From IMG/VR virus record IMGVR_UViG_3300008952_000030, positions 1 through 64,000 of that record: a stretch of 64,000 nt of DNA. One strand, written 5' to 3'. Position 1 is the stretch's first letter, and each line of letters begins with the position of its first letter. The stretch comes from a virus. Under the pieces are notes generated by a model, which searched no databases, was not told the origin of the DNA, and saw nothing but the letters and a program-made list of their open reading frames with translations. Of the stretch, positions 1 to 64,000 are shown in pieces. The translations under genes were made by a program, and so were the position numbers.

Positions 1-134
1 ATGCGGCTAATGCCACGTCCCCCATTGCTTCGATATCATCGTTTGCATTTATAGTTTTGGGTATTTTTACTGTGCCTACCCACACAGCCTTGCACGTATT
101 ATTATCCTTACCCTGTCGATACCTGTTCACCCCC
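1..134 (-). ncRNA. ssrA: tmRNA (transfer-messenger RNA), 5' portion, cut by the window edge
   Basis: Rescues stalled ribosomes by acting first as tRNA-Ala and then as a message for a degradation tag. Read on the minus strand, the RNA opens at 134 with GGGGGTGAACAGG followed by the ATCGACAGGG element typical of tmRNA 5' ends. A pseudoknot-like segment follows (CTGTGT/GCACAG and GGGTA/TACCC), equivalent to PK1. The tag reading frame then resumes at GCA and reads ANDDIEAMGDVALAA, ending at the window edge; ALAA is the classical proteolysis-tag ending. The 3' half, including the acceptor stem, lies outside. No smpB is visible, so the host SmpB is probably used. The tag frame and 5' signature make this assignment strong. 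Confidence 0.93.
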
Positions 135-168
135 ATATTTTATTTTGTCCTGTAAATCTTGGCATTCG

Positions 169-264
169 TTAGCAGCATCCTTTCTCGCATGCGCAACATC
201 CGCAGCAACAGCAGCAGTGAGCTGCATTGAATAAGTTGATTAATTTGTGTAAAAAAGCTTTCAT
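169..264 (-). CDS. 31-residue polycysteine micropeptide
   Basis: I do not recognise the family. The peptide begins MKAFLHKLINLFNAAH, a short amphipathic helix, and ends CCCCCGCCACEKGCC, so ten of its last fifteen residues are Cys. A GGGGGAC ribosome-binding site lies about nine bases before the ATG. The gene sits alone between a strong terminator and the tmRNA 5' end, so the two may share a transcript. The Cys cluster could bind metal or be oxidised or acylated. No function is claimed. The strong ribosome-binding site and isolated position argue that it is translated. Confidence 0.6.
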   Translation of the reverse strand: MKAFLHKLINLFNAAHCCCCCGCCACEKGCC

Positions 265-317
265 ATATATTGTCCCCCATAAGTTCTCTTTATCATAAGT
301 AATTATCATTCTAGCAT

Positions 318-345
318 AAAAAGACACGCCTAGGCGTGTCTTTAT
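318..345 (-). terminator. Perfect-palindrome intrinsic terminator
   Basis: An 11-base perfect inverted repeat (AAAGACACGCC / GGCGTGTCTTT, 320-330 and 333-343) is followed on the minus strand by TTTTTA. It would end transcription arriving from the gene at 422-865 and insulate the Cys-rich peptide and tmRNA. The A/T flanks on both sides would also let it work in the other direction. Confidence 0.85.
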
Positions 346-421
346 AAACTAATAAACTAAATTTAAACATATTGAATATTAAAAACTTACGAAAACCTTT
401 CACCACAACAAACTAAAGTAA

Positions 422-865
422 CTAGTTACCTAAATCGTAAAAAGCATACCAACCCATACCGCTAAAATCAGGAGGTAACCTAGGATCGACAGGTTTTTGA
501 GACTTAGTGTCGATATACTTAACTGTTAGTTGTTTTTTAGTTCTTTCTGATGTGAACGTTGCATAGTGAGTCACTACTAAATCTGTAAAAATCCTGTCTA
601 ACTTTCTGTTCTTACCTATCCAAGAAACTATCAGAAGTGATTTCGTTTCCAAACACCCATCTATTCTGAGTAGGTGCACTGACGGGCCCGGATCATATAT
701 CGTTTTCGGCATTTGGTAACTTTCCGATAAAGTTTCGCAATACTTAAAAAGTTGTTCTATTGTTGCTTTCTTGACAGTTAAGTTTTTTGGTACTTTAATT
801 TTTTCTGGTGCTTGCTTGGCGACTGGAGGTGCCAATAACGATATCAATAAAAAGAATTTTATCAC
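422..865 (-). CDS. Putative secreted or periplasmic protein of unknown function
   Basis: 147 residues. Translation starts at GTG 865, overlapping the TGA of the upstream gene (GTGA). An N-terminal hydrophobic segment (residues 1-15, FFLLISLLAPPVA) looks like a signal peptide. The rest is mixed alpha/beta with two Cys (CETLSES and DGCLETK) that could form a disulphide. It is the last gene before the terminator at 318-345. I recognise no domain. Confidence 0.65.
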   Translation of the reverse strand: MIKFFLLISLLAPPVAKQAPEKIKVPKNLTVKKATIEQLFKYCETLSESYQMPKTIYDPGPSVHLLRIDGCLETKSLLIVSWIGKNRKLDRIFTDLVVTHYATFTSERTKKQLTVKYIDTKSQKPVDPRLPPDFSGMGWYAFYDLGN

Positions 866-1212
866 TTCTCATCTCCTATTTGCTTAATGCTGAATTGTTT
901 AATGCTTTTTCTTAATTCTGAAAGACTTATTCCAAGTATGTTTGCTGCTTCTTTATGAGATGATGCTGCAGAAAGTGCAAAATTAATTAATGCACTTTTT
1001 ATAATATGAAACGAAGAATTCCATAAAGGAAAACCGAAAAGTTTTCCTCTGAGAGGCTCAGCTGACAATTCCAACTTAAGAGCTATTACCTCCTCTAGTT
1101 TCAAACTAGACAGCATAGCTTCGAACTGTTTTGATGTCTTACCATCCTCCCTAAGCGACCGAGCAAAGCTGTATTGGTGTGTTTTATTCTTTTTAGATCT
1201 AGGATTTTTCAT
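862..1212 (-). CDS. Small protein with Fis-type C-terminal helix-turn-helix
   Basis: 116 residues. The N-terminus is basic (KNPRSKKNK). The last 40 residues, around HKEAANILGISLSELRK, match the pattern of the Fis/NtrC C-terminal helix-turn-helix (A..LGIS...L...), which binds DNA as a dimer. A transcriptional role is therefore likely, though targets are unknown. It overlaps the downstream secreted-protein gene by four bases. Upstream lies a 224-base gap with a T4-late-like TATAAATA box. Confidence 0.7.
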   Translation of the reverse strand: MKNPRSKKNKTHQYSFARSLREDGKTSKQFEAMLSSLKLEEVIALKLELSAEPLRGKLFGFPLWNSSFHIIKSALINFALSAASSHKEAANILGISLSELRKSIKQFSIKQIGDEK

Positions 1213-1436
1213 TATATACTCAGAATCTTATATTATAAGATATAGCTATACCCTTAACATAGTAAGGCTTCATAGTTCATAATATTAATTTCAAATTAAT
1301 CTTAACAATATCTATAATAATCTTTTCTTCTTTCTTTTCTCTACTTTTAATCTTTCTTTGTTTTAATCAACTCAACAAATGCTTCGTTAATACACAGTAT
1401 TTATAGCACATATTTCAGGAAAAGTAAAGAAAAAAA
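1213..1436. other. AT-rich intergenic region with palindromes
   Basis: No coding sequence with support was found. It contains two perfect inverted repeats, ATCTTATA/TATAAGAT (about 1227-1244) and ATTAATTT-C-AAATTAAT (1284-1300), and the TATAAATA box listed separately. It separates an acidic-protein gene from the Fis-type gene and probably holds a promoter for the latter. Confidence 0.6.
1398..1405 (-). promoter_or_regulatory. T4-late-like promoter box TATAAATA
   Basis: The minus strand reads GCTATAAATACTG. TATAAATA is the -10 consensus of T4 late promoters. It lies about 190 bases upstream of the gene at 862-1212, a long leader for a late promoter, and a single 8-mer in AT-rich DNA is weak evidence. 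Confidence 0.35.
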
Positions 1437-2237
1437 TTAAGCTAACAAGGAATCAAAATCTATGTCGGCTTCTTCTTCGCCAGCGGCAGCAGCATCGGGG
1501 GCTTCATCTGCTACAGCGTCTTTCGCATCTTCATATTCGGGATTAGTTGGCTCTACTATTTTTGTTGAAAGCTCTTCTTCAAATTTATCAAAATATAGTT
1601 TTACATTGGTTATTAGATAGTCATAGAACATTTCTTTGTCTTGTTCGTTCCCTAATACACTAAAATAATCGATTATCGATTGCTCTATTTTATTGTAAAC
1701 CTCAAATGCTCTATTTCTACCAGTCTCGTCTTCACCTTCTAGAGAAAAGTTTGACTTAGGATCCTCTTCTGGTTCCTCTTCCACCTCTACGTCATCGGTA
1801 GGTATAAACTTGTCGTCTTCTATATCAATCTCTATTTCTTCTTCCAAATCAGGAGAAGGAGACTCGCCTACAGATGCCTCATCGTTTGCCATTATCGGAG
1901 CTAGAGTGCTCTGTACAGCATTAACAATATGCGCTCTAAAAGAATCTCTCTGATTTTTATCTGTCGTCAGAGACTTGAAAGCTTGAGAAAGTGTCTTTAA
2001 TATGTTTGAGTTCTTAAGCATATCTCTCAATACATTAATTCCAGTATTCTCGTGAGGATCCTCTTCAGGATCAGCTGCAGCTTCAACGATGAGAGACTGT
2101 ATGATGGAGCGAAGTTTTATTTCTTGCAATATCTCTGCAGTTCTAGCTTGTACGTGTCGATTCTTCACTATCGATACAGCTTTTTGGATGTTTTCTCGTA
2201 AAACCATCTCTTTTGCCATTTCTTCTCTTGATAACAT
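1437..2237 (-). CDS. Acidic protein, possible virion or scaffold-type component
   Basis: 266 residues. The first 120 residues are predicted helical (MLSREEMAKEMVLRENIQKA). A strongly acidic, low-complexity middle (residues ~125-160, rich in E/D) is followed by a helical segment containing YNKIEQSIIDYFSVLG and an acidic tail. GGGAG precedes the ATG. It follows the 789-residue ligase-like gene by 21 bases. Acidic helical proteins with low-complexity linkers are common among phage head scaffold or core proteins, but no family motif proves this. Confidence 0.6.
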   Translation of the reverse strand: MLSREEMAKEMVLRENIQKAVSIVKNRHVQARTAEILQEIKLRSIIQSLIVEAAADPEEDPHENTGINVLRDMLKNSNILKTLSQAFKSLTTDKNQRDSFRAHIVNAVQSTLAPIMANDEASVGESPSPDLEEEIEIDIEDDKFIPTDDVEVEEEPEEDPKSNFSLEGEDETGRNRAFEVYNKIEQSIIDYFSVLGNEQDKEMFYDYLITNVKLYFDKFEEELSTKIVEPTNPEYEDAKDAVADEAPDAAAAGEEEADIDFDSLLA

Positions 2238-2258
2238 CTAAAAGTCTCCCAATTTAAT

Positions 2259-4628
2259 TTAATTAGTTTCTTCTTCTTGGTTTTCGTCTAATTCTTCTTC
2301 GTCTTCTTTTTTGGCAATCGGTGCGGAGTAACCTTGTACCGCACCTCCGCCTGGAGCGCCCATCGCTGAAATTTCCTCAATCTCTTCAGCTTCTTCTATA
2401 TCTTCAACTTCTTTTGCCAAAAAAGCATTCGAGCTTCCTATTTTCGGATCAAGTGTAAAAGGCTTTCCGTATTTAGCGATGTTCTTACTTCCACCTAGCA
2501 CCCTTTTCATACTTTTCTTCATTCTTTTTTTGGCGATAGGCTGCCAGTCTCCCTCTGACATTATAATTTTCTCTATCATAGTAAATAAATTCTCTTTGAT
2601 TTCCTGCGGGGGCTCTTCTTCGCTCGAGAAGAAATTAAGAAGCTGTCGCACTTCGTCTTGTGACACGCCGTCAGGTATGAATCTAGATATGTCTTGCGCA
2701 GCATCCAGCGCAGCGCGAAAGTCACTAGCATTATAAGTCCCAGCTGAATCTAGCTCTGGATCGACAGCCCAATCCTTTACATCTGCGGGAATGACACCTT
2801 CTAGTTTTGGACTATATTGAGAAAATTTTGCGAATCTTTGAATATCTGAGATGCCTCTATCATCCGGCTTAGTACTAGCGACAGGTATTATCATATCTCC
2901 TGCTTGTGGTATGCCGTGATTACGCAATCCCGGTATCGGCTCGTCCATGATAGAGTACGCTGCCATAACAGGGGAGTTATATGGAGATCTCATAACTATA
3001 ACTTTACTAGGATCAACAGCCGACGCTCTCAAGTACAGATTCCATACAGATATAGATTCTTCGGCTGATATGTCTCCCTTTGCAAGGGGAGACACAAACA
3101 CTACCACCATATCCGCTCCTTTTGCTAGAGTCTCTTTTACCAAATGGAGATGTCCGCGATGAGGTGGCTTGAATTTACCGGGAAAAACAGCTATTTTTCT
3201 AGAAGCTTCAGGGATATCTTCTTCTATTTCTGGCTCTGGATCTTCACCAAGGATATCTTCTGATACTTCTTTCTTTGCGCCTCGACTGTATCTTCCAAGT
3301 CCCATAATTTGATTTATTGGTGCGAAATTGCCGGTAAACTTGTAGGTTTTGCCTTCAAATTCAAAAACAAGCCCTTCTACCGCTGTTGTTATCTTTTCTA
3401 CTGCTGCAGTTATCGATGCATCACTGAGCACCTCTTCAGCTGACAACTCTCCGCCTAATATCTTTTGCATGCCAATTTGTAATTTTTGAAGATCGTCGGC
3501 GTCAGCAGCGGCGCGAATATCTTTCATTTTTTGTCCAACCTTTTTCTTGAGCTTGCCAACAGTAACATCAGATTGCATGACATACGCACTTGTGAAATTC
3601 TCGAGAATTTCAACTGCAAATTTATGTATTACGTTGATGAGAGGTTGTGAAGATGCATCAGACAATTCCTTGAGTGCAACCCTATCTCTCAATATGTTAA
3701 CACACACTTCTCTCTCCCGAGTTAAGTGTTCTGGAATTTCAGATAGTGCTATAGCTATTTCCGTCTTGACTCTTGGCATCTTCTTTTCGCTGCCGTAAAA
3801 CACAACAGCCTCAGACATGGCATCTATAGCTTCTTGGTTGAAATTCATATCTGCTAGTTTTCTACTTAGTATCAAAAACACTCTTGATTTAAGATAGTCT
3901 CCAATTGTCTGTCCATGAGACACTCCAACATCACGAATAATGCTGTCGATATTGGATATCGCTCTCTTGTAAGCGTCCTTTTTTTCTATAAAGTCTTTAA
4001 AGTCATTAATAGCATTAACTTTAACAGAGGGCATATTAGAATCAGCAGCCATATTAACCAAAATTTCTTCTAGTTGTATCGCATGTTTTTCTGCTTCAGC
4101 TGATTCTAGCTTGTGAGAGACACCGTCTTTAACAACGACGTGGCCGACTCTATGAATTGCTAAAGTTTGTGCATCATAGTCTACGACGTTTGGACTTCGT
4201 GGATCCATAACTTCCGCGTTATAAAATATCAATCCACCGTCCTCTCGTACGAAAAACTCACCGGGCACAAGCCTAGCAATAGTTTCAAAGTTTGAAAGAG
4301 AATCTGCATATGCATCAACAACATTTTGTGGCACTCTCTTATCCACTGGGCGATCAGTTGTTAAAGCGGCAATAAGGGTTTCCTTATTTATGCCACCCAC
4401 TTTTGCATGTGACTTGTTGCGAACTGCCAAAGACTCTTGCCTAACTGGATCATATGAAATAAATATATTTTGGCCATCAAGCTTCTCCGTAACTTTAAGT
4501 CCGGGAAAGCCTTGCGAAGCTATCTTAAACATTTCCTTAAGTTTAGCAAATGTTAGGGATACGTTCTCATAGGGGTGAGACATGTGCCCAGCTGCACCGC
4601 CCTCAGTTAGAAGTTGCTTTTTAGACAT
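2259..4628 (-). CDS. Fusion of ligase-like nucleotidyltransferase and HxGH cytidylyltransferase-like domain
   Basis: 789 residues, two enzymatic modules. The N-terminal part opens with LTEGGAAGHMSHPYE and then EKLDGQN: K49-x-D-G is motif I (covalent lysine) of the DNA/RNA ligase and capping-enzyme superfamily. EGLVFEF (~residue 420) and YKFTGNF fit motifs IV and V. The second module starts near residue 478 with FPGKFKPPHRGH, the (H/T)xGH adenylyl/cytidylyltransferase signature seen in NMN adenylyltransferases. YNASDFR further on resembles the matching ISTxxxR signature. The C-terminal ~120 residues are basic then acidic. The first module could seal nucleic acid ends or only adenylylate a target; the second could make NAD or a CDP compound. 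Domain calls are firm, the substrates unknown. Confidence 0.8.
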   Translation of the reverse strand: MSKKQLLTEGGAAGHMSHPYENVSLTFAKLKEMFKIASQGFPGLKVTEKLDGQNIFISYDPVRQESLAVRNKSHAKVGGINKETLIAALTTDRPVDKRVPQNVVDAYADSLSNFETIARLVPGEFFVREDGGLIFYNAEVMDPRSPNVVDYDAQTLAIHRVGHVVVKDGVSHKLESAEAEKHAIQLEEILVNMAADSNMPSVKVNAINDFKDFIEKKDAYKRAISNIDSIIRDVGVSHGQTIGDYLKSRVFLILSRKLADMNFNQEAIDAMSEAVVFYGSEKKMPRVKTEIAIALSEIPEHLTREREVCVNILRDRVALKELSDASSQPLINVIHKFAVEILENFTSAYVMQSDVTVGKLKKKVGQKMKDIRAAADADDLQKLQIGMQKILGGELSAEEVLSDASITAAVEKITTAVEGLVFEFEGKTYKFTGNFAPINQIMGLGRYSRGAKKEVSEDILGEDPEPEIEEDIPEASRKIAVFPGKFKPPHRGHLHLVKETLAKGADMVVVFVSPLAKGDISAEESISVWNLYLRASAVDPSKVIVMRSPYNSPVMAAYSIMDEPIPGLRNHGIPQAGDMIIPVASTKPDDRGISDIQRFAKFSQYSPKLEGVIPADVKDWAVDPELDSAGTYNASDFRAALDAAQDISRFIPDGVSQDEVRQLLNFFSSEEEPPQEIKENLFTMIEKIIMSEGDWQPIAKKRMKKSMKRVLGGSKNIAKYGKPFTLDPKIGSSNAFLAKEVEDIEEAEEIEEISAMGAPGGGAVQGYSAPIAKKEDEEELDENQEEETN

Positions 4629-4643
4629 GATATATCTATCCTA

Positions 4644-5375
4644 CTATTTTTTTGTCCACTTATTAAGCAGTCTTTCAAAAAGTTTATTGTCCCTGCTTGT
4701 GAATCTGTTTTCGTAAATAGTATTCTCTTGCTCTGGAGTTTGAACCTTTGTGTTTTCTGTGTTTTCGTCCGTGTTTTCCGAAGCTTCCTCGTCGAGAGTC
4801 TCCTCTTCATTTTCTTCAAGCGTCTCTTCTTCATCTGTTTCACTGAGAATGGAATCTATAATTGCTCCCTCTTTCTCTGTCAATTCGTTCTCTTTTTCAC
4901 CCTTTTCAATTGTTGGAATTTCGCTTATCGTCTCTTTGATAATCTTCCTTAACAATGCTTTGATTTTGTCGTTCATGTTACTTGACTCCTTTTGTAATCT
5001 ATTTTTTCTATCATGTTCAAAATCTCGTACGTCCAACCCAGAAGCATATGCTTCAAATTCCATTTTTCTCATATGCTCGTCTGTTTGAGCGTAGTCTTCT
5101 CCCAGCTCGCCGATATTATCAAACTCTCCTCTGAGATTTTGCAAGTGGTGAGTTAATTCATGTGCCAAAGAGCGAAGTATGTCTTTCGGGTGTCGATTGG
5201 TTATGTACAGTGTTATTGATTGTTCTCGAGGATCATAATAAGCAGTCTTTCCTAGCGGGTTATTACCATTTTCCTCATCTTCTATAAAATTCATAGCAGG
5301 AGGCTTTTCGAATCCATGCTTCTTTTGACAATAAGACATGAATTCTTCAGCTAGTGGTTTAATCTGATTAATCAT
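4644..5375 (-). CDS. Zinc metallopeptidase-like protein with an internal translation start
   Basis: 243 residues. H72-E73-L-T-H76 (AHELTHHLQN) is an HExxH zinc site, and MEFEAYASG (~105-113) can supply the third ligand, as in minimal gluzincins. From residue 134 the protein changes character: MNDKIKALLRKIIKETISEI matches the short N-terminal leader found on many neighbours, followed by a highly acidic tail. Codon 134 (ATG at 4976) is preceded by AGGAG at nine bases, so a separate 110-residue product from 4976 is plausible. Start 5375 has GAGG upstream. Possible roles are virion maturation or peptidoglycan or host-protein cleavage; none is proven. Confidence 0.75.
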   Translation of the reverse strand: MINQIKPLAEEFMSYCQKKHGFEKPPAMNFIEDEENGNNPLGKTAYYDPREQSITLYITNRHPKDILRSLAHELTHHLQNLRGEFDNIGELGEDYAQTDEHMRKMEFEAYASGLDVRDFEHDRKNRLQKESSNMNDKIKALLRKIIKETISEIPTIEKGEKENELTEKEGAIIDSILSETDEEETLEENEEETLDEEASENTDENTENTKVQTPEQENTIYENRFTSRDNKLFERLLNKWTKK

Positions 5376-5432
5376 AATATGGTGCCTCGAGTAACAATAA
5401 TACTTAGTAATTAGAAGTTTTAATCGTTTATA

Positions 5433-6848
5433 TCAATTTAAAGTGATTTTATAAGGAGTGCCTACGGGGCGCTTTCTTATATTAAATGCTGATATGGATC
5501 CATTCGAGACTTTTGGTTCTCCCTCAACCCTGGTGGTAGTAGTTGTAGAATCATATATATATATTAGCCCCTTATCGTCCAAACTATCCACTTCGAATTT
5601 CGAGCCAATGACAAGTGCGTCTCCATTTATGGCAACAGAACTAGCCATCATTGGCGCATGCGCCGTTTCCTGGCTGTCGGGAGTGTATGTTTGGGAAAGA
5701 GTCCAGTATGTGGAGCCGCTCTCATATAGCCAGGCTCTTCCGTCTTTTGCGCCATTAGTCCCCCCGCCGTTGTAAACCTCTGCCCCGATGATCATGTGAG
5801 TGCTGCCAACGTCTATAGCACTTCCAAACTGAGCGCCAGCCTGATCACCAGCTATGCCCTGCTTAAAGTACCACCCATCCGAACCAAGAGCATACAAATA
5901 TGCTGCCCCTGCATTAGAGCCCCCCACATCATTGCCGGGCGCACCGATGACAAGAGTATCGTTGTGCAAGGCAACTTTCATTCCGAATTCTTCTCCTGTG
6001 GATCCACTGGGGTGTGAAATAGTCCCTTCCAAATCCCACGATGTCGAACCTGAGTTAAAAACAAATACCTTATCTACCCCTGGTGCCCCTACCGCTAATT
6101 TGCTGCCAGTGAGGTATACTGATGCCCCGAATTCAGAACCGTAGTTACCACTACTCAAGGGATTCTCAACACTAGAAGACACCCACCCGGCGCTGGTAGT
6201 CAGAAACATATATACCACGCCTTCGTACGAAGGACTATGATCTCTCGCACCTACTGCTATCCAGTCCCCATTAGTAGAAACCGCAGCACCGAATTCGTCT
6301 CCCGATTCTAGATTTGAAGCAGAAATATGTGTTTCGTTCCAAATGCTGCCTACTTTTTCCCATATGATGATTTCACCGCGATACACGGTACCGTTGTGAA
6401 ACTTCGGACTACCAGCAACTACCCTGTCGTTATATATACTGGCACCTTGGTTCCTATAACCGTACCAGGATCCGCCTTTTGTATAATCTGTGCCCATATA
6501 AAGAGAGATTCCGTTAACCCAAGTTGAGGATGTCAGTCTTGTTTCTGTTGTGGTGCCCCAATCATCTCCAGTCTTTTCAAACAACAGTATAGCACCATGA
6601 TTTGCGTTGCCGCCGCCATGAGCGGGATTAGTGTATCTAGTCTCTACAGCTATAGCCTTGTTGTTGCACAAACCAACAGTCCAGCCAACATACGTTTCAC
6701 CGTTGTCAGTAGAAGATTCTGTTTTATGCTTGTTTGTGTAAGACGATATGGAAGTCTCCACCTTCGTATATTGTCCGCGAAGGGTACTGTGCCTATCGAT
6801 AGAATAATCTGAATTATGGTTATTTAAATTTTCTATTTTTTTCGACAT
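5433..6848 (-). CDS. FG-GAP/integrin-like beta-propeller protein, candidate tail-fibre or adhesin
   Basis: 471 residues, Ser/Thr/Gly rich. Five to six repeats of ~55 residues carry the FG-GAP pattern, for example GDEFGAAVSTNGDWIAVGA, GSEFGASVYLTGSKLAVGAP, GEEFGMKVALHNDTLVIGAP and GAQFGSAIDVG. Such repeats form seven-bladed propellers that often bind Ca2+ or carbohydrate. No signal peptide is present, as expected for a virion part and not for a secreted host protein. The basic C-terminal end (NIRKRPVGTPYKITLN) may attach to another virion protein. Receptor binding is inferred from fold and context only. Confidence 0.75.
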   Translation of the reverse strand: MSKKIENLNNHNSDYSIDRHSTLRGQYTKVETSISSYTNKHKTESSTDNGETYVGWTVGLCNNKAIAVETRYTNPAHGGGNANHGAILLFEKTGDDWGTTTETRLTSSTWVNGISLYMGTDYTKGGSWYGYRNQGASIYNDRVVAGSPKFHNGTVYRGEIIIWEKVGSIWNETHISASNLESGDEFGAAVSTNGDWIAVGARDHSPSYEGVVYMFLTTSAGWVSSSVENPLSSGNYGSEFGASVYLTGSKLAVGAPGVDKVFVFNSGSTSWDLEGTISHPSGSTGEEFGMKVALHNDTLVIGAPGNDVGGSNAGAAYLYALGSDGWYFKQGIAGDQAGAQFGSAIDVGSTHMIIGAEVYNGGGTNGAKDGRAWLYESGSTYWTLSQTYTPDSQETAHAPMMASSVAINGDALVIGSKFEVDSLDDKGLIYIYDSTTTTTRVEGEPKVSNGSISAFNIRKRPVGTPYKITLN

Positions 6849-6867
6849 GCTATAAGTATATAGCGTC

Positions 6868-7866
6868 TTATATGGAGTCTTTACATGAAGAAAACATTAT
6901 TTCTACGTCTTTATCTTTTAGGTTCTCTTCTATCCAGAATTGCATGTCTCGAGAATTATCAAATTCAAACTGGTTAATACCAGAATAAACACACCACCTC
7001 TCAACTTCTTCGAGAACGTCAACCTTGTTTATTACGAGCTTGTTAACACCGTTAATATCAATAGCCTTTAAAAGATTATCAAAGTCCATCCAATTAACTT
7101 GCCGCGGCCGCCCAGTGGTAGCTCCGAACTCTTCGCCTGCTTTTCTTATTTTAGCGAATATCGGATCTACACCTTCAAAGAGCTTATTTCCAACATATGT
7201 TTCATAAATCTTTGCTACGCCCCAAATATCACGGATGCTTCTTGGTGGTACACCATTCAATATTGCCCCACCGACAGTGCAATGACTTGAAGTTACATAT
7301 GGATAATCACCCCAGTCAATATCAAGCCCGAAGCCTTGTGCTCCCTCGAAAAGAATAACACTCTCATCATAAAATGGACTATCGTGAAGTTCTGTATACA
7401 TGTCGACAATATAGGGCTCAAGTTCCGGAACTTCCATTGCGCGTACACCCTTTCTTGCATACTTATCTCTATATGCGGGCCCGTTGCCTCTCTTCGTGGT
7501 GCCTATCACCTCGTCTTGGCCATCCTGAGCCATATGAAAGTCTGTAATTACATGAGTGTTAGAAGCTACCCCTATTAACTCGAGTGCACTAATTCCATGA
7601 GATTCCAGCTCCTGTATTTCTTCAAAAAATTGTTTAACGTTTATTACACATCCGGGCCCTATAATAGATCTAATACCGAAGAATACACCGCAAGGGATAT
7701 GATGTGTTACGAACTTCTTCCCTTCGTGATATATCGTGTGTCCAGCGTTGCAGCCTCCATTATACCGTATTACATGAGTATAATTACCGTTTTTAGCTAA
7801 ATGGTGTGCAACCTTACCTTTGCCACAGTCGCCGTACTGTAAATCAACAATTACATCTGCTATCAT
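6868..7866 (-). CDS. purA: Adenylosuccinate synthetase family protein (short, PurA/PurZ-like)
   Basis: 332 residues, against ~430 for most bacterial PurA; close to archaeal and phage members. PurA joins IMP and Asp using GTP in AMP synthesis; phage PurZ relatives use dGMP and ATP to make 2-aminoadenine precursors. Landmarks are Y-G-D13-C-G-K-G-K18 (canonical WGDEGKGK), GGCNAGHT, GTTKRGNGPAYRDK, FEGAQGFGLDID with YPYVTSS, and the Asp-binding loop EFGATTGRPRQ. Asp13 is kept but the following Glu is Cys. An AGGA site precedes the ATG. Family membership is certain; whether the substrate is IMP or dGMP cannot be settled from this window. Confidence 0.9.
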   Translation of the reverse strand: MIADVIVDLQYGDCGKGKVAHHLAKNGNYTHVIRYNGGCNAGHTIYHEGKKFVTHHIPCGVFFGIRSIIGPGCVINVKQFFEEIQELESHGISALELIGVASNTHVITDFHMAQDGQDEVIGTTKRGNGPAYRDKYARKGVRAMEVPELEPYIVDMYTELHDSPFYDESVILFEGAQGFGLDIDWGDYPYVTSSHCTVGGAILNGVPPRSIRDIWGVAKIYETYVGNKLFEGVDPIFAKIRKAGEEFGATTGRPRQVNWMDFDNLLKAIDINGVNKLVINKVDVLEEVERWCVYSGINQFEFDNSRDMQFWIEENLKDKDVEIMFSSCKDSI

Positions 7867-7868
7867 GA

Positions 7869-8138
7869 TTAGTCCTTTTTTGTTTTAGAAGACAATAACA
7901 TAGTAACAGATTGCGCGAGAGTCTTTAAGACATCTTCAGGTAAAGGTGTCATTTTTTTCAATATAAGCCAGCAATTTAAATAATCTAGAGCTAAAGCTGG
8001 CTCTGTGTCGAGGAGTGAAAGAAATGTGTCTGTCTCGTCTTTAGTGTTTAAGGGGATATCTGGTGTTGTTTTCGTATTGAGGGAATTCGCAAGTTGAGAG
8101 AAAAGATCGGGATAAACGATTCTTTTCTTTTTTTTCAC
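7869..8138 (-). CDS. Small hypothetical protein
   Basis: 89 residues, GTG start in GTGA overlap with the preceding gene. Starts with a lysine run (KKKKR) followed by a helical region (DLFSQLANSLNTK) and ends basic. Ends two bases before the purA-like gene, so it is probably cotranscribed with it. No recognised domain. Confidence 0.55.
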   Translation of the reverse strand: MKKKKRIVYPDLFSQLANSLNTKTTPDIPLNTKDETDTFLSLLDTEPALALDYLNCWLILKKMTPLPEDVLKTLAQSVTMLLSSKTKKD

Positions 8139-8320
8139 TTACCGTCTCTTTTTCTTCTTGTAAACTCTTTTTTAGCTGCCATTGGATTTCGAGCTGTCAT
8201 TTCAATGTCTTCCCTTAATTTTGATATTTGCTTAGATAACAAGTAAGGCAAAAACAAACAAAGAGAGGAATTAAATAGAGTAAAGCCAGTTATAAGATAT
8301 AATAGAGAGTCGCTACTCAT
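8135..8320 (-). CDS. Small membrane protein
   Basis: 61 residues. One long hydrophobic segment (residues 5-28, LLYLITGFTLFNSSLCLFLP) followed by a charged, helical and basic tail ending RRKRDGK. Overlaps both neighbours by a few bases. It resembles the N-in, single-span small proteins common in phages; function unknown. Confidence 0.55.
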   Translation of the reverse strand: MSSDSLLYLITGFTLFNSSLCLFLPYLLSKQISKLREDIEMTARNPMAAKKEFTRRKRDGK

Positions 8321-10775
8321 CGTTCACCTCCCATAAATTAAAGTCTGGATCCATAATATCTATTATTTCATACTTTCTGCTCTTTATTATGTTATCTTTT
8401 TCGTCTAATTCTGACTCTTTTTTAATTTTTGAAAAGAATTCTTCGGCTTCTTCATTCATGTGTTTTGCTGCCCTCGCAGTGTCGCAATCGTCATAACAAG
8501 CAGTCTGCTTCTTTGTGGAGGGATTAAGTACGGCACAGTCGCCCTTTTCGCCTGTTGTTTTCTTAGTGCAGCTTCTTTTAATGTATATTTCTTTAAGCTT
8601 TTCGAAAATATTGATATTCATTTTATTGGACTCCATTGTTAGGCGCATCAAATCATCTATTTCATCTGCATAGAATGGGTTTTCGGCACTTCTATCTCCC
8701 GCTATCTCTCCAATCTCCTTTAATATATTAAAAAGAGGAAGAAGAATTTGAGACTTGAACATGTTCATTGTAGGTATTTCTTCTTTTCTGTTTTTCCACT
8801 CCCCTATCGATATATCATTAACCCTTCTCATTCTCCGCTCAGCGTCGTGATTGGTTGACTTCCTGCCTAACTCAAGCAGATCTTTCGCAGCTTGCGGTAG
8901 GCTGTCCATAAATTCTTTCTGCGCGCTTATAACTTCAGCAGCTACTTCTTGTGCGGACTCTATTGCAGCAGCTGCAACTCTTTCATAATTTTCATCCAGA
9001 AATCGAACAACATCGACAATCATGTCTATCTCTTCTTGATTAGCTTCTGGGTTATCTATCCTTACCGACACTTTGGCAAAGATGGAGTTTTCATCAATTC
9101 GGACGCTATCGTAAAGGACGACTTGCAATGTTTCTGGTATAGTCAACTTTCTGACAACGCGAGGATCAGCTCCGTGAAGAGGCAACTCGAGCTGCTGCGC
9201 TAGGTAAGTCTGTATCGCTTGATTGAGTTCTTTTAATTTTTCAAACATTCTCTGATTAACTTCTTCGCTGACATATTTGCCACCAGCATATACAGCGAAA
9301 TGTTTAACTAAGAATGGACTAGTCTCTGTTATTATTAGATTTTCTTTGCTAGCAAATATTATCTCTTCTTCGCCGGCATACTCACTATAATCGGTGATAT
9401 TGAAATTCTTAAGCTTCTTTTGTAGTTCTTCAAGTGTTGCCTGGAACGTATCGAACGCTCCTTTGGCGATATAACCCTCTTCTGCCAAATGTTTGCTTAT
9501 GATTCGTTGCATCGTGCTGTATTGCTTGTCGTAATCCCAAATCTGGTGCAGAAAAGAGTCATACCCTTGTGGATCCGGTTCAAAACCATCAGTACTTGCT
9601 CTAATTTCGAATGTAACTTTCCCATTATAATCGGATATATCAATGTCTTCGTGATATATTTGAACTCTTTCGAATTTGCTTGATATCTCACGAGACAATT
9701 CACTCAAGTCTCGATAATTATCGGGGAACTCATATTCCCCTCCTTCAAAAATATCTTCATCGAACTCTACTGTGAATCCTCCACTAAACGACACATAATT
9801 GCCCTCACCATAGTCCTCGACTTCTGCACTGTAGTATCCATGTTTAATTTTTTCTTGATATTCGGCTTCTAGATTTGTGATTTCCGAATCCCAACTTCCT
9901 GTTGGATCTGGTGGATTGTCCAGGACGTTCATGTACCCATTCTGGATAATGTCTGCTGCTATTTCATCTATTGGTTCTTTCTCTTCCTCATCTAGCAATT
10001 CATAGTCCCACCTGGCCCCGAGCTTGTTCATCGTCACTGCATCGTAGACAGCGCTTTCACCGGGTTCATCATCTAATGCGTCGAAGACTTGCTGCAAATC
10101 TCCCTCCCTACTATAAACTAGTGCTAGCTTATGCATTTTATGATCAGCAGGAATGTTATCAAATCTCACCATCACAAACGCTTGGTAATCTGAAGTGTAT
10201 TGATCGAAGTAGTTTCTGGACTCAGTTGCTGATATGCACCATCTGGTATTTTTACCATAAAAACAAGAAGCCTCTTTTGTGAGTGGGCGAATCGCAAAAA
10301 TATCATTCTCGTCATATATGAGTTCTGAACCCTCCATTGCTCCTTCTTTTTCTCTCTTTCTTTTCTGGCTTTGCGACAAGCCCAAATCTCTCAACGCTGC
10401 GCGGAGTTCTTCCGGTTCATACTTATATATGTCCTTCTCTTTTAGTCTCTGATGGTGTTGCTGAAATTGTCCAATAATTTCCAACAAGACGTTGGCTATT
10501 TCGAAAACATCCCTATCATGAGGCGCGTTAGCGTGCCAGTGATTGTCTCCTTCAATATCATCTTTAAAATTTTGATGAAGCTCGCGAGCAAACCACATCA
10601 AATACTTTGACACCCCTTTGGGCCCAAAATCGTCATGAAGCGCTTTCTGTGCATATGCAATAAAACCAGCAAGATCCAACTGAGGGTATTTTGCCTTTAC
10701 GTCTTTGACACGTGCTTCAACAAGCAGCGCTGGATCCAGAAATTGTTTCCAAATTTTTTGAAAGGAATTAGACAC
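8313..10775 (-). CDS. Large uncharacterised phage protein with N-terminal W-x2-FL leader
   Basis: 820 residues, GTG start preceded by GAGG in the end of the upstream gene. N-terminus MSNSFQKIWKQFLDPALLVEA carries the W..FL leader shared with four neighbours, with an L-V-E site. Around residues 165-195 is FYGKNTRWCISATESRNYF; a G-[KE]-x-T-[RK]-W-C-[IT] motif recurs in large uncharacterised phage proteins. A central acidic region and a long helical C-terminal half follow. Near the end a Cys cluster (CTKKTTGEKGDC, ACYDDCDTA) may bind zinc. The leader suggests a virion or packaged protein. I cannot assign an enzyme class. Confidence 0.7.
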   Translation of the reverse strand: MSNSFQKIWKQFLDPALLVEARVKDVKAKYPQLDLAGFIAYAQKALHDDFGPKGVSKYLMWFARELHQNFKDDIEGDNHWHANAPHDRDVFEIANVLLEIIGQFQQHHQRLKEKDIYKYEPEELRAALRDLGLSQSQKRKREKEGAMEGSELIYDENDIFAIRPLTKEASCFYGKNTRWCISATESRNYFDQYTSDYQAFVMVRFDNIPADHKMHKLALVYSREGDLQQVFDALDDEPGESAVYDAVTMNKLGARWDYELLDEEEKEPIDEIAADIIQNGYMNVLDNPPDPTGSWDSEITNLEAEYQEKIKHGYYSAEVEDYGEGNYVSFSGGFTVEFDEDIFEGGEYEFPDNYRDLSELSREISSKFERVQIYHEDIDISDYNGKVTFEIRASTDGFEPDPQGYDSFLHQIWDYDKQYSTMQRIISKHLAEEGYIAKGAFDTFQATLEELQKKLKNFNITDYSEYAGEEEIIFASKENLIITETSPFLVKHFAVYAGGKYVSEEVNQRMFEKLKELNQAIQTYLAQQLELPLHGADPRVVRKLTIPETLQVVLYDSVRIDENSIFAKVSVRIDNPEANQEEIDMIVDVVRFLDENYERVAAAAIESAQEVAAEVISAQKEFMDSLPQAAKDLLELGRKSTNHDAERRMRRVNDISIGEWKNRKEEIPTMNMFKSQILLPLFNILKEIGEIAGDRSAENPFYADEIDDLMRLTMESNKMNINIFEKLKEIYIKRSCTKKTTGEKGDCAVLNPSTKKQTACYDDCDTARAAKHMNEEAEEFFSKIKKESELDEKDNIIKSRKYEIIDIMDPDFNLWEVNDE

Positions 10776-11084
10776 TTATCTCGCCTCTAAATCTACATCC
10801 GATATATCAACATCAAATTCTTCTAAAAGCCACTCACATAACGAGCCAAGATGATTTCCTTCTGCCTGAAATGCTACATCTGCCGCAAAATCTTCCGAAT
10901 CCAAAAAATTCGAAGGGCTCTTGAGTCCAATTAGTCGGGCAACTATCTCTGGGGCTATTTCCATAACCATTTGCTGCAATCTTGCAGTTCTCTCTTCTTC
11001 CCTCACCGCTGAGGCCGTCTCTGCTGGCGTGGGTGCATCCGGGTGATCCAAGTAATCATTCCAGTTTTCAAAAAGCTTCTTCAT
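10776..11084 (-). CDS. Small acidic protein with W-x2-YL leader
   Basis: 102 residues. Begins MKKLFENWNDYLDHPDAPTP, again an aromatic W..YL leader, but here without a clear [L/I]xE site. The rest is acidic and helical (ERTARLQQMVMEIAPEIVARL). ATGA overlap with the nuclease gene upstream. Function unknown; the leader and position suggest the same fate as the adjacent leader-bearing proteins. Confidence 0.55.
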   Translation of the reverse strand: MKKLFENWNDYLDHPDAPTPAETASAVREEERTARLQQMVMEIAPEIVARLIGLKSPSNFLDSEDFAADVAFQAEGNHLGSLCEWLLEEFDVDISDVDLEAR

Positions 11085-11422
11085 TCTTCATACTCCGTGG
11101 CAAGTCCTTCATTAATTAGTACCCGGTTAACGCTTTCCTTATGTTCTTTTACGAATATTTCCCCCAAACACCTGCCATACTTGCCATCGCCATGGGTGAC
11201 TAGCTCAAATTCATCGTTTGAGAGGGCGAGAATCGCCACTAGACGCTTCGAAGTCTCTTTTCCAGACTTAACCTCACTCTTATCCCTCGAGCGCGTCTCA
11301 GGGGCATTAATTCCCCATAATCGGATTCTTTTTCGCACAAAAATACCAAAACCTATGTCGATTTCCGCATCTATAGTGTCTCCGTCGACAACTCGGATTA
11401 ATTTTGCCTTATATTTAGCCAT
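11081..11422 (-). CDS. Staphylococcal nuclease-like (thermonuclease) protein
   Basis: 113 residues from ATG 11422, two bases after the upstream stop. SNase fold motifs are present: VVDGDT with acidic metal ligands, RIRLWGINAPET with the catalytic Arg, KYGRCLGEIF (family consensus DKYGR.L), and a C-terminal VNRVLINEGLATEY. SNases are Ca2+-dependent and cleave DNA and RNA. There is no signal peptide, so it acts in the cytoplasm or is packaged. Its place among leader-bearing cargo-type genes fits host-DNA degradation after injection, which is inference. Confidence 0.85.
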   Translation of the reverse strand: MAKYKAKLIRVVDGDTIDAEIDIGFGIFVRKRIRLWGINAPETRSRDKSEVKSGKETSKRLVAILALSNDEFELVTHGDGKYGRCLGEIFVKEHKESVNRVLINEGLATEYEE

Positions 11423-11424
11423 TT

Positions 11425-11760
11425 TTACTTTTTGAGTTGCCCTTTGAGGGTTTTCATTCTGGTTTCGTTGGATATCCACTTACTCAATCTGTTCGCAAGA
11501 CTCCCGAACTCTTCTGCGTCCGCCAATTGCTTAGCAGCGTTCCTAAATTCATAGCCTGGATAATATGAAAGCTCTCTGTCTTTGATTTCTTGCTCCATAT
11601 CCATTATTCTCATTGCCATATTCTGAATTTCTTGCAAATACTCGCGGAGGATAGCCAAGTCCCCCTTTTCAACCTCTACTTCGGAGCTATTATCGACGAC
11701 AGCTAGCTCATTTTCCTCTTTTAAGAGAAAGTTCTTCCATTTTTTCATCGAATCATCCAT
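11425..11760 (-). CDS. Small helical protein with W-x2-FL leader
   Basis: 111 residues. Starts MDDSMKKWKNFLLKEENE, with W..FL and an L-K-E site like its neighbours. The rest is a predicted helix bundle (ILREYLQEIQNMAMRIMDMEQ; LADAEEFGSLANRLSKW). A second in-frame ATG at 11748 is possible. It overlaps the nucleotidyltransferase gene upstream by eight bases. No recognised domain. Confidence 0.6.
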   Translation of the reverse strand: MDDSMKKWKNFLLKEENELAVVDNSSEVEVEKGDLAILREYLQEIQNMAMRIMDMEQEIKDRELSYYPGYEFRNAAKQLADAEEFGSLANRLSKWISNETRMKTLKGQLKK

Positions 11761-12589
11761 TTTTCATGTCTCCTTTACGAAATAGTTTCCAATTTTCAGA
11801 TATATTAACTTTTTTTGTTGGTTTTTGGCTTATCGACATCATCATATCGTATGAAGTTGTCCTTAAGGACATTAAGTCCTTTATCTCATCGTTGTTTCTT
11901 AACATTTTAAATGCCAAGTTCTCTGCAGAGTAGACTCCTTCGTCCTCAAGCCCTGCAATTCTCATGTTTTTTATTTTTTCCTTCAATTTCGACGCATGAT
12001 CATACACTTTTTTGTACTCTTTCTTTTGAAAGAGCTTTGAGAGTTGCATAATTTCAAGCGACAAGGCTTTATATTTTTTTTTCGTGGCATCAAAATCAAT
12101 ATCTATCTCTTCTCGAACCGGCATCTCGAGCCATTCTCCGCTTAACACCGAATGAACTCCATTAGAGAAGTGCTCCTCGTTAATATCTTGTATATATATT
12201 TCTACTTCGTGCCCAAATATTCGAATATTATGGCTATTGTTCCACTGAATTCTCTTGAGGGCGAAAAATTCTGACAAAATATCTTCAGTTTCGCCAATTT
12301 CATTAAAATCTACCAGCAAATGCAAGTCAATGTCGCTAGCATTGTGGTAGTTGTAGCTAGCTAGAGAGCCAGTAAACGTTATATCTTCAAAGTCTGGTAC
12401 ATTTGGCACGCTATCTTGGACAGAAGAGTAAAACTCTTGAGCTATTTCCACCAGTCTTTCGCGAGCTTCTTCATTTAGCTGCCCCCTATTCCAGAATTTG
12501 GAATTAAGTTTATCTTTTATGGTTAACTTTGAGCGATCGAAATCTTGTTCTGTAAGATACTTGCCCCATTTTCTGTTAAAATCAGTCAT
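11753..12589 (-). CDS. Pol-beta-superfamily nucleotidyltransferase with leader peptide
   Basis: 278 residues from ATG 12589, inside the end of the Fic-Nudix gene. The N-terminus MTDFNRKWGKYLTEQDF is a W..YL leader with an L-T-E site. GSLASYNYHNASDIDLHLLV (~residues 68-88) is the G-S...D-x-D signature of the DNA polymerase beta superfamily, which includes antitoxin MntA-like and tRNA or protein nucleotidyltransferases. The C-terminal half is helical. It probably transfers an NMP to a host molecule; substrate unknown. Next to Fic, a second nucleotidylating enzyme, it suggests a target-modification set. Confidence 0.75.
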   Translation of the reverse strand: MTDFNRKWGKYLTEQDFDRSKLTIKDKLNSKFWNRGQLNEEARERLVEIAQEFYSSVQDSVPNVPDFEDITFTGSLASYNYHNASDIDLHLLVDFNEIGETEDILSEFFALKRIQWNNSHNIRIFGHEVEIYIQDINEEHFSNGVHSVLSGEWLEMPVREEIDIDFDATKKKYKALSLEIMQLSKLFQKKEYKKVYDHASKLKEKIKNMRIAGLEDEGVYSAENLAFKMLRNNDEIKDLMSLRTTSYDMMMSISQKPTKKVNISENWKLFRKGDMKNG

Positions 12590-13571
12590 TTTCAAATATT
12601 TCCTGCGCTATTTTTTCGTATTTGTTGGGATTTTTAATATTCTTTACCTGTCTCATCTTGTGTTCTGAGTGTTCAGAGCTTAATTTTATCTTACCAATTG
12701 GCAATTCCGCCTTGTAGTACTTCTTGCTACCGACATCCTTCACTTTTTCAACGTTGTTTATCGACAGTCCAGTCTCTTCTTTCACCTCTCTTCGAAGTCC
12801 GTCCAAGATGTCTTCCCCTTCGTGCACGTGGCCACCAGGCAAGTCCCACTCTCCGGCATGTTTTTTAACATACGCCGTTCGTTTAAGAAACAAAACCTTC
12901 TGATCTTCGCCGACAAGAATCACTTTAGCCACTATTTTGCTGTCCTCTTTCGCTTCAGATAGAGTGCCTTTCCAGAACTGCCCATGAAAATGCCTGCCAG
13001 CTCTATCTAAATTCGCAAAGTATCCTTGTCCTATCATACTATTGACAACGCTGAAATTTAACCCTAGCATGCTAGCAAGGATTATCCTACCAGATCTGCC
13101 ATTGCCGTCGTCGAAGGGGTGTATTAATTCGTATACAGTGTGAGCTTGGAACTCTCTACCGCTCCAATCTTGACTAATCCACCAATCAAGAGCCTCTGGG
13201 ATATCTTCCGGATTAACGTATTTGGTACCGTGTTCAGATTGTGCACCTCCAGTTCTTAGCATACCAGGCGCCCCAGCATCTAAAGCTCCTGCTCCCATCG
13301 CTCTATGTACATGGAGTATATCAGAAATTTCCGATATTCCCCCTTTGGCTTGCTCTAAACCTGCTAGATGAGAGAATATATGAGGATTTTGTGTAACATA
13401 CCTAAGAGGATATCCCTGTTCTTTACCCTCTATCGCTTCAAGTACTTCTTCCGGAGAGACATCATACCCTTCTATTTTATTCGATTGTACGATAAAAGAG
13501 ACAAGCTCGCTGTTGCTAGCTTCGGACTCCTCTTTAACAAACTTTCGCCAACTTTCTAATATGAGTTTCAT
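12582..13571 (-). CDS. Fic AMP-transferase fused to a Nudix hydrolase
   Basis: 329 residues. HPFDDGNGRSGRI (~150-162) is the complete Fic catalytic motif, including the phosphate-binding GNGRxGR. S30-N-K-I-E34-G35 near the N-terminus matches the inhibitory helix [S/T]xxx E[G/N] of class II Fic proteins. From ~residue 210 a Nudix domain follows, and GGHVHEGEDILDGLRREVKE with EETGL matches G-x5-E-x7-REUxEExGU in full. Fic transfers AMP from ATP to Ser/Thr/Tyr of target proteins; Nudix enzymes hydrolyse nucleoside diphosphates linked to another group. The first residues, MKLILESWRKFVKEE, form a W..FV leader with V-K-E. The upstream ACTATTTAT box lies three bases before the ATG. Confidence 0.88.
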   Translation of the reverse strand: MKLILESWRKFVKEESEASNSELVSFIVQSNKIEGYDVSPEEVLEAIEGKEQGYPLRYVTQNPHIFSHLAGLEQAKGGISEISDILHVHRAMGAGALDAGAPGMLRTGGAQSEHGTKYVNPEDIPEALDWWISQDWSGREFQAHTVYELIHPFDDGNGRSGRIILASMLGLNFSVVNSMIGQGYFANLDRAGRHFHGQFWKGTLSEAKEDSKIVAKVILVGEDQKVLFLKRTAYVKKHAGEWDLPGGHVHEGEDILDGLRREVKEETGLSINNVEKVKDVGSKKYYKAELPIGKIKLSSEHSEHKMRQVKNIKNPNKYEKIAQEIFEND

Positions 13572-13585
13572 ACAATAAATAGTAT

Positions 13586-13759
13586 TTAAATATCTATTAT
13601 AATAACTCTTTTCTCTGGCTTCTTTTCAGTTTTCGGTTTCGGCACTGGAGGCGCCGGAGGCGGAGGACGAACACGTGGCTGCTTTCGTGGTGTTTCAGCT
13701 TCTTTCTTCTTTATCTTTTGCTTGATGCTGCGTATTAAAATATCAATGATGTCTATCAT
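13586..13759 (-). CDS. Short proline- and lysine-rich protein
   Basis: 57 residues. The first 20 (MIDIIDILIRSIKQKIKKKE) form a hydrophobic then basic helix reminiscent of the leader peptides. The middle is RVRPPPPAPPVPKPK, and the end is VIIIDI. ATG has GGAG just upstream. The proline stretch suggests a rigid spacer. Its final codons overlap the ACTATTTAT element before the Fic-Nudix gene by position only. Function unknown. Confidence 0.55.
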   Translation of the reverse strand: MIDIIDILIRSIKQKIKKKEAETPRKQPRVRPPPPAPPVPKPKTEKKPEKRVIIIDI

Positions 13760-13772
13760 GACTCCACCCCCC

Positions 13773-14090
13773 TTAGCAATCTATATTGTCTGTTATATAT
13801 CTACCATTTATCCAAGCTTGACAGTATGGGCCCACGTCATGTTTGACATTCTTAATTATCCACAAAACCTCATCAATCGCAGAAACTTGGATTACCAGTA
13901 TCTTGCTTTCCCACATTTCTTCTTCTGGTAAGACAAATCCCATTTTAGTCAACATTTCAACGTGCTTACCTGGATCGTGCATAACAACAATGTTTTCTCC
14001 TGGATGCATCATGTCTAACCAAGTTTGCACCAAATCATGCTGACTGACAGTGTAAGACATGTGCATTATATTATTTGATAGATCTATCAT
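13773..14090 (-). CDS. Hypothetical protein
   Basis: 105 residues from ATG 14090, eight bases after the upstream RNase H-like gene. Mixed alpha/beta with HPGENIVVMHDPGKHVEML, which reads like a beta strand, loop and helix of a Rossmann-type fold, but no diagnostic motif is present. Start chosen because earlier Met codons lie inside the neighbouring gene. Confidence 0.5.
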   Translation of the reverse strand: MIDLSNNIMHMSYTVSQHDLVQTWLDMMHPGENIVVMHDPGKHVEMLTKMGFVLPEEEMWESKILVIQVSAIDEVLWIIKNVKHDVGPYCQAWINGRYITDNIDC

Positions 14091-14097
14091 GATATCC

Positions 14098-14586
14098 TTA
14101 TTTAGAGTGTTTGTCTGCAACAGATTGAGCTGCCCAACTATCAGGTTTAACCTTACATTCAAAGCCTGCGCCGGTAACATACCCACTCAACATATCGGCA
14201 AAACTGGAAGTTGCAGCCTTTGCATGAAAAGGAGAGACGTCGATGTGAAGCTCTATGCTAGATGGCTCGAGCTTATGCGTATTCATAAAATATTCACCAA
14301 TCTCGACTGAGCGTCTCACTTCTTCGGTTATCCGATACACCAACACGTTAAACTTCTTTTTTGGAAGATACTCCTTGTGAAAGAAGTAGCGGCCGCCATT
14401 ACCATCTCCATAAAGACATATCGCTGTTGCAAAATTAACTTTGTTTTTAGATATAAAAGAGTCGGATCCAACAAAAAGTTTCCCACCGTCGGAAATACAA
14501 GACTTTACCTTCTTAACTATCTCTTCGAAAGTAATGCTGCGATCGGATCCGGTGTGCCATTTGAACTGTTCGAGGGCATGTAACAT
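14098..14586 (-). CDS. DUF458/YkuK-type RNase H-like protein
   Basis: 162 residues. LFVGSDSFISKNKVNFATAI (G-[ST]-D-S), ELHIDVSP and the closing KVKPDSWAAQSVADKHSK match the conserved strands and acidic residues of the YkuK (DUF458) family, which has an RNase H-like fold and no settled biochemical role. Length matches the family. It may be a nuclease acting on RNA-containing structures. It lies between helical leader-type genes. Confidence 0.7.
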   Translation of the reverse strand: MLHALEQFKWHTGSDRSITFEEIVKKVKSCISDGGKLFVGSDSFISKNKVNFATAICLYGDGNGGRYFFHKEYLPKKKFNVLVYRITEEVRRSVEIGEYFMNTHKLEPSSIELHIDVSPFHAKAATSSFADMLSGYVTGAGFECKVKPDSWAAQSVADKHSK

Positions 14587-14607
14587 ATGTGTTATATTAC
14601 ATTAATT

Positions 14608-14940
14608 TTAATCATTTTTAAATATCTTTTCGATATGAATCATGAGTATGTTTCGAACCTCAGAATCGTCTGTGATATCTTCCATCATATCTAGCAAGAA
14701 TTCTGAATTTTCTGCAGCTGCCAGAGTCATAGCTCTGAGCACAATATTGCGAAAATGTTCACTGTTTTCTTCTCGCTGGGGATTCAAGGAGTCCAAGACT
14801 TTTCCCCATGATATTTCACGTTCTGCTTCTTTTTCCACTGCATCATCAATATAAGAAGCAGAATCTGGAGTTTTAGCATTAGCCATATCATACATGGCTT
14901 CTTTTATAAGATATTTTAGCGTGTCCTTCGTTATGTTCAC
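14608..14940 (-). CDS. Helical protein with 'MKxTKxxLxxLIxE' leader
   Basis: 110 residues. Begins MNITKDTLKYLIKEAMYD; the I-K-E at residues 12-14 is an [L/I]xE site. The remainder is helical and acidic (NIVLRAMTLAAAENSEFLLD). A neighbour with the same leader lies directly upstream. No domain recognised. Confidence 0.6.
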   Translation of the reverse strand: MNITKDTLKYLIKEAMYDMANAKTPDSASYIDDAVEKEAEREISWGKVLDSLNPQREENSEHFRNIVLRAMTLAAAENSEFLLDMMEDITDDSEVRNILMIHIEKIFKND

Positions 14941-14955
14941 GATAATTGCTCCTGA

Positions 14956-15447
14956 CTACTTACGCTTGATTGTTTTAAGCTCTTGTTGCACCATCTTTTT
15001 AAGAATAGACGTGAAATCATTATTTTCAGCTAGAGCAGCTGGATCGATATCCTCTGGTGATGGCAAATCAGGTGCACCAACGGGCTCTTCCGGAACATCT
15101 ACTGCCGGCTCTTCAGCAGGGCCAGCGTCCTTTTCAGCTTTAGCTAGTCGGCTCTGGATAAGGGTGCGGAACGCCTGCAGCTCGTCTACAGTATCCAATC
15201 CGATGGCTTGCAATATGAGAGTGTATACATTTGCCTTTATTTGCGGAGACTTTTGACTCTCAATAGCGTCAGCGAGTGAATTGAGTATCTCACTTGCTCT
15301 GGGTATATTAAGAACTCTCTTGACTTCTCCTGGAAGTGAAGTAGACGCCATACCAACCACGTCAGGTGCTTCTTCCTCGCTCATATTAAAGCGATTTTCC
15401 AGCGTCTCTCTTATCATATTCTCAAGTGTTTTCTTGGTAATTTTCAT
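14956..15447 (-). CDS. Acidic helical protein with 'MKITKKTL' leader
   Basis: 163 residues. Leader MKITKKTLENMIRETLEN contains I-R-E. A helical middle (ILNSLADAIESQKSPQIKAN) is followed by a Pro/Glu-rich acidic linker (PAEEPAVDVPEEPVGAPD) and a helical basic end. AAGGAG precedes the ATG and an ACTAGTTAT box lies 32 bases upstream of it. This architecture fits an internal virion protein; no enzyme motif is seen. Confidence 0.65.
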   Translation of the reverse strand: MKITKKTLENMIRETLENRFNMSEEEAPDVVGMASTSLPGEVKRVLNIPRASEILNSLADAIESQKSPQIKANVYTLILQAIGLDTVDELQAFRTLIQSRLAKAEKDAGPAEEPAVDVPEEPVGAPDLPSPEDIDPAALAENNDFTSILKKMVQQELKTIKRK

Positions 15448-15518
15448 AGTACTATGAACTCCTTTTCAATATTGATATAATAACTAGTTTGTTTTTTTGT
15501 AATATTGAAGAAAATTGA

Positions 15519-15773
15519 TTATCGAAGGGACATGTCCTTTTTGGTGTCGCGAAGCTTGGGCATAAAATCTTTCTTTAATTTCAAAAGCCTTTGAAACTTA
15601 ACTTTCTGTCGAGCATCTACCCACAACACTTTTGGTTTTCGGACTTTGCCGTCGATAAGTAAATCATCGAAGTTGTAGAATTTTGTTTTGGTGCCTTCGT
15701 TTTGTGCAGACACAGGGATAGGCACGAAGGTGAGGATAAGTATAAGCGTTAATATATTAACGCCCCACTTCAT
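15519..15773 (-). CDS. Small secreted protein with signal peptide
   Basis: 84 residues. Classical signal peptide (residues 1-23, VNILTLILILTFVPIPVSAQ) with an A-x-A-like cleavage site (VSA/Q). The mature part is basic and helical (RQKVKFQRLLKLKKDFMPK). ATGA overlap with the gene upstream. An exported basic peptide encoded among virion-type genes is unexpected; function unknown. Confidence 0.6.
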   Translation of the reverse strand: MKWGVNILTLILILTFVPIPVSAQNEGTKTKFYNFDDLLIDGKVRKPKVLWVDARQKVKFQRLLKLKKDFMPKLRDTKKDMSLR

Positions 15774-16081
15774 ATCCTCGCTTTGCCTGACACAATGTCA
15801 TTAATAGATCCGCGACGAACATCAGCCAAAGCTGCATATAAATCAGATTCGAGCCTGTCGAGAGCTTCTTGACTAGGATCGAACTGATACAAGGCTTCCA
15901 AGATAGCATTAACCCCCAATTGAATTGCTTCAGCGGCGTCGTGGTGTGTTGAAAAGTCCTCTTCTGGCTCCCAACTAGTAGCCTCTTCGCCTTCCAAGTC
16001 TGAAAAGTCATCAGGTGTATACTCTTCCAATATTCGAGCTACTTCCTCCTGAATCATTTGAAATATTTTTTCTTTTTTCAT
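15770..16081 (-). CDS. Acidic protein with 'MKKEKIFQMIQEE' leader
   Basis: 103 residues. The leader MKKEKIFQMIQEEVARILEE contains I-Q-E at residues 10-12. An acidic linker (DDFSDLEGEEATSWEPEE) and a helical C-terminal half follow. ATG is coupled to the preceding stop by an ATGA overlap. Confidence 0.6.
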   Translation of the reverse strand: MKKEKIFQMIQEEVARILEEYTPDDFSDLEGEEATSWEPEEDFSTHHDAAEAIQLGVNAILEALYQFDPSQEALDRLESDLYAALADVRRGSINDIVSGKARI

Positions 16082-16239
16082 TTTTCTTCTCCAAGCTCTT
16101 CATGAAATGCAGCAAGTATCGCTGCGGTGATATCATCGATATGTTCTTCTTCAATTGATTCTTTCATTTCCCAAAAGTTTCGCAATGCTTCTGATGCTGT
16201 TAATTTATCTTTTTCAAGCTCAATACATATGATGCACAT
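16078..16239 (-). CDS. Small CxxC protein (MCIICIE type)
   Basis: 53 residues, beginning MCIICIELEKDKLTASEALR and continuing with an acidic helical stretch. The N-terminal C-x2-C and the KLTA.EA.RN pattern are shared by a very small protein family often seen in marine phages, to my knowledge of unknown function. GGAG precedes the ATG, and the stop overlaps the next start (ATGA). A single CxxC could bind zinc only as a dimer or with His partners. Confidence 0.65.
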   Translation of the reverse strand: MCIICIELEKDKLTASEALRNFWEMKESIEEEHIDDITAAILAAFHEELGEEK

Positions 16240-16240
16240 A

Positions 16241-16672
16241 TTATTCTCCTAGCCAGTCATGAAAGAAGTCCGTTTGCGCCCACTGTACAGCAGATCTGCC
16301 TTGCCCCCACGATGGCAATCCCCAATCTTTGTAATTCTCGAGGAAAGCAGAAGAACGCGGAGGCATGTTTGACGTCAAGATTCCAGTACTACCAAACCAC
16401 TTGCCGTGCACGAATTCACGCATGCGAAAGAACGCGGCGTTATCGGGACCCGAACCCCACTCCCCCTTTCGGACAACTTCATCAGCATGCTGCAGCATTT
16501 TCCGCATATCTGCGACAAACAGCTCAGCAATCTTTCGGGTAGTTTTATCAGCTAGCGCGAATTGATTACTGGGTCCGTTGAACCAGAAGTCCCGCCACAT
16601 GTCAGCAGCAGGAACATCAACACCAAGTTCTTCGCGGATAATTTTTTTAATATAGGAGGTTTTGAGTTTCAT
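16241..16672 (-). CDS. Protein with 'MKLKTSYIKKIIREE' leader
   Basis: 143 residues. Leader MKLKTSYIKKIIREELGVD carries I-R-E. The body is Trp/Phe-rich (DMWRDFWFNGPSNQFALADK; WGLPSWGQGRSAVQWAQTDF) and looks globular, unlike the acidic linkers of its neighbours. An ACTATTTAT box lies 23 bases upstream of the ATG. No family recognised. Confidence 0.6.
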   Translation of the reverse strand: MKLKTSYIKKIIREELGVDVPAADMWRDFWFNGPSNQFALADKTTRKIAELFVADMRKMLQHADEVVRKGEWGSGPDNAAFFRMREFVHGKWFGSTGILTSNMPPRSSAFLENYKDWGLPSWGQGRSAVQWAQTDFFHDWLGE

Positions 16673-16714
16673 ACATGGGTTCCTTAAGTTATGTTATAAA
16701 TAGTCACGAAAATC

Positions 16715-16891
16715 TCATTTTTTTCGCGGGGAAATTTTTTTATGTCCACATCTGCACTTTTTGACTCTTTTTTCCAAAATAGTGACTTTTGCCTCGAGAT
16801 CGGAGATGCTATCGGACATTGAATAGTACGTACCGCCCATTGCAATGCTTAAAGTAACAATTGTTATAAGGGTGCCAATTTCAATCTTCAT
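16715..16891 (-). CDS. Short membrane-anchored coiled-coil protein
   Basis: 58 residues. An N-terminal membrane segment (GTLITIVTLSIAMGG) is followed by a coiled coil (ISDLEAKVTILEKRVKK) and a CRCGHKK end that may bind metal. Its start overlaps the stop of the next small membrane protein upstream (ATGA). Two overlapping genes, each with one membrane span plus coiled coil, are reminiscent of spanin pairs, but neither has a lipobox. Confidence 0.55.
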   Translation of the reverse strand: MKIEIGTLITIVTLSIAMGGTYYSMSDSISDLEAKVTILEKRVKKCRCGHKKISPRKK

Positions 16892-17121
16892 GATGAATTT
16901 CCTCGATAATAAAATTCTTTACCATCCGATGCAGCGATAGTTGTGTTGTGCATGTTGAATGATTTTGTTTTTCTTTGCTTTTCAAGCTCTTTGAGAAGTG
17001 CCCCGTTTTGCTCTTCGAATTGCTTAATGGCGTTATTGATTAGCTTAACATGTGCATATACCAAGCACGCTGTCCACAACACCATTATAACACAATGCGA
17101 TATAATCAAGAACGTTGACAT
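16888..17121 (-). CDS. Membrane-anchored coiled-coil protein
   Basis: 77 residues. Membrane segment at residues 3-24 (FLIISHCVIMVLWTACLVYA), then a coiled coil (NAIKQFEEQNGALLKELEKQ) and a polar end. Forms an overlapping pair with the following gene. Lysis or host-envelope modification are possible roles; there is no direct evidence. Confidence 0.6.
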   Translation of the reverse strand: MSTFLIISHCVIMVLWTACLVYAHVKLINNAIKQFEEQNGALLKELEKQRKTKSFNMHNTTIAASDGKEFYYRGNSS

Positions 17122-17149
17122 GGAAATAACTATAAGTCAATTAAATTAA

Positions 17150-17509
17150 TTAAGCCATTTTCGTTGCACGCCGCAGACGAAGCGGCAGCGCTTTTGCGTC
17201 AGGATCAGCTCCAGGACGCAGAGGGCGAGGAACAGGAGTCTTGGCAGCCTCCTTTTTGTCAATTATGGTTTTAACAAGAGAGATGGCTTCAGACAATATA
17301 TTGCTTACTTGAGAATATTCAGGTTCACTAAACTGCCACCCGCTGCGTCTATCGACATACTTCTTAATAACTTCGAAAGCATATATGCATTCTTTATCTT
17401 CAGTGATGACGTCGATGTTGTAGGCACCAATAAGTTGAGAGGCACCGGCTTCATTGAGATACTTGCCGATTTCTTCAGAAATTATAATTTGAAGTTGCTT
17501 AGGTGTCAT
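17150..17509 (-). CDS. Protein with 'MTPKQLQIIISEE' leader
   Basis: 119 residues from ATG 17509, one base after the preceding stop (TAAGATG). Leader MTPKQLQIIISEEIGKYLNE has I-S-E. The middle is a helical segment (YSQVSNILSEAISLVKTIID) and the C-terminus is Pro/Arg rich and basic. Earlier in-frame codons belong to the upstream gene. Confidence 0.6.
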   Translation of the reverse strand: MTPKQLQIIISEEIGKYLNEAGASQLIGAYNIDVITEDKECIYAFEVIKKYVDRRSGWQFSEPEYSQVSNILSEAISLVKTIIDKKEAAKTPVPRPLRPGADPDAKALPLRLRRATKMA

Positions 17510-17510
17510 C

Positions 17511-17855
17511 TTAACCGAGCCTGTCTCTAATAACGCCGGCGATATCACTCAATAAACCGGAAACATCATCTTTGAGGCGTTGACGTGATTCAGGAGATGA
17601 AACTTGGTTCATTGCAGCTTCAATCTCGTCGCTGCCGTCCTTAACAACTTTTTGAAGCTCAGGATCCTCTCGTACTTGCTTGGCAATGCTTTTGCCCAGA
17701 AAAGCCTTAACAAGCCAGTAAGCCAGGCCAAGTCCGAAAACAGTACTAAAGAAGCCTTCTTCGAGGTTTTCGTTCTCTTCGACGTGGTTGTTAATCTCTT
17801 CAGCAATAATTTCTTCATTGATGATATCGCGCAATTTTGATTCTGTGAGTTTCAT
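17511..17855 (-). CDS. Protein with 'MKLTESKLRDIINEE' leader and membrane-like segment
   Basis: 114 residues. Leader MKLTESKLRDIINEEIIAEE has I-N-E. A hydrophobic, Gly-containing stretch (FFSTVFGLGLAYWLVKAFLG, ~35-54) could insert in a membrane, followed by an amphipathic helical end. A packaged, membrane-active peptide is conceivable. AGGGAG lies upstream, and an ACTACTTAC box is 28 bases upstream of the ATG. Confidence 0.6.
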   Translation of the reverse strand: MKLTESKLRDIINEEIIAEEINNHVEENENLEEGFFSTVFGLGLAYWLVKAFLGKSIAKQVREDPELQKVVKDGSDEIEAAMNQVSSPESRQRLKDDVSGLLSDIAGVIRDRLG

Positions 17856-17891
17856 AATGCTATAGCTCCCTTTTGCGTATAGTGTAAGTAG

Positions 17892-18332
17892 TTATTTAAT
17901 TTTGATATTCAGCAAAAGATAGACAGTTATTGCTCCGGGCCCAGATCTGACGTCAATGATTGTATTATCTGAACCCAATATCAGCATTGTTGGTACTGCA
18001 TTAATGCCATAAAAGCTAGCTACTGAATTAACCCAGGGTTCATCGATGTTGACGTTTTCAACTGCATTGTGGAGTTCACCCTCGCGCAGAGCGCGGCGCA
18101 AAAACTTGCAAGCTTCACACCACTCAGCGCCAAAAACCAAATATTTTTTGCCGGGTTTTTTAAGCGCTTCCCTTAATCTAGCTTCGTTTGTCCATCTAGG
18201 TTTTTCTTTTTTGATTTCTTTGCCGAAGTACGTAACAGTAAGCTCGGCGTTTCTAGGTGTTGGTGGGGTGCTGCCGCAGCTAGCTATAGCCATAGCCATT
18301 ATTGCAATCATTGCTGCAATAGCTATTCTCAT
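17892..18332 (-). CDS. Thioredoxin-fold lipoprotein
   Basis: 146 residues. Signal peptide with lipobox I-A-S-C19 indicates a lipid-anchored protein facing the periplasm. The thioredoxin-like domain has W71-C72-E-A-C75 and the cis-Pro loop NAVPTM. It should reduce, oxidise or isomerise disulphides in the envelope. ATGA overlap links it to the upstream leader-bearing gene. Periplasmic redox proteins are rare in phages; it may help fold the other exported viral proteins or protect the infected cell. Confidence 0.8.
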   Translation of the reverse strand: MRIAIAAMIAIMAMAIASCGSTPPTPRNAELTVTYFGKEIKKEKPRWTNEARLREALKKPGKKYLVFGAEWCEACKFLRRALREGELHNAVENVNIDEPWVNSVASFYGINAVPTMLILGSDNTIIDVRSGPGAITVYLLLNIKIK

Positions 18333-19117
18333 GCATCATCCTCGCCAATATGTGCAGTTATCTCTTCCTGTATCATTGCAATAATATTTTTCTCTGTTAT
18401 CTTCATACGCCCTTCGAAACGTTGTCCGCGCGCTGCCATACCTAATCGTAATACCCTACCGGCAGCCTGATTAGCGTTCCATGCTGAATTAATTTCGAAA
18501 TCTCTTTTTGCTTTCTTTCTAGCTGCAGCAGCTGCTTTAATTCCCTCTGGCGAGTGTTTGTACAAGTACGGCACTACTATTCTATGTCTATACGCTAGTT
18601 CGTATGTTTTAAGGCTTAGCTTTATAAAGAAGTACTCGTCGCGCAGCTTGCTGTGTGGCATTGCCTCCTGATAAGCCCTATTAGCTGCAGCTCGATCTCC
18701 GGTGGCTTCAAGCACTGTGTCATGTATGGCAGAGTGTATAGCGTCTATTCCTGCAACCATACCGGCTAGCTCCGATATCTTTGTATCTATCTCTTGCACG
18801 ACATCATGTCCGCGTCCCGAAAAGGCGCCTCTACCGGTAGCTTTGGTGATAGCGTCGAATCCGGCTCTGCCGCCCATCGCCATGGCGCCACTCTCCGGTG
18901 CGTTCCTGCCACCAAGCGGCTCTAGAGGCTGCGCAGCATCAATAACGTCCTGCATAAGCTCTTCTAAGCTCTTGCCCTTTTCCGGCTCTTTTTCTCCAAA
19001 CCCTAACATGCTCTTAATTGAATCCATCCACCCTTCGGTTGTTAGATTCTTCTCTTTAAGCTCTTTTGTGAATTCTTCAAGTATTATGCTTTGCAGCTGC
19101 TTTTTATTAATTTTCAT
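18329..19117 (-). CDS. Protein with leader motif at both ends
   Basis: 262 residues from ATG 19117, with GGGAGG upstream. Leader MKINKKQLQSIILEEFTKEL has I-L-E. A Gly/Ala-rich middle and a helical domain (~residues 110-225) follow. The last 25 residues, MKITEKNIIAMIQEEITAHI onward, repeat the leader motif, with I-Q-E, from an in-frame ATG at 18406. This suggests fusion of two genes, or an internal start with a weak site (AAGGG three bases before). An ACTAGTTAT box is 22 bases upstream of the first ATG. Confidence 0.65.
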   Translation of the reverse strand: MKINKKQLQSIILEEFTKELKEKNLTTEGWMDSIKSMLGFGEKEPEKGKSLEELMQDVIDAAQPLEPLGGRNAPESGAMAMGGRAGFDAITKATGRGAFSGRGHDVVQEIDTKISELAGMVAGIDAIHSAIHDTVLEATGDRAAANRAYQEAMPHSKLRDEYFFIKLSLKTYELAYRHRIVVPYLYKHSPEGIKAAAAARKKAKRDFEINSAWNANQAAGRVLRLGMAARGQRFEGRMKITEKNIIAMIQEEITAHIGEDDA

Positions 19118-19129
19118 GGCGCCTCCCAA

Positions 19130-19295
19130 TAATCGTAATATAACTAGTTTACCTATCCCTTAAATCTCGAAATTTCTCAGCGCTATTGAACGTGTCCTTA
19201 GCGCGCTCAGATGCGCTATAGGCGCGGGTGGGACTTATATTCCGGGTACGGGGGGGGAGGGGGGTGTGCCGTTTAAAGGCTCACAGAAAAATGAT
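19130..19295. other. Intergenic region with G8-A-G6 tract
   Basis: No gene seen. The plus strand has G tracts GGG (x3), then eight G, A and six G at 19250-19264, able to form a G-quadruplex. The tract marks the junction between the leader-protein region and the sigma-70-promoter region. An ACTAGTTAT box (19140-19148, minus) serves the gene below. Confidence 0.6.
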
Positions 19296-19517
19296 TTAAA
19301 GCCCTAGCGCTAGGAGAAGCGCAGCGTGTGGATCGCTTGGCTTGCTGGTAGGTGCTGGCTTGCTCTCCTCTACTATAGGGAAAGCTAACCCTTCATCAAC
19401 TGGGTTGATGTCTTCGCTGTCATCGTCTAACATGGATAGAAAGAAATCATTGCGTTCTGAATATTTATCTTTTATTTTTTCTTCCTTGTCTCGGATTCTT
19501 TGCATTGCTTCGCGCAT
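19296..19517 (-). CDS. Small charged protein
   Basis: 73 residues from ATG 19517, chosen because AGGGG lies eight bases upstream; an earlier TTG is less likely. Basic helical start (MREAMQRIRDKEEKIKDKYS), acidic middle, and hydrophobic end (HAALLLALGL). Unknown function. Confidence 0.5.
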   Translation of the reverse strand: MREAMQRIRDKEEKIKDKYSERNDFFLSMLDDDSEDINPVDEGLAFPIVEESKPAPTSKPSDPHAALLLALGL

Positions 19518-19531
19518 CTTATGTACCCCTA

Positions 19532-19654
19532 TCAATTAAACCAAGCGTAATACACGATAGCGATTAAGCTACCAACGAGCGCGCCATCGATTAGCAAGTT
19601 GAGAGGCGCGCGGGCTGCCTGACGTCTGAAATACGTTTTAACACTGTCGAACAT
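19532..19654 (-). CDS. 40-residue single-span membrane peptide
   Basis: MFDSVKTYFRRQAARAPLNL is followed by a hydrophobic span (IDGALVGSLIAIVYYAWF). Sits in a compact run of small genes behind two strong promoters. Length and layout resemble other phage micropeptides in this window. No family recognised. Confidence 0.5.
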   Translation of the reverse strand: MFDSVKTYFRRQAARAPLNLLIDGALVGSLIAIVYYAWFN

Positions 19655-19664
19655 GTTATATCCA

Positions 19665-19811
19665 TTAATACGCGTAATACGCAACGATCCAGTAGAATAG
19701 AATCAAAGGTATCGTACCGATGATAACGGACAGGCTCAACAATTTGATAGCTTGCGCGATGTCTTCGGCGAGCTGCTCAACCTTATCGCTGTCATAGCTT
19801 TGACGCTTCAT
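19665..19811 (-). CDS. Small membrane protein
   Basis: 48 residues from ATG 19811, preceded by GGGGGA. Polar start (MKRQSYDSDKVEQLAEDIAQ) then a membrane segment (LLSLSVIIGTIPLILFYWIV). First gene downstream of the tandem promoters at 19828-19949. Confidence 0.55.
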   Translation of the reverse strand: MKRQSYDSDKVEQLAEDIAQAIKLLSLSVIIGTIPLILFYWIVAYYAY

Positions 19812-19827
19812 GATATCCCCCGTTAGA

Positions 19828-19856
19828 AAGTTAACGCTTAAATTAAGTGTTGTCAA
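19828..19856 (-). promoter_or_regulatory. Sigma-70-type promoter
   Basis: TTGACA (19851-19856), 17-base spacer, TAACTT (19828-19833). A consensus -35; it would start transcription a few bases before the ribosome-binding site of the gene at 19665-19811. Confidence 0.7.
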
Positions 19857-19920
19857 GTGTTATGCGGTGGTGTATAAGGACATTCAGTGACAATCACCAC
19901 AACACTCAACCTTTAAAAAC

Positions 19921-19949
19921 ATTCTACCAATTAAACGGTATAAAGTCAA
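19921..19949 (-). promoter_or_regulatory. Sigma-70-type promoter
   Basis: TTGACT (19944-19949), 17-base spacer, TAGAAT (19921-19926). Lies 90 bases upstream of another promoter for the same operon, giving tandem control. The 19857-20042 stretch holds no gene. Confidence 0.75.
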
Positions 19950-20042
19950 GAATATAATACAACCATAAGCACAAATGCAAAAAAAACATTTAAAGCCTAT
20001 TACGGACTACCACGAATCGATACCATAGGGTTAACCATCACT

Positions 20043-20249
20043 TTAAAGAGAAGCTAGTGTGAGAACCGCAGCACGCTGAAAGGTGTCATCGTCCTTACAG
20101 GGCTTAAGCGCGTCCTTGATACGTGCTACCGCTGCATAGTCGCGCATGCTGTATGCCATCGTAAGGGAACGCTTGGCGTACTTCCTTTGCTCCCTTGTAA
20201 TAGCGTGAGGTGTAGCGCATCCACATTTAACAGTATAGGGGTTGTTCAT
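20043..20249 (-). CDS. Small basic protein with Cys-x-Cys
   Basis: 68 residues, MNNPYTVKCGCATPHAITRE onward. Basic helical middle (KYAKRSLTMAYSMRDYAAVA), one further Cys (KPCKDDD). Preceded by its own promoter at 20298. Unknown family. Confidence 0.5.
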   Translation of the reverse strand: MNNPYTVKCGCATPHAITREQRKYAKRSLTMAYSMRDYAAVARIKDALKPCKDDDTFQRAAVLTLASL

Positions 20250-20297
20250 GCTGAACCTTTCTTATTTATTGTTCCTGTTCTCTCAACCTCTATACAC

Positions 20298-20327
20298 ACT
20301 ATATCAGAGGCGAACTGCCCTTGTCAA
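20298..20327 (-). promoter_or_regulatory. Sigma-70-type promoter
   Basis: TTGACA (20322-20327), 18-base spacer, TATAGT (20298-20303). The -35 box lies inside the 3' end of the upstream basic gene (20304-20468). Confidence 0.7.
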
Positions 20328-20468
20328 GCGGTTTCTTTCACGATTAATATAAAGTCTCATTCTCTCGCGCTTCCTTGTTCGCGCTGCCCTGCTCATATAA
20401 GCATTAGGCATTGCGTTGAGAGGATTCAACGAAGGTTCGCCGGTTGTTCGTTCGCCAGTGTCTCGCAT
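20304..20468 (-). CDS. 54-residue Arg-rich basic protein
   Basis: MRDTGERTTGEPSLNPLNAM followed by an Arg-rich helical tail (RAARTRKRERMRLYINRERN). Probably binds nucleic acid. Its end carries the -35 box of the next promoter, so the coding end and promoter evolved together. Confidence 0.5.
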   Translation of the reverse strand: MRDTGERTTGEPSLNPLNAMPNAYMSRAARTRKRERMRLYINRERNRLTRAVRL

Positions 20469-20471
20469 GTT

Positions 20472-20534
20472 TTAACCCTTCTTTGTTTTCTTCCATACCT
20501 TCGATAAACTCGTTCGCTTCTTGCGTCGACTCAT
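20472..20534 (-). CDS. 20-residue basic peptide
   Basis: MSRRKKRTSLSKVWKKTKKG. ATGA overlap with the preceding gene makes translation by coupling plausible. Too short to classify. Confidence 0.35.
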   Translation of the reverse strand: MSRRKKRTSLSKVWKKTKKG

Positions 20535-20752
20535 TGCGCGCCCCCTGCATAATATGCGTCGATATCGTTCAACTCGTGTTGAACCTGGCGCAACGTGTTC
20601 TCGACTGCAATCATGGCATCGATTGAGCGCCCGGCGTGTCGGTTGCTGTCGATTAGATAGTCGATGAACTGAGTCAGCTCGAAAGCGGCGTGCATGCGGC
20701 TCGCGGCGTCGTTCGCCGGCGTGTCAATGGTTGTAGCATGCTGGTTAATCAT
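20531..20752 (-). CDS. Small hypothetical protein
   Basis: 73 residues from ATG 20752, overlapping the stop of the acidic gene upstream. Helical (FELTQFIDYLIDSNRHAGRS; NTLRQVQHELNDIDAYY). Unknown. Confidence 0.5.
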   Translation of the reverse strand: MINQHATTIDTPANDAASRMHAAFELTQFIDYLIDSNRHAGRSIDAMIAVENTLRQVQHELNDIDAYYAGGAQ

Positions 20753-20903
20753 CTTTGATGTCCTTCGTGTCGAGTTCTTCAAGTTGCGTGATGTCCAGCT
20801 CTTCACTGTCATCGACGTCGATCGCGGGGCTCTCATCGTCGTCACCATAGGAACGAATACGACTATAATCATCCTCGCTGAACATGTCAAATAAATCCTT
20901 CAA
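20745..20903 (-). CDS. 52-residue acidic protein
   Basis: TTG start at 20903 (GGAG about nine bases upstream) gives MKDLFDMFSEDDYSRIRSYG then a D/E-rich tail; an in-frame ATG at 20885 is the alternative. Overlaps the next gene by eight bases. Strong negative charge suggests a protein inhibitor or DNA mimic, without further proof. Confidence 0.5.
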   Translation of the reverse strand: MKDLFDMFSEDDYSRIRSYGDDDESPAIDVDDSEELDITQLEELDTKDIKDD

Positions 20904-20925
20904 AAGCTCTCTCTCCTCTTGTTAT

Positions 20926-20958
20926 TAAAAATGATGTCTGCCCTACCTCTCAGACATC
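20926..20958 (-). terminator. Intrinsic terminator
   Basis: GATGTCTG / CAGACATC stem (951-958 and 933-940 in 20 kb) with a 10-base loop, followed on the minus strand by ATTTTT. Would end the transcript of the gene at 21023-21310. Confidence 0.65.
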
Positions 20959-21022
20959 TTGACGCTGTGCGTCTCCACTTGCGACGGGCGGGACAGTTTG
21001 CCGCAAGAACATCGCGAGCGGT

Positions 21023-21310
21023 TTAGGCTCGCGTTAACTTTGAACCGTTCGCGGCGACGAACTCGGCAACCTTGCCAGAGGTGAACATCTCGGAGACGGT
21101 GGGCAGCTCCTCAGTCTTGAAGGTGATAGGGAACTTCCGAACGCCATAAATCGCGAGGTGCCCGTTCTTGGTGATGCCCAGTCGCACCATGTTCTTCGCT
21201 TGAGCGCGGAGAGCCTTCAGCTCTTCCTGGTGTGCCTCAAGCTCAGCTAGTCGCGAAAGAATAGCATCGTTGTTATTGGTTGCGGTTGCTGCGGTGTTCT
21301 TCTTGGACAT
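21023..21310 (-). CDS. Hypothetical early protein
   Basis: 95 residues. Coiled-coil start (ILSRLAELEAHQEELKALRA) and a beta-rich core (KNGHLAIYGVRKFPITFKTE) resembling small phage proteins with a 'GR/KFP(V/I)T' core. GGGGACATC lies before the ATG. A GC hairpin (CGCGAGC/GCTCGCG) spans the stop codon. Confidence 0.6.
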   Translation of the reverse strand: MSKKNTAATATNNNDAILSRLAELEAHQEELKALRAQAKNMVRLGITKNGHLAIYGVRKFPITFKTEELPTVSEMFTSGKVAEFVAANGSKLTRA

Positions 21311-21364
21311 GATGTCCCCTTCGTGTTGTGGTGCGTTGTCTGCACCGTTCTTGATTGTGCCTCT

Positions 21365-21393
21365 ATAATATCAAGGCGAAATGCGTTTGTCAA
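21365..21393 (-). promoter_or_regulatory. Sigma-70-type promoter
   Basis: TTGACA (21388-21393), 17-base spacer, TATTAT (21365-21370), driving the gene at 21023-21310. Confidence 0.8.
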
Positions 21394-21452
21394 GAAAAAA
21401 AATTCGGTTGAAAAAAATCGCGCCGAACTCGCTCCCCTCAACTTGTGAACCC

Positions 21453-21481
21453 ATTATATAAAATAGAATTCAACAAGTCAA
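21453..21481 (-). promoter_or_regulatory. Sigma-70-type promoter with no obvious gene before the next promoter
   Basis: TTGACT (21476-21481), 17-base spacer, TATAAT (21453-21458). The transcript meets a T8 tract and the next promoter within 60 bases, so it either adds to the following operon or makes a very short RNA. Confidence 0.75.
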
Positions 21482-21510
21482 GAGGTTTTTAAAAAAAAGT
21501 TAAAAAAGTT

Positions 21511-21699
21511 TTAAACCTTCGTCATTCTAGCCACGATGTACCCCTTGTAAACGTAGCCGGCGGGACTCTCAACCTCTGCCATCGCGCCGCCATAGTAAAG
21601 ACGACGAATCGTGTATACCGGCTGAGTGTCTCGTTTCCTGTCTACGATACGAGGTGCCCTGTAAAGAACCTTGTCACCGACTCTGATTCGCTCTGTCAT
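21511..21699 (-). CDS. Small 'VGDKV' protein, SH3-like candidate
   Basis: 62 residues: MTERIRVGDKVLYRAPRIVD, then beta-rich. The R-V-G-D-K-V start and alternating hydrophobic strands relate it loosely to the KVGDLV proteins found elsewhere in the window. Preceded by a promoter at 21736. Confidence 0.6.
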   Translation of the reverse strand: MTERIRVGDKVLYRAPRIVDRKRDTQPVYTIRRLYYGGAMAEVESPAGYVYKGYIVARMTKV

Positions 21700-21735
21700 C
21701 GCGTCCCCCCTTTCGTTGGGTTTGTTTGTATATAT

Positions 21736-21764
21736 AATGTAACAAACGGGAGACGGGATGTCAA
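21736..21764 (-). promoter_or_regulatory. Sigma-70-type promoter
   Basis: TTGACA (21759-21764), 17-base spacer, TACATT (21736-21741), serving the gene at 21511-21699. Confidence 0.7.
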
Positions 21765-21771
21765 GCGCTTT

Positions 21772-22029
21772 TTAACCGTCGACGATGTCCGCCCACTGCC
21801 GCGCCTGTCCTACGTGACAAGAGGTTGTCTGTGAATAATAGCTGTACTTGTCCGATCCAGCGGTATAGTCTCGAAGAACCTTACCGAGCTTGCCTGATGT
21901 ATCACCGATACAAAGGTTGTACGAATACAGCTTCTCGCCGTCCGTCCAAAAATTGCCGGTGTGCGAATTCGCTGCAACGCCATGAGCCCAACACCGGGGC
22001 ACTTCTCTGTTTGATACTCTCATTTTCAC
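21772..22029 (-). CDS. Hypothetical phage protein
   Basis: 85 residues. VPRCWAHGVAANSHTGNFWT, then LYSYNLCIGDT and a TTSCHVGQARQW end. The CWAHG...TDG..LYSYN.CIGDT pattern is one I associate with small conserved phage proteins of unknown role. Overlaps the upstream gene by four bases. Cys and His residues could bind a metal. Confidence 0.6.
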   Translation of the reverse strand: MKMRVSNREVPRCWAHGVAANSHTGNFWTDGEKLYSYNLCIGDTSGKLGKVLRDYTAGSDKYSYYSQTTSCHVGQARQWADIVDG

Positions 22030-22265
22030 TTACTCCTCTTGATTACTGCGCAGTCCTTAAGGTAGACTGAGCAACTGTATAGGGTGCGGACTGTGCCGCC
22101 GTCAATCACTGCCAACTCTATCGGGTAATTTTCGCGCTCCAGCTCGGTGTCTCGTGGCTCACCAACCGAGGCGACGATACCCATCTTGTCGCGCCACCAG
22201 GACGCAGGACAATCAATTTTCAAATGCACCATGTCACCAGGCGAAAGATTACAACTGCTCATCAT
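22026..22265 (-). CDS. Small 'SPGDMV' protein, KVGDLV-like
   Basis: 79 residues. MMSSCNLSPGDMVHLKIDCP, a G-I-V-A-S-V strand, then a charged end. Same outline as the KVGDLV family (GD[LM]V...GIV), but diverged. Two adjacent ATG codons at the start with AGGGGG upstream. Confidence 0.6.
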   Translation of the reverse strand: MMSSCNLSPGDMVHLKIDCPASWWRDKMGIVASVGEPRDTELERENYPIELAVIDGGTVRTLYSCSVYLKDCAVIKRSK

Positions 22266-22398
22266 TTTTCCCCCTGTGCTTTACTTTGCGTGTGTAGCGC
22301 TTTTTATCCCTGTGTACCTTGACGCCTCCACCGTGTCGTTTTTGCAGAGCGGTTGCGTACGGGTTACGCACAGGAATCTTTTTTCTAGTGCGACTCAC
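22249..22398 (-). CDS. 49-residue Lys/Arg-rich protein (RNPxA type)
   Basis: GTG start at 22398, eight bases after AGGAG; an upstream ATG would put that site inside the gene. Sequence core VRNPYATALQKRHGGGVKVH and a KRYTRKVKHRGK tail. Short phage proteins with RNPxAxAL at the start and a basic end are widespread and of unknown function; nucleic-acid binding is likely from charge. Confidence 0.6.
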   Translation of the reverse strand: MSRTRKKIPVRNPYATALQKRHGGGVKVHRDKKRYTRKVKHRGKNDEQL

Positions 22399-22424
22399 TT
22401 GCTTTCTCCTCATCTTGTGTAACC

Positions 22425-22453
22425 ATTATATGATATGATTTTCAAGAAGTCAA
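22425..22453 (-). promoter_or_regulatory. Sigma-70-type promoter
   Basis: TTGACT (22448-22453), 17-base spacer, TATAAT (22425-22430); perfect -10. Drives 22398 downward. Confidence 0.85.
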
Positions 22454-22466
22454 GAAAAAATTAAAT

Positions 22467-22568
22467 TTAGTTCTTTTTTTCTCTCACGATGTATGGGAGA
22501 GCCCACACCAGAGCAACCAAGCCGAGTCCAGCACCGAGGCATGCGCCTCTAATCAATATGCTCTTCAT
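22467..22568 (-). CDS. 33-residue membrane peptide
   Basis: MKSILIRGACLGAGLGLVAL then VWALPYIVREKKN: one Gly-rich membrane span with a basic end. Overlaps the upstream gene by 20 bases. Listed as real because of its typical membrane-peptide design, but the ribosome-binding site is weak. Confidence 0.45.
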   Translation of the reverse strand: MKSILIRGACLGAGLGLVALVWALPYIVREKKN

Positions 22569-22758
22569 CATCGCCAAAAATCTCCTCGTGTGGCGTCTTC
22601 ACCCATCCGTACTCAATAAGAGCCTTCGCGGTTCTACCGTAAGAGCCTTGCAGCCTCCATGCCATGCCGGTATCAACCAAACCCTGAAAGAACTCTATCA
22701 CTTCATCCTCTCTCATCTCTCCGTTCTCATAACGGATGATGTCATCAATATCAGGCAT
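22549..22758 (-). CDS. Small conserved phage protein
   Basis: 69 residues from ATG 22758, seven bases after AGGAG. Pattern DIDDIIRYENGEMREDEVIE ... FFQGLVDTGMAWRLQGSYGR belongs to a small protein type common in T7-like and marine phages, function unknown to me. The longer reading frame upstream is in the neighbouring gene. Confidence 0.7.
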   Translation of the reverse strand: MPDIDDIIRYENGEMREDEVIEFFQGLVDTGMAWRLQGSYGRTAKALIEYGWVKTPHEEIFGDDEEHID

Positions 22759-22933
22759 CGTCTTGCTTGCTCCTCTTGTTGTTTCTTTCGTCTCTAATCT
22801 CATTCATTCTCTCAATCACTGCGTCTCGCGATGGAGCGTCAAGCGCTTCTAGAAGCTCATTGCACCTCTTAGTCGACAAATCAACCCAGAGGTTAGCCAA
22901 CCTTCTAACACTCGCTATGCTTGACAATCTCAT
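22751..22933 (-). CDS. Small helical protein
   Basis: 60 residues, basic start (MRLSSIASVRRLANLWVDLS) and charged end (NEIRDERNNKRSKQDDA). Start uncertain: AGGG directly abuts the ATG, so the TTG two codons on could be used. Unknown. Confidence 0.45.
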   Translation of the reverse strand: MRLSSIASVRRLANLWVDLSTKRCNELLEALDAPSRDAVIERMNEIRDERNNKRSKQDDA

Positions 22934-22968
22934 CCCTTTTCTCCCCTATTCTATTCTACCATTCGTTC

Positions 22969-23083
22969 ACAGGCGACTGGGTGCGTTGTCGCCCCACCCA
23001 CACGCGCCGAGAGACACTTAACTCGATGCATGGGGCCGTGCGCGATCGACGTGAGATTCCCTACACCCAGTCGCCTACAGGAA
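22969..23083 (-). ncRNA. Candidate structured RNA closed by a 13-bp stem
   Basis: GC-rich segment without supported coding. CAGGCGACTGGGTG (from 22970) and CACCCAGTCGCCTA (ending about 23081) are inverted repeats matching at 13 of 14 positions, enclosing about 80 bases rich in GC runs. It ends 11 bases before tRNA-Lys, so it may be cotranscribed and processed with it. Strand is inferred from neighbours. No known RNA family recognised. Confidence 0.45.
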
Positions 23084-23093
23084 CATTTTTTCC

Positions 23094-23166
23094 TGGAGCA
23101 TCCGAGACTCGAACTCGGAACCAGCGGATTAAAAGTCCGATGCGCTGCCAATTGCGCCAATGCTCC
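23094..23166 (-). tRNA. tRNA-Lys (UUU)
   Basis: 73 bases. Acceptor GGAGCAT/ATGCTCC, D arm GCGC...GCGC, anticodon loop CTTTTAA with UUU, T arm CCGAG-TTCGAGT-CTCGG, discriminator A. CCA is not encoded. Lys AAA codons are abundant in this AT-rich gene set. Confidence 0.95.
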
Positions 23167-23231
23167 GCAAGCTGGCCTTTTATCGTGACATGCCAAGGTC
23201 ACTTGTTATTTGTACCTACTTCTTAGAAGGG

Positions 23232-23318
23232 CTACTTCTTAGAAGGAGGGTTGTTATCTCGACCACCACCACTGGGGTTGCCAGTGGTAGAGGGCCATCC
23301 ACCGTTATTGTTACTCAT
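23232..23318 (-). CDS. 28-residue Gly/Asn/Pro-rich peptide
   Basis: MSNNNGGWPSTTGNPSGGG with an RDNNPPSKK end. The core GGWPSTTGNPSGGGR is distinctive and I believe recurs in tiny phage proteins. Intrinsically disordered by composition. ATGA overlap with the preceding peptide supports translation. Function unknown. Confidence 0.6.
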   Translation of the reverse strand: MSNNNGGWPSTTGNPSGGGRDNNPPSKK

Positions 23319-23413
23319 GGGAACTCCGGGTAGTCATCATTGTAGTAATGTGTTCCATCGTCCCAGTCTTCCTGCTTTCCAGGCTGGGTGTATACTTTGT
23401 AGTAAAAATTCAT
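23315..23413 (-). CDS. 32-residue acidic peptide
   Basis: MNFYYKVYTQPGKQEDWDDG then THYYNDDYPEFP. AGGAG precedes the ATG, and a GTCGG/CCGAC hairpin lies just upstream of that site. Tyr/Asp rich. First gene after a 250-base structured leader. Confidence 0.6.
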   Translation of the reverse strand: MNFYYKVYTQPGKQEDWDDGTHYYNDDYPEFP

Positions 23414-23663
23414 ATTTTACATTCTCCTGTCGGGCTTACCGACTGTTAAAGTGTGGCTTATTTAAAGACAATCTCCACAAAATGTCTTGCCTTTCTGCAT
23501 CTGGCCAAGACCAGAAAGATGACGACAACAGCGAACGACTATACAAAAGACTCTGCCCTTCGTATATCGCTATCAGTTACACCGCTCGCAAGGACTTTGC
23601 CCTTGTAGGCATACGACGTTTTCCGTTTTCTGACGGCTCCCCTTACTGTTTTCGATTTTGTAT
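23414..23663 (-). ncRNA. Candidate structured leader or small RNA
   Basis: A 250-base segment between a strong promoter and a 32-residue gene, with higher GC than its surroundings and no supported ORF. The minus-strand transcript can form CCGT/ACGG, TCGTAT/ATACGA enclosing CAAGG/CCTTG, CTTTCTG/CAGAAAG, AAGACA/TGTCTT and a GTCGG/CCGAC hairpin before the ribosome-binding site. This many stems suggests a riboregulator or stable RNA. No known family is matched. Confidence 0.5.
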
Positions 23664-23669
23664 ATTATA

Positions 23670-23698
23670 ATACTATCATGAATCGATGGCTTTGTCAA
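23670..23698 (-). promoter_or_regulatory. Sigma-70-type promoter
   Basis: TTGACA (23693-23698), 17-base spacer, TAGTAT (23670-23675). The -35 includes the stop codon of the upstream gene (23695-23853). Drives the structured leader. Confidence 0.8.
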
Positions 23699-23853
23699 GC
23701 TCTTTCTAGCCTAGAAAACTTGATTTTTTCACCGTGCTCTTTCAAAAGTTTCTTTTTCTTCTTTTCACAAATCGCTTTAATCGCATAAATGTGCTTTTTC
23801 TCTCCATTGGAGATTCTATACGTCAAGTGGTATATCATTTCGTCTTTTCTCAC
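23695..23853 (-). CDS. 52-residue basic protein
   Basis: GTG start: VRKDEMIYHLTYRISNGEKK then a Lys-rich helix (AIKAICEKKKKKLLKEHGEK). An in-frame ATG five codons later is possible. Own promoter at 23864. Likely nucleic-acid binding from charge. Confidence 0.5.
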   Translation of the reverse strand: MRKDEMIYHLTYRISNGEKKHIYAIKAICEKKKKKLLKEHGEKIKFSRLERA

Positions 23854-23863
23854 TTCTTCACAT

Positions 23864-23892
23864 ATTATAAGTAATTAAATTTTAGAAGTCAA
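23864..23892 (-). promoter_or_regulatory. Sigma-70-type promoter
   Basis: TTGACT (23887-23892), 17-base spacer, TATAAT (23864-23869). The -35 again overlaps the stop codon of the upstream gene. Confidence 0.8.
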
Positions 23893-24035
23893 GAAGTTTT
23901 TTTCTTTTTTTCATTTTCTCGCTGGATCCAGCTTCGGAACGCCTTCACGCATGAGAGCACCAGTGAGTCTTTTTTCTCTGGTGGGCTACCAATGCCCCAA
24001 GTCTCGTTGAATACTTCTAATTCTTTCTTTGTCAA
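23889..24035 (-). CDS. 48-residue hypothetical protein
   Basis: TTG start overlapping the stop of the membrane peptide upstream (TTGA). MTKKELEVFNETWGIGSPPE, then SLVLSCVKAFRSWIQRENEK and a Lys tail. Coupled translation is the main support for the start. Confidence 0.45.
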   Translation of the reverse strand: MTKKELEVFNETWGIGSPPEKKDSLVLSCVKAFRSWIQRENEKKKKTS

Positions 24036-24115
24036 GGCTTGTTCCACCAATCAGTTAATTTTTGCCCCAGAAACAAGCCTAGTGCTATCGCAAACACAGT
24101 ACCAATAAATTCCAT
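24032..24115 (-). CDS. 27-residue membrane peptide
   Basis: MEFIGTVFAIALGLFLGQKL followed by TDWWNKP. Starts in a TAATG overlap and ends in a TTGA overlap, so it is flanked by coupled genes on both sides. One membrane span, acidic start, Trp pair at the interface. Confidence 0.55.
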   Translation of the reverse strand: MEFIGTVFAIALGLFLGQKLTDWWNKP

Positions 24116-24393
24116 TACTCTACCCTCTTCGTTAGTGGAAACGGTACCAGATTGTCATGGTTCCGCTCCTTATTTTCTGCCATCACCCACTTAATCTCTC
24201 CATCTTCGGTGTGCTCTCCCTTAATCTTTCCCTCGCACGCCAGAACCATAAGCCCCATGAAGATGTCGTTGTGCTCTGGCACCTCAATAGCGCCTGAGCT
24301 ATAGTGGCTCATGAGAGCATGAAGTATCTTTACACCTTGCCCAAGCACATTGCGGCGTAACTGCTTCTCTGTAGGCACCTGTATATCGTACAT
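24115..24393 (-). CDS. Hypothetical early protein
   Basis: 92 residues from ATG 24393, with GGGAG upstream. YDIQVPTEKQLRRNVLGQGV start, helical, ending LVPFPLTKRVE. No recognised domain. Confidence 0.55.
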   Translation of the reverse strand: MYDIQVPTEKQLRRNVLGQGVKILHALMSHYSSGAIEVPEHNDIFMGLMVLACEGKIKGEHTEDGEIKWVMAENKERNHDNLVPFPLTKRVE

Positions 24394-24394
24394 A

Positions 24395-24604
24395 TCAATT
24401 CTCCCATTCGAAGTCTGATTCTGAATTTCCAACCACCCAAGTCTCGACGGCGCTCTCAAGTGCCTCACTTAGGGCAAACTGCGCATCGGGTGGGAAACAA
24501 CCTGATTTAATCTCGGGGTAGCTTTTAGCGATAACCTCCCAAAAGGCAAACTCAGCGTTCTCCGTAATTTTCTGAAGCTTGTCATAATCTAAATTCTTAT
24601 ACAT
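24395..24604 (-). CDS. Small acidic helical protein
   Basis: 69 residues, MYKNLDYDKLQKITENAEFA onward, ending SDFEWEN. Promoter at 24628. Unknown. Confidence 0.55.
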   Translation of the reverse strand: MYKNLDYDKLQKITENAEFAFWEVIAKSYPEIKSGCFPPDAQFALSEALESAVETWVVGNSESDFEWEN

Positions 24605-24627
24605 TGTTTTCCTCCAACTCTTAAACC

Positions 24628-24656
24628 ATTATAAGATATTAAATTTCAAAAGTCAA
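24628..24656 (-). promoter_or_regulatory. Sigma-70-type promoter
   Basis: TTGACT (24651-24656), 17-base spacer, TATAAT (24628-24633). Nearly identical over 30 bases to the promoter at 25238, so the two are probably duplicates. Confidence 0.85.
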
Positions 24657-24840
24657 GAAGTTTTTTTCGATTCTTTACCACTTCTAGGTGTTGCGGGCAC
24701 TGTTCGCTATAGCCGCAATTACAGTATATCGTGACTAAGCGCACAGCAGGTAACCCGGTTACGACTGCTGTGTCACAACGCTTGTCGCCGGGATCGCCGG
24801 AGCAACTCACCATTGGTTTAACCAAATCACCGACTTTCAC
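24646..24840 (-). CDS. KVGDLV protein with extra cysteines
   Basis: 64 residues, GTG start inside the SESR end of the upstream member. KVGDLVKPMVSCSGDPGDKR; the middle has a T-A-V-V-T-G strand and a CNCGYSEQC cluster with five Cys in all, unlike other members, so it may bind zinc. Its 3' end contains the next promoter's -35 box and it lacks the SESR ending: it closes the three-gene cassette group. Confidence 0.65.
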   Translation of the reverse strand: MKVGDLVKPMVSCSGDPGDKRCDTAVVTGLPAVRLVTIYCNCGYSEQCPQHLEVVKNRKKLLDF

Positions 24841-25021
24841 TGACTCTCCTTAGATATTGCGAGTGGACTGCATTTGAACTAGGCGCTCTTCCATCAAAGA
24901 ATCGGACGACATAACAGTTTTTCTGCGCTGCATTGGCGCTAACAATGCCGATGCGATATTCCTGTCGTAGCGGGTGCGATCGCGGCAGAGTAGGACACCT
25001 TACCAAATCACCGACTTTCAC
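24827..25021 (-). CDS. KVGDLV family protein (cassette)
   Basis: 64 residues, GTG at 25021 inside the upstream SESR codons. KVGDLVRCPTLPRSHPLRQE, then IGIVSAN and VVRFFDGRA strands, ending RRVSESR. Both ends lie in the conserved junction repeat. Confidence 0.7.
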   Translation of the reverse strand: MKVGDLVRCPTLPRSHPLRQEYRIGIVSANAAQKNCYVVRFFDGRAPSSNAVHSQYLRRVSESR

Positions 25022-25208
25022 TGATAGTCTCCAATTCATCGAGATACTCCCACAAGGTATTCCCCTGTGGTCTGGGTAGATTCCACTTAACTAACACTTT
25101 CTCCAAATAAAGAAAAGTGTCTCTCTCTATCACCAGTCCTACCAAGGGTGATTCACTCAACTCTTTGTGAGGGAATATCGTATACTTCACCAAGTCACCG
25201 ACTTTCAT
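25008..25208 (-). CDS. KVGDLV family protein (first of a three-gene cassette group)
   Basis: 66 residues, ATG start with GAGGGAG upstream. KVGDLVKYTIFPHKELSESP, VGLVIERD, KVLVKWNLP, ending ETISESR. Directly behind a consensus promoter. Confidence 0.75.
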   Translation of the reverse strand: MKVGDLVKYTIFPHKELSESPLVGLVIERDTFLYLEKVLVKWNLPRPQGNTLWEYLDELETISESR

Positions 25209-25237
25209 CTTCTCTTGCTCCCTCAATCATTAAAACC

Positions 25238-25266
25238 ATTATAAGATATTAAATTTCAAAAGTCAA
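25238..25266 (-). promoter_or_regulatory. Sigma-70-type promoter
   Basis: TTGACT (25261-25266), 17-base spacer, TATAAT (25238-25243); drives the three-gene KVGDLV group. Confidence 0.85.
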
Positions 25267-25305
25267 GAAAAAATGAAATTTAGTGGTTTTAAGCCTCTCT
25301 TCATC

Positions 25306-25365
25306 CTATTGCATACTTAGAGACACATCACCCCTCAAACTCCCGTTAGAAGAAGAGCCTGACAC
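25306..25365 (-). CDS. Possible 19-residue peptide
   Basis: GTG start: MSGSSSNGSLRGDVSLSMQ. No good ribosome-binding site. Listed because the 25267-25366 gap otherwise holds only the promoter. Confidence 0.2.
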   Translation of the reverse strand: MSGSSSNGSLRGDVSLSMQ

Positions 25366-25366
25366 G

Positions 25367-25603
25367 TTAGGGGACATCCCTGTCTATGATAATTAGCCAT
25401 TCCTCTCGTGGTTCGCAGTATGCATCGATTTCCTCTACGTACACCAGATGCTTAACTACCCTCGATGGCTTGTGTTTGTTTTTCTCTACCCTGTCGACAC
25501 TGTAGGGGCGTAGAACCTCTCCTCTCATACCCCTGACGTTGTGTCCAAATACGTCGTAGTCTGCTGTGATTTCCACAATCATACCCTTAACGTATTTAAT
25601 CAT
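25367..25603 (-). CDS. Small beta-rich protein, KVGDLV-like
   Basis: 78 residues. MIKYVKGMIVEITADYDVFG, then RGMRGEVLRPYS, HLVYVEEIDAY and WLIIIDRD strands: an SH3/KOW-like pattern without the exact KVGDLV start. Start overlaps the preceding stop. Confidence 0.6.
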   Translation of the reverse strand: MIKYVKGMIVEITADYDVFGHNVRGMRGEVLRPYSVDRVEKNKHKPSRVVKHLVYVEEIDAYCEPREEWLIIIDRDVP

Positions 25604-25784
25604 CGAACCTCTCCGAACGGAAGCCTATCGGCTGGTTTTTCTGTACTGGCTGGTACGTCAACTTTCCCCCTGCCAAGAAGGTACTACCAACAATAATAAG
25701 AGGCATTGCTATCATATTATGGAGCACTATCCTCTTGTTATCCGGCAACCTAGCTACCATCTCTCTCACTTTTGCAATAAGCAC
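25596..25784 (-). CDS. Small membrane protein
   Basis: 62 residues, GTG start. Basic start, one hydrophobic span (LHNMIAMPLIIVGSTFLAGG), polar end. A later ATG (codon 9) is an alternative start. Confidence 0.45.
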   Translation of the reverse strand: MLIAKVREMVARLPDNKRIVLHNMIAMPLIIVGSTFLAGGKLTYQPVQKNQPIGFRSERFDD

Positions 25785-25797
25785 AATACACCATCCT

Positions 25798-25962
25798 CTA
25801 TTTTAAAAAGTATGTCAGAAAGCCGGCATCCCTGTCCTCATCGGGAAGCCACCACCAGCCTAATCTAGTTTACTTCGCCCACCCAAGAGCCTTGTGTGGT
25901 TCATTTTGGCGCGGTATAGGCATACGCTCCACTTTTATATAATATTAGACTTTCTGACATAC
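25798..25962 (-). other. Stop-interrupted small reading frame flanked by a 13-bp inverted repeat
   Basis: From ATG 25923 a frame reads MPIPRQNEPHKALGWAK, TAA, then 23 sense codons (TRLGWWWLPDEDRDAGFL onward) and TAG. GTATGTCAGAAAG at 25810-25822 and its perfect complement at 25950-25962 bracket it and could pair in the transcript. Could be a decayed gene, a readthrough gene or an RNA element. Confidence 0.35.
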
Positions 25963-25973
25963 GTGAGTCATTA

Positions 25974-27206
25974 TCACATATCTTTTTCTGGAATAGCGAT
26001 AACCCTCTCACTAGTTGTAAAATACGGGCGTTGAGCATAGTATTCCGTTGTAATCCACATCCTTTGAGATTTAGACGGCACCGGCTTGGGTGCCATCAAG
26101 TCAGTCAAAATGATATGTCCGTCATAACTTCTCTCGTTAACCCATCGGGTGGGAGCGTTAAAGCACGTTCCACCGCACGACACACGCTCCCATTTACGAT
26201 TCTCTCCCTTCTTCCAATCAAAGACTTTATCCTCGACGACGACTGTATCAAAGGGAACCACCGTAAACTCTGCAATCTCAGACAACTTATTCAACTCTGC
26301 AAAGAACGCAGACAGCATCTTGTTCGACACCGAACCCGATTGATCGATAGAGATTGCCACTCTAGCAACCCTATCTGACTTTTTTCCAGCATGGATATAC
26401 GGATAACGACGGTTAATGCGTCGGATGCTCGACTTCCTGCTTGACTTCTGAGAAGTCTTGATGAAGTACCTTAGCACCTTTCGCCAGTCTAGGGTACTCT
26501 TAATCCCCTTAAGAATCTCCTCTCTACAAGAGGCAGGGACAGAGCCCCAATTGTTAGACTTTGATGCTTCGTCGGCAGCCTTCTTGATGATATCCTTAAG
26601 ACGCTCTTTAGCAATCTCTCGCGACTCTTCCGATACCTCTCCCCAACCGCTGTGATCGTCGAAAGAGTCATACTCAGTGTCTCCCGGCTCTCCCGAACCT
26701 TCTCCAGAGCCTTCGCCGTCAGTAGGCTCGCCATCTGGATTGGACTTCTTTTTTGGCATCGGTGGCATATTCTTAAGATACCACTCTGCACTTTTGCCGG
26801 AAGGCAAATCAGCAAAAGGGGTATCAGGTACGCCTGGCTTGCAGCATCCCTCTGGCAAATTATGTAAATTGCTGTTAATAGCTAAGTCGGTGGCGATGTT
26901 CCAAAGCTTTGTCATCTTTTTATCGCCATCGACTTCGGGCATCCTATCAGTGACATGCAAAAATACAATGTGATAGAACTCATGCTTAAGTACATCTCTG
27001 CGTTCGTCATCGGTGAGCTTCGCGAAAAACTCAGGACTATACAGCATCTCGAACTGAGATGATTCGGGATTGACGCGGACTCCAGCAGTCGGGACACCAC
27101 TATGGGGACGCTTATCGACTCGACGCGAAATAGCCGCGAAGAAAGGCTCATCCATAAGGAGACGAGCCATGTGTAAATTCAAATCGAAGTGCTTTTTAGT
27201 TTCCAT
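25974..27206 (-). CDS. VWA-like metallopeptidase (DUF2201 type)
   Basis: 410 residues from ATG 27206. H75-E76-F-Y-H79 in DVLKHEFYHIVFLHV is an HExxH zinc site. A Pro/Gly/Ser/Glu-rich linker follows (~residues 155-190). The C-terminal part has SIDQSGSVSNKML, a MIDAS D-x-S-x-S, as in VWA domains. This arrangement is the partner of MoxR-type AAA ATPases, and such an ATPase is encoded at 27506-28582. The pair probably acts on a protein complex as chaperone or protease. Promoter at 27244. Confidence 0.82.
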   Translation of the reverse strand: METKKHFDLNLHMARLLMDEPFFAAISRRVDKRPHSGVPTAGVRVNPESSQFEMLYSPEFFAKLTDDERRDVLKHEFYHIVFLHVTDRMPEVDGDKKMTKLWNIATDLAINSNLHNLPEGCCKPGVPDTPFADLPSGKSAEWYLKNMPPMPKKKSNPDGEPTDGEGSGEGSGEPGDTEYDSFDDHSGWGEVSEESREIAKERLKDIIKKAADEASKSNNWGSVPASCREEILKGIKSTLDWRKVLRYFIKTSQKSSRKSSIRRINRRYPYIHAGKKSDRVARVAISIDQSGSVSNKMLSAFFAELNKLSEIAEFTVVPFDTVVVEDKVFDWKKGENRKWERVSCGGTCFNAPTRWVNERSYDGHIILTDLMAPKPVPSKSQRMWITTEYYAQRPYFTTSERVIAIPEKDM

Positions 27207-27243
27207 CTCGATTTCTCTCTCAGTTATTGTTTGATATATAAAA

Positions 27244-27272
27244 AGAATATCAGACTTTTTTTTAAATGTCAA
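27244..27272 (-). promoter_or_regulatory. Sigma-70-type promoter
   Basis: TTGACA (27267-27272), 17-base spacer, TATTCT (27244-27249). Gives the metallopeptidase gene its own start in addition to readthrough from the MoxR operon. Confidence 0.8.
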
Positions 27273-27282
27273 GCAATTCTTT

Positions 27283-27504
27283 TTATCGTAGGGAAATTAC
27301 TCTATTGCCATCCTGCACATAGAAGCAACTAACGCCACTCTTTTTCTTTTTAGAGGTGACGCAGAGAATATCGTCTTTGAACGCCTGCTTCACTAGGAAG
27401 TCTCCACAACCCCCCTTGTCATTCAATTTGACATACGAGGGGTTAGTTCCTAAAGAACAACCCGTTGCGAACATCACGGCAAGTGCCAACGAAAGAACCT
27501 TCAT
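27283..27504 (-). CDS. Small lipoprotein
   Basis: 73 residues from ATG 27504, one base after the MoxR stop, with AAGGGG upstream. Signal peptide with lipobox F-A-T-G-C. Three further Cys (GGCGDF, DILCVT, VSCFYV) suggest a disulphide-bonded mature domain. Lying between MoxR and the VWA metallopeptidase, it may be their envelope-side partner. Confidence 0.7.
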   Translation of the reverse strand: MKVLSLALAVMFATGCSLGTNPSYVKLNDKGGCGDFLVKQAFKDDILCVTSKKKKSGVSCFYVQDGNRVISLR

Positions 27505-27505
27505 C

Positions 27506-28582
27506 TTAATTCCCCTTCTTTTCTTCCTGCTCTCCAGCAAGAATGGTAACAATGTAGTCACTAACAGACTTGCCATCAACCATTGCCTGGTGAAGCTTAA
27601 TCGTGTTATTAATCTCTCCTGAACCCAGAACAGTCCACAACTTCATCGCAACCTCAGAGGGGAGGTTCAAGAAATAGCGAGCGAGGTTGTCAACCTGTGC
27701 TTGTGGAAGCTCTTCGACAAAAGACTCTGCTGCATCAAACTTATCAATAAGCGCGGTGTGCTCATTGATTCCAAAGTCCTTTGTTCTGTCAATCTTTCCA
27801 TGCACGAGGATGTCCTCTACGGATACCTGCTTCTCGTAATTTGCAACAAAGTCATTAAACGCGACGGCAGCTTCGAATCCCACGAAAGCACTTGTGAGAG
27901 TGTACATCGCGGGAGAAGTTTCATCCGAATCGAGAATACCAGCCTCAGTGAGACAATCACTCAATCGCTCCCATGAGCGACGTGACGGGTAAACCTTATT
28001 AGGCTCATAGTCATCCTGGTGCTCAAGGTGGTTCCGATTGTGGTTAATAAAATCCCACACCATCCCATGTACCTTGCCCGTTGCCCACGTCAACCAGTCC
28101 TCTAACGTTGGCTCAATGTCAAACACTGTCCACCTGTCAAGCTCGGCTGGATCCATCTCGCCAACCTGATATTGCTCGCCATGCTCGCCGCCATTAACAG
28201 CAGCGAACACAAGAGTGTCAGGATGAAGAACGTGCCCGTTCAGCTTTCGGCTATCAGTCAGCTCAAAGATTCCTTGACGAACCTCAAGCGTTGCCCTGTC
28301 AACCTCATCGAGGAACAGGACTACAGGCTCATCACATGCCTGCTTGAACCAGTCTGGCGGATTGAACTGAGTACTGCTGTCCTCAATAGAGGGAAGCCCC
28401 ACCAAGTCGCCCTCTGTCATTTGTGACGCTCGTCGCTCGACGATGGGCATATTGATGCTGTCAGCGTACTGGTAGACGACGGTGGACTTGCCAATGCCGT
28501 GGCGTCCACGCAGAAGCACGGGCTTTCTTACAGCCGTTACGTGCTTGACAACCTCCGAAAAAGTCTTAAAATCAACTGCCAT
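27506..28582 (-). CDS. MoxR-type AAA+ ATPase
   Basis: 358 residues. Walker A GRHGIGKST (~25-33), Walker B VVLFLDEVDRA, sensor region VFAAVNGG and a C-terminal helical lid. MoxR ATPases remodel or activate protein complexes with a VWA partner, here two genes downstream. The promoter at 28636 precedes it. Family assignment is firm; the substrate is unknown. Confidence 0.88.
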   Translation of the reverse strand: MAVDFKTFSEVVKHVTAVRKPVLLRGRHGIGKSTVVYQYADSINMPIVERRASQMTEGDLVGLPSIEDSSTQFNPPDWFKQACDEPVVLFLDEVDRATLEVRQGIFELTDSRKLNGHVLHPDTLVFAAVNGGEHGEQYQVGEMDPAELDRWTVFDIEPTLEDWLTWATGKVHGMVWDFINHNRNHLEHQDDYEPNKVYPSRRSWERLSDCLTEAGILDSDETSPAMYTLTSAFVGFEAAVAFNDFVANYEKQVSVEDILVHGKIDRTKDFGINEHTALIDKFDAAESFVEELPQAQVDNLARYFLNLPSEVAMKLWTVLGSGEINNTIKLHQAMVDGKSVSDYIVTILAGEQEEKKGN

Positions 28583-28635
28583 GATATTGTCTCCTAAAGT
28601 AATTAGCAGTTATTGGATTCGTTCGATGTGTTTAT

Positions 28636-28664
28636 ATCATCTCATAAAAAAAATAATTTGTCAA
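28636..28664 (-). promoter_or_regulatory. Sigma-70-type promoter, weak -10
   Basis: TTGACA (28659-28664), 17-base spacer, GATGAT (28636-28641). Drives the MoxR operon. Confidence 0.6.
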
Positions 28665-28683
28665 ATTTAAATTTTATTTTTGT

Positions 28684-29250
28684 CTATTCTTGCTCTCTGC
28701 TTACTCGTACCAGGGCTTCCCTACCTCTTTTAGAGACGGCAGCGTCGGAATGTTGGCTTAATTGAATTGCCAACTTTAAATTGCAGTTAGGATGGTTCGC
28801 GATGTTCATGGGTAAAGCGGTACTGTAATAACTGTATAGCCCCCCGCTGGTATTAGCTAGTCTAGCCTTGTATCTAGAATATATATCTTCCAACACATCC
28901 GATGGAGTATTCTTGACAATTCCGCGACCCCATGTGCGAATAAAAAAGTGACTAATCCTCCAAGCTTCAAGCCTGGACTTACACGAGTTATAGATGTCTC
29001 GTATCGCCTCTTCGTTCTCGATAAGGAGAGCACTAACCATAGTGGCTTTCACTATGTTGGATCTACCTTCCAAGAGAATATCAATAGCCTCTTGACATAA
29101 AGATTCATTCTCTGCCAGATAGTATCTGGCTTGAATGTGTCCGTTCTCTGCTATCCACACTTGAATCTCATCATCTGAAAACTTATTCTTTGCTAAGTTG
29201 TTCACTTCGACGCGAGACATGCGCGGTAGATTCTGTATAAGTCGAGACAT
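28684..29250 (-). CDS. Alpha-helical protein, possibly HEAT/ARM-like
   Basis: 188 residues. Repeated helical pairs (EEAIRDIYNSCKSRLEAWRI; SDVLEDIYSRYKARLANTSG; CNLKLAIQLSQHSDAAVSKR) suggest a helical-repeat scaffold. Basic overall. Third in the operon from 30309. No catalytic motif. Confidence 0.6.
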   Translation of the reverse strand: MSRLIQNLPRMSRVEVNNLAKNKFSDDEIQVWIAENGHIQARYYLAENESLCQEAIDILLEGRSNIVKATMVSALLIENEEAIRDIYNSCKSRLEAWRISHFFIRTWGRGIVKNTPSDVLEDIYSRYKARLANTSGGLYSYYSTALPMNIANHPNCNLKLAIQLSQHSDAAVSKRGREALVRVSREQE

Positions 29251-29251
29251 T

Positions 29252-29473
29252 TTAAATCTCCTCTATCTTCTCTTTAATACTCTCTATTGCTTCAACAATA
29301 TCTTCGCGAGTAAGCCCCCAAACCGATGCAGCTCGGGACTCAGCTTTTTTGATTTCTTCTTCCAGGATAAGAAAAATTTCCCCCTTTGTCAAGGGTTCTT
29401 TTTCTTTTTCTTTTTCTATTGCCGGGGTATCCGGGTGATTTTCAAAAGGATTGATTTTCACTTTTTCTCCCAA
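29252..29473 (-). CDS. Small charged coiled-coil protein
   Basis: 73 residues, MGEKVKINPFENHPDTPAIE, then Glu/Lys-rich coiled coil ending ESIKEKIEEI. Overlaps the zinc-knuckle gene by 16 bases. Confidence 0.55.
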   Translation of the reverse strand: MGEKVKINPFENHPDTPAIEKEKEKEPLTKGEIFLILEEEIKKAESRAASVWGLTREDIVEAIESIKEKIEEI

Positions 29474-30309
29474 TTATGCTTTAATTCATCTCGCGCCGTC
29501 CACTGGGGCGCTTTTCGCATCTTGTCCCACTCGGCGGCACCCCTGTCTGGAAAACGAAAATGCCAATGCAAAGTCTGATACCCCGTCAGGCTCAGGGGCT
29601 CAAGCCATCCATCGGGTGGGCATACAGACTGAGCCCAGCATTCAACACTGGCAATCAAAGGGGTGTCTTCAAGCTTCAATCCATGTACGTACTCTTCTCC
29701 AGAAAAATTTCCCGAGTAACCCCTAAGCAAAGGCGACACTGCTGACGGAATAATAGACGCCAAGTGTGTCATATTCAAAGAACTCCTGCCGCCGACTTTA
29801 GGCGGACGATGCCAAGCATTTGATTCATAGTCCTTCAAGGACGCCACACTAGCTATGCGAGTGTGGATAACATCCCGTGCATAGCTTCGCCTAACATTAT
29901 GTTGATTGTACAACACCCCATCGTCGATGCGATCCCAGCGGATATCCTCAATGACGTGAAGAATCGGATACCTTTTATCACAGTTATAATACGCACGTAC
30001 AAGGGCACCTATTCCAATACCGTTTTCCATCATAGAGTTGAGAACTCTTTTGCGAGCGAAAGCAGTGTCGGCAAGAACTGTCCTTTTATCGTCCTGCATA
30101 TCGCTACACTTGCGACGATTGTGTCCGGGTTGTTTGCAGTAGGAACACACTCTTTTTGAGACTGCGGCTTCTCTGCGTTGCTTCTCCCGTTGTATTTCCC
30201 GTGCGAGATATCCACCTTCTTCTGCTTTCTTCTTACGCGATGGGCAGCCAAGCCTGTTATGTCCTAGGACACCGCAATATCCACAATAAACCGTACCGCT
30301 GTATGACAT
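29458..30309 (-). CDS. Double CCHC zinc-knuckle protein
   Basis: 283 residues from ATG 30309 (AGGG eight bases upstream). C9-x2-C12-x4-H17-x4-C22 and C55-x2-C58-x4-H63-x4-C68 are two complete retroviral-type zinc knuckles joined by a basic linker (EIQREKQRREAAVSKR). Zinc knuckles bind single-stranded RNA or DNA. The C-terminal 200 residues (IGIGALVRAYYNCDKRYPIL onward) contain a G-A-L-V...HVIEDI segment that could be an SH3-like fold. Such knuckles are unusual in phages. Confidence 0.75.
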   Translation of the reverse strand: MSYSGTVYCGYCGVLGHNRLGCPSRKKKAEEGGYLAREIQREKQRREAAVSKRVCSYCKQPGHNRRKCSDMQDDKRTVLADTAFARKRVLNSMMENGIGIGALVRAYYNCDKRYPILHVIEDIRWDRIDDGVLYNQHNVRRSYARDVIHTRIASVASLKDYESNAWHRPPKVGGRSSLNMTHLASIIPSAVSPLLRGYSGNFSGEEYVHGLKLEDTPLIASVECWAQSVCPPDGWLEPLSLTGYQTLHWHFRFPDRGAAEWDKMRKAPQWTARDELKHNWEKK

Positions 30310-30338
30310 TTTCATTTCCCTGTCGTTATTGTTCTTAC

Positions 30339-30366
30339 ATATTAAATGATTTTTAAAAAAAGTCAA
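30339..30366 (-). promoter_or_regulatory. Sigma-70-type promoter
   Basis: TTGACT (30361-30366), 16-base spacer, TAATAT (30339-30344), before the zinc-knuckle operon. Confidence 0.65.
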
Positions 30367-30379
30367 GTATTTTTTTATA

Positions 30380-30724
30380 TTACCAGTCCAAATAATCACT
30401 GAAATCGTCGGGTGGTATGAGAATTTTCCCTAACTTTTTTCCTTCTTTTTCATCGTACGACTCAATTATGCAAATCGTTTCGATAACCTCATCATGAGGA
30501 CTTCCACCTCGATAGACGCGCATCTTCGTACCGTCTTCCAGCGTAACATAGGGATCGCGCTTTTTCATGTACTCAACAAATTCTTTAGCGGTAAAGGTTT
30601 TTGAAGTGCTTCCCCTGGTAGAGTACCGATTTGCTTTTTTTCTTACTAAATGGAACTTTCCATTTTTTGCTCTCACATGCTGACGCTCGTTTTCGGATAC
30701 CAAATATGATATAGATATTATCAT
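30380..30724 (-). CDS. Hypothetical protein
   Basis: 114 residues. Basic N-terminal third (RAKNGKFHLVRKKANRYSTR), then YVTLEDGTKMRVYRGG strands and an acidic end. ATGA-type overlap with the preceding gene. Confidence 0.5.
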   Translation of the reverse strand: MIISISYLVSENERQHVRAKNGKFHLVRKKANRYSTRGSTSKTFTAKEFVEYMKKRDPYVTLEDGTKMRVYRGGSPHDEVIETICIIESYDEKEGKKLGKILIPPDDFSDYLDW

Positions 30725-31383
30725 TTTTTGACGCCTCTCGCTCTCTTGATATCTGATTCATGCACGTAATATGACTTAGGAACTCCGACAGGCAATATTC
30801 TATATATCTTTGAGCCTTTAGCAGCACGATGGATTGGTTGTGCGTCACTCTCCAAGACTATTGCGTAATCAACCGAACTGCTCATATACCCACCGTTGTG
30901 AATGTTAGCCAGTACAGCATCAGAATTTACCTTATTGCCCTTCCTCACCTGAATGGCGGAACCTTCAGGATAAAGAGGTTCTGAAAAATGAGACTCTAAA
31001 ACCTTTTTCGCATACTTGTTTTCACAAATCTTCTTGTAAGTTTTTTCCGGCGGAATGTAATCTTTGGTTGTACAATAATCCGCCACGATAGAAGAGAAAT
31101 AACCTGTCGAAGAATAATACTGAACACAAACCTTAAACGCTTCCTGTAAATACTCGCTGCCCAAGTAAGAGACTTTCCACTCCTGTATCGAGTGCAATCG
31201 CTCTGGAGTGTTTTGCGCACACACCTCGCTTAAAACTCTTTCCTGGTTAGGAGTCAGAGAGTACTTCGATGTCTCAAGTTGGTTTAAGATGCTTTTCAGA
31301 AACCCTCGTTGCCAAGACGAAATGTTACACTCTGCCGTGTTCAACTCTAAGAGCGATTTAATTATCTCTTTTTGTTTTTTCAT
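30721..31383 (-). CDS. Hypothetical protein
   Basis: 220 residues from ATG 31383 (GGAGG upstream). Helical N-terminal half with Cys (TAECNISSWQRGFLKSI), then beta-rich C-terminal half (GSAIQVRKGNKVNSDAVLAN; GYMSSSVDYAIVLESD; YRILPVGVPKSYYV). Resembles phage proteins that test a valid length/validity of a bound ligand only in outline; I assign no function. Confidence 0.55.
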   Translation of the reverse strand: MKKQKEIIKSLLELNTAECNISSWQRGFLKSILNQLETSKYSLTPNQERVLSEVCAQNTPERLHSIQEWKVSYLGSEYLQEAFKVCVQYYSSTGYFSSIVADYCTTKDYIPPEKTYKKICENKYAKKVLESHFSEPLYPEGSAIQVRKGNKVNSDAVLANIHNGGYMSSSVDYAIVLESDAQPIHRAAKGSKIYRILPVGVPKSYYVHESDIKRARGVKK

Positions 31384-31414
31384 ACGAAAGTCTCTTCTTA
31401 TTGGAGGTGATATA

Positions 31415-31443
31415 ATTATCACATAAATCTTAAGTTAAGTCAA
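31415..31443 (-). promoter_or_regulatory. Sigma-70-type promoter
   Basis: TTGACT (31438-31443), 17-base spacer, GATAAT (31415-31420), before the gene at 30721-31383. Confidence 0.75.
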
Positions 31444-31456
31444 GAAAAAAATAAAT

Positions 31457-31678
31457 TTATCGTGATGATATCAATACTAAGTCTTCCTCTCTCTGCCAAT
31501 ATGTGCGTTGGCTTGAGCCGACGGACAGATCACTGAAGAACACCAGGCACCTATCCTGTGGCTCGCCTGGGTATGCTGCTTCTTTTTTTAACACTATTCC
31601 ACGATGATACGCTTCTGGTAAGCCATGGTACCTTCTAGCTACCATGTCGCCGACTTTGAATTTATAGCTATCCGTCAT
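31457..31678 (-). CDS. KVGDLV family protein (array end)
   Basis: 73 residues from ATG 31678, six bases after AGAGGG. MTDSYKFKVGDMVARRYHGL, RGIVLKKEA, RCLVFFSDL, ending LVLISSR. Distal end of the 31-35 kb array. Confidence 0.7.
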   Translation of the reverse strand: MTDSYKFKVGDMVARRYHGLPEAYHRGIVLKKEAAYPGEPQDRCLVFFSDLSVGSSQRTYWQREEDLVLISSR

Positions 31679-31811
31679 CCTCATCCCTCTGTCTTGCAAG
31701 CCAGTATTTCTCTTCTCTTAGCTTGCTAATCTTTTTGAGTCTTAAAGACTCAAAAATTTTGAGTCTTTTAATAATCTTTTGTTGTATTTTGGCTCTTTCC
31801 TGGTACTTCAT
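31668..31811 (-). CDS. 47-residue Lys/Arg-rich helical protein
   Basis: MKYQERAKIQQKIIKRLKIF then ESLRLKKISKLREEKYWLAR. ATG directly follows a truncated KVGDLV cassette (VRVGD then TAA). A 10-bp TTTTTGAGTC/GACTCAAAAA hairpin lies in its coding region (31732-31756). Not a KVGDLV protein, so the cassette junction here joins a foreign gene. Confidence 0.5.
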   Translation of the reverse strand: MKYQERAKIQQKIIKRLKIFESLRLKKISKLREEKYWLARQRDEDDG

Positions 31812-31815
31812 TTAG

Positions 31816-32007
31816 TCACCGACTCTCACTGATTAACTCCAAATCGCTTTTCTTAGTAGTAGTTCTTGCGTTGTTGTCCTTACTCCACATAACAACCTTT
31901 CTTTCATCTGTGCCAGGGATGCATCGAATAACAATGCCATACCAATCCTTCCAGCAACTTGAAATAATCCCGTCTGGAGTGTATCGCACCAAATCACCGA
32001 CTTTCAC
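31816..32007 (-). CDS. KVGDLV family protein (cassette)
   Basis: 63 residues, GTG start. KVGDLVRYTPDGIISSCWKD, YGIVIRCI, KVVMWSKD, ending LELISESR. The next cassette downstream is cut short after VRVGD. Confidence 0.7.
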   Translation of the reverse strand: MKVGDLVRYTPDGIISSCWKDWYGIVIRCIPGTDERKVVMWSKDNNARTTTKKSDLELISESR

Positions 32008-32182
32008 TGATAACCTCGTACTCTCTGATCCTATGGACCTCCACCTTCCTACCGGGGTATGCAACCCGGATGAACTCTTCAAAGCTGCCATAGTCAGGGA
32101 TACCAAGACACACAGCCACAGTTTCCTGATGGTGTGGATCGAGGCGACCCCAACGCTTCTGAACCAAATCACCGACTTTCAC
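31994..32182 (-). CDS. KVGDLV family protein (cassette)
   Basis: 62 residues, GTG start. KVGDLVQKRWGRLDPHHQET, VAVCLGIPDYG, FIRVAYPGRKVEVHR, ending YEVISESR. Confidence 0.7.
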   Translation of the reverse strand: MKVGDLVQKRWGRLDPHHQETVAVCLGIPDYGSFEEFIRVAYPGRKVEVHRIREYEVISESR

Positions 32183-32369
32183 TGATAACCTCTGCGCTCA
32201 TTTCTATCTGTCTACCTAATGCAATGTACCTACCATCTGTCATAACAAGCCAGTCATACTCATAAGAATCATCTCTTGGTAGTTTCTTAACTAAGGTGGC
32301 AACATAACTTTTCAAGTTAAAATGATTGTATGTGCCACGAGATAACCTTACCAAATCACCGACTTTCAC
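32169..32369 (-). CDS. KVGDLV family protein (cassette)
   Basis: 66 residues, GTG start at 32369, within the junction repeat; a longer in-frame extension upstream overlaps another gene and is rejected. KVGDLVRLSRGTYNHFNLKS, YVATLVKKL, WLVMTDGRY, ending AEVISESR. Confidence 0.7.
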   Translation of the reverse strand: MKVGDLVRLSRGTYNHFNLKSYVATLVKKLPRDDSYEYDWLVMTDGRYIALGRQIEMSAEVISESR

Positions 32370-32511
32370 TGATAACCTCCGTATCATCTCTATGAACTCG
32401 ATACTCTCCATCAGGAAAGAGAACATAAAACCCGAAAGGAATAACCTTAGTGATAATACCAAGTGTTAGCTGGGGTTGACTTACCTGTTTCACTAAATCA
32501 CCGACTTTCAT
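32356..32511 (-). CDS. KVGDLV family protein, shortest cassette
   Basis: 51 residues, ATG start. KVGDLVKQVSQPQLTLGIIT, KVIPFGFYVLFPDGEYRVH, ending TEVISESR. Its length shows the minimum fold: three or four strands. Confidence 0.7.
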   Translation of the reverse strand: MKVGDLVKQVSQPQLTLGIITKVIPFGFYVLFPDGEYRVHRDDTEVISESR

Positions 32512-32692
32512 TGAGAACCTCCAAAAACCTAATTCCGAACCTTGTATCTGTACCGTCTACTAGTACCTTCACCACTATAGAGGGGTGATGTGGATTTCTC
32601 GATGGCTCAACAAAACCAACCACCAGTCCACACTTCGATCCCCACCAAAAACAATCATCATCTGGCAGTTTTACTAAGTCGCCGACTTTCAC
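32498..32692 (-). CDS. KVGDLV family protein (cassette)
   Basis: 64 residues, GTG start. KVGDLVKLPDDDCFWWGSKC, GLVVGFVEPS, IVVKVLVDGTDTRFG, ending LEVLNESR. Confidence 0.7.
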   Translation of the reverse strand: MKVGDLVKLPDDDCFWWGSKCGLVVGFVEPSRNPHHPSIVVKVLVDGTDTRFGIRFLEVLNESR

Positions 32693-32858
32693 TTAACACC
32701 TCGCAGCGATTTTCGACATAACCTCGATCGAGATAGTCTAACACGCCATTGTTTGCTAGAACACGATAGGCGTTGACGTCGCCATATTCGTCCTTATACA
32801 CAATGATGCCAAAGGCATCGTTGAACTCCTTGTCCACAATCAAATCACCGACTTTCAT
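32658..32858 (-). CDS. KVGDLI family protein with lost cassette stop
   Basis: 66 residues, ATG start. KVGDLIVDKEFNDAFGIIVY, VNAYRVLANNG, then CEVLSESR. The usual TGA is CGA here, so translation continues RLSKTAR to the next stop, 35 bases into the downstream gene. Confidence 0.7.
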   Translation of the reverse strand: MKVGDLIVDKEFNDAFGIIVYKDEYGDVNAYRVLANNGVLDYLDRGYVENRCEVLSESRRLSKTAR

Positions 32859-33057
32859 CTTTGCACTCCTCCCAGCAATTTTCTATCACGTAATAATGGC
32901 AATTTTTGCCGCATCCATTTGGATTTTTATTACAAAACATTTCGCTCTCCTGCTCGCAAGTCATAATTTTCTCATGACAAAGAGAGGCGCTTTCTTCCAC
33001 CGGGCAGCCGGCGAGAACGACACTGACAAGAACCAAAACAACAATCTTAAGCTTCAC
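32845..33057 (-). CDS. Cys-rich lipoprotein ending in the cassette junction
   Basis: 70 residues. Signal peptide with lipobox L-A-G-C19, then nine Cys in a mature domain (SLCHEKIMTCEQESEMFCNK; CGKNCHYYVIENCWEECKD), implying several disulphides. Final residues KDESR come from the KVGDLV junction repeat although the protein is unrelated to that family. Confidence 0.75.
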   Translation of the reverse strand: MKLKIVVLVLVSVVLAGCPVEESASLCHEKIMTCEQESEMFCNKNPNGCGKNCHYYVIENCWEECKDESR

Positions 33058-33217
33058 TTACAACCTCCATAACCTGTATCTGTATTGGCACCTCGACTCC
33101 GTACACGAACACCCAATCGTTTTCGAGTTCAACTCTTCTCACGATATAAATGCTATCCCCCAAATCGAAAAGCCGATTGACGGATTTAATGTACATAACC
33201 AAGTCGCCTGGTTTCAC
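33047..33217 (-). CDS. KPGDLV family protein
   Basis: 56 residues, GTG start overlapping the upstream TAG (TAGTG). KPGDLVMYIKSVNRLFDLGD, IYIVRRVELENDWVFVYGVE, ending EVVSEA. Its end supplies GAGG for the lipoprotein start. Confidence 0.6.
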   Translation of the reverse strand: MKPGDLVMYIKSVNRLFDLGDSIYIVRRVELENDWVFVYGVEVPIQIQVMEVVSEA

Positions 33218-33408
33218 TATCTCAGCTCCCCACTGAGTACGCTCTGGCGCGTTATATAAAGAGAGTTTATTAAAGCAGTCGTTCCATCGTGCCTCAGTAC
33301 AGTCACGAACCCGGCATACATGCTTTGCCTTTTAATCACCAACACAGGCTTGTAATCATGCATAAAAAGCATGCCCGTGCGAATTTCACTCTCCGACACA
33401 TAACGCAT
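33217..33408 (-). CDS. Diverged SH3-like small protein
   Basis: 63 residues. MRYVSESEIRTGMLFMHDYK, PVLVIKRQ, FVTVLRHDGTTALINS. Same strand pattern as KVGDLV proteins with R-T-G-M-L-F at the usual site. Confidence 0.55.
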   Translation of the reverse strand: MRYVSESEIRTGMLFMHDYKPVLVIKRQSMYAGFVTVLRHDGTTALINSLYITRQSVLSGELR

Positions 33409-33409
33409 G

Positions 33410-33634
33410 TCACTGAACCTCCAGCTTCCTAACCGTGTTGAGTCTTACCAACTTCTTAAACCCTACATACCTTGAGTCTGCGTCGTTCCTAGCGTGAACT
33501 ATGACAACAGGCACCATACCAACGAACTCCCCACCGTATCCGAACTCATCAAACGTCTCCACCGTGCGTGGTGAACCAGTAACGATAGCTCGAAATGCGC
33601 TACCGAGCGAAACGAAATCACCTTTTTTAATCAT
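33410..33634 (-). CDS. KKGDFV family protein
   Basis: 74 residues. MIKKGDFVSLGSAFRAIVTG, MVPVVIVHARND, FKKLVRLNTVRKLEVQ. Promoter at 33665 upstream. Confidence 0.65.
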   Translation of the reverse strand: MIKKGDFVSLGSAFRAIVTGSPRTVETFDEFGYGGEFVGMVPVVIVHARNDADSRYVGFKKLVRLNTVRKLEVQ

Positions 33635-33664
33635 TTTCTTTCCCGCAATTTTGATTTGTTCCTA

Positions 33665-33693
33665 AGTCTAACAAAGTTTTTTCGAGTTGTCAA
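33665..33693 (-). promoter_or_regulatory. Sigma-70-type promoter
   Basis: TTGACA (33688-33693), 17-base spacer, TAGACT (33665-33670), inside the array. Confidence 0.75.
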
Positions 33694-33956
33694 ATATTTT
33701 TGACTGGAGAAACAAGCTTTAACCATTTCGATCGAACCATTACTTGCTCCGAAGTACCTAGCAGAAGCACACAACAACTATATTCCTCGTTGTGTAGCAT
33801 GTCCTCTGATAAATGTCCGTGAGCCGGCATTTCCAAATAGTGCGTTTCTTGAATGTAGTGTATTTTGTCGACAACTATGCCCGTTGACTCATTGTGAGGA
33901 AGCATAGGCGAGTCGAAACGAACCAAATCACCTACTTGAAAATGTCTTCTTTGCAT
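33690..33956 (-). CDS. QVGDLV family protein
   Basis: 88 residues. MQRRHFQVGDLVRFDSPMLP, TGIVVDKIHY, CCVLLLGTSEQVMVRSKWLK. The longest member of this part of the array. Overlaps the previous gene by 29 bases. Confidence 0.65.
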   Translation of the reverse strand: MQRRHFQVGDLVRFDSPMLPHNESTGIVVDKIHYIQETHYLEMPAHGHLSEDMLHNEEYSCCVLLLGTSEQVMVRSKWLKLVSPVKNI

Positions 33957-34134
33957 GCTTGATATCAGATCTGACTAGTCTTGTTTTGTTTGCCTTATGT
34001 CCCGATTTACACCAAGTCACTCGGAAAAAAGCCGATGATTCATATACCAACCCTGTATCGTCTCTCTGTATATGAGAGAGCATCTTAAGCTTTTTGCCAG
34101 AAGCAGAGAGTGTCACCAAGTCGCCCACCTTCAT
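33928..34134 (-). CDS. KVGDLV family protein
   Basis: 68 residues. KVGDLVTLSASGKKLKMLSH, DTGLVYESSAFFRVTWCKSG, basic end KKTFSSR. The SSR ending is a relic of the junction. Confidence 0.65.
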   Translation of the reverse strand: MKVGDLVTLSASGKKLKMLSHIQRDDTGLVYESSAFFRVTWCKSGHKANKTRLVRSDIKHAKKTFSSR

Positions 34135-34319
34135 GTGTTAACTCTTTTCAAGTTTGACAATAAGACTGGTTCTGGGCTTGTTCCCCCGGTATAGAGTACC
34201 CTACACACGCAGTCAGATCCTTCAAAGATAGCCTGAGCATCAACGCTGATGAGGATACCGTGTTTTCTGTTGCGGTGGAGAACTAAATCTCCAGCCTTTA
34301 AACTAATTAATTTTAACAT
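34131..34319 (-). CDS. KAGDLV family protein
   Basis: 62 residues from ATG 34319 (GGAG eight bases upstream). MLKLISLKAGDLVLHRNRKH, GILISVDAQ, CRVLYTGGTSPEPVLL. Confidence 0.65.
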   Translation of the reverse strand: MLKLISLKAGDLVLHRNRKHGILISVDAQAIFEGSDCVCRVLYTGGTSPEPVLLSNLKRVNT

Positions 34320-34492
34320 TTTACTAATCTCCAAAATCTCTCATCTAAAACAAGTATCTGTCCCTTGTGTTCAAGCTTATAAGCTTTGCTACTCCTTCTA
34401 GTCAATACTCTTATTATTTCACCCTCGCCATAACAACAATCTGTATGACTATTAGTATCATATATTTTTACTTTATCGCCTTTTTTCAGCAT
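34313..34492 (-). CDS. KKGDKV family protein
   Basis: 59 residues. MLKKGDKVKIYDTNSHTDCC, GEGEIIRVLTRR, KAYKLEHKGQILVLDERFWR. Basic; KOW-like G-x-V/I after the first strand. Confidence 0.6.
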   Translation of the reverse strand: MLKKGDKVKIYDTNSHTDCCYGEGEIIRVLTRRSSKAYKLEHKGQILVLDERFWRLVKC

Positions 34493-34667
34493 GTATCAGC
34501 TCCGAATAAAATTCTAATGATTTTTTGCCAGTCGACGCCCACAAGACAGTGACATATGGCTGCTCAAAGCTGGTTCCCGACGACAAATGAACCTCGACAA
34601 TCAAACCAACCCTTGTTTTGTTGTGCCTGTATTGGACTAAGTCCCCTATTTCAAACTCATACAACAT
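34473..34667 (-). CDS. EIGDLV family protein
   Basis: 64 residues from ATG 34667; an ATG four codons earlier is possible. The longer frame reads through tRNA-Thr and is rejected. LYEFEIGDLVQYRHNKTRVG, LIVEVHLSSG, YVTVLWASTGK. Confidence 0.6.
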   Translation of the reverse strand: MLYEFEIGDLVQYRHNKTRVGLIVEVHLSSGTSFEQPYVTVLWASTGKKSLEFYSELIHAEKRR

Positions 34668-34681
34668 AGCGAACACCATTG

Positions 34682-34754
34682 AGCTGACGGAGAGACTCGA
34701 ACTCTCAACCTGCTGATTACAAATCAGCTGCTCTGCCAATTGAGCTACGTCAGC
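34682..34754 (-). tRNA. tRNA-Thr (UGU)
   Basis: 73 bases. Acceptor GCTGACG/CGTCAGC, D arm GCTC...GAGC, anticodon loop TTTGTAA with UGU, T arm GAGAG-TTCGAGT-CTCTC. CCA is not encoded. Three bases from tRNA-Arg. Confidence 0.95.
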
Positions 34755-34757
34755 ATG

Positions 34758-34834
<77 letters not shown>

Positions 34835-34843
34835 TTAACTGTA

Positions 34844-35065
34844 TCATACCATCCCTTGCACCATAGTTAAAGTATCTTTCATGAAAGTACACACTTGCCC
34901 TGTTTCATTAATGAGAACAAGTGCGCGGCTATCCTTTCTCCCGTATGCATTTTCAAGCCTCAAGAGGACACCCACCTTCCCTTCCCATCCATAGTACCCA
35001 TCCTCCAGCGGATAGTCTCTCCAGCTATTGGGAATGGGGGCCCTGACTAGATCACCAACCTGCAT
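34844..35065 (-). CDS. QVGDLV family protein
   Basis: 73 residues. MQVGDLVRAPIPNSWRDYPL, VGVLLRLENAYG, RALVLINETGQVCTF. Ends ten bases before tRNA-Arg, with which it shares a promoter at 35089. Confidence 0.65.
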   Translation of the reverse strand: MQVGDLVRAPIPNSWRDYPLEDGYYGWEGKVGVLLRLENAYGRKDSRALVLINETGQVCTFMKDTLTMVQGMV

Positions 35066-35088
35066 TGACTTGCTCCATCTTTTTTAAC

Positions 35089-35117
35089 ATTCTATATTAG
35101 TTTTTTTAAATTGTCAA
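35089..35117 (-). promoter_or_regulatory. Sigma-70-type promoter
   Basis: TTGACA (35112-35117), 17-base spacer, TAGAAT (35089-35094). Reads into a KVGDLV-type gene, both tRNAs and the array. Confidence 0.85.
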
Positions 35118-35119
35118 GA

Positions 35120-35203
35120 TTATTTTTGCGAACCACGTAATAATTCACTAACCAACATCAAGGCTACTAGTGTCAAAAGATAGGATGTAAGGAACTCTGT
35201 CAC
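35120..35203 (-). CDS. 27-residue membrane peptide
   Basis: GTG start in GTGA overlap with the preceding gene. MTEFLTSYLLTLVALMLVSE then LLRGSQK: one membrane span, basic end. Its stop lies beside the -35 box of the promoter below. Confidence 0.5.
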   Translation of the reverse strand: MTEFLTSYLLTLVALMLVSELLRGSQK

Positions 35204-35394
35204 GTCTTCTTCCTCAGTATGCGCCAGCGGCGGCATGGATACCACCGTCTATATCCACAATTATCTACTACGAGAATATCTTTAAGACTCATGTTGACAT
35301 CCACAATTATCCCGTACTGCAACAATTCTGGTTCCGCCATCGAAGAATCCAAAATATATGTAACCACTAGATCACCGACTTCATACTCTTCCAT
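35200..35394 (-). CDS. EVGDLV family protein
   Basis: 64 residues from ATG 35394, just after the HlyIII-type gene. MEEYEVGDLVVTYILDSSMA, YGIIVDVNM, ILVVDNCGYRRWYPCRRWR. Upstream end of the array. Confidence 0.65.
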   Translation of the reverse strand: MEEYEVGDLVVTYILDSSMAEPELLQYGIIVDVNMSLKDILVVDNCGYRRWYPCRRWRILRKKT

Positions 35395-35398
35395 ATAC

Positions 35399-35959
35399 CT
35401 ACATAGTGCCGAGAATATGCATAAGTGACGCAAACAGTACAAAAATATGCCACACAGTATGATAATACGGCACATAATCATGTATATAAAAATACAAGCC
35501 CACAAGATATACGGCACAACCAACGATGAACATCGAAGATAGGGGAGCAGATGAAAATAAAACAATTGATAAACACAATAGGCCGTTGGCTACAAAAGTT
35601 TTAACAGCTGCCCTCTCCAGAAGTTTAGTACCATAGTGAGACACAATGTACTGGCACCCTACTGCTCCTGCGAACAAGCAAAGCACACACCAATACAGCA
35701 GGTTGTGCGGAAACAAGTAGGCTATCGAGGTACACGCTATCGTTGCGTGAATTGACGCCATGTCGAGCATCCTATATAAACTCTTTCTTGAACCCCTCTC
35801 TGTGCCGTGGTACAACACCGAGCAGAAAAAAGTACAGCACAACATTGCAGAAATTATCTTCGTTGCTGGTGTGCCCGTGACAAAAAAAGAAAAACACATG
35901 CCCACCCCAAAGGCATGTGTTACTGCATTCCACGTCTCCTCTTGCCTGTGTCTTCTCAT
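35399..35959 (-). CDS. Haemolysin III/PAQR-like integral membrane protein
   Basis: 186 residues with seven likely membrane spans. Family marks: NAVTHAFGVG, FCSVLYHGTE (S..YH), RMLDMASIHATIACTS (D.......H) and HTVWHIFVLFASLMHI (H..WH..VL). PAQR/HlyIII proteins bind zinc through the conserved His/Asp and are proposed lipid hydrolases or pore formers. Length is slightly below the usual ~210. A host-membrane modifier or superinfection-exclusion factor is possible. Confidence 0.8.
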   Translation of the reverse strand: MRRHRQEETWNAVTHAFGVGMCFSFFVTGTPATKIISAMLCCTFFCSVLYHGTERGSRKSLYRMLDMASIHATIACTSIAYLFPHNLLYWCVLCLFAGAVGCQYIVSHYGTKLLERAAVKTFVANGLLCLSIVLFSSAPLSSMFIVGCAVYLVGLYFYIHDYVPYYHTVWHIFVLFASLMHILGTM

Positions 35960-35965
35960 TTCACT

Positions 35966-36049
35966 TTACGTTCTCCCACCAAAAAACCCGTATAAGACAG
36001 CCACAAAGCAAAAGAGTATCATGACATGTAGACAGTTCTCTAAGCTCAC
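35966..36049 (-). CDS. 27-residue membrane peptide
   Basis: GTG start in GTGA overlap with the methyltransferase stop. MSLENCLHVMILFCFVAVLY then GFFGGRT. One span. Same design as the peptides at 24032 and 35120. Confidence 0.5.
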   Translation of the reverse strand: MSLENCLHVMILFCFVAVLYGFFGGRT

Positions 36050-37305
36050 TTTTTCTTTAACTTTGCCAGTTCGTCCTGCCACTTAAGCATTGTTTCCACC
36101 ATGCTCTTCTTGTTCATCGAACTGATTTCCTTATGAGAAAGCTTGCCATCACTGGTGATGGTTTCTTGACTGCTCGTAACAATCTCTCTCTTGTATCCCT
36201 CTTGCTTAAGCTTTTCTGCAATCTTCATCCTATCCTTCGCCAGCTCAGCATATTTTTGAGAGATATCAATACCAATCCATTTTCTGTCGTTGAGGTGCGC
36301 CATCTTTGTAGTTGTGCCAGAACCCACAAAAGGATCGAGGACAACATCTCCCGGCTCAGTCCAAGTCAAAACGTGATCTTCTACCAGTTTTTCAGGATAA
36401 ATTGCTGGATGTTCAAACGCAATCTTATCCTTTGTTGAAAAGTTCTTTCCTGTGTTGTACTTCCAGATATTGTTTCGCGGGGAGAACTCTGGTACAGGCT
36501 TTTGCACCCGGCTCTTGAGCTTTCCGTCCTTGCCACGCATCGATGAAACACCGAGCCCCAACTTAGAATAGTTAACCTTCCGAAAGTCAAAACCCTCATC
36601 ATCAATAGTCAAGCCATTTTGCGCCTCTTTGTATCCCATCGACTTAAGCGCCTTCCTGATAAGCCCGAACAACTCTTGCTTTTCTGATTCAGTGTGACTC
36701 TCCTCAATTGAGTCAAAGTTGAACTTATCGTTAAAACTGCCCCAACCAGTCCACTTATTTGGCTTGTCACACACAAGCTTGTGAGTCTTTGGCTTGCCCT
36801 TCGAGAACACAAACATATACTCAAATATTTGCGAGTAGCGATTGCCGTCTCTGCGAGCAGGAAACGATGTACCATTCTTCTCGTAAATCATGGTATCGTG
36901 AATATTAAATCCGATATCTTTAAAGTACAAAGCCTGGCGGAAAGAACTTCCAGACTCGCTTCCTTTGTCAACCGCATCTCCAACAACCCACACAACAACC
37001 CCACCTGGCTTAGTTACTCTATAGAGTTCGTCTGCAATGTCCTCAAAAGGAAATGAATATCCATTATTTTCTGTGAGCTTTTCAGCTATCTTCTTTTTCT
37101 TAAATGCTGATAGTTCTCTCTTAAACTCTTTCTCGTCTGAGAAGTCGTCGACTGTCTTGTTGAACGAAGCAGTAAACTCGTCAGAATAAAACCTAATGTC
37201 ATCGTACGGAGGAGAAGTCACCGTCAAATCAACACTACTATCAGACATAAGTTTAAGCTTTTCAACTGAATTTCCACACAGAATTTTATTAAGCGGCAAT
37301 GACAT
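36046..37305 (-). CDS. DNA methyltransferase (beta-class, N4-cytosine or N6-adenine)
   Basis: 419 residues. T30-S-P-P-Y34 (catalytic motif IV) precedes DPFVGSGTT (motif I, SAM binding, ~residue 320), the order of beta-class methyltransferases. A large insert between them is the target-recognition region. The restriction-like gene upstream overlaps by 17 bases, giving a type II-style pair. Protects viral DNA while the partner cuts foreign DNA. Specificity cannot be read from sequence. Confidence 0.87.
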   Translation of the reverse strand: MSLPLNKILCGNSVEKLKLMSDSSVDLTVTSPPYDDIRFYSDEFTASFNKTVDDFSDEKEFKRELSAFKKKKIAEKLTENNGYSFPFEDIADELYRVTKPGGVVVWVVGDAVDKGSESGSSFRQALYFKDIGFNIHDTMIYEKNGTSFPARRDGNRYSQIFEYMFVFSKGKPKTHKLVCDKPNKWTGWGSFNDKFNFDSIEESHTESEKQELFGLIRKALKSMGYKEAQNGLTIDDEGFDFRKVNYSKLGLGVSSMRGKDGKLKSRVQKPVPEFSPRNNIWKYNTGKNFSTKDKIAFEHPAIYPEKLVEDHVLTWTEPGDVVLDPFVGSGTTTKMAHLNDRKWIGIDISQKYAELAKDRMKIAEKLKQEGYKREIVTSSQETITSDGKLSHKEISSMNKKSMVETMLKWQDELAKLKKK

Positions 37306-38044
37306 TGATTTTCTCCTTGTTTGTGTTGTTGACTTTCATTAGCTTATTGTTGTTGTCGCGATACTTGTCAAGAGACTCTTTGACAATCTTACACCACTTC
37401 TTCTTAGGTTCGACGGATCCGAGCGAAATATAGCTGGAGTAAGCTGCAATCCGTGACTTGTGGATCCTTGCTGTGGTAAAGCTACTCTTATCTGTAGCCT
37501 CTCCCTTCCACCCCATGTCAAAGCCATCTACCACCGAAAAGTGCGCAGACTTAAACATGCCATGAATAGCTGAAGTTGAAAGCGGAGGTAGCTCCATCTC
37601 TTTGTCCAACTCATAGTTAACAAGAACATAGTTATCAATCTTGCCGCTGCCCTCAGAGTGTGTTGCTCCAGTCCATCCGTTGCTACTCTGAGTTGTCTTC
37701 ACCTCGAAGTAAACGATGTTTGCCCTGTCCTCCACTCGGACGCCAAAGTCATTTTTTTGTTCCTTTGCGTTATGAAGCTTAGAAACCGTATCAAAACCAT
37801 TATCTGATAATACCCTCTTGATGGCATACTCAAATTCGTACGCAGAACGCACAGTTAAAAAAACAGTTTGCTGTCCCACGTTCTCTTCTACATGCTGAAC
37901 ATAATCGTTGAGAGTCCTTATAGATGGCTCAAGCCTTCGGAGGGACTTGAAGTTATCCCCTACGACGCTCTCCACCAGAGCCATCACATCGATGGCAAAC
38001 TGCTTCGTCCGCATGAACGAAACAAGCTGATTGTAAGTTTTCAT
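37289..38044 (-). CDS. Putative type II restriction endonuclease (PD-(D/E)xK)
   Basis: 251 residues. NDFGVRVEDRANIVYFEVKT gives D...x15...E-V-K, the PD-(D/E)xK metal site. TTQSSNGWTGATHSEGSGK and YVLVNYELDKE follow, a layout typical of type II enzymes. Overlap with the methyltransferase gene (translated second) is unusual: the nuclease comes first in the transcript. Alternative: a methyl-protected homing or exclusion nuclease. Confidence 0.75.
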   Translation of the reverse strand: MKTYNQLVSFMRTKQFAIDVMALVESVVGDNFKSLRRLEPSIRTLNDYVQHVEENVGQQTVFLTVRSAYEFEYAIKRVLSDNGFDTVSKLHNAKEQKNDFGVRVEDRANIVYFEVKTTQSSNGWTGATHSEGSGKIDNYVLVNYELDKEMELPPLSTSAIHGMFKSAHFSVVDGFDMGWKGEATDKSSFTTARIHKSRIAAYSSYISLGSVEPKKKWCKIVKESLDKYRDNNNKLMKVNNTNKEKINVIAA

Positions 38045-38062
38045 TTTAAAGCCTTTCTTGCT

Positions 38063-38260
38063 TTATTCGAATAGGTTTGCAATTTCTCTTGCTATTGTAA
38101 TTATATCTGAACTCTTCTCCAAAGTCAAGTCTTTGTTGTCTTCTAATAGACTCTTGACTCTCTTAAAGATTTCTTCTTGTGTTATATTCTCTATCTTTTC
38201 TGTCGGGAAGTGAACCACTCGTTCCATACCCTTGGGCCCAGAGAGATATATTCTAGACAT
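38063..38260 (-). CDS. Small hypothetical protein
   Basis: 65 residues from ATG 38260: MSRIYLSGPKGMERVVHFPT, then helical acidic end. Overlaps the upstream gene by eight bases. Upstream of the restriction gene, so a controller is conceivable, but no helix-turn-helix is evident. Confidence 0.5.
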   Translation of the reverse strand: MSRIYLSGPKGMERVVHFPTEKIENITQEEIFKRVKSLLEDNKDLTLEKSSDIITIAREIANLFE

Positions 38261-38462
38261 CCCATCCACCTCCAACATGCGATCGCAAACCGTTAGCAAC
38301 CAATGTCAGGGCGTCAGCAATATCAAAAGCGTCGTTTGCATGGATTGCCATGCGAAACTTTTCTCCGATTTCCACCACTATCTTACCGTGATGTTCATAA
38401 ATTTCCACAGCCTCTACGTCTCCACCATGCTCGATGAAGAGGCTTTTTGAATTTTCAAACAA
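38253..38462 (-). CDS. Small hypothetical protein
   Basis: 69 residues. VEAVEIYEHHGKIVVEIGEK strands, then a helix (DAFDIADALTLVANGLRSHV). Unknown fold. Confidence 0.5.
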   Translation of the reverse strand: MFENSKSLFIEHGGDVEAVEIYEHHGKIVVEIGEKFRMAIHANDAFDIADALTLVANGLRSHVGGGWDV

Positions 38463-38472
38463 TTATTTTCTC

Positions 38473-39030
38473 CTACAAGTGCTCATGTAAGCCCTTCCTC
38501 TTTATAGTGCCAAGAGGCAAATAAACGTATTCCACTTCAATGTAAAGTTCGTTTTCATCTGAAAATAGATAAGCATTTATTTCAAACTTCTTGTCTTTAG
38601 TTCTCCACCTTGTCTCAATTTCGGCGAGTCCAACCCTCATCGCATAACACTCACTAACGAAAACCAACTCATCAAGGAGGGACTCCTTCGTAACATTTCT
38701 TCTGTAATATTTTCCGTATTTCGTATTAAGTCCCTCAACAATCTTGTTGTACTGCTTAAAACAATTACTTTCTGTGATTCCTTCTGGGCCCAGTAAAAGA
38801 TATGCTTTTCCTATTCTCTTGCCTGCGAATTCCAGTAGAATTTCTGAGCGGAAATCGTCTCCCAGCCAGCCTAAGAACCTCATGTATCCCCAGTCTGTGT
38901 CTCCCCACAAATACTTATAATCTTTGTATTCCCGATAGGAGTCTGGCACTTCTTCACCCCATGGCAAACCCAGAGGGCTTCCAAAGGCTGCTGTTTGCAA
39001 CATCAACACTGTTAACAGAACTCTTAACAC
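38473..39030 (-). CDS. Putative periplasmic protein with signal peptide
   Basis: 185 residues. Signal peptide MLRVLLTVLMLQTAAFGSPL with A-F-G/S cleavage. Mature part is mixed alpha/beta, with Cys at NCFKQYNK and SECYAMRVG. No domain recognised. Promoter at 39065 reads toward it. Confidence 0.6.
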   Translation of the reverse strand: MLRVLLTVLMLQTAAFGSPLGLPWGEEVPDSYREYKDYKYLWGDTDWGYMRFLGWLGDDFRSEILLEFAGKRIGKAYLLLGPEGITESNCFKQYNKIVEGLNTKYGKYYRRNVTKESLLDELVFVSECYAMRVGLAEIETRWRTKDKKFEINAYLFSDENELYIEVEYVYLPLGTIKRKGLHEHL

Positions 39031-39064
39031 TTCACTAATAACTATCCCTTGAATTATATATTTT

Positions 39065-39093
39065 ATGATATCATATCATTTTAAATTTTGCAA
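39065..39093 (-). promoter_or_regulatory. Sigma-70-type promoter
   Basis: TTGCAA (39088-39093), 17-base spacer, TATCAT (39065-39070). Overlaps the end of the gene at 39076-39204. Confidence 0.6.
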
Positions 39094-39204
39094 GTTCTTT
39101 TTTCCTGTTTCTTGTCTTTTTTCCTGTTTCTTGTCTGATGTCCTTCCTATCTTCTCAACTCGACGAGGAGGAAGAGGGAAGAGAATGTATTTGCGAATGT
39201 TCAC
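39076..39204 (-). CDS. 42-residue basic protein with internal repeat
   Basis: GTG start in GTGA overlap. MNIRKYILFPLPPRRVEKIG, then a Lys/Gln/Glu tail in which a 16-18 base DNA direct repeat (39099-39136, TTCCTGTTTCTTGTCT on plus) encodes KKQEKRQETGKK-like residues. Unknown. Confidence 0.45.
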   Translation of the reverse strand: MNIRKYILFPLPPRRVEKIGRTSDKKQEKRQETGKKNLQNLK

Positions 39205-39431
39205 TCTAAACCTACGCTGTGTAACATACTAACAAACTCGGACTGAGTATACGGCACTTTACGTATGGCGGGCCCAACTGTCTTAAACCAGTATACACTC
39301 ACACGCCAATCTGCCTCGTAAGGTTCAGCAAAAATATGCCCCAGCACAATACCGTATAAATACACATCTCTCAAGTTAGTGTACATGTTCTTCTTTACCA
39401 AGGCACCTATTGCTATCGGTTGGCGGAACAC
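39201..39431 (-). CDS. KVGDLV-like protein
   Basis: 76 residues. MFRQPIAIGALVKKNMYTNL, YGIVLGHIF, WRVSVYWFKTVGP: the strand pattern of KVGDLV proteins with I-G-A-L-V at the first turn. Confidence 0.55.
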   Translation of the reverse strand: MFRQPIAIGALVKKNMYTNLRDVYLYGIVLGHIFAEPYEADWRVSVYWFKTVGPAIRKVPYTQSEFVSMLHSVGLE

Positions 39432-39440
39432 AGCGCAAGC

Positions 39441-39665
39441 CTAATCCTTGTCATAGCTTTTTTGATATGTTTTCAGAGCCATAACCAGGCGAGCGTGAAG
39501 ATCCGCGATATGCTTCTCTTGGTGTTCCACGGGCTCAGTAAAATCAATAAAAGACTGTAGAACATTTTCAATGCCGTACCTGCCTATCATTTTTACTAAG
39601 TCCTTGCGTGGGCCGAGTGGCTCTTCCGTAGCTTGAGGATGGCTTTCTTCTAATTCTTCTGCCAT
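39441..39665 (-). CDS. Small helical protein
   Basis: 74 residues. Acidic start (MAEELEESHPQATEEPLGPR), helical end. Overlaps the upstream KVGDLV gene by 16 bases. Confidence 0.5.
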   Translation of the reverse strand: MAEELEESHPQATEEPLGPRKDLVKMIGRYGIENVLQSFIDFTEPVEHQEKHIADLHARLVMALKTYQKSYDKD

Positions 39666-39868
39666 AATGATTTGCCCCCATTGTATCTCTTATCTATAGA
39701 GCTTATGAGTTCTATGTCTGATTTAAATAAAAAGTGCCGAGTGCCCCTTATCAACACACAGAGTATTCCTACTTCGTTTGCTTCGGAACAAACAAGTCCC
39801 AAATTGTTGAAAAGCCCGTAAGTGTGAAGGGACACCCCTGGCACTTTAACCAGATCTCCTACTTTCAT
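39650..39868 (-). CDS. KVGDLV family protein
   Basis: 72 residues. KVGDLVKVPGVSLHTYGLFN, GLVCSEANEVGILCVLIRGT, then basic end. An ACTACTTAT box lies four bases before the ATG, too close for a normal leader. Confidence 0.65.
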   Translation of the reverse strand: MKVGDLVKVPGVSLHTYGLFNNLGLVCSEANEVGILCVLIRGTRHFLFKSDIELISSIDKRYNGGKSLWQKN

Positions 39869-39894
39869 AATAATAAGTAGTATTTAAAGGTATA

Positions 39895-40332
39895 TTACTC
39901 GATGTCAACCACTTCGATGTCGAAGTTTAAAACCTTTCCAGCCATCGGATGATTGAAGTCCACCACAACTGCTTCGCCCTTATCTTCTTGCAGCGTACCA
40001 ACCAGTGGGAAGCCGGCTTCGTTTGTTCCCTGAATTACTTCTCCTTGTGTGAAGACGAAATTTTCCGGGAAGTTCTCTTTCGAAACTTCTACGATTGCTT
40101 CGAGGTTCCTCTCTCCATATGCCTGATCAGGCGATAGATTGATAGTCTTGGTATCTCCCGTCTTCATGCCTGTCAAGGCAGCGTCGAAACCAGCAATAAC
40201 CTGTCCGGCGCCGACTTCAACATCGATAGGGGTTCCACGATCGTACGAACTGTCAAATACAGTGCCGTCGTCGAAAGTTCCCTTATAATGTACCTTAACC
40301 TTGTTTCCTGTCTCTACTGTTTTATTACTCAC
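39895..40332 (-). CDS. FKBP-type peptidyl-prolyl isomerase (SlyD-like)
   Basis: 145 residues. VKVHYKGTFDDGTVFDSSYD, then VIAGFDAALTGMKTGDTKTI and AYGERN are FKBP marks. An inserted flap (residues ~70-125, IVEVSKENFPENF...GFPLVGTLQED) matches the SlyD insert-in-flap chaperone domain. The His-rich metal tail of SlyD is absent. Catalyses prolyl isomerisation and holds folding intermediates. AAGGAG precedes the ATG; promoter at 40382. Confidence 0.9.
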   Translation of the reverse strand: MSNKTVETGNKVKVHYKGTFDDGTVFDSSYDRGTPIDVEVGAGQVIAGFDAALTGMKTGDTKTINLSPDQAYGERNLEAIVEVSKENFPENFVFTQGEVIQGTNEAGFPLVGTLQEDKGEAVVVDFNHPMAGKVLNFDIEVVDIE

Positions 40333-40381
40333 TTTTGCTCCTTTAAGTGTTCGACAGCCTTACGTCGAATTTTGTTTGTAT

Positions 40382-40410
40382 ATAGTATCACATTATTTTA
40401 AAAAAATCAA
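40382..40410 (-). promoter_or_regulatory. Sigma-70-type promoter with leader hairpin
   Basis: TTGATT (40405-40410), 17-base spacer, TACTAT (40382-40387). A TTCGAC/GTCGAA hairpin lies between it and the FKBP ribosome-binding site. Confidence 0.7.
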
Positions 40411-40413
40411 TTA

Positions 40414-40680
40414 TTATTTTTTGTTTTTTTCTATCTTGTCTCTTATCTCTGAAATATCCTTTTGGAGATTTTTCATTTGTAGAGTCATCAGTCTCATCTC
40501 TTGTACAACTTTTGACTCCTTCTTGCTTCTTATGTTTGTTACGTCGATAGACAGGGAATTAGACTCCGCAGTCGTTCTCATTATCATAAAACTGACACCC
40601 ACCAAGCCCAATAGGAGGACTATTGTAACCGTATTCATCAGAAATTCAAGTTTTCTCTTTTTCTGTCGACTTAACGCCAT
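40414..40680 (-). CDS. Membrane-anchored coiled-coil protein
   Basis: 88 residues. Basic start (MALSRQKKRKLEF), membrane span (NTVTIVLLLGLVGVSFMIM), then coiled coil ending SEIRDKIEKNKK. Type II topology likely. Unknown role. Confidence 0.6.
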   Translation of the reverse strand: MALSRQKKRKLEFLMNTVTIVLLLGLVGVSFMIMRTTAESNSLSIDVTNIRSKKESKVVQEMRLMTLQMKNLQKDISEIRDKIEKNKK

Positions 40681-40681
40681 C

Positions 40682-40879
40682 TCAAACCTTCTCGATATAA
40701 CTATCGCGTGGCCGAAACACTTGTTTCACACGAAAAATCATCTTTTGCGGCATCGTTAGTGAACTATATGCATTGAAGCACACCTCCGTCATAAGTGCGT
40801 CTGCTGGACTTTTAGTCCTCTTATAGTCCAGTTTGTCTTCTGGTGGTATACTCTCACTCTCATGTTTATTATTGCTCAA
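40682..40879 (-). CDS. Small basic protein
   Basis: 65 residues from TTG 40879, eight bases after AGGAG; longer frames run into the lipoprotein gene. LSNNKHESESIPPEDKLDYK, then MPQKMIFRVKQVFRPRDSYI. Confidence 0.5.
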   Translation of the reverse strand: MSNNKHESESIPPEDKLDYKRTKSPADALMTEVCFNAYSSLTMPQKMIFRVKQVFRPRDSYIEKV

Positions 40880-40880
40880 T

Positions 40881-41180
40881 TTATTTTCTCCTTTCTGGCG
40901 TACATTCCATAAGCCAACAATATGTTCTACTATCTCCAGGCACCATGCACTCCGACGTGCATACCTGATTGTGCATTTTGGTACTAGGACTATGGCATAT
41001 CCACCTGTCCTCACAGGGAACACTAACATCCCCCGACATCTCAAACGTGGCGCAGTCAGTGTCGACATGGCTTATAATTTCAGAAGGAACATGGGTTGCC
41101 CCAACGTCAGCTTCTTCCTGTCCGCATGCCAAAACAAACATGAACAGCAGCACACAACAAAGTATTTTATTCAAAATCAT
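40881..41180 (-). CDS. Cys-rich lipoprotein
   Basis: 99 residues. Lipobox V-L-A-C19 after a strong hydrophobic stretch (ILCCVLLFMFV). The mature part has seven Cys (DTDCATF, SVPCEDRWICHS, QVCTSECMV, YCWLMECT), implying disulphides in the periplasm. Confidence 0.7.
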   Translation of the reverse strand: MILNKILCCVLLFMFVLACGQEEADVGATHVPSEIISHVDTDCATFEMSGDVSVPCEDRWICHSPSTKMHNQVCTSECMVPGDSRTYCWLMECTPERRK

Positions 41181-41403
41181 AGATAGACTCCTCTACAACA
41201 ATCAAGCTTCCATGATTGTACATGCTTTCATTATAACAGGAGTACTTATAGTTTTTAACAACTTCTTTAACAATCTCTTTCATTTTTTCAGAATTGCCAG
41301 TAATAATCCTGCACGGTGGCTCAGCCCAGTTTAAAAAATTACAAACCAGGTTCTCAACGTCTCCGTGCTTTGTCTTGTGCAAATCCAATGTCTTGAGCTT
41401 CAT
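41167..41403 (-). CDS. Smr-domain-like small protein
   Basis: 78 residues. L6-D-L-H9 followed by HGDVENLVCNFL and RIITGNSEKMKEIVKEVVKN fits the Smr fold (LDLHG...I..GKG...L...V). Smr domains nick DNA or cleave mRNA on stalled ribosomes; here the GKG loop is G-N-S. Immediately downstream of dnaK. With a tmRNA also present, a link to ribosome rescue is worth noting but unproven. Confidence 0.65.
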   Translation of the reverse strand: MKLKTLDLHKTKHGDVENLVCNFLNWAEPPCRIITGNSEKMKEIVKEVVKNYKYSCYNESMYNHGSLIVVEESIYDFE

Positions 41404-41409
41404 CCTCTC

Positions 41410-43290
41410 TTAGACTTCCTCAAATTCAGCATCTACGACGTCGTCATCCTGATCCGCAGGCTCTTCACTTGATGGCTCTTGCTTTGCTGCCGACTCATAC
41501 ATTTCTTTGCCTGCAGCCTGCATTGCCTGTGTCAACAGCTCAAGCTCTTTCTTGATTAACTCCGGTGTACTTTCCTGAGTTAAGCACATTCTTGCCGACT
41601 CTATTGCTCTTTGCACGTCGCCGCTGGTAGCTTCTGAAATCTTATCCGGGTTTTCTTTGAGAAGTTTTTCTGCTTGAAATACCGTTGATTCAAGCTTGTT
41701 CTTGTCCTCTACCTGTTGGCGGCGTTCCTTATCTTTCGATTCGTTAGCCTTTGCTTCTGCCACCATCCTATCCACCTCGCCCTTAGACAAGGATCCTCCA
41801 GACTTCTCGATAACAATCTTTTGTTCCTTGTTTGTAGCTTTATCAGTCGCAATTACGCTTACAATTCCGTTGGCGTCGATATCGAACTTAACATCGATTT
41901 GAGGAACTCCGCGAGGAAGAGGCGGGATGCCATCAAGCTTGAACACTCCCAAAACCTTATTATCTGCTGCGAACTCCCTTTCCCCTTGCAAAACTTTGAT
42001 ATCAACGGCAGGCTGACTATCAGCAGCAGTTGTAAAAACCTGTGATTTAGAACAAGGTATCGTTGTGTTCCTGTCGATAAGCCTTGTCATAACACCTCCC
42101 ATTGTCTCGATACCTAGCGATAATGGAGTCACGTCAAGAAGAAGCAAATCCCTTACTTCTCCCGTAAACACTCCACCCTGCACTCCGGCGCCGAGCGCTA
42201 CAACCTCGTCTGGATTGACGGAAGAGTTTGCCTGCTTACCGAAGAAATCTTCCACTGCCTTACGGACACAGGGGATCCTTGTAGAGCCTCCAACCAAAAT
42301 CACTTCGTCTATCTCCGACGATGACATGCTAGCGTCCTCAAGCGCATTCTTGACTGGTTCAATAGTCTTTTTGACTAACTCATCTATCATCTGCTCAAAC
42401 TTGGAGCGGTTCAAGGTGAGCTGCAAGTGCTTTGGGCCGGAGGCATCGGCAGTGATAAATGGAAGATTCACATCCGTCTGCTGAGTGCTTGACAATTCTA
42501 TTTTAGCTTTTTCTGCTGCTTCTCTCAACCTCTGCATTACCATGGAATCTTTCGATACGTCGATGCCAGAATCTTTCTTAAACTCTTCGACTATCCACTG
42601 GATTAGAACCCTGTCAACATCGTCACCACCAAGATGCGTGTCCCCATTCGTACTTAGAACCTCGACTACGCCATCAGCTATCTCAAGCACAGAGACATCA
42701 AAGGTGCCGCCGCCCAAATCGTATACAACAATCTTCTTTTCATCCTGCTTGTCAAGCCCATAAGCAAGAGCTGCAGCAGTTGGCTCGTTGATTATTCTCT
42801 TAACCACAAGTCCAGCAATCTGTCCAGCGTCGCGGGTTGCTTGTCGCTGAGCGTCGTTAAAGTAAGCTGGGACAGTAATGACTGCCTCCTTCACTTCCTC
42901 CCCTAGATAAGATTCAGCTGCTGACTTCAGCTTAATAAGAACCTGAGCGCTGATTTCTTGAGGAGCTAATCCTTTTCCGTTTAACACAATCTCGCAGGAT
43001 CCGGATGCTGACTTCTTTACTTCGTAGGGCATCTCAGATGCCTCTTTCGTCACCTCTTCATAGTTCATCCCCATAAATCTCTTGGCGGAGTAGACGGTGT
43101 TCTTGGCATTCGTAACAGCCTGCCTTCGAGCTGGATTGCCGACAACTCTTTCTCCGCTTTGCAGATACCCCACTACCGATGGAGTAGTTCTGGCTCCCTC
43201 TTCGTTTGTGATTATCTTTGGGCTGTCGCCCTCCATGACAGCGACGGCGCTATTGGTTGTTCCTAAATCAATTCCGATAACTTTTGACAT
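41410..43290 (-). CDS. dnaK: Hsp70 chaperone DnaK
   Basis: 626 residues, full length. [20 protein letters not shown] (phosphate 1), [15 protein letters not shown] (phosphate 2), [14 protein letters not shown] (adenosine), substrate-binding domain ([18 protein letters not shown]) and the lid with a C-terminal [12 protein letters not shown] tail typical of bacterial DnaK. No DnaJ or GrpE gene is in the window, so host co-chaperones or genes elsewhere are needed. Folds proteins by ATP-driven cycles. Viral DnaK is rare. Promoter at 43330. Confidence 0.97.
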
Positions 43291-43329
43291 TTTTCAAGTT
43301 TCTCCTTTTTGTGTTCCCGGACTTCATAT

Positions 43330-43357
43330 ACTATAAGCACGCATTTCCTGTGTGCAA
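43330..43357 (-). promoter_or_regulatory. Sigma-70-type promoter
   Basis: TTGCAC (43352-43357), 16-base spacer, TATAGT (43330-43335), before dnaK. No CIRCE-like or sigma-32-like element was seen. Confidence 0.65.
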
Positions 43358-43386
43358 GCTTTTTTTAAACTATATCAGATTTTATG

Positions 43387-43671
43387 TTATTTTTCAAGAC
43401 TTTTGTCAATTGTTTTGTGACGGATCAGCCAGTTTGTTGTAACCCATCCCCTTCTTGTGCCTTCTTTTTTCGAAAATGCTTTTTCGAAGTAATGCTCATA
43501 TTCAGAGCCAGGAACCATGCACACCAACGCTCGCTTTCTATTTTTTTGAAAGCCGCCGTCGATATTGTCGATTCTTACTACTATGCCTATCCACTCTCTT
43601 CCATAAAGAACGTGATTCACTATGTCTCCCACTTCGATGTCTACGCCGTTCTTCTTCCATATATGAGGCAT
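43387..43671 (-). CDS. EVGDIV family protein
   Basis: 94 residues. MPHIWKKNGVDIEVGDIVNH, WIGIVVRIDNIDGG, RALVCMVPGSEYEHYFEKAF, basic end. Largest KVGDLV-type protein here, with a helical extension. Its start lies inside another possible gene (43538-43789). Confidence 0.65.
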   Translation of the reverse strand: MPHIWKKNGVDIEVGDIVNHVLYGREWIGIVVRIDNIDGGFQKNRKRALVCMVPGSEYEHYFEKAFSKKEGTRRGWVTTNWLIRHKTIDKSLEK

Positions 43672-43789
43672 TTTTTTCTTGCACCTGTGTTATCTCGGAT
43701 TTACTATCGTTAACTAAAACTAAAATACCTAGACACGCCCAAGCGATGATCCACAAGACAAGAACCAAATTCATAAACTTGCTGTCCAC
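43538..43789 (-). CDS. Membrane-anchored peptide, C-terminal part doubtful
   Basis: 83 codons. MDSKFMNLVLVLWIIAWACL then GILVLVNDSKSEITQVQEKN is a credible membrane peptide. From ~codon 40 the frame runs 134 bases inside the 43387-43671 gene and becomes Arg/Ser-rich shadow sequence. Either a real long overlap, or a shorter gene whose stop has been lost. Confidence 0.4.
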   Translation of the reverse strand: MDSKFMNLVLVLWIIAWACLGILVLVNDSKSEITQVQEKNASYMEEERRRHRSGRHSESRSLWKRVDRHSSKNRQYRRRLSKK

Positions 43790-43835
43790 TTATTAATTAT
43801 CTTCCTTACATGTCGTTTGGCAAACTTTTGTCATA

Positions 43836-43934
43836 TCATTTCGCGGTACACATATATTTGATTGCAAATATTGCGGCAGTCAACAGTGCAGCTAGCACAT
43901 GGAGGAGAAAATTTCTCTTAAACCTCTCAATCAT
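43836..43934 (-). CDS. 32-residue membrane peptide
   Basis: MIERFKRNFLLHVLAALLTA then AIFAIKYMCTAK. Start overlaps the preceding stop. Basic start, one span. Confidence 0.5.
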   Translation of the reverse strand: MIERFKRNFLLHVLAALLTAAIFAIKYMCTAK

Positions 43935-44526
43935 CCGTTTCATACGTCATAACACCAATAATATCTACCAACTTACCTACGTACATTGATGCCACATCAT
44001 GCCTACCCCTGGCTTTTGCGTCCTCTACTAAGGAGACAAGCTTTTTAAAGCAAAGTTCACAGTTTATATAGAATTCAACTGCCTCAAAAACTGCCCTTGT
44101 GGCAGAAAAGTTTACAGACTTCCCTACCTGGCGGAATATCATTTTCTGATTCCTTTCATTTATAGTCTCCAAAAGAACCAGTGCCTCAGAATCAGAGCCA
44201 GATTGAGTTTTTTTAGTATCAAAGTCCGCTTTTACTACAAAATTACTGAACCGTATCCTGTTCAAAGATTTATATTTCTTTGAATTCGCGGCGCATAAAC
44301 CCGAAAAGAGAGCGTCGACGACGCCGTCTCCGGCACACTTAAGCTTCTTGTTCGTTCCGCTATGCGAGTAAGAACAAGTAACTTCTGACACGCTTTTGTC
44401 GACAGACTCCTTTATAACAATAGAGTCTGGTGTCATGTCACAAATATCTGACAACAATATCTCTTTAAATATTTTCTTTATGCTTTCTTTTTTTACTTCT
44501 TCAGGACGTGTCCGTGTTGGCATCAC
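43927..44526 (-). CDS. Protein with LeuA-dimerisation-like domain
   Basis: 199 residues. KLKCAGDGVVDALFSGLCAA, then RFSNFVVKADFD and SEALVLLETINERNQKMIFR, QVGKSVNFSATRAVFEAVEF, parallels the C-terminal allosteric domain of 2-isopropylmalate/citramalate synthases (A.G.GPVDA.., then G.s.di..AS..A...a.N). The TIM-barrel synthase part is absent. It may sense an amino acid or dimerise another protein. Moderately confident from pattern alone. Confidence 0.55.
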   Translation of the reverse strand: MMPTRTRPEEVKKESIKKIFKEILLSDICDMTPDSIVIKESVDKSVSEVTCSYSHSGTNKKLKCAGDGVVDALFSGLCAANSKKYKSLNRIRFSNFVVKADFDTKKTQSGSDSEALVLLETINERNQKMIFRQVGKSVNFSATRAVFEAVEFYINCELCFKKLVSLVEDAKARGRHDVASMYVGKLVDIIGVMTYETDD

Positions 44527-44897
44527 TCCACACGTTCCAGCGAAGGCGAAACCTTGAATATTCTCTGAACATTTTTTGTCTTTTTCATTGATCTGAGGAT
44601 GTCAATTTTCACATTTTCTGGAGTTTGAAACTCTCCTTGCAAACTGGGGATGAATTTAACGCTCAATCCTGCTACGTATCTCTTTTCTGCTATCGGCTCG
44701 TTGCCCACAACAACCGTAACGATAGTGACGTGAGGAAGCGCTCGAATATCGACTAGAATGTCATCCAAGCCTCGCTGCTTGTCCCCGCCATCGATAGTAT
44801 AGCCTATCATGCAATAAAATTTGTATATGCCGCGTTGACGGCTTCTTCCCTTTTCTTCTGAAATTTCTTTAAAGTATTTCTTTAATTCTCTTTCCAT
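44523..44897 (-). CDS. Hypothetical protein
   Basis: 124 residues. Basic start (MERELKKYFKEISEEKGRSR), then beta strands (VTIVTVVVGNEPIAEKRYVA; GLSVKFIPSL) and VKIDILRSMKKTKNVQRIFK. ATGA overlap downstream. An ACTATTTAT box is 27 bases upstream. Alpha/beta ferredoxin-like folds show this pattern; no family named. Confidence 0.55.
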   Translation of the reverse strand: MERELKKYFKEISEEKGRSRQRGIYKFYCMIGYTIDGGDKQRGLDDILVDIRALPHVTIVTVVVGNEPIAEKRYVAGLSVKFIPSLQGEFQTPENVKIDILRSMKKTKNVQRIFKVSPSLERVE

Positions 44898-44950
44898 GAT
44901 TTGTGTCCCTATTCAGATTCTGTAATAAATAGTAAATTATTTCTTCTTTA

Positions 44951-45298
44951 TCATGCATAAATTTGCACAAACATTATAACAAACGATAAAAATACACATA
45001 TCATTGTTTTCGGAGTGAACATGCTTTCTCCGAAAAAGTAGTGAGTCATGATTGGGAATGTCAAGTACGACAAGCCAAAGCTTAAAAAGCGCGCGCCCCA
45101 CAAGGACTTATCAAGAGAGTTGGTGGCTTGCCCCCAAGCGTACCAAAATAGAAGGCCGCAGGGGATTCCAAAAACAATCACGGATAACAGTCCTTTGCCT
45201 GCCCACCACTCACTCAAAAATTGCATATTAAGTTGCAGCCAGCTGAGTATGTGTGCAGATACAAACAAGAGCGCTGCTATAACTATGCCTTTACTCAC
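44951..45298 (-). CDS. Four-span integral membrane protein
   Basis: 115 residues, spans near 4-20, 35-55, 68-88 and 97-114 (GIVIAALLFVSAHILSWLQL ... TMICVFLSFVIMFVQIYA). Resembles half-size transporter-like proteins seen in marine phages; function unknown. Confidence 0.65.
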   Translation of the reverse strand: MSKGIVIAALLFVSAHILSWLQLNMQFLSEWWAGKGLLSVIVFGIPCGLLFWYAWGQATNSLDKSLWGARFLSFGLSYLTFPIMTHYFFGESMFTPKTMICVFLSFVIMFVQIYA

Positions 45299-45639
45299 TA
45301 ATGTACATCCAGCGACAAGTTTGATAATTTCAAATCTATCTTAATTTCATGTATCAACATTGCTACCTTTGTTAATTTAAGTACGAACTCTGCGTCGATC
45401 TGATATTTTTCTTGTGATAAATCTGGAAATACTTTGTCTAAGTATTCCTCTAGTACATGAGCATTTAAGAAAAGTTCGCAAAGACACCTTATAGTGTATG
45501 CAGAGTACACATTCCTCTTGGAATAGTTGTCTTCCAACAGGCATTCTGCGCGGTGAAACACATTGTCGACATCCTTATAGAAAGCTAGCACATCTTGCCT
45601 GCTTAAAGTCACTTTTCCAGGCGCTGGTGGCTTACTCAT
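45298..45639 (-). CDS. Hypothetical helical protein
   Basis: 113 residues. SRQDVLAFYKDVDNVFHRAE, Cys-containing helices (AECLLED; IRCLCELFLN). One-base overlap (TAATG type) at each end. Confidence 0.5.
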   Translation of the reverse strand: MSKPPAPGKVTLSRQDVLAFYKDVDNVFHRAECLLEDNYSKRNVYSAYTIRCLCELFLNAHVLEEYLDKVFPDLSQEKYQIDAEFVLKLTKVAMLIHEIKIDLKLSNLSLDVH

Positions 45640-46049
45640 TATAGCAACCTTCCCTTCCCCCAGAAATGCCGTTCTTTTCTATTTTGCACAATCAAGAACG
45701 CATCAATGTACTTATCACCCCTTCTTTCTACGATTCTTGCCTGGTAAAGCTCCAAGATTCCGTATTTTGGCTTTGGTTGTCGCTTTGCATACTTCTTTCT
45801 AGGGGGAGGCTTGTTGAGAAAATTTACACAAGCCTGAGCCAACTCTTCGGCGGTTGCTTCAATCCCCTTGTACGCCTCAAAATCCATGTCGATTCTAGCC
45901 GCGATCACCCAGCGCTTGGAGCCAAACTTGGGAATGTCCCAAAAATTGGAACCATGATACTTTCCCCTCTTTAGTTTCAAAGCATTGGTTTCAAAAAAAT
46001 ATTCCGGTATCTCTCTCAAATCACATTCGATTTCATTTAAATTAGACAT
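45639..46049 (-). CDS. Hypothetical basic protein
   Basis: 136 residues from ATG 46049, overlapping the glutaredoxin end. LREIPEYFFETNALKLKRGK, then CVNFLNKPPPRKKYAKRQPK, a basic loop, and IVERRGDKYIDAFLIVQNRK. Possibly nucleic-acid binding. Confidence 0.5.
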   Translation of the reverse strand: MSNLNEIECDLREIPEYFFETNALKLKRGKYHGSNFWDIPKFGSKRWVIAARIDMDFEAYKGIEATAEELAQACVNFLNKPPPRKKYAKRQPKPKYGILELYQARIVERRGDKYIDAFLIVQNRKERHFWGKGRLL

Positions 46050-46290
46050 CGAGCATGCCTGAAAGATCATCGTAGCCGCCAATAAAGCTTGTTTTGCCGG
46101 TAAGCTTGTTGTTTTCTAAAATGATGGGGATGGTAGCATGATTGTAATACCTCTTTGCTTCCTCCATGCCTTCGACGTCTTCTTCCATATTCAAAAAAAC
46201 ATATTCAAGACTTGCTTCCTTCAGAAGACGAATGGAGTTGATACAAAACGGACACCTAGATGTTCCATAAATTATATATCTGTTATCCAT
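46042..46290 (-). CDS. Glutaredoxin
   Basis: 82 residues from ATG 46290. YIIYGTSRCPFCINSIRLLK with active site C13-P-F-C16, HATIPIILEN (cis-Pro) and GGYDDL (glutathione-site G-G-x-D-D). Reduces disulphides, often for ribonucleotide reductase, which is not in this window. Confidence 0.88.
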   Translation of the reverse strand: MDNRYIIYGTSRCPFCINSIRLLKEASLEYVFLNMEEDVEGMEEAKRYYNHATIPIILENNKLTGKTSFIGGYDDLSGMLDV

Positions 46291-46579
46291 GCAACAATGC
46301 CTTTCCCGCCAGTGTATCGTTAATGTCCTCAACATTCCCGACAACCACGATATCAGTACCAGACTGCCCCCTAGACAAAGAAATTGTACAAAACTCCTCT
46401 ATAGTGCTAATGCCGTCTATCATCCCTTCGGCGAGTCTCTTCGACATCGAAGGGTTCTGCCTGATATAAATAACGTGTTCTGGGTTTATGAAGATATCTC
46501 TTAGAGTATACTTCATCTTATTCACTGGTGATGCAGTAGGAGAAACGTTCCTGTACACCTCTTTAAGTTTAACAATCAT
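46283..46579 (-). CDS. Hypothetical protein
   Basis: 98 residues. YTLRDIFINPEHVIYIRQNP, then helical and GTDIVVVGNVEDIND. Overlaps glutaredoxin by eight bases. LytTR-like or small regulatory folds are possible; not assigned. Confidence 0.5.
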   Translation of the reverse strand: MIVKLKEVYRNVSPTASPVNKMKYTLRDIFINPEHVIYIRQNPSMSKRLAEGMIDGISTIEEFCTISLSRGQSGTDIVVVGNVEDINDTLAGKALLHG

Positions 46580-46791
46580 AATCTCATTCCTTCTTCCACT
46601 ATGTACGCTTGTCTCTTGTTAACCAACCATTGTGATCCTTCATATATGATGTTATAAGCGGAGTCAGTGTCGGACACTATCAAAAATACTCCAGGCTCTT
46701 TAAGCTTCTTTACATCCGTCGGATTGTCCCCGTTAAGAAGGACGGTGGCGGAGGGGATGTATATTAAATTGCTCTTATGTCGGTTCTTCAT
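46576..46791 (-). CDS. Small beta-rich protein
   Basis: 71 residues from ATG 46791. NLIYIPSATVLLNGDNPTDV, GVFLIVSDTDSAYNIIYEGS, WLVNKRQAYIVEEG. Compact beta-barrel candidate. Confidence 0.5.
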   Translation of the reverse strand: MKNRHKSNLIYIPSATVLLNGDNPTDVKKLKEPGVFLIVSDTDSAYNIIYEGSQWLVNKRQAYIVEEGMRL

Positions 46792-47059
46792 TTTCCTCCC
46801 CCTCGCTTGCTGTATGAATCGCCGCAGCATAATCTGAAATTATCTTAGAGCAATCGTCTAAAAGCATGTCTGCTTTCAGTGCTTGACTTCTGGCGCTCTC
46901 TACCATCTCTAAAAACTTAGAAAAATTTCCACCTGCATCCAGGTTATTGACAGTATCAGATGCGTCTGCCAACTGACAGAGTGCCTTCTTTACTAAGTCA
47001 TCAACCTCTTGAGGTATGTCCTCTATCTCCACAGTATATTGTATTCTCACCTTCATCAC
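46775..47059 (-). CDS. Hypothetical helical protein
   Basis: 94 residues. MMKVRIQYTVEIEDIPQEVD, then helical (LVKKALCQLADASDTVNNLD) with acidic end. ATGA overlap with the protease-like gene. Confidence 0.5.
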   Translation of the reverse strand: MMKVRIQYTVEIEDIPQEVDDLVKKALCQLADASDTVNNLDAGGNFSKFLEMVESARSQALKADMLLDDCSKIISDYAAAIHTASEGEENEEPT

Positions 47060-47379
47060 TGATCCTTATATTGCCTTAGACATTCATTTCTTAATTTGAA
47101 AAACCTTTCGTTTAGAGGCGTAAGAGACAAAGACACCACCATGTCTTCCGCCATGTTCCAAGCAGCTGTTTCGCTTGTATCAGGATACAAAACGACATGC
47201 GATGCTTCATGCAATAGCGTATGATATTGCTCCTCTTCAGGAGAGGATGAGTTAATCTCTACTATACCAGCGTCGCTAAAAAAGGCGTTATCGCCCACTC
47301 TGTCGTAGTATATCTCTACATCGTACTCGTTATAGAGAAAGCTCTCCAAGATTCTAATACTCTGTTGAATCGTTTTCAT
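47056..47379 (-). CDS. Small HExxH metalloprotease-like protein, apparently leaderless
   Basis: 107 residues from ATG 47379. HTLLHEASHVVLYPDTSETA gives H-E-A-S-H with a downstream AAWNMAEDM helix that can provide the third ligand. The -10 box of the promoter at 47386 ends seven bases before the ATG, so transcription should start at the start codon itself. No ribosome-binding site is visible. Confidence 0.65.
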   Translation of the reverse strand: MKTIQQSIRILESFLYNEYDVEIYYDRVGDNAFFSDAGIVEINSSSPEEEQYHTLLHEASHVVLYPDTSETAAWNMAEDMVVSLSLTPLNERFFKLRNECLRQYKDQ

Positions 47380-47385
47380 ATTAAA

Positions 47386-47414
47386 AGTATACCACCAGGG
47401 CTTAAAAAAGTCAA
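47386..47414 (-). promoter_or_regulatory. Sigma-70-type promoter for leaderless mRNA
   Basis: TTGACT (47409-47414), 17-base spacer, TATACT (47386-47391), then TTTAAT and ATG. Confidence 0.8.
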
Positions 47415-47419
47415 GTATT

Positions 47420-47695
47420 TTATCCAAATTTGGATAGTATAACAGCACCGATAGTGCCGGCGAAGCTTGTAAACATTATCCACATCATTCTTGCAGAAGT
47501 AGACTTCCAAGCCTCTAGTTCTCTCAAACGGGCATACAACCCTTCGTCTGGATGGTACACCGCGTTCTTAATTTCCGCTATGTCTACATGCATTTCGTTC
47601 TGCTTCTCACGTGAGGCGCCTATATCATTCACCAACTGATTCAGCTTTAGATCTAGTCGGGCTTCAAATTCTTTGCTGCAATTCTCTATTGACAT
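47420..47695 (-). CDS. XhlA-like membrane-anchored protein (possible holin-type)
   Basis: 91 residues. N-terminal coiled coil (LDLKLNQLVNDIGASREKQN; HVDIAEIKN), then a C-terminal membrane span (MMWIMFTSFAGTIGAVILSK). The order coiled coil then C-terminal anchor matches haemolysin XhlA-type phage lysis proteins. No endolysin is adjacent, so lysis is only a suggestion. Confidence 0.6.
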   Translation of the reverse strand: MSIENCSKEFEARLDLKLNQLVNDIGASREKQNEMHVDIAEIKNAVYHPDEGLYARLRELEAWKSTSARMMWIMFTSFAGTIGAVILSKFG

Positions 47696-47729
47696 GGAAT
47701 ATCCTCCTACCAGGAATGAGACAGAATAA

Positions 47730-49307
47730 TTAGTCTCCCATTTCTATAATAGCGTGGTTAGTTGTCAAAAGAGTGCCTGCTACTGACGCTGCATTGCGCA
47801 GAGCGCTCCTTGTCACCTTAACAGGATCGATGATTCCTACTTCAAACATGTCAACCAATTCGCCGGTTGCAAAGTTGATGCCCGTTCCGGCTGAAGCCTC
47901 TGTGATTGCGCTTAGTGTCTCTTCTACATCCATCCCACAGTTAGTAGCCATTTGGCGGATGGGCTCCTCCAGAGCGCGGCGTATAATAGAAACGCCCGCT
48001 TCTTGATGCTCATTGTCGGTATTTACTTTAAGCTCTGTCGAAGTTCTCAACAAGGCAGTGCCTCCACCTGAAATAACTCCCTCAAGCTGAGCTGAGCGCA
48101 CTGCCTCTAGAGCATCCTCAATACGGTGCTTCTTTTCTATCATTTCAATCTCGGTTGCTGCTCCAACACGAATAACTGCGACGCCGGAAGCCAAACGAGT
48201 AACTCTATCCTGCACTCTCTCCGCTTGATGCAGAGAGTCAGTTTGCTCAACCTCCGCCTTAAGGGCGTCGATTCTATTCTCAACCTCGTCCAAGTCTCCT
48301 GCTCCGCCGACAACGGTTGTCAGCCCCTTCTCAATCTCGATTGTCTTCGAAGAGCCGAAGTCAGTCAACTTAGCCTCCTTAAGCTTGTCTCCGGCTGAGC
48401 GTCGAAAATACTTAGCACCAACTGATATCGCCAAGTCACTCATGATACCTCTTCTTTCTTCTCCGTATCTAGGTGCCTTAACTGCCGCCACCTTCATCGT
48501 CCCTCTCATGGAGTTCATAATCAATGCCGCAAGAGCTTGCCCCTCAATGTCATCGGCTACAATAACAAACGGACGACTCTCGCGGGCAGCAATCTCTAGC
48601 GCTGGTAAAATCTGATCAACAGTTTCAATCTTTTCATCAGTAACTAAGAAAACAGGATCCTCATAGCGCACAACTCCACGCCTGTCATCGGTGATAAAAG
48701 CTGTAGCTGCATAGCCAGAGTCAAACCTGAAGCCCTCCATCAAGTCAAGACTTGTATCTACCGAGCGCGCTTCCTCAATAGTGATGGAGCCGTCCTTCCC
48801 AACCTTGTCGACAGCCAAAGCAACCAAGTTTCCAATGTCTTCGTCTCCATTAGCAGAAATAGTAGCAATGTGAGCAACGTCATCAGCGCTCTGAATCGGG
48901 CGCGCAGCATTAAGAAGCAACTTATTTACTTCCACAACTGCTTTGTCGATGCCTCTCTTTACTTCGATGGGAGCTGAAGAGTCTGCGTTCATCCTGTCGG
49001 AGGCTGCGTTGAAGATGGCGCGAGCTAACACTGTAGAGGTGGTTGTACCATCCCCAGCGTCGACATTAGTCTTTGCTGCTGCCTGCTTAACAACCTGTGC
49101 ACCAGCATTCATGAACTCATCTTCAAATTCAATGAACTTGGCTACAGTGACTCCATCCTTGGTGATGATGGGGCGCTTACCCTTTTCATGAATAATTACA
49201 TTTCTACCCCTAGGGCCCAATGTTGAAGCAACGTTGTCGGCTAAGACATTAACTCCATCAAGTATTTTTTGTCGGAGGCAAGCTCCAGATGCGAATTTTT
49301 TAGACAT
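47730..49307 (-). CDS. groEL: Chaperonin GroEL
   Basis: 525 residues. TLGPRGRNVIIHEKG, DGTTTSTVLARAIF (ATP site), IEEARSVDTSLDLMEGFRFD and GGTALLRTSTEL are chaperonin signatures. The usual C-terminal GGM repeats are missing (ends HAIIEMGD). No groES gene is visible nearby. Assembles a folding ring. AGGAAA precedes the ATG and a promoter lies at 49345. Viral GroEL is known from a few large phages. Confidence 0.97.
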   Translation of the reverse strand: MSKKFASGACLRQKILDGVNVLADNVASTLGPRGRNVIIHEKGKRPIITKDGVTVAKFIEFEDEFMNAGAQVVKQAAAKTNVDAGDGTTTSTVLARAIFNAASDRMNADSSAPIEVKRGIDKAVVEVNKLLLNAARPIQSADDVAHIATISANGDEDIGNLVALAVDKVGKDGSITIEEARSVDTSLDLMEGFRFDSGYAATAFITDDRRGVVRYEDPVFLVTDEKIETVDQILPALEIAARESRPFVIVADDIEGQALAALIMNSMRGTMKVAAVKAPRYGEERRGIMSDLAISVGAKYFRRSAGDKLKEAKLTDFGSSKTIEIEKGLTTVVGGAGDLDEVENRIDALKAEVEQTDSLHQAERVQDRVTRLASGVAVIRVGAATEIEMIEKKHRIEDALEAVRSAQLEGVISGGGTALLRTSTELKVNTDNEHQEAGVSIIRRALEEPIRQMATNCGMDVEETLSAITEASAGTGINFATGELVDMFEVGIIDPVKVTRSALRNAASVAGTLLTTNHAIIEMGD

Positions 49308-49344
49308 GTTTTCCTCTCGTTAGTTGTTTAAAACGATATATTAT

Positions 49345-49373
49345 ATTATAAACACATTTTAGTGTATTGTAAA
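49345..49373 (-). promoter_or_regulatory. Sigma-70-type promoter
   Basis: TTTACA (49368-49373), 17-base spacer, TATAAT (49345-49350), before groEL. Confidence 0.75.
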
Positions 49374-49382
49374 GGGGATTCG

Positions 49383-50399
49383 TTATTTATTTTGAACTTT
49401 TTCTGCAGACTTCTTTGTCTTTTCTGCTTTCTTTGCTGTTTTGCCGGCAAGCTTCTTAGTCTTTTTCGGTTCTGTCGTAACATACAATAGATCAGTCACC
49501 TGCGAGTTTAAATCACTCAAAGTTGTCAGTAAATTTTCAAACTTCGCGTTTAGGGCATCAAGTATTGCTTGGGTTTTCCTCTCTATTCCTGAAAACCTAA
49601 GAGTTGTAAGCTTCCTTACTTCCCTTTCTGTTTTCAACTTTTTAAGGGAGACACTGAACTGTGTCTTATAAACTGGTAGCAAGCCCCAATAGTTGGGGGA
49701 CGCTTCATCATTATCGATATCGAATTCGTAAAACTCGATTGCGTCTCCAAGCTTGTCGGCAACAATGTACCGTATGCCCGAAGGGTATGTTTGAAGGGCT
49801 AATTGCAGCTTGTCTAAAGAGCCCTTTATGTTTGTCCTCCTGCTCTTTATCAACTTTAAAGAAACCGGAGTGCCGGGGAAAGCGACGTCTACCACACCAT
49901 TCTCTCTATCATCCGTTGGAATTCTCACGCCTCCGAACACCATTGCCATGAGAGACTCGAACAAGAAGCCGGATATAGACTCGTCTGGAGCTACCGAAAG
50001 ATTATAAAATATCCTTAACAACTGAATTCTAGATATTGCTGCAGCGTGATCTGATACATCCACTCTCCTTTCAGAGAGTATGCTGTTAATTCCTGTTATG
50101 AAGCCTTCTAGGTTCGTTATGTCTCGCGGAAGGCGGGCGCCCTCTATGGCTTTCACCAGCTTTTCGCGCTCAGCGTCGTAGTTGCCTTCGTTAACAGACA
50201 TCCAACTAGGATCAATACGAAAGTCAGGTATTAGTAGGCAAACCTCGTTTTGTGAATCGGAGGCGGGGGTATCCTCAGAGGACTCAGACACCGCAGGAGC
50301 AGCAGTTAGGGTCCGTTCGACAAGCTCCAGCAGGCTTTCCATATCAAAAGCCTGCTTTTGCTTTTTTGCTTTATTAATTATCTCATCCACTCTAGACAT
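49383..50399 (-). CDS. Putative PD-(D/E)xK-like protein with Lys/Ala-rich tail
   Basis: 338 residues from ATG 50399 (GAGG seven bases before). FLFESLMAMVFGG, then NGVVDVAFPGTPVSLKLIKS and IKGSLDKLQLAL, fit E...D...x-L-K of a restriction-endonuclease-like core, a layout recurring in phage proteins. The last 30 residues are Lys/Ala-rich (KKTKKLAGKTAKKAEKTKKS), like histone-H1 tails, suggesting DNA binding. Nuclease activity is inference. Confidence 0.6.
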   Translation of the reverse strand: MSRVDEIINKAKKQKQAFDMESLLELVERTLTAAPAVSESSEDTPASDSQNEVCLLIPDFRIDPSWMSVNEGNYDAEREKLVKAIEGARLPRDITNLEGFITGINSILSERRVDVSDHAAAISRIQLLRIFYNLSVAPDESISGFLFESLMAMVFGGVRIPTDDRENGVVDVAFPGTPVSLKLIKSRRTNIKGSLDKLQLALQTYPSGIRYIVADKLGDAIEFYEFDIDNDEASPNYWGLLPVYKTQFSVSLKKLKTEREVRKLTTLRFSGIERKTQAILDALNAKFENLLTTLSDLNSQVTDLLYVTTEPKKTKKLAGKTAKKAEKTKKSAEKVQNK

Positions 50400-50429
50400 G
50401 TGCACACCTCAATACATAATTAGTTCCAT

Positions 50430-51128
50430 TTAAACAATAATGTCAGCAATTCCCAGCTCGACAGCTTGCTCTGCAGACAAATAAACATCAATGTGTTTTT
50501 TGAGGTACTTCTTAATTTCTCTCTCTGTCATATTTGATTCGGCAGCAAGACACTCAACGTATCTCTCTTGGATCCACCTAACTTCTTCAATTTCATTTTC
50601 CATGTTTGTGAGATTGCCATGGTATCCACCATTGACACTATGTATCATAACTCTGCAATTTGCACCTATCTTTCTTTTCCCCTTCGTCCCTGCAGCTAGC
50701 AGCACAACACCGGCAGACATTACCTTCCCCATTCCAATCGTGCTGATATCACAAGATTGTTTCACCATTCCCATAGTGTCATAGATGGCGAACATTTCCG
50801 CCGCGACGCCACCATGAGATGAAATAAGAAATTCAATAGGTTTGCACTCTTGCTCTTCACCGTCGGCATGAAGGCGTCGGGACAATTCCTTAAGGAACAT
50901 AAACGACTGCACAATGTCAGAAGCATTATCCTCAGTCAAATCTCCATACAAAGAGATGCTCCTAATCAAGCTCGAGCCATCGCTTTGCGGCTGCTCAATA
51001 TTGTTGATAATGATAAATCTCTCTTCGGCGTCAAGAAGTCCCTCGTTCGGATTTTCGAGGATAACTTCCTGCTCTTCTACCAGCTCTTCCTCTACTTTCT
51101 TCTTACCCTTGTTTTTTTCTTTTGGCAT
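50430..51128 (-). CDS. ClpP-like serine protease
   Basis: 232 residues. ClpP/crotonase fold with complete triad: S138 in KVMSAGVVLLAAGTKGKR, H163 in RVMIHSVNGG, D214 in KKHIDVYLSAEQAVELG. An extra charged N-terminal ~35 residues (KEKNKGKKKVEEELVEEQ) is not in host ClpP. Could work with host ClpX/ClpA, or act as a prohead protease, since some phage maturation proteases belong to this clan. No clpX is seen. Confidence 0.85.
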   Translation of the reverse strand: MPKEKNKGKKKVEEELVEEQEVILENPNEGLLDAEERFIIINNIEQPQSDGSSLIRSISLYGDLTEDNASDIVQSFMFLKELSRRLHADGEEQECKPIEFLISSHGGVAAEMFAIYDTMGMVKQSCDISTIGMGKVMSAGVVLLAAGTKGKRKIGANCRVMIHSVNGGYHGNLTNMENEIEEVRWIQERYVECLAAESNMTEREIKKYLKKHIDVYLSAEQAVELGIADIIV

Positions 51129-51399
51129 TGATAATCCTTTCCTTGCCAGTTTTTGATATTTCTGATAAACTAAATGATAATCCGTTCGCGAATTCCTTCA
51201 GAGATTCCTTGTCCTTGAAGTCCCTCTGCAAAAGCACGATTTTTTTATTGTGTGTAGGATCATAGCCACTACCTGATTCCTTGCCACCGACTTCTTTGAT
51301 TGCTCGCTTGAGGAGCCTCTGACTATCGGAAACCAACTGGAACACATAAGTGTCGCTTTCTTTGCTAACCTTCCACGTGACTGCTTTAATTTCTGGCAT
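51103..51399 (-). CDS. Small hypothetical protein
   Basis: 98 residues from ATG 51399 (AAGGAGG upstream). MPEIKAVTWKVSKESDTYVF, then basic helical end. Overlaps the ClpP start by 26 bases. Confidence 0.55.
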   Translation of the reverse strand: MPEIKAVTWKVSKESDTYVFQLVSDSQRLLKRAIKEVGGKESGSGYDPTHNKKIVLLQRDFKDKESLKEFANGLSFSLSEISKTGKERIINAKRKKQG

Positions 51400-51412
51400 C
51401 TTCTGTCCTCCT

Positions 51413-51793
51413 TTATTTTCTTTTCCTATCTCTCTTTCTTCCATACTGTACCGCTTCGTCCCACGTCGTATAATTTACATACCTATAGAACGTCTCCGGT
51501 AGAGAGACTATCACATTTGCAATGACTGCGTCTCTCCACTTAACAATTATCTCTGAGTCGAGTAATTTACGCTTTTTTATTTCTTCTGGCGATACTCCTG
51601 ACTCTTCCAAATATTTGTATTTTTTCTCTAGCGCTACTCGCATGTCGGTGTCCAGTGCCATCAGCATGTCTAGCATTCCGTCCTCTAGTTTCCTGTAGGC
51701 GCTGGAAGCATAGCCCAGGTTTAAACAATAAGATATAAATTTGTGCGATAAAACGCCCGCAAAAAAAAGCCCAGCTGCAATCCATAAATCCAT
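51413..51793 (-). CDS. Membrane-anchored protein, apparently leaderless
   Basis: 126 residues. N-terminal span (LWIAAGLFFAGVLSHKFISY), then a cytoplasmic helical part (SGVSPEEIKKRKLLDSEIIV). The promoter's TATAAT ends seven bases before the ATG, so the mRNA should begin at the start codon. Confidence 0.6.
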   Translation of the reverse strand: MDLWIAAGLFFAGVLSHKFISYCLNLGYASSAYRKLEDGMLDMLMALDTDMRVALEKKYKYLEESGVSPEEIKKRKLLDSEIIVKWRDAVIANVIVSLPETFYRYVNYTTWDEAVQYGRKRDRKRK

Positions 51794-51799
51794 AACTAA

Positions 51800-51827
51800 A
51801 TTATACCAGTTTTAAAACATTTGTCAA
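51800..51827 (-). promoter_or_regulatory. Extended -10 promoter for leaderless mRNA
   Basis: TTGACA (51822-51827), 16-base spacer ending TGG, TATAAT (51800-51805). Six bases then ATG. Confidence 0.8.
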
Positions 51828-51828
51828 T

Positions 51829-51870
51829 AAAAAAACCCCCTTTTCTGTTTTTAAAGAAAAGAGGGGTTTG
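51829..51870 (-). terminator. Strong intrinsic terminator
   Basis: Minus strand CCCCTCTTTTCT / AGAAAAGGGGG stem (one bulge), 9-base loop, then seven T. Ends the transcript of the acidic gene at 51890-52495, directly before the next promoter. Confidence 0.88.
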
Positions 51871-51889
51871 TAAGAAGCTGCCACAAGTA

Positions 51890-52495
51890 CTACTTTTTTG
51901 AAGTATTTATACTCTCTCGTAGTATTCTTTTGGTAACACGCTTCAAAATCTCATTCACCATGTTGTCGAAATCTTCGTTAGTCACAACGTCGAGATCCTC
52001 TAGAAGCTCATCGTCGTCGGCAAGCTCGTCACCGGGCATTTCTGCCTCTGGTGGGACTTCGCCCATCTCCATCTCAGCTTCGAGTGGCTCATCCTCCGCT
52101 CCAAGCTCCTCCTCTCCAGCACCGGCAGCGCGGAGTCTATCCCCTAGAGCTACGAGGATTTCTGCTTCCTCTTCGCTAAGAGACATCTCGCCCTCTTCCT
52201 CTGGTGCGTCAAGAGCAGGCTCATCATCAAGAGCAGGCTCATCATCAAGAGCAGGCTCATCATCAAGAGCAGGTTCACCGTCAAGCTCATCTTCTCCGGC
52301 TGGTTCCAACTCCTCCTCGTCTCGGGCGTACGCAGGTGCGCCCATCTCGTTGATCTCTTCCTCTTCAGTGACTGTCTCGTCGATATCGGTGTCTTCTTCT
52401 GACTCCTTTATAAACTTGCTACCACCAATGGTATCGAGGGAAGCCAACTTCATAAATCTACGAATAGTTGCCTCCGAGAGTAGTTTCTTGCTCAT
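51890..52495 (-). CDS. Acidic structural-type protein with EPALDD repeats
   Basis: 201 residues, very acidic. N-terminus MSKKLLSEATIRRFMKLASL is a leader type I associate with marine phage virion proteins, and contains L-S-E. Four tandem EPALDD units are encoded by an 18-base DNA repeat (52209-52282). A C-terminal helix (DNMVNEILKRVTKRILRES) is basic. Suggests scaffold or internal head protein; no enzyme motif. Confidence 0.65.
   Translation of the reverse strand: MSKKLLSEATIRRFMKLASLDTIGGSKFIKESEEDTDIDETVTEEEEINEMGAPAYARDEEELEPAGEDELDGEPALDDEPALDDEPALDDEPALDAPEEEGEMSLSEEEAEILVALGDRLRAAGAGEEELGAEDEPLEAEMEMGEVPPEAEMPGDELADDDELLEDLDVVTNEDFDNMVNEILKRVTKRILRESINTSKK
52209..52282 (-). repeat. 18-base coding tandem repeat, four copies
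   Basis: Plus-strand unit AAGAGCAGGCTCATCATC repeated three times exactly and once degenerate; encodes EPALDD in the acidic protein. Likely to vary in copy number by slippage. Confidence 0.85.
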
Positions 52496-52522
52496 AATGA
52501 CTTTCTCCTTTGTTTAGTTCTT

Positions 52523-52538
52523 TTTAATTGCAATTAAA
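52523..52538. promoter_or_regulatory. 16-base perfect palindrome
   Basis: TTTAATTGCAATTAAA in the leader of the acidic-protein gene, about 28 bases before its ATG. Possible operator or RNA hairpin. An ACTATTTAC box lies 19 bases further upstream. Confidence 0.45.
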
Positions 52539-52582
52539 GAAACAAATTTTCTTACAGTAAATAGTTTTCACATTGACAAAAG

Positions 52583-52831
52583 TCAGGTTTTTTTAATACA
52601 CAATTCTCTTCCTCTCTTTCGCACCTTTTCTAACGCCTGTTGTTCTATTTGCCTGATTCTCACAAAACTAACTCCCAGTCTTTCCCCTACTTGCTCTAGT
52701 GTCATTTCGCCGTGCTTATAGACAGCTATTAAAGAACAATTAAAATCCTCTTCGAAGTCCATCCACATCCTGCACTCAGTCTGATCACACGCATAATTTC
52801 TTTCCATACACTCTCGAGAACATTGCTTCAT
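52583..52831 (-). CDS. Minimal sigma-70 region 4 protein with Cys-rich N-terminus
   Basis: 82 residues. MTLEQVGERLGVSFVRIRQI then EQQALEKVRKR (43-73) is a sigma region 4.2 helix-turn-helix, the part that reads the -35 box. Regions 2 and 3 are absent. Upstream, C4, C8, C15 and C20 (RECMERNYACDQTECRMW) may bind zinc. Could redirect host RNA polymerase to phage promoters, as T4 appropriation factors do. Best local candidate for switching to the ACTAnTTAY-box region. Confidence 0.8.
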   Translation of the reverse strand: MKQCSRECMERNYACDQTECRMWMDFEEDFNCSLIAVYKHGEMTLEQVGERLGVSFVRIRQIEQQALEKVRKRGRELCIKKT

Positions 52832-53166
52832 TTAATTAACTCCTTCGCTATCATGTCAAACAACTCATCCTTTTCTTCGCTTGAGAGGGAGTAGTCTTCA
52901 AGAAGCTCCCTCCCTTTGTCTAATAACTTTTTTGTCTTCATAATTCTTCTCTTGCCTTGTTTCGCCAATTCAAATTTAATAGAAGTTATATACTCTAGTA
53001 TTCTTTCATCGTTGTTCAGATAGCCAGACACCATGCTCTGAAAGAACTCTGTCTGCGTCAACCCATCGTGACGGAGGCGTATTCTCAAATCAGCATGTCT
53101 CTTGTCATCGTCGATAAAAACTATCGTCTTACCCTCTTTGCCATATTTATATGCTTTCTTATCTGA
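52828..53166 (-). CDS. Hypothetical protein
   Basis: 112 residues from ATG 53166, overlapping the IMP dehydrogenase stop. KTIVFIDDDKRHADLRIRLR then HDGLTQTEFFQSMVSGYLNN: the T-Q-T-E-F-F helix is like ribbon-helix-helix/Arc-type DNA-binding ends. Lys-rich middle. Regulatory role possible. Confidence 0.55.
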   Translation of the reverse strand, partial: SDKKAYKYGKEGKTIVFIDDDKRHADLRIRLRHDGLTQTEFFQSMVSGYLNNDERILEYITSIKFELAKQGKRRIMKTKKLLDKGRELLEDYSLSSEEKDELFDMIAKELIK

Positions 53167-54223
53167 CATTAAGAATATGAGTTCCGCTTTCTCTTTGAGA
53201 GCCCGATGTCTGCAATACAAACCTTCCGTTGTCTCTCAGCTCTTGTGCGTTACGGGCGCCACTATATGAAAAGCCGCTTCGAATATTCTGATGAATATCC
53301 TCGAGAATCGGCTTCACACTGCCTTTGTACGGTATAGTGGTAGCTACCCCCTCAAGCGAGCTAGCAGTGCCTCTCCAAGCCTCCTGAGCCTCTCTAGACG
53401 CCATTCCTCTGTACGCTTTATATGACTTGCCTGCTCCGTTGGTGAACACAGTCCCTGGTGCTTCGGCTGTGCCTGCCAGCATCGAACCCAATATAACAAA
53501 ATCTGCGCCAGCGGCTATAGCCTTCACAATATCTCCAGAGGATCGAATTCCCCCATCTGCGATGATGGGCTTTGGATCAAAGTTATACCTTTCGGATGAA
53601 TGAAACGGAGAAATTGCAGCAGTACGTGCCATGTTGCATGCCATGATTGACTGAAATGTACTTAGTCCGTGCCCAGTCTGTATTCTCGTAGAACAGATGC
53701 TACCTCCTCCAATACCGACGCGGACGGCGTCAGCACCCCAACGGCACAAATCAGCATACCCATCGTCTGTCGCAATATTACCTGCGATGATAGTTACCGT
53801 GTCGCCGAAAGCATCCTTAAGAGTTTTTAGGGCTCTCTCTACGTTCGTATGGTGCCCATGAGCAACATCGATGCATATAATATTTGCACCTGCACTGATA
53901 AGTTCTCTCGCTCTGATTTCGAAATCAACAGTGACACCAACCGCTGCGGCGATGCTCGTTGCCCCAAACTGCCTGGCAGCCTTCACAATCTTAGCTTGCT
54001 CCGCAACATAATTATATCTATGCAAAATACCGAAGCCTCCTGCAGTTGCAAGAGCCGACATCATATCCAGCTCAGTCACGGTGTCCATCGGACTTGAAAT
54101 AACTGGTAAACTAAAACTTGTACCGTTCAACTCCGCACTTGTATCTATCTCTTTTCTACTCTCGATGTCACTCTTTTGAGGCACCAAGAGAACGTCGTCG
54201 AACGACAAAGTCTCACTAAACAT
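53159..54223 (-). CDS. guaB: IMP dehydrogenase/GMP reductase without CBS domains
   Basis: 354 residues. TIM-barrel enzyme with [10 protein letters not shown] start, active-site C177 in [17 protein letters not shown], and [20 protein letters not shown] plus the flap [13 protein letters not shown]...[11 protein letters not shown]. Lacks the CBS pair of standard GuaB. IMP dehydrogenase makes XMP for GTP; GMP reductase runs GMP to IMP. The flap leaves the two hard to separate. With the PurA homologue it covers both sides of the IMP branch. Confidence 0.88.
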
Positions 54224-54491
54224 CTTTGTTCTTCAAATCCTTTTCTATGTCTTTAACCATCTCTACCGCGCCGTCCCAGCAGGGAGGACAATAAAGATTA
54301 ACTTTCTTTTGCTTCTTTCGAACTACTATCCGCCAGGTTGATAGTTGATCCGGGTTCGTCCTATCGAACGGTGACAGACAAGCATTACATTCTTCTGGTA
54401 TCTTGTCTACCATCATGTCTATGCCGTCTTCAAACGCCTTTTGCTCTTCGCGCTTTTGCTTTCGTTTAAATTTCCTCTCGAACGAGCCCAT
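54216..54491 (-). CDS. Small zinc-ribbon-like protein
   Basis: 91 residues. Basic start (FERKFKRKQKREEQKAFEDG), C-x2-C (CNACLSPF) and C-x2-C (YCPPCWDG) knuckles enclosing RTNPDQLSTWRIVVRKKQKK: a treble-clef-type zinc site. Likely nucleic-acid or protein binding. Overlaps guaB by eight bases. Confidence 0.65.
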   Translation of the reverse strand: MGSFERKFKRKQKREEQKAFEDGIDMMVDKIPEECNACLSPFDRTNPDQLSTWRIVVRKKQKKVNLYCPPCWDGAVEMVKDIEKDLKNKDV

Positions 54492-54940
54492 CAGAAATCA
54501 CCCGTCGAACCAAGAGCGCCTGAGCCTCTTGTTGTCGTTGCGCCGTAAACATCATCATTCTGAATCTCTTCGAACTCTGGGGTTACGACTGGCACTAGCA
54601 CTGCTTGTGCCACCTTCTCGCCTGGTAGAATGGTTTGTGGTGCTCCTCCAATGTTGTGAAGGTTCACAAACACTTCCCCATCGTATCCGCTGTCGACAAC
54701 ACATGCTCCCACTACCAGCGAGCGCTTAAATGCCACCCCTGATTTGTTCTTAATCTCCAGCATGTATCCCTCTGGTACCCCAACCTTTAATCCAGTCGAA
54801 ATAAGCCTACTCTCATTCTGTTCGATTGTGAGCGGCTCCTCTACTTCTGGACAGTAAAACACGTCTGCCCCTGCGTCTGTCGTGTGCGCTCTCGCTGGGA
54901 GCTTTGCATTCTCTCTAACTTTGTAAACTTTAAGTTTCAT
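54491..54940 (-). CDS. dut: dUTPase (trimeric type)
   Basis: 149 residues with all five motifs: TTDAGADVF (I), EIKNKSGVAFKR (II, usually RSG), VVDSGYDGEVFVNLHN (III), PGEKVAQAVLVPV (IV) and TTTRGSGALGSTG (V). Splits dUTP to dUMP, keeping uracil out of DNA and feeding dTMP synthesis. One-base overlap with the zinc-ribbon gene. Confidence 0.95.
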   Translation of the reverse strand: MKLKVYKVRENAKLPARAHTTDAGADVFYCPEVEEPLTIEQNESRLISTGLKVGVPEGYMLEIKNKSGVAFKRSLVVGACVVDSGYDGEVFVNLHNIGGAPQTILPGEKVAQAVLVPVVTPEFEEIQNDDVYGATTTRGSGALGSTGDF

Positions 54941-56132
54941 TTAAAATCCTCTCCCTGTCTGAAATTTCTCTTACTGTATATGGAGTTCCAATCTCCTCCT
55001 TGATACCTTCAGCTAAGCATTGCCCCACGAATAAGAGATTGTATTTTACTGGCTTTGATTTATCCACGTTTCGGTAATCCATGATGTAGATTAATTTGTC
55101 AGCGAGTTTTTTCCTCATATCGAAAAGCTTCTTAAGAGTTCCAGCGTCTTTAATGGCTATTAATACATCGTATTCGTCTGCGTCAAAGTGGTATTTATTA
55201 TAATGATCTGCCAGATCCTTATCGATCTCGGTGAGGGGCTGCCGATAGGCGGATTCGTACTTGATGTTAATCCACTTAACTAGGTGGTGAGCCCCTAGAG
55301 ACTTTTTATGATTTTCTGCAATCTCTTTGAGTGCCTCTTCTTCGTATGTGTGAATCTTCGTTTTCACATGCACAACATTCAAATCACTCAACGCTCTAGT
55401 GATGTTCTGTTTTGCTCGTTTTTCATTCCACCTACCTCCAGTCCAGGCTTGAAGGCTGGGGAGTGCCTGTTCCGTGAGGAGTGCCTTAAGCCTCCTTTCC
55501 TCCGACTTTAACCTCGAGCGATCTGCAGCTGGCGTTGCCGGATTATCTAATTTAACCCCAATAGCTATTAGCTTTTTCGCAACGGGGTGATTCCGGATGT
55601 AAGTTTTCAAGTTATCTTTTATGTCGTCATCACTGCTCGGCATTCCATTTTCAGGATGTGCGTTGTCCTTCATCATGCGGCTTGTTTGCTCATGCTTAGG
55701 CAGACTACGGTACTCCGTGTCCAATTCAGCCACAATATATTTACACTCTGCAGCGATCGCAGCTTTCCACCTATGGTGGCCACATATTCCAACAAAAGAA
55801 GTCTTGTGTATTTCTGGGCTAATTACGACAATTGGCTTCCTGATTCCATACAACCTTTTTCCTTTGGTAGATACCCCATTTTTCGCTTGTTCAGCGTACC
55901 GAGTTACCGTGTCATGATTGAGGTTTTGGCCACGAGGCTGTGCTGTCATGTTCGTATAGTCAAACTCTACATCACCAATCGGCAAAGCCAGCAAGTTTTT
56001 ATTGTCTTCAAATTCATCGGGGGTAAAGCTTGTGTGCTCTTCGCATGCCGCCTCAATAAATTCTGGTGTGCGGTATTTGTCGTAATATTCACCTAATTGT
56101 TCAAAGGCTTTTATGTTTTGTGTTTTACTCAT
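54930..56132 (-). CDS. ParB/sulfiredoxin-like protein
   Basis: 400 residues from ATG 56132. RKPIVVISPEIHKTSFVGIC then GHHRWKAAIAAECKYIVAEL (residues ~110-150) is the ParB-type core (G-x-H-R-W-x-A). In phages such domains occur in nucleases, nucleotide-dependent DNA binders and transcription regulators. The helical remainder has basic stretches (DRSRLKSEERRLKALLTEQA). Lies between DnaE and dUTPase, so a replication role is likely. An upstream in-frame extension is inside dnaE and rejected. Confidence 0.75.
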   Translation of the reverse strand: MSKTQNIKAFEQLGEYYDKYRTPEFIEAACEEHTSFTPDEFEDNKNLLALPIGDVEFDYTNMTAQPRGQNLNHDTVTRYAEQAKNGVSTKGKRLYGIRKPIVVISPEIHKTSFVGICGHHRWKAAIAAECKYIVAELDTEYRSLPKHEQTSRMMKDNAHPENGMPSSDDDIKDNLKTYIRNHPVAKKLIAIGVKLDNPATPAADRSRLKSEERRLKALLTEQALPSLQAWTGGRWNEKRAKQNITRALSDLNVVHVKTKIHTYEEEALKEIAENHKKSLGAHHLVKWINIKYESAYRQPLTEIDKDLADHYNKYHFDADEYDVLIAIKDAGTLKKLFDMRKKLADKLIYIMDYRNVDKSKPVKYNLLFVGQCLAEGIKEEIGTPYTVREISDRERILNET

Positions 56133-56182
56133 TGTTTTTCTCTTTTCAAATATTTGTTTAGTTTTTCTGTTTTGTGTTTTAT

Positions 56183-59100
56183 TTACGCCAACATCCTGAA
56201 GGTTCTTCCGATGCTTCTTGTCGAGAAGCCCCACTGAGCGTCCCATTGAAGCTTTGCCAAATAAGGGCGATTAACCCTAACCACGTCCTTGCCTGGGCGA
56301 ACGCCCCAACACTTGATGGTGTTCGTCTCGCTGTTGCTATCAATGACGCGAATCAGATAATAGTCCTTACCGTTGCGCGTCTTCTTCTTGATAACTTCAC
56401 GGGGCACGAACCACACAACACCAGCAGACAACTGAGGATCGTACTCTGAGATAGGTGGAATATAGTTCTTTTCCAAGCTACTCACAATGTGATCAGACAA
56501 CACCAAGTTAAACGGGAACACTCCAGTTAAGTCAACAAGATATTGAATCTCCTCTTCCTCAGTGAAGTCACCCTCTGGTGCATACTTCGTGATGTTCTCT
56601 ACCAGATGTTTTTCCTTGCGCGGGCGATCAACAGCCACTGCACTCCAAAAGTGCTTCGTACCTTCAAAACGATCGTCGACGAGAGGCTTAAGCGCACCTG
56701 AACGTGCTAGCACGTCAAGAGCCTTCTTGTTTAACTTAGAGTAAACGATGTTCTCGTTGAACAGAAACTCCTCCACCTTGTTGAATGGGCGATTGTTGAT
56801 TATTTGCTCAATAGCCTTTTCGCCCAAACCTTTAATAGATGTCAAAGGCTGAATCAATGTCTTGCCGTCTTCTGATATTTCCCAAACAGAACCAGACGTG
56901 TTAATATTCAACGGCTCGACACTGAACCCGTGTGCCTTCGCCACATTAATAGCCTTCTCCTTTCTTGTTTCAGGCTCCTTGTCGAGGAAAGCTGCTACCC
57001 ACTCAGCAGGATAGTAATTCATAAGCCACGCGCACTGAAAAGACAGCACACAATACGATACGGCATGGGACTTGTTAAAGCCATACCCCGAAAAGTACTC
57101 AAAAGTGTCCCAAAGCTCTTTCGCTTGCCACTTCTCAAGTCCCTTCTCCAAGCAGCCATCCAGAAACTTAGAATATATCTTATCCTTCTGCTCTTGCACT
57201 TCGCCTGTGCCCTTCTTTGTCAAAAGCTTACGAAGCTTGTTGCCCTCGTCAAGAGACAAGTCCTTGCCAAGACGGTGAGCCAGCATAGCAATCTGCTCCT
57301 GAAAGATGAGGAAGCCAAATGTCTCCTCTGTCACCTCTCTCACGATGTCATTGACATACTCGACTTCATCGGGAGCGTTCTTTGCTGCAATGAACTTCTT
57401 GTCCACGCCAGCGCCCAAAGGGCCCGGGCGATAAATTGAAGTGATAGCTGCAAGCTCAATGATGTTGTTGGGTGTTGCCCTCTTACAAAAAGACTGTGCT
57501 CCGTTTTCAGTAAACTGAAAAATGCCAACCCACTTGCCATCATGAAAGATGTTGTCCCACACCTGCTTATCATCTAAGTCGATGACTTCCGGGTGCAGAC
57601 GCCTATCGTAGAAAGCTCTTACGTCTTCAAACGTAGGATTCTCAATTCCCTCATGCCTTTGCAGTATGTGCCGCACGGCACCCTCTATCATCCTGAGAGA
57701 AGCAAGTCCCAAAATATCAAATTTAATAAAACCCATTGGTTCCAGATGTCGTACATTTTGTCCTTCACTCCATGGTGTCTGTCGAACACCTCCACTGTTA
57801 ATCATTGGCATCCACTCGTCTAGGTTCTCACCTATCACGACGCCTCCGGCGTGGCGGCTTGCTGAGCGTACTTGTCCATATAGCGCCTCCACGTGAGTCT
57901 TAATTCTCGGATATTTTACTAAGAATTTTTTCAGCGTATCCGAGAATTCCATGACTTCCTCAAACGTGGGAACATACACTCCTGCCGTGATGCCATGCTT
58001 CTTCTTTGCTAAGGGGGTTGCCTCAAAAAGCATCTTACCTGTAACATTGTTTACCTCGGTGAATGGCACTTCATAGAACTTAGAGATGTCCTTTATCAAT
58101 GAGCGCAGCTGCAGGGTGTTCCAGTTTGTAATTGGAACAACCGTGTCATCACCCCACTCATCAATAAGCTCTTCCTTCAAGCTCATTGGAGAACTTACAT
58201 CGTAATCGATATCAGGATAGCCGGAACCACCCTTAGTTAAAAACCTCTCAAACTGTAGTCCATACTTGATTGGATCTACCTGAGTAATACCTAGAGCATA
58301 TGAGACTAGTGCACCAGCTGCTGAGCCTCTGCCTGCGCCGACAAGCTGATTCTTTGTTGCCCTATCTGCGATAGCCTTCATGGTGAGAAAGTATTTACTG
58401 AACCCTCTGCTATCAATAACCTCTATCTCTCTATCGAGTCTGTCAATGTATTCCTGATTGTCTCCGAATCCTAGTATCCTTGCCCCCTCCATACAGAGCT
58501 TTGCTAAAGCGTCGGTTGCAGTGAGCCCATCTGGTACCACAAAGTCTGGTAAACGCACGGTGTTATCCGGAAAGAAAGACTCAATTCTATCGTGAGCAAT
58601 ATGGTACGACTCAGTGATGGACTTCATCACCAAGTCATCGTCATACTCGACTCCGCTCTCTTTTGAATACTTCTTATAAGACTCCCACATCTCATCTCCG
58701 TTTTTCGGATAAAGCTCGTAACCAATCTCTTCAACTTCAATCGGGAGTTCCATACTGAGCCACTCTGGTGAGCCCTTGCCCAGCCAGCCGAGCCTCTTGT
58801 ATAACTCTCTATCCTTCCATGCTTCAGAGTTTGGATAGTGACTGTCAGCAGTAGACAGCAGTGGGATACCGAACTCATGGTGCATCTGAATGATGTATTG
58901 ATTCAAGTCATGTTGCTCTGGTACGTTATTCCACTGCAACTCTCCATACCATTTATCACCAAAAATGGACTGCATCTTTTGCGTTGTAGTCCTCATCGCA
59001 TCTAAAACAGCGTCTGCTCCGTCCTCTCTGTTCTCCCAGTAATTACCGGCATAAATGCCCCCTAAACAAGCTGATGCAGCGATGACACCTTCACTGTGAC

Positions 59101-59629
59101 GTTTAAGCATTGCGTAATCCACTCTAGGGTATCGATAAAAATGATCACCATCGTAGGATGTCGATATCATCTTAAAAATGTTCTTAAGCCCCTCCTGGTT
59201 TTGAGCTAGCAAAATCAAGTGGCGACGTCTATTCAAGATAGATTTTATTTTCTTTTTAGATTCTTCGTTCTCAACCGTTGTGCCGCTTTGCACATCTTCC
59301 TTCTTCTTTCTGGACTTCTTTTCCAGCTTTGACTTTTCATACTCCTCCTTCCAGTTCGCGATTGATGGAATAAAGTACGCCTCACAGCCATAAATCGGCT
59401 TAAAGCTCTTGCCTTCTGCATGCATCTTTTTAGCATGCAGAACTTGATGCGCCAAGCCGTTTGCATTTCCGTGATCAGTGAGAGCAAGGGCGTCCATGCC
59501 ATTCTCATAAGCAAAGTCCATATGTTCTTGAGGGTACCCAAGAGCATCAAAGATGCTGCCTGCCACTGAATGGGCATGTAGCCCAACGAATGGGATTTCG
59601 GGCTTGTTTCTAGTCTCTGATGTCGGCAA
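56183..59629 (-). CDS. dnaE: DNA polymerase III alpha subunit (DnaE type)
   Basis: 1148 residues, full length for DnaE. PHP domain (FVGLHAHSVAGSIFDALGYP; ALTDHGNANG), palm Asp pair in GYPDIDYDVS, third Asp in FIKFDILGLASL, GAGRGSAAGALVSYALG, YRPGPLGAG, FSGYGFNKSHAVSYC, tandem helix-hairpin-helix (SIKGLGEKAIEQI) and a C-terminal OB fold (KKTRNGKDYYLIRVID). The PHP start HAHS departs from the usual HxHxxYS. Likely the viral replicase; phages more often use family A or B polymerases. No beta-clamp gene is in the window. Confidence 0.96.
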   Translation of the reverse strand: MPTSETRNKPEIPFVGLHAHSVAGSIFDALGYPQEHMDFAYENGMDALALTDHGNANGLAHQVLHAKKMHAEGKSFKPIYGCEAYFIPSIANWKEEYEKSKLEKKSRKKKEDVQSGTTVENEESKKKIKSILNRRRHLILLAQNQEGLKNIFKMISTSYDGDHFYRYPRVDYAMLKRHSEGVIAASACLGGIYAGNYWENREDGADAVLDAMRTTTQKMQSIFGDKWYGELQWNNVPEQHDLNQYIIQMHHEFGIPLLSTADSHYPNSEAWKDRELYKRLGWLGKGSPEWLSMELPIEVEEIGYELYPKNGDEMWESYKKYSKESGVEYDDDLVMKSITESYHIAHDRIESFFPDNTVRLPDFVVPDGLTATDALAKLCMEGARILGFGDNQEYIDRLDREIEVIDSRGFSKYFLTMKAIADRATKNQLVGAGRGSAAGALVSYALGITQVDPIKYGLQFERFLTKGGSGYPDIDYDVSSPMSLKEELIDEWGDDTVVPITNWNTLQLRSLIKDISKFYEVPFTEVNNVTGKMLFEATPLAKKKHGITAGVYVPTFEEVMEFSDTLKKFLVKYPRIKTHVEALYGQVRSASRHAGGVVIGENLDEWMPMINSGGVRQTPWSEGQNVRHLEPMGFIKFDILGLASLRMIEGAVRHILQRHEGIENPTFEDVRAFYDRRLHPEVIDLDDKQVWDNIFHDGKWVGIFQFTENGAQSFCKRATPNNIIELAAITSIYRPGPLGAGVDKKFIAAKNAPDEVEYVNDIVREVTEETFGFLIFQEQIAMLAHRLGKDLSLDEGNKLRKLLTKKGTGEVQEQKDKIYSKFLDGCLEKGLEKWQAKELWDTFEYFSGYGFNKSHAVSYCVLSFQCAWLMNYYPAEWVAAFLDKEPETRKEKAINVAKAHGFSVEPLNINTSGSVWEISEDGKTLIQPLTSIKGLGEKAIEQIINNRPFNKVEEFLFNENIVYSKLNKKALDVLARSGALKPLVDDRFEGTKHFWSAVAVDRPRKEKHLVENITKYAPEGDFTEEEEIQYLVDLTGVFPFNLVLSDHIVSSLEKNYIPPISEYDPQLSAGVVWFVPREVIKKKTRNGKDYYLIRVIDSNSETNTIKCWGVRPGKDVVRVNRPYLAKLQWDAQWGFSTRSIGRTFRMLA

Positions 59630-59837
59630 TTACATTCTCCAGTTCAGCCATAATAGCGGTTAATTCTTCTACCAGATCCACCCCGTTTGAGAGAGGATCC
59701 GGTAATCTTGCCATGTTGTAAATTTCTTGAAAAAGAAACTGTCTATCATGAGAAAGACTTTCAAAGGTGTAAGCCACACCTGCAGAGTCCTTAATATGAT
59801 ACGGAATTTCGTCGTATAAATCTCTAATCTCTTTCAT
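59610..59837 (-). CDS. Small helical protein
   Basis: 75 residues from ATG 59837 (GGGAG seven bases before). MKEIRDLYDEIPYHIKDSAG, then helical acidic end. Overlaps the dnaE start by 20 bases, suggesting coupled translation with the polymerase. Confidence 0.55.
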   Translation of the reverse strand: MKEIRDLYDEIPYHIKDSAGVAYTFESLSHDRQFLFQEIYNMARLPDPLSNGVDLVEELTAIMAELENVIADIRD

Positions 59838-60711
59838 CTCGTTCTCCCTTGAATAAAATTTTACTGTACTCATGATGTTTAAACATCTTCTCTCCAGGGT
59901 GCCTCAACTCTCGAAACTCTTCTGATGCTACATAAGCCGCATACTTTTGCCACGTTTCGATGTCGTAGTGCCAATCCAGTTCGATGACATTTGATTCTTC
60001 TATTCTAGCACAATTATAAATTTCGTCAAGTAAAAAATGCTTCGAACTCCATCTTTTTTCATGATTGATGGTAGTGTCCCCTCCACTACATTTATTCTTC
60101 ATGTTCCACAAGTATTCGTTATATTCTTTAGCATTCATCGTAAACGACAAATGCAAGCCCTCTCGAACTGTCTTACCCTCATACGATAGAAAGAAAGGCT
60201 TTGTGGAGGATATCTCTCTCCTGTATCCCGCAACCACTGAAGGATCATGTATGCCATACGGGAAAGAGACAAAGTACCTACTGGGGCGGAGCCATTTGCT
60301 AATTTTGTCAGACACAATAAAAGCTGTTAGTGCACCATGAAGCGCACTAAACCCGTAACTATCCCTTCGGTTTCTGTCTTTTGGGTGGATTGGCGTATAG
60401 AATATCGGTATCTGTCTCCTGTGTTCCGAGGGGTATTTCACATACGTGTGCTTGTTGAGCCAATACGGATCTTCTATATAGTCCCCCAGCCTTTTCTTGA
60501 GCAGCGGCTGAATGTCGTCATTACAAACCAACCATATCGTTTCACAGCCGGCGTACGCACATTCAACTATAGCCCTCTCAACCGCTAAGTACCGCTCACC
60601 CACCACTTGCATTGAACTGTGCCACGGTAGCCCATAATCAACTCTCGAATTTGCAATAGGCACAACGCCGGCAAGATGAAAGTTGTTTTTAAGATTGCTT
60701 CCCGTCTCCAA
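59824..60711 (-). CDS. Putative NTP-transferase-like protein
   Basis: 295 residues. LAGVVPIANSRVDYGLPWHS, VGERYLAVERAIVECAYAGC then ETIWLVCNDDI parallels the start of sugar-phosphate nucleotidyltransferases (A-G-x-x-P...R.......aG...I.vv). The Mg-binding Asp is not obvious. C-terminal part is helical with acidic and basic clusters. Neighbours MazG-like and DnaE; nucleotide metabolism is one possibility. Confidence 0.5.
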   Translation of the reverse strand: METGSNLKNNFHLAGVVPIANSRVDYGLPWHSSMQVVGERYLAVERAIVECAYAGCETIWLVCNDDIQPLLKKRLGDYIEDPYWLNKHTYVKYPSEHRRQIPIFYTPIHPKDRNRRDSYGFSALHGALTAFIVSDKISKWLRPSRYFVSFPYGIHDPSVVAGYRREISSTKPFFLSYEGKTVREGLHLSFTMNAKEYNEYLWNMKNKCSGGDTTINHEKRWSSKHFLLDEIYNCARIEESNVIELDWHYDIETWQKYAAYVASEEFRELRHPGEKMFKHHEYSKILFKGERDERD

Positions 60712-61024
60712 CGTCTACCTCTTCCAAAAACACTCTTGCAGTGTATCCCCCCGCATACTTTCTCTTCCTCACCGCAAGCTCAAACAAATCTCTCAGTGGA
60801 ATCTCAGAGTATGCTAACAGCGCCACAATAACTTCGTATACATCTACCAGCTCTTCAATACTGGGATCCTCTACGAACTCTTGCGCCTCTTCAAGCAGCT
60901 TTTCCTTTAAAAGCTCCAAATATTTTTCATCCTCTTCAATAATCTTGAATTTACAAAATCTTCCGTCCCTATCTATAAGCCCTGGTACCTTATCTCTTAC
61001 CAACTTGTTACATGTCTCCATCAT
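60689..61024 (-). CDS. MazG-like nucleotide pyrophosphohydrolase
   Basis: 111 residues. NKLVRDKVPGLIDRDG start, KLLEEAQEFVEDPSIEELVD (E-E-x-x-E metal helix) and DVYEVIVALLA (E/D of second helix) match the phosphoribosyl-ATP pyrophosphatase-like MazG clade common in phages. Hydrolyses (d)NTPs to monophosphates, removing unwanted nucleotides or alarmones. Confidence 0.85.
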   Translation of the reverse strand: MMETCNKLVRDKVPGLIDRDGRFCKFKIIEEDEKYLELLKEKLLEEAQEFVEDPSIEELVDVYEVIVALLAYSEIPLRDLFELAVRKRKYAGGYTARVFLEEVDVGDGKQS

Positions 61025-61806
61025 GCCCCTCTTTCTGATGATGTCATAATCTCAATATATTTATTCCCTTTAAATTGCAGCTTACTTATGGAAAATTTCT
61101 CTCTCCGTGTCGGCTCGAGCTTTATCGATAAAAACTTTTGTTTTCCAGCTATCGTCGTGCCATCTTTTGCTCCCCTTATCCCACTATTCTTCATGAGTTT
61201 CTCAACTTTAAATCTAGCGATAGTAGGAGAAGCATCAAAATCGTTCATTTCTTCGCTAGTCATGAAAGATTCAGAAACACAATCTTTAATATTCTTGTTT
61301 CCGTCCACCCTTTCAGATTTATAAAAATACACTTTGTTAACAAAAGGCTCTGAAGTTTTCAGCACATCAATTTCGTGTTTTGCTCCACTTCTTACGTTGA
61401 ACCAATCAAATACCCTGTACTTCTCTCCCTCTTCACCAGAGGACTCCTCCATGGTTACATTCTCGTTGTCGAACATAAAACACTTTTTGAAACTAGCATG
61501 AACACTGAACGCTCCGCCCAAAGAGACAAACATCTTATCCTTTTCGAACCTTATGCTGTCTATTGATGTACCAAACGGCACCAAGCCTGCCATGGCATGC
61601 TCCAGAACCATAAACGACCAAGCAGTCTCGGCATTAGTCGTCTTAAGCTGCAGCTCGGGAATCTCAATCTCCTCTACCTCGTCAAACGGGAAAGGCTTCT
61701 TTCTCGTATTTAATATTAATGGAATTTTGTTTTCATAAGCATGCTTCACAGCTGAGAGGCTGTGTCCAACTACAACTTCTTGAAAATCATATTTATGATT
61801 TCTCAC
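61021..61806 (-). CDS. Hypothetical conserved-type protein
   Basis: 261 residues. FQEVVVGHSLSAVKHAYENK then IPLILNTRKKPFPFDEVEEI reads like a Rossmann start, but the glycine pattern is incomplete. Long beta-rich middle and basic C-terminal part (KFLSIKLEPTRREKFSISKL). ATGA overlap with the MazG-like gene. I do not recognise it further. Confidence 0.55.
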   Translation of the reverse strand: MRNHKYDFQEVVVGHSLSAVKHAYENKIPLILNTRKKPFPFDEVEEIEIPELQLKTTNAETAWSFMVLEHAMAGLVPFGTSIDSIRFEKDKMFVSLGGAFSVHASFKKCFMFDNENVTMEESSGEEGEKYRVFDWFNVRSGAKHEIDVLKTSEPFVNKVYFYKSERVDGNKNIKDCVSESFMTSEEMNDFDASPTIARFKVEKLMKNSGIRGAKDGTTIAGKQKFLSIKLEPTRREKFSISKLQFKGNKYIEIMTSSERGA

Positions 61807-63059
61807 CTACATGCTCCTGAAACTATTGTCATAAGATTTTCATACATGCTGTCCGAGTCGCTTGTTAAATCAAAGTTTCTCCCGCCAGTGCTTACTGCCA
61901 ATTCATCCCAGCCATAAAAAGCAAGAGCAAAAGTGTACATCTTCAACCCCTCTGTAGAAACTAGTGCGGGGCCGACGGCGTGTATCGTATTTGGGGGATT
62001 CATATATGTCCTCTCGGGCTCATCCGAGAATACTACTATAATCTTATCAGCACCCTCTCTCCAATTTATAAAGAACTCAGATAATACTGGGGAAGATACC
62101 GCACCAGATGTCCACCTAGACATATTCAAATCGTTTGTCAACATAGGACTAATATTTCTCAATGCAATATATACTGCATCGAGAAGCATCTCCAGTCCTC
62201 CAACGTGAAGCCTATCAACTTCAAGAAACCTATTCAAAAAATCATTAAAAGGAGAAATGTCAGAAACCAAGCGAAGCATTTCGTAATTATCTCTTGGATT
62301 CTCTTGATCAAGCACCCTTATTGGGCCGACTATTAAACCCCACTGGATAACCTCTTCATCTGCAAACTCGCGAGAAAACCTTTGCAAGGCTTCTATCGTC
62401 GCACCTACTCTCACTCCCATAGAGCTAGACCAGTCGACTACGAATAGAATGTCAGTATTCCGTATGCCTTCGCCAAAGTCCACAACACCATCACAGTCAT
62501 TGTCGACGCCGTCACACACCTCAATAGAAGGAATCACCTCGCCTGGGCACAAGTCCTCTACCCAAATATCATTCTCAAAGTTACCCCACGTGCCATGCAT
62601 GCAAATTTGTTCTCCAGCCAGGCAGTTTCCAACACCAGCGGTTTTAACTGGGCCCGAATAGCAATTGCGGGCAATAGTTTCGTCAACGATCCCGTCGCAG
62701 TCGTCGTCGATATTGTTGCATGCTTCCTCAAAAACCTGCGGAGCAGAACACTCCACAAGGCTGCCCGAGATGCACCGTGAGACACCGGGGCCACAAGCGG
62801 TGTCGCAGTTATATGCTCCTTCGTCAATATTCCCATCACAGTCATTATCAATGCCGTCGCACTGCTCTGTAGTGCATAGCTGTGTTGCTGCATCAATGAT
62901 TTCGGCAATGGCGTCAATGGTAGGCACCGGTATGATAATTGAATCCACAGGCGGCAGAGCGACGTCGCGCACTTTGCCATCGATATCGTGGAGCGCTGGT
63001 GGCGCCGCATCATCAACGCAGGAAACAAGCAATATTAACAATAAAAGTAACTTTCTCAT
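61803..63059 (-). CDS. VWA-domain lipoprotein with MopE-type repeats
   Basis: 418 residues. Lipobox L-V-S-C14. Three Cys/Asp modules (CDGIDNDCDGNIDEG; CNNIDDDCDGIVDE; CDGVDNDCDGVVDFG), the putative metal-binding motif of MopE-like proteins of Myxococcota and relatives. Then a VWA domain with MIDAS D-W-S-S-S-M. Surface protein that likely binds Ca2+ and a partner protein. Lacks phage-type features, so it was probably taken from a host. Adjacent to a second VWA gene. Confidence 0.82.
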   Translation of the reverse strand: MRKLLLLLILLVSCVDDAAPPALHDIDGKVRDVALPPVDSIIIPVPTIDAIAEIIDAATQLCTTEQCDGIDNDCDGNIDEGAYNCDTACGPGVSRCISGSLVECSAPQVFEEACNNIDDDCDGIVDETIARNCYSGPVKTAGVGNCLAGEQICMHGTWGNFENDIWVEDLCPGEVIPSIEVCDGVDNDCDGVVDFGEGIRNTDILFVVDWSSSMGVRVGATIEALQRFSREFADEEVIQWGLIVGPIRVLDQENPRDNYEMLRLVSDISPFNDFLNRFLEVDRLHVGGLEMLLDAVYIALRNISPMLTNDLNMSRWTSGAVSSPVLSEFFINWREGADKIIVVFSDEPERTYMNPPNTIHAVGPALVSTEGLKMYTFALAFYGWDELAVSTGGRNFDLTSDSDSMYENLMTIVSGACR

Positions 63060-63060
63060 T

Positions 63061-64000
63061 TTAAAAACACATCCGGGAAAGACGCCAGCTCATAGCCACC
63101 GTATAAAACTTCTCGCCACATGATGGAGCTTCTTTTTTTTTTGATTCGAAACATGCCATGCCCGAATCAGCGCCACCAGCATCGGGCTCTGCGTCGGGAG
63201 GCATAGCGTCAGGTACGCCGGCATCTCGGACTCCTGCGTCTTGGACGCCAGCATCCGCATCGGGCTGCCTCTCACGGCCCTGAATACAGGCAGCTTCTTC
63301 TATAGCTTCCGCGACGGCATCTTCAACTTCTTGTTCGTTTTGCCCTGGTGGGCCGCCGACGTTGGCATTCCTATACGCTCCACCGGCGTCAAACAACGGC
63401 TCATAACTTTGGCGTACAAAAATGTTGTCGGGCCCGATGATGAATGCCATACCACCAGTCATGAACATTGCATGCTGAACCGCGAAGGCATCAAAGTTAT
63501 CGCCTTGCGCTCTCTCATCACCTAGCACGACGACGATACGATGGTTATACCTGCTCAAGTCAACCTGCCAGGCATCTTCGATTCCTTGAAGCTGGGCTTG
63601 TGGGCGGTTTGTATTCCAAAGCACTTCATCTGGATTCCCGTCGTTATCCCAATCGATGAGATCGTCGGTGAGAAACATGCCTATTGCGTCAAGAGTATTC
63701 TCTGTGCCGCCGCCGCGATTAATGATTCCGGCATTAATTGATCCTCGAAGTCCGCTGATTGCAGCCCGCATGTCTTCCACTGGAACGACTGGAGGATCCT
63801 CAACACCTGGTACGCAGTTATCTGCTGGATAATATAGGTACGGGTCGAACATGTCGTCATTCCCCACCACAGCTAGCATGTAACATACATCGATGATGCC
63901 GTCGTTAAAGAGTCTTTCGACGGTATTTCTAGTCGCGTCAAAAGCTGCCCACAACTCATCTTGTTGCATTGAGCCGGAAACGTCAATAACCATCATGACT
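63061..64000 (-). CDS. VWA-domain protein with DAG-rich linker, cut at the window edge
   Basis: At least 311 residues; the true start lies beyond the right end. MIDAS motif MVIDVSGSMQQDE (D-x-S-x-S) near the edge, VVLGDERAQGDNFDAF late in the domain, and a linker of repeated D-A-G (DAGVQDAGVRDAGVPDAMPP), then a Cys-containing end. Probably a lipoprotein like its neighbour, with the signal outside the window. Such D-A-G linkers are typical of Myxococcota surface proteins. Confidence 0.78.
   Translation of the reverse strand, partial: VMMVIDVSGSMQQDELWAAFDATRNTVERLFNDGIIDVCYMLAVVGNDDMFDPYLYYPADNCVPGVEDPPVVPVEDMRAAISGLRGSINAGIINRGGGTENTLDAIGMFLTDDLIDWDNDGNPDEVLWNTNRPQAQLQGIEDAWQVDLSRYNHRIVVVLGDERAQGDNFDAFAVQHAMFMTGGMAFIIGPDNIFVRQSYEPLFDAGGAYRNANVGGPPGQNEQEVEDAVAEAIEEAACIQGRERQPDADAGVQDAGVRDAGVPDAMPPDAEPDAGGADSGMACFESKKKEAPSCGEKFYTVAMSWRLSRMCF

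Follow-up and report, generated by a model that had tools for sequence, protein, structure and literature searches.

A standard one-piece tmRNA gene truncated at the left edge of a virus contig, and its full, minimal, tag-less and gene-containing forms in related phages

Phage-encoded tmRNAs are already known but rare. One survey recorded a tmRNA in 402 of 18,146 phage genomes (PMC9004378), and the tmRNA database lists 79 unique phage sequences (PMC11915505). One-piece, phage-borne genes with a tag of their own, like the gene described here, occur in the Mycobacterium Bxz1/Cali group, Wildcat, Bacillus phage G and Streptomyces phages (PMC4131195); however, only the T-arm region (34-37 nt) of these could be aligned with ours at the DNA level, and the phages are unrelated. 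The tmRNAs of Melnitz and the pelagimyophages (PMC9004378) likewise come from aquatic phages and occupy a fixed genome position, with SmpB not discussed as phage-borne, but they are permuted two-piece molecules, that of Melnitz with a glutamine riboswitch, whereas the present gene is of the standard one-piece type. The tRNA-like-only tmRNA of DS6A (PMC4131195, PMC11915505) is unlike the present gene and of the same kind as the one found here in a related locus (L043). The forms given in the tmRNA database paper are standard, permuted, intron and tag-less only (PMC11915505). Among them, the form with a group I intron in the T-loop is an interrupted tmRNA gene, as are some relatives of ours; in those relatives, by contrast, the interruption is a protein gene with its own ribosome-binding site, located in the P2 loop after the tag. 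The gene reported here thus adds one more to the known phage tmRNAs, and the surprise lies in the variants carried by its relatives.

The sequence analysed (the window) comprised 64,000 nucleotides, positions 1 to 64,000 of the 76,425-bp linear virus record IMGVR_UViG_3300008952_000030. An earlier note, made from the letters alone, had proposed that the left end encodes a viral tmRNA bearing a tag of its own. This was borne out when positions 1-1000 were searched with cmscan: the standard tmRNA model RF00023 matched the minus strand with 45.8 bits (E 9.1e-17), and phage genes flanking the gene and complete copies in relatives agreed with it. The match spanned model positions 1-126 of 374 and carried the flag for 3' truncation; the strand read from 134 to 1 runs GGGGGTGAACAGGTATCGACAGGG ... 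GCAAACGATGATATCGAAGCAATGGGGGACGTGGCATTAGCCGCAT. Because two thirds of the model falls past the contig edge, the score lay just below the RF00023 gathering score of 47, and the match was found with an E-value threshold set instead. Therefore, ARAGORN and cmscan with default Rfam settings called nothing at 134..1. The model of the permuted two-piece form, RF04321, scored 29.4 bits against the 45.8 bits of the standard model, and relatives showed the standard order, so the permuted form was rejected. Chance was excluded as the source of the match by the E-value, the covariation and the synteny, and the window 134..1 is the 5' part of a genuine standard one-piece tmRNA. Since window position 1 is also the first base of the record, no sequence can be read farther left. 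The 3' half was sought at the right end of the record and was absent there; that end falls inside a PolA-type polymerase gene, showing that the tmRNA gene was cut by assembly and that the contig cannot be closed at this point. An exact DNA pattern made from the tag had no match in viral contigs, comparison of the 134 nt with cultured phages gave only matches of 23-31 nt, which is chance level, and a promoter scan upstream of the tmRNA found sites no commoner than in shuffled sequence.

Table 1. Positions of the tmRNA, its elements, its conserved neighbours and the variant loci of relatives (window coordinates unless a locus is named).
Feature	Position	Strand	Basis or remark
5' part of one-piece tmRNA, 134 of about 304 nt, cut by contig end	1..134	-	RF00023; 130/134 = L010
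Acceptor stem 5' strand GGGGGUG	128..134	-	in relatives pairs with CACCUCC, giving G3-U70
Helix P2 5' strand AAUAAUACGU	94..103	-	10/10 complementary to ACGUAUUAUU in L010 3' half
Pseudoknot PK1, GCUGUG/CACAGU + UGGGUA/UACCCA	58..88	-	12 pairs
Tag frame ANDDIEAMGDVALAA, 15 codons, Ala start, ALAA end	2..46	-	sequence
Small conserved gene upstream of tmRNA, synteny marker	862..1212	-	no Pfam or PHROG match
Second conserved gene upstream of tmRNA	1437..2237	-	no family match
tmRNA with nested protein gene	L064:1622-2099; L065:4629-5096; L072:1500-1970; L190:2808-3258; L032; L036-L039; L173; L179		
tRNA-like domain only, 82 nt, CCA encoded, no tag	L043:4379-4460		same syntenic place

The elements of the gene agreed with standard tmRNA (RF00023, ssrA) in the 5' motif, PK1, the Ala-started tag ending in ALAA, and, as read with the help of complete relatives, P2 and an acceptor with G3-U70. 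It differs from standard tmRNA in being phage-encoded, in its 15-residue tag, and, judged from the complete copy at locus L010, in a length of 304 nt and a CCA that is not encoded. In the window PK1 precedes the tag, and an open tag frame runs from an Ala codon to an ALAA-like end, exactly as the earlier note had read it; the stop codon begins with the T at window position 1, where the contig ends, and L010 continues with TAA. The PK1 score was matched by none of 300 shuffles, and both of its stems covary across relatives, the second appearing as TGAATA/TATTCA, TAAGTA/TACTTA or CAGCGT/ACGCTG with pairing retained. G3-U70, the T-arm and P2 likewise speak for a functional tmRNA gene. Only the 5' strand of the acceptor stem lies in the window, while the T-arm and the tRNA-like 3' half fall off the contig and are both present in L010. 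The acceptor stem with a G-U pair that the note had named as confirmation was found in the complete relatives, with G3-U70 in all 18 of those examined.

The nearest relative was the 158-kb record G007, whose DnaE is 96% identical to that of the window phage. Its locus L010 holds a complete tmRNA (126.7 bits, E 2.2e-52) that is 97% identical to the window tmRNA over its first 134 nt and has the tag ANDDIEAMGEVALAA (ARAGORN), one residue off the window tag. In this copy neither outcome that the note would have taken as refutation, a missing tRNA-like 3' half within ~350 bases or a model score at noise level, was seen. Terminal CCA is not encoded in L010 or L011 and is encoded in other relatives. 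G068, the second-closest phage (80%), and G005, G069 and G070 had DnaE proteins 75-80% identical to that of the window, and their tmRNA loci are L190, L011, L192 and L193, respectively; all six phages of this DnaE subclade (G000, G007, G068, G005, G069 and G070) carry a tmRNA. The gene in G068 has a protein gene between the tag and the tRNA-like half and a 5' half of the same type as ours, and the 3' half of the window gene lies out of view, so the window tmRNA could in principle be nested in the same way. We consider this very unlikely, because the much closer G007 has the plain 304-nt form. The plain form predicts a tRNA-like half with ACGTATTATT ... TTCTGGACGCGGGTTCGACTCCCGCCACCTCCA within about 170 nt to the left of the contig edge. 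Directly after the tmRNA in G007 lies a gene for a NifU/IscU-type iron-sulphur scaffold (L188:3708-4097, Pfam 5e-54).

The genome place of the tmRNA was conserved among these phages. A search with a pattern of the tmRNA 5' end found six viral contigs, and in four loci (L004-L007) homologues of both conserved upstream genes adjoin the tmRNA. A profile scan with the aligned family of the nearer gene gave 110 relatives, of which 80 were kept; these are uncultivated records, many of them incomplete. Among the 81 loci in the rows of the resulting neighbour-protein tree, 47 had a tmRNA adjoining the homologue (33 full, including the window; 5 short, at 235-243 nt; 8 nested; 1 tRNA-like only), 31 had no neighbouring tmRNA and 3 were too short to tell. 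Some of the rows without an adjoining tmRNA carry one elsewhere in the genome (e.g., G013). The tree was built from 123 columns and many of its forks are open; the tmRNA label was nevertheless clustered on it, none of 500 shuffles being as low, and a single supported group (SH-aLRT 99) united the short forms with the nested ones. This clustering indicates that the tmRNA is an old, mostly vertically retained gene of these phages that was gained or lost repeatedly. Integration often takes place at host ssrA, and fragments of that gene are found in prophages (PMC9004378), so the piece at the contig edge might instead be a fragment of host ssrA, left by contamination, an attachment-site remnant of a prophage or imprecise excision. 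That origin is extremely improbable: phage-family genes flank the tmRNA in many contigs, the gene is complete and syntenic in relatives and follows the phage lineage, and a 32-nt probe had no match among 85,000 genomes of bacteria and archaea.

Several relatives of the phage tmRNA contained a protein gene within the tmRNA itself. When L064, L065 and L072 were aligned with L063, an insert of approximately 230 nt appeared behind the tag; it holds the open frame MSENN..GYEIRQGLLQQAQ...FVQKKD together with a ribosome-binding site, AAAGGAGG. The nested genes encode 59-69 aa, have their own ribosome-binding site and lie between the tag and the tRNA-like half. A scan with the nested protein found 14 contigs. 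When L032, L036-L039 and L190 are counted in, both tmRNA halves flank the nested gene in at least 11 contigs, and two further contigs with the gene are cut at the contig end. Close copies differ mainly at silent sites (12 silent and no replacing differences between L177 and L179), with dN/dS mostly 0.03-0.2, and the nested genes are thus under purifying selection. The predicted fold of L065 retained the acceptor, T-arm and P2 around the nested gene, and no sign of an intron was seen in the nested tmRNA genes. In L190 of G068 a diverged member, about 37-47% identical, sits inside a tmRNA of the window type, showing that the arrangement is present in two distant tmRNA lineages. Free-standing homologues were found in L181-L183, sharing a leader CACACACA..GGAG, which marks the nested gene as a mobile or transferable unit, present outside tmRNA as well. 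An 8-nt T-loop, AGUCGG(U/A)G, replaces UUCGANU in L039 (=L176), L174, L179 and L190; among the loci examined, every tmRNA with this loop also carries a nested gene, and these tmRNAs belong to two distant lineages. ARAGORN gave wrong tags for L064, L065 and L072 and made no call for L190, so interrupted tmRNAs are missed or mis-tagged by annotation tools. No description of a protein gene nested in a tmRNA was found in a limited search of the literature. It is probable that the tmRNA gene in this phage family is a docking site for a selected protein gene, in at least 11 contigs, and that this form goes beyond the standard, permuted, T-loop-intron and tag-less ones; a single transcript may serve as both tmRNA and mRNA, or may be cut into a two-piece, non-permuted tmRNA.

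The family also included complete tmRNAs that are very short, at 235-243 nt (L035, L060, L063 and L066). Of the 28 distinct tags read in the family, 27 end in AA; the sole exception is ANNADYDLALTA in L067-L069, with the T-loop TGCAAGT. The near-constant AA end speaks for selection on degradative tagging in this family. A different role for the phage RNA would be mainly to sabotage or displace host trans-translation, by soaking up SmpB or alanyl-tRNA synthetase (AlaRS) or by swapping the host tag. The tag-less domain of L043, at the same locus, and the altered T-loops of some nested relatives would suit such a role, as would the similar TLD-only tmRNA of DS6A, a similar molecule strongly inhibiting tmRNA, perhaps by titrating SmpB (PMC4131195). 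However, the window and nearly all relatives retain PK1, P2 and a full open tag frame with AA at its end, none of which a decoy needs, and we regard sabotage as the main role as unlikely. Ribosome rescue remains the preferred reading, with the full tmRNA kept in most of the phage family and the shrunken tRNA-like domain of L043 as a molecule that would compete with host tmRNA.

The roles of alanyl-tRNA synthetase, SmpB and ClpXP in bacterial trans-translation are well established. The tmRNA fold elements, the tag frame and the conserved genome place among related phages were observed directly, and from these sequence features it is likely that the tmRNA gene at the start of the window is a functional one, which would serve ribosome rescue via host factors. 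The phage tmRNA would be transcribed during infection and charged with alanine by host alanyl-tRNA synthetase via the G3-U70 identity pair; where ribosomes have stalled on broken mRNAs, host SmpB and EF-Tu would deliver it to them. Translation would then resume on the phage tag, appending ANDDIEAMGDVALAA and releasing the ribosome, and the ALAA end would pass the unfinished protein to ClpXP-type proteases. SmpB was sought in 37 related phage records, some of them incomplete, and was not found; host SmpB was therefore assumed. On the simplest reading, the tmRNA would work with the SmpB, AlaRS and ClpXP of the host. The likely benefit would be that ribosomes are kept available while host and phage mRNAs are degraded; proposals in the literature for the benefit of phage tmRNAs are speculative (PMC9004378).

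The earlier note had further grouped the tmRNA with DnaK, ClpP and an Smr-like gene as one functional set, and this grouping was not supported. A search of the record for Smr domains gave none, even at E <= 1. Among 36 related records DnaK was confined to 2, those of the window phage and G007, the tmRNA being far more widespread. The ClpP-like protein of the window (50430-51128) is encoded about 50 kb from the tmRNA; it matched Pfam CLP_protease (4.5e-34) and retained the Ser/His/Asp triad when aligned to solved ClpP, and most of its PHROG matches were head maturation proteases, which leaves a role in tag-directed proteolysis unproven. ClpP-like proteins occurred in 19 of 36 records, and in several records a second copy, matching head maturation proteases, lies near the tmRNA.

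Other genes of the window and related loci were also recorded. The DnaK at 41410-43290 is full-length and about 60% identical to bacterial DnaKs. Inference of the host from this protein was tried and rejected, as the best bacterial matches, at approximately 60%, are spread across many phyla and its place in the tree, joined to a long branch, was not trusted. A phage GroEL is encoded at 47730-49307 (PHROG 5725, E 6e-143), and the product of 43927-44526 had a weak match, below the curated cut-off, to the LeuA allosteric dimer domain. Unrelated proteins at 8313-10775, 11753-12595 and 12582-13571 of the window and at 6693-7319 and 7617-8168 of L001 share an N-terminal leader resembling W.KF(L/V/I).E, which we take to be reminiscent of the capsid-targeting leaders of T4 internal proteins; behind the leader-like sequence of 12582-13571 a Fic domain is fused to a NUDIX domain. 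Genes at 61803-63059 of the window and 3062-5413 of L001 encode proteins that look secreted and in which DNDCDG motifs are repeated and aspartate-alanine-proline linkers occur.

At one locus of one phage family, a long-kept syntenic tmRNA is thus found in full, minimal, tag-less and protein-gene-containing variants. Because these form a natural series, what the phage gains from a tmRNA of its own is directly testable by swapping the variants.
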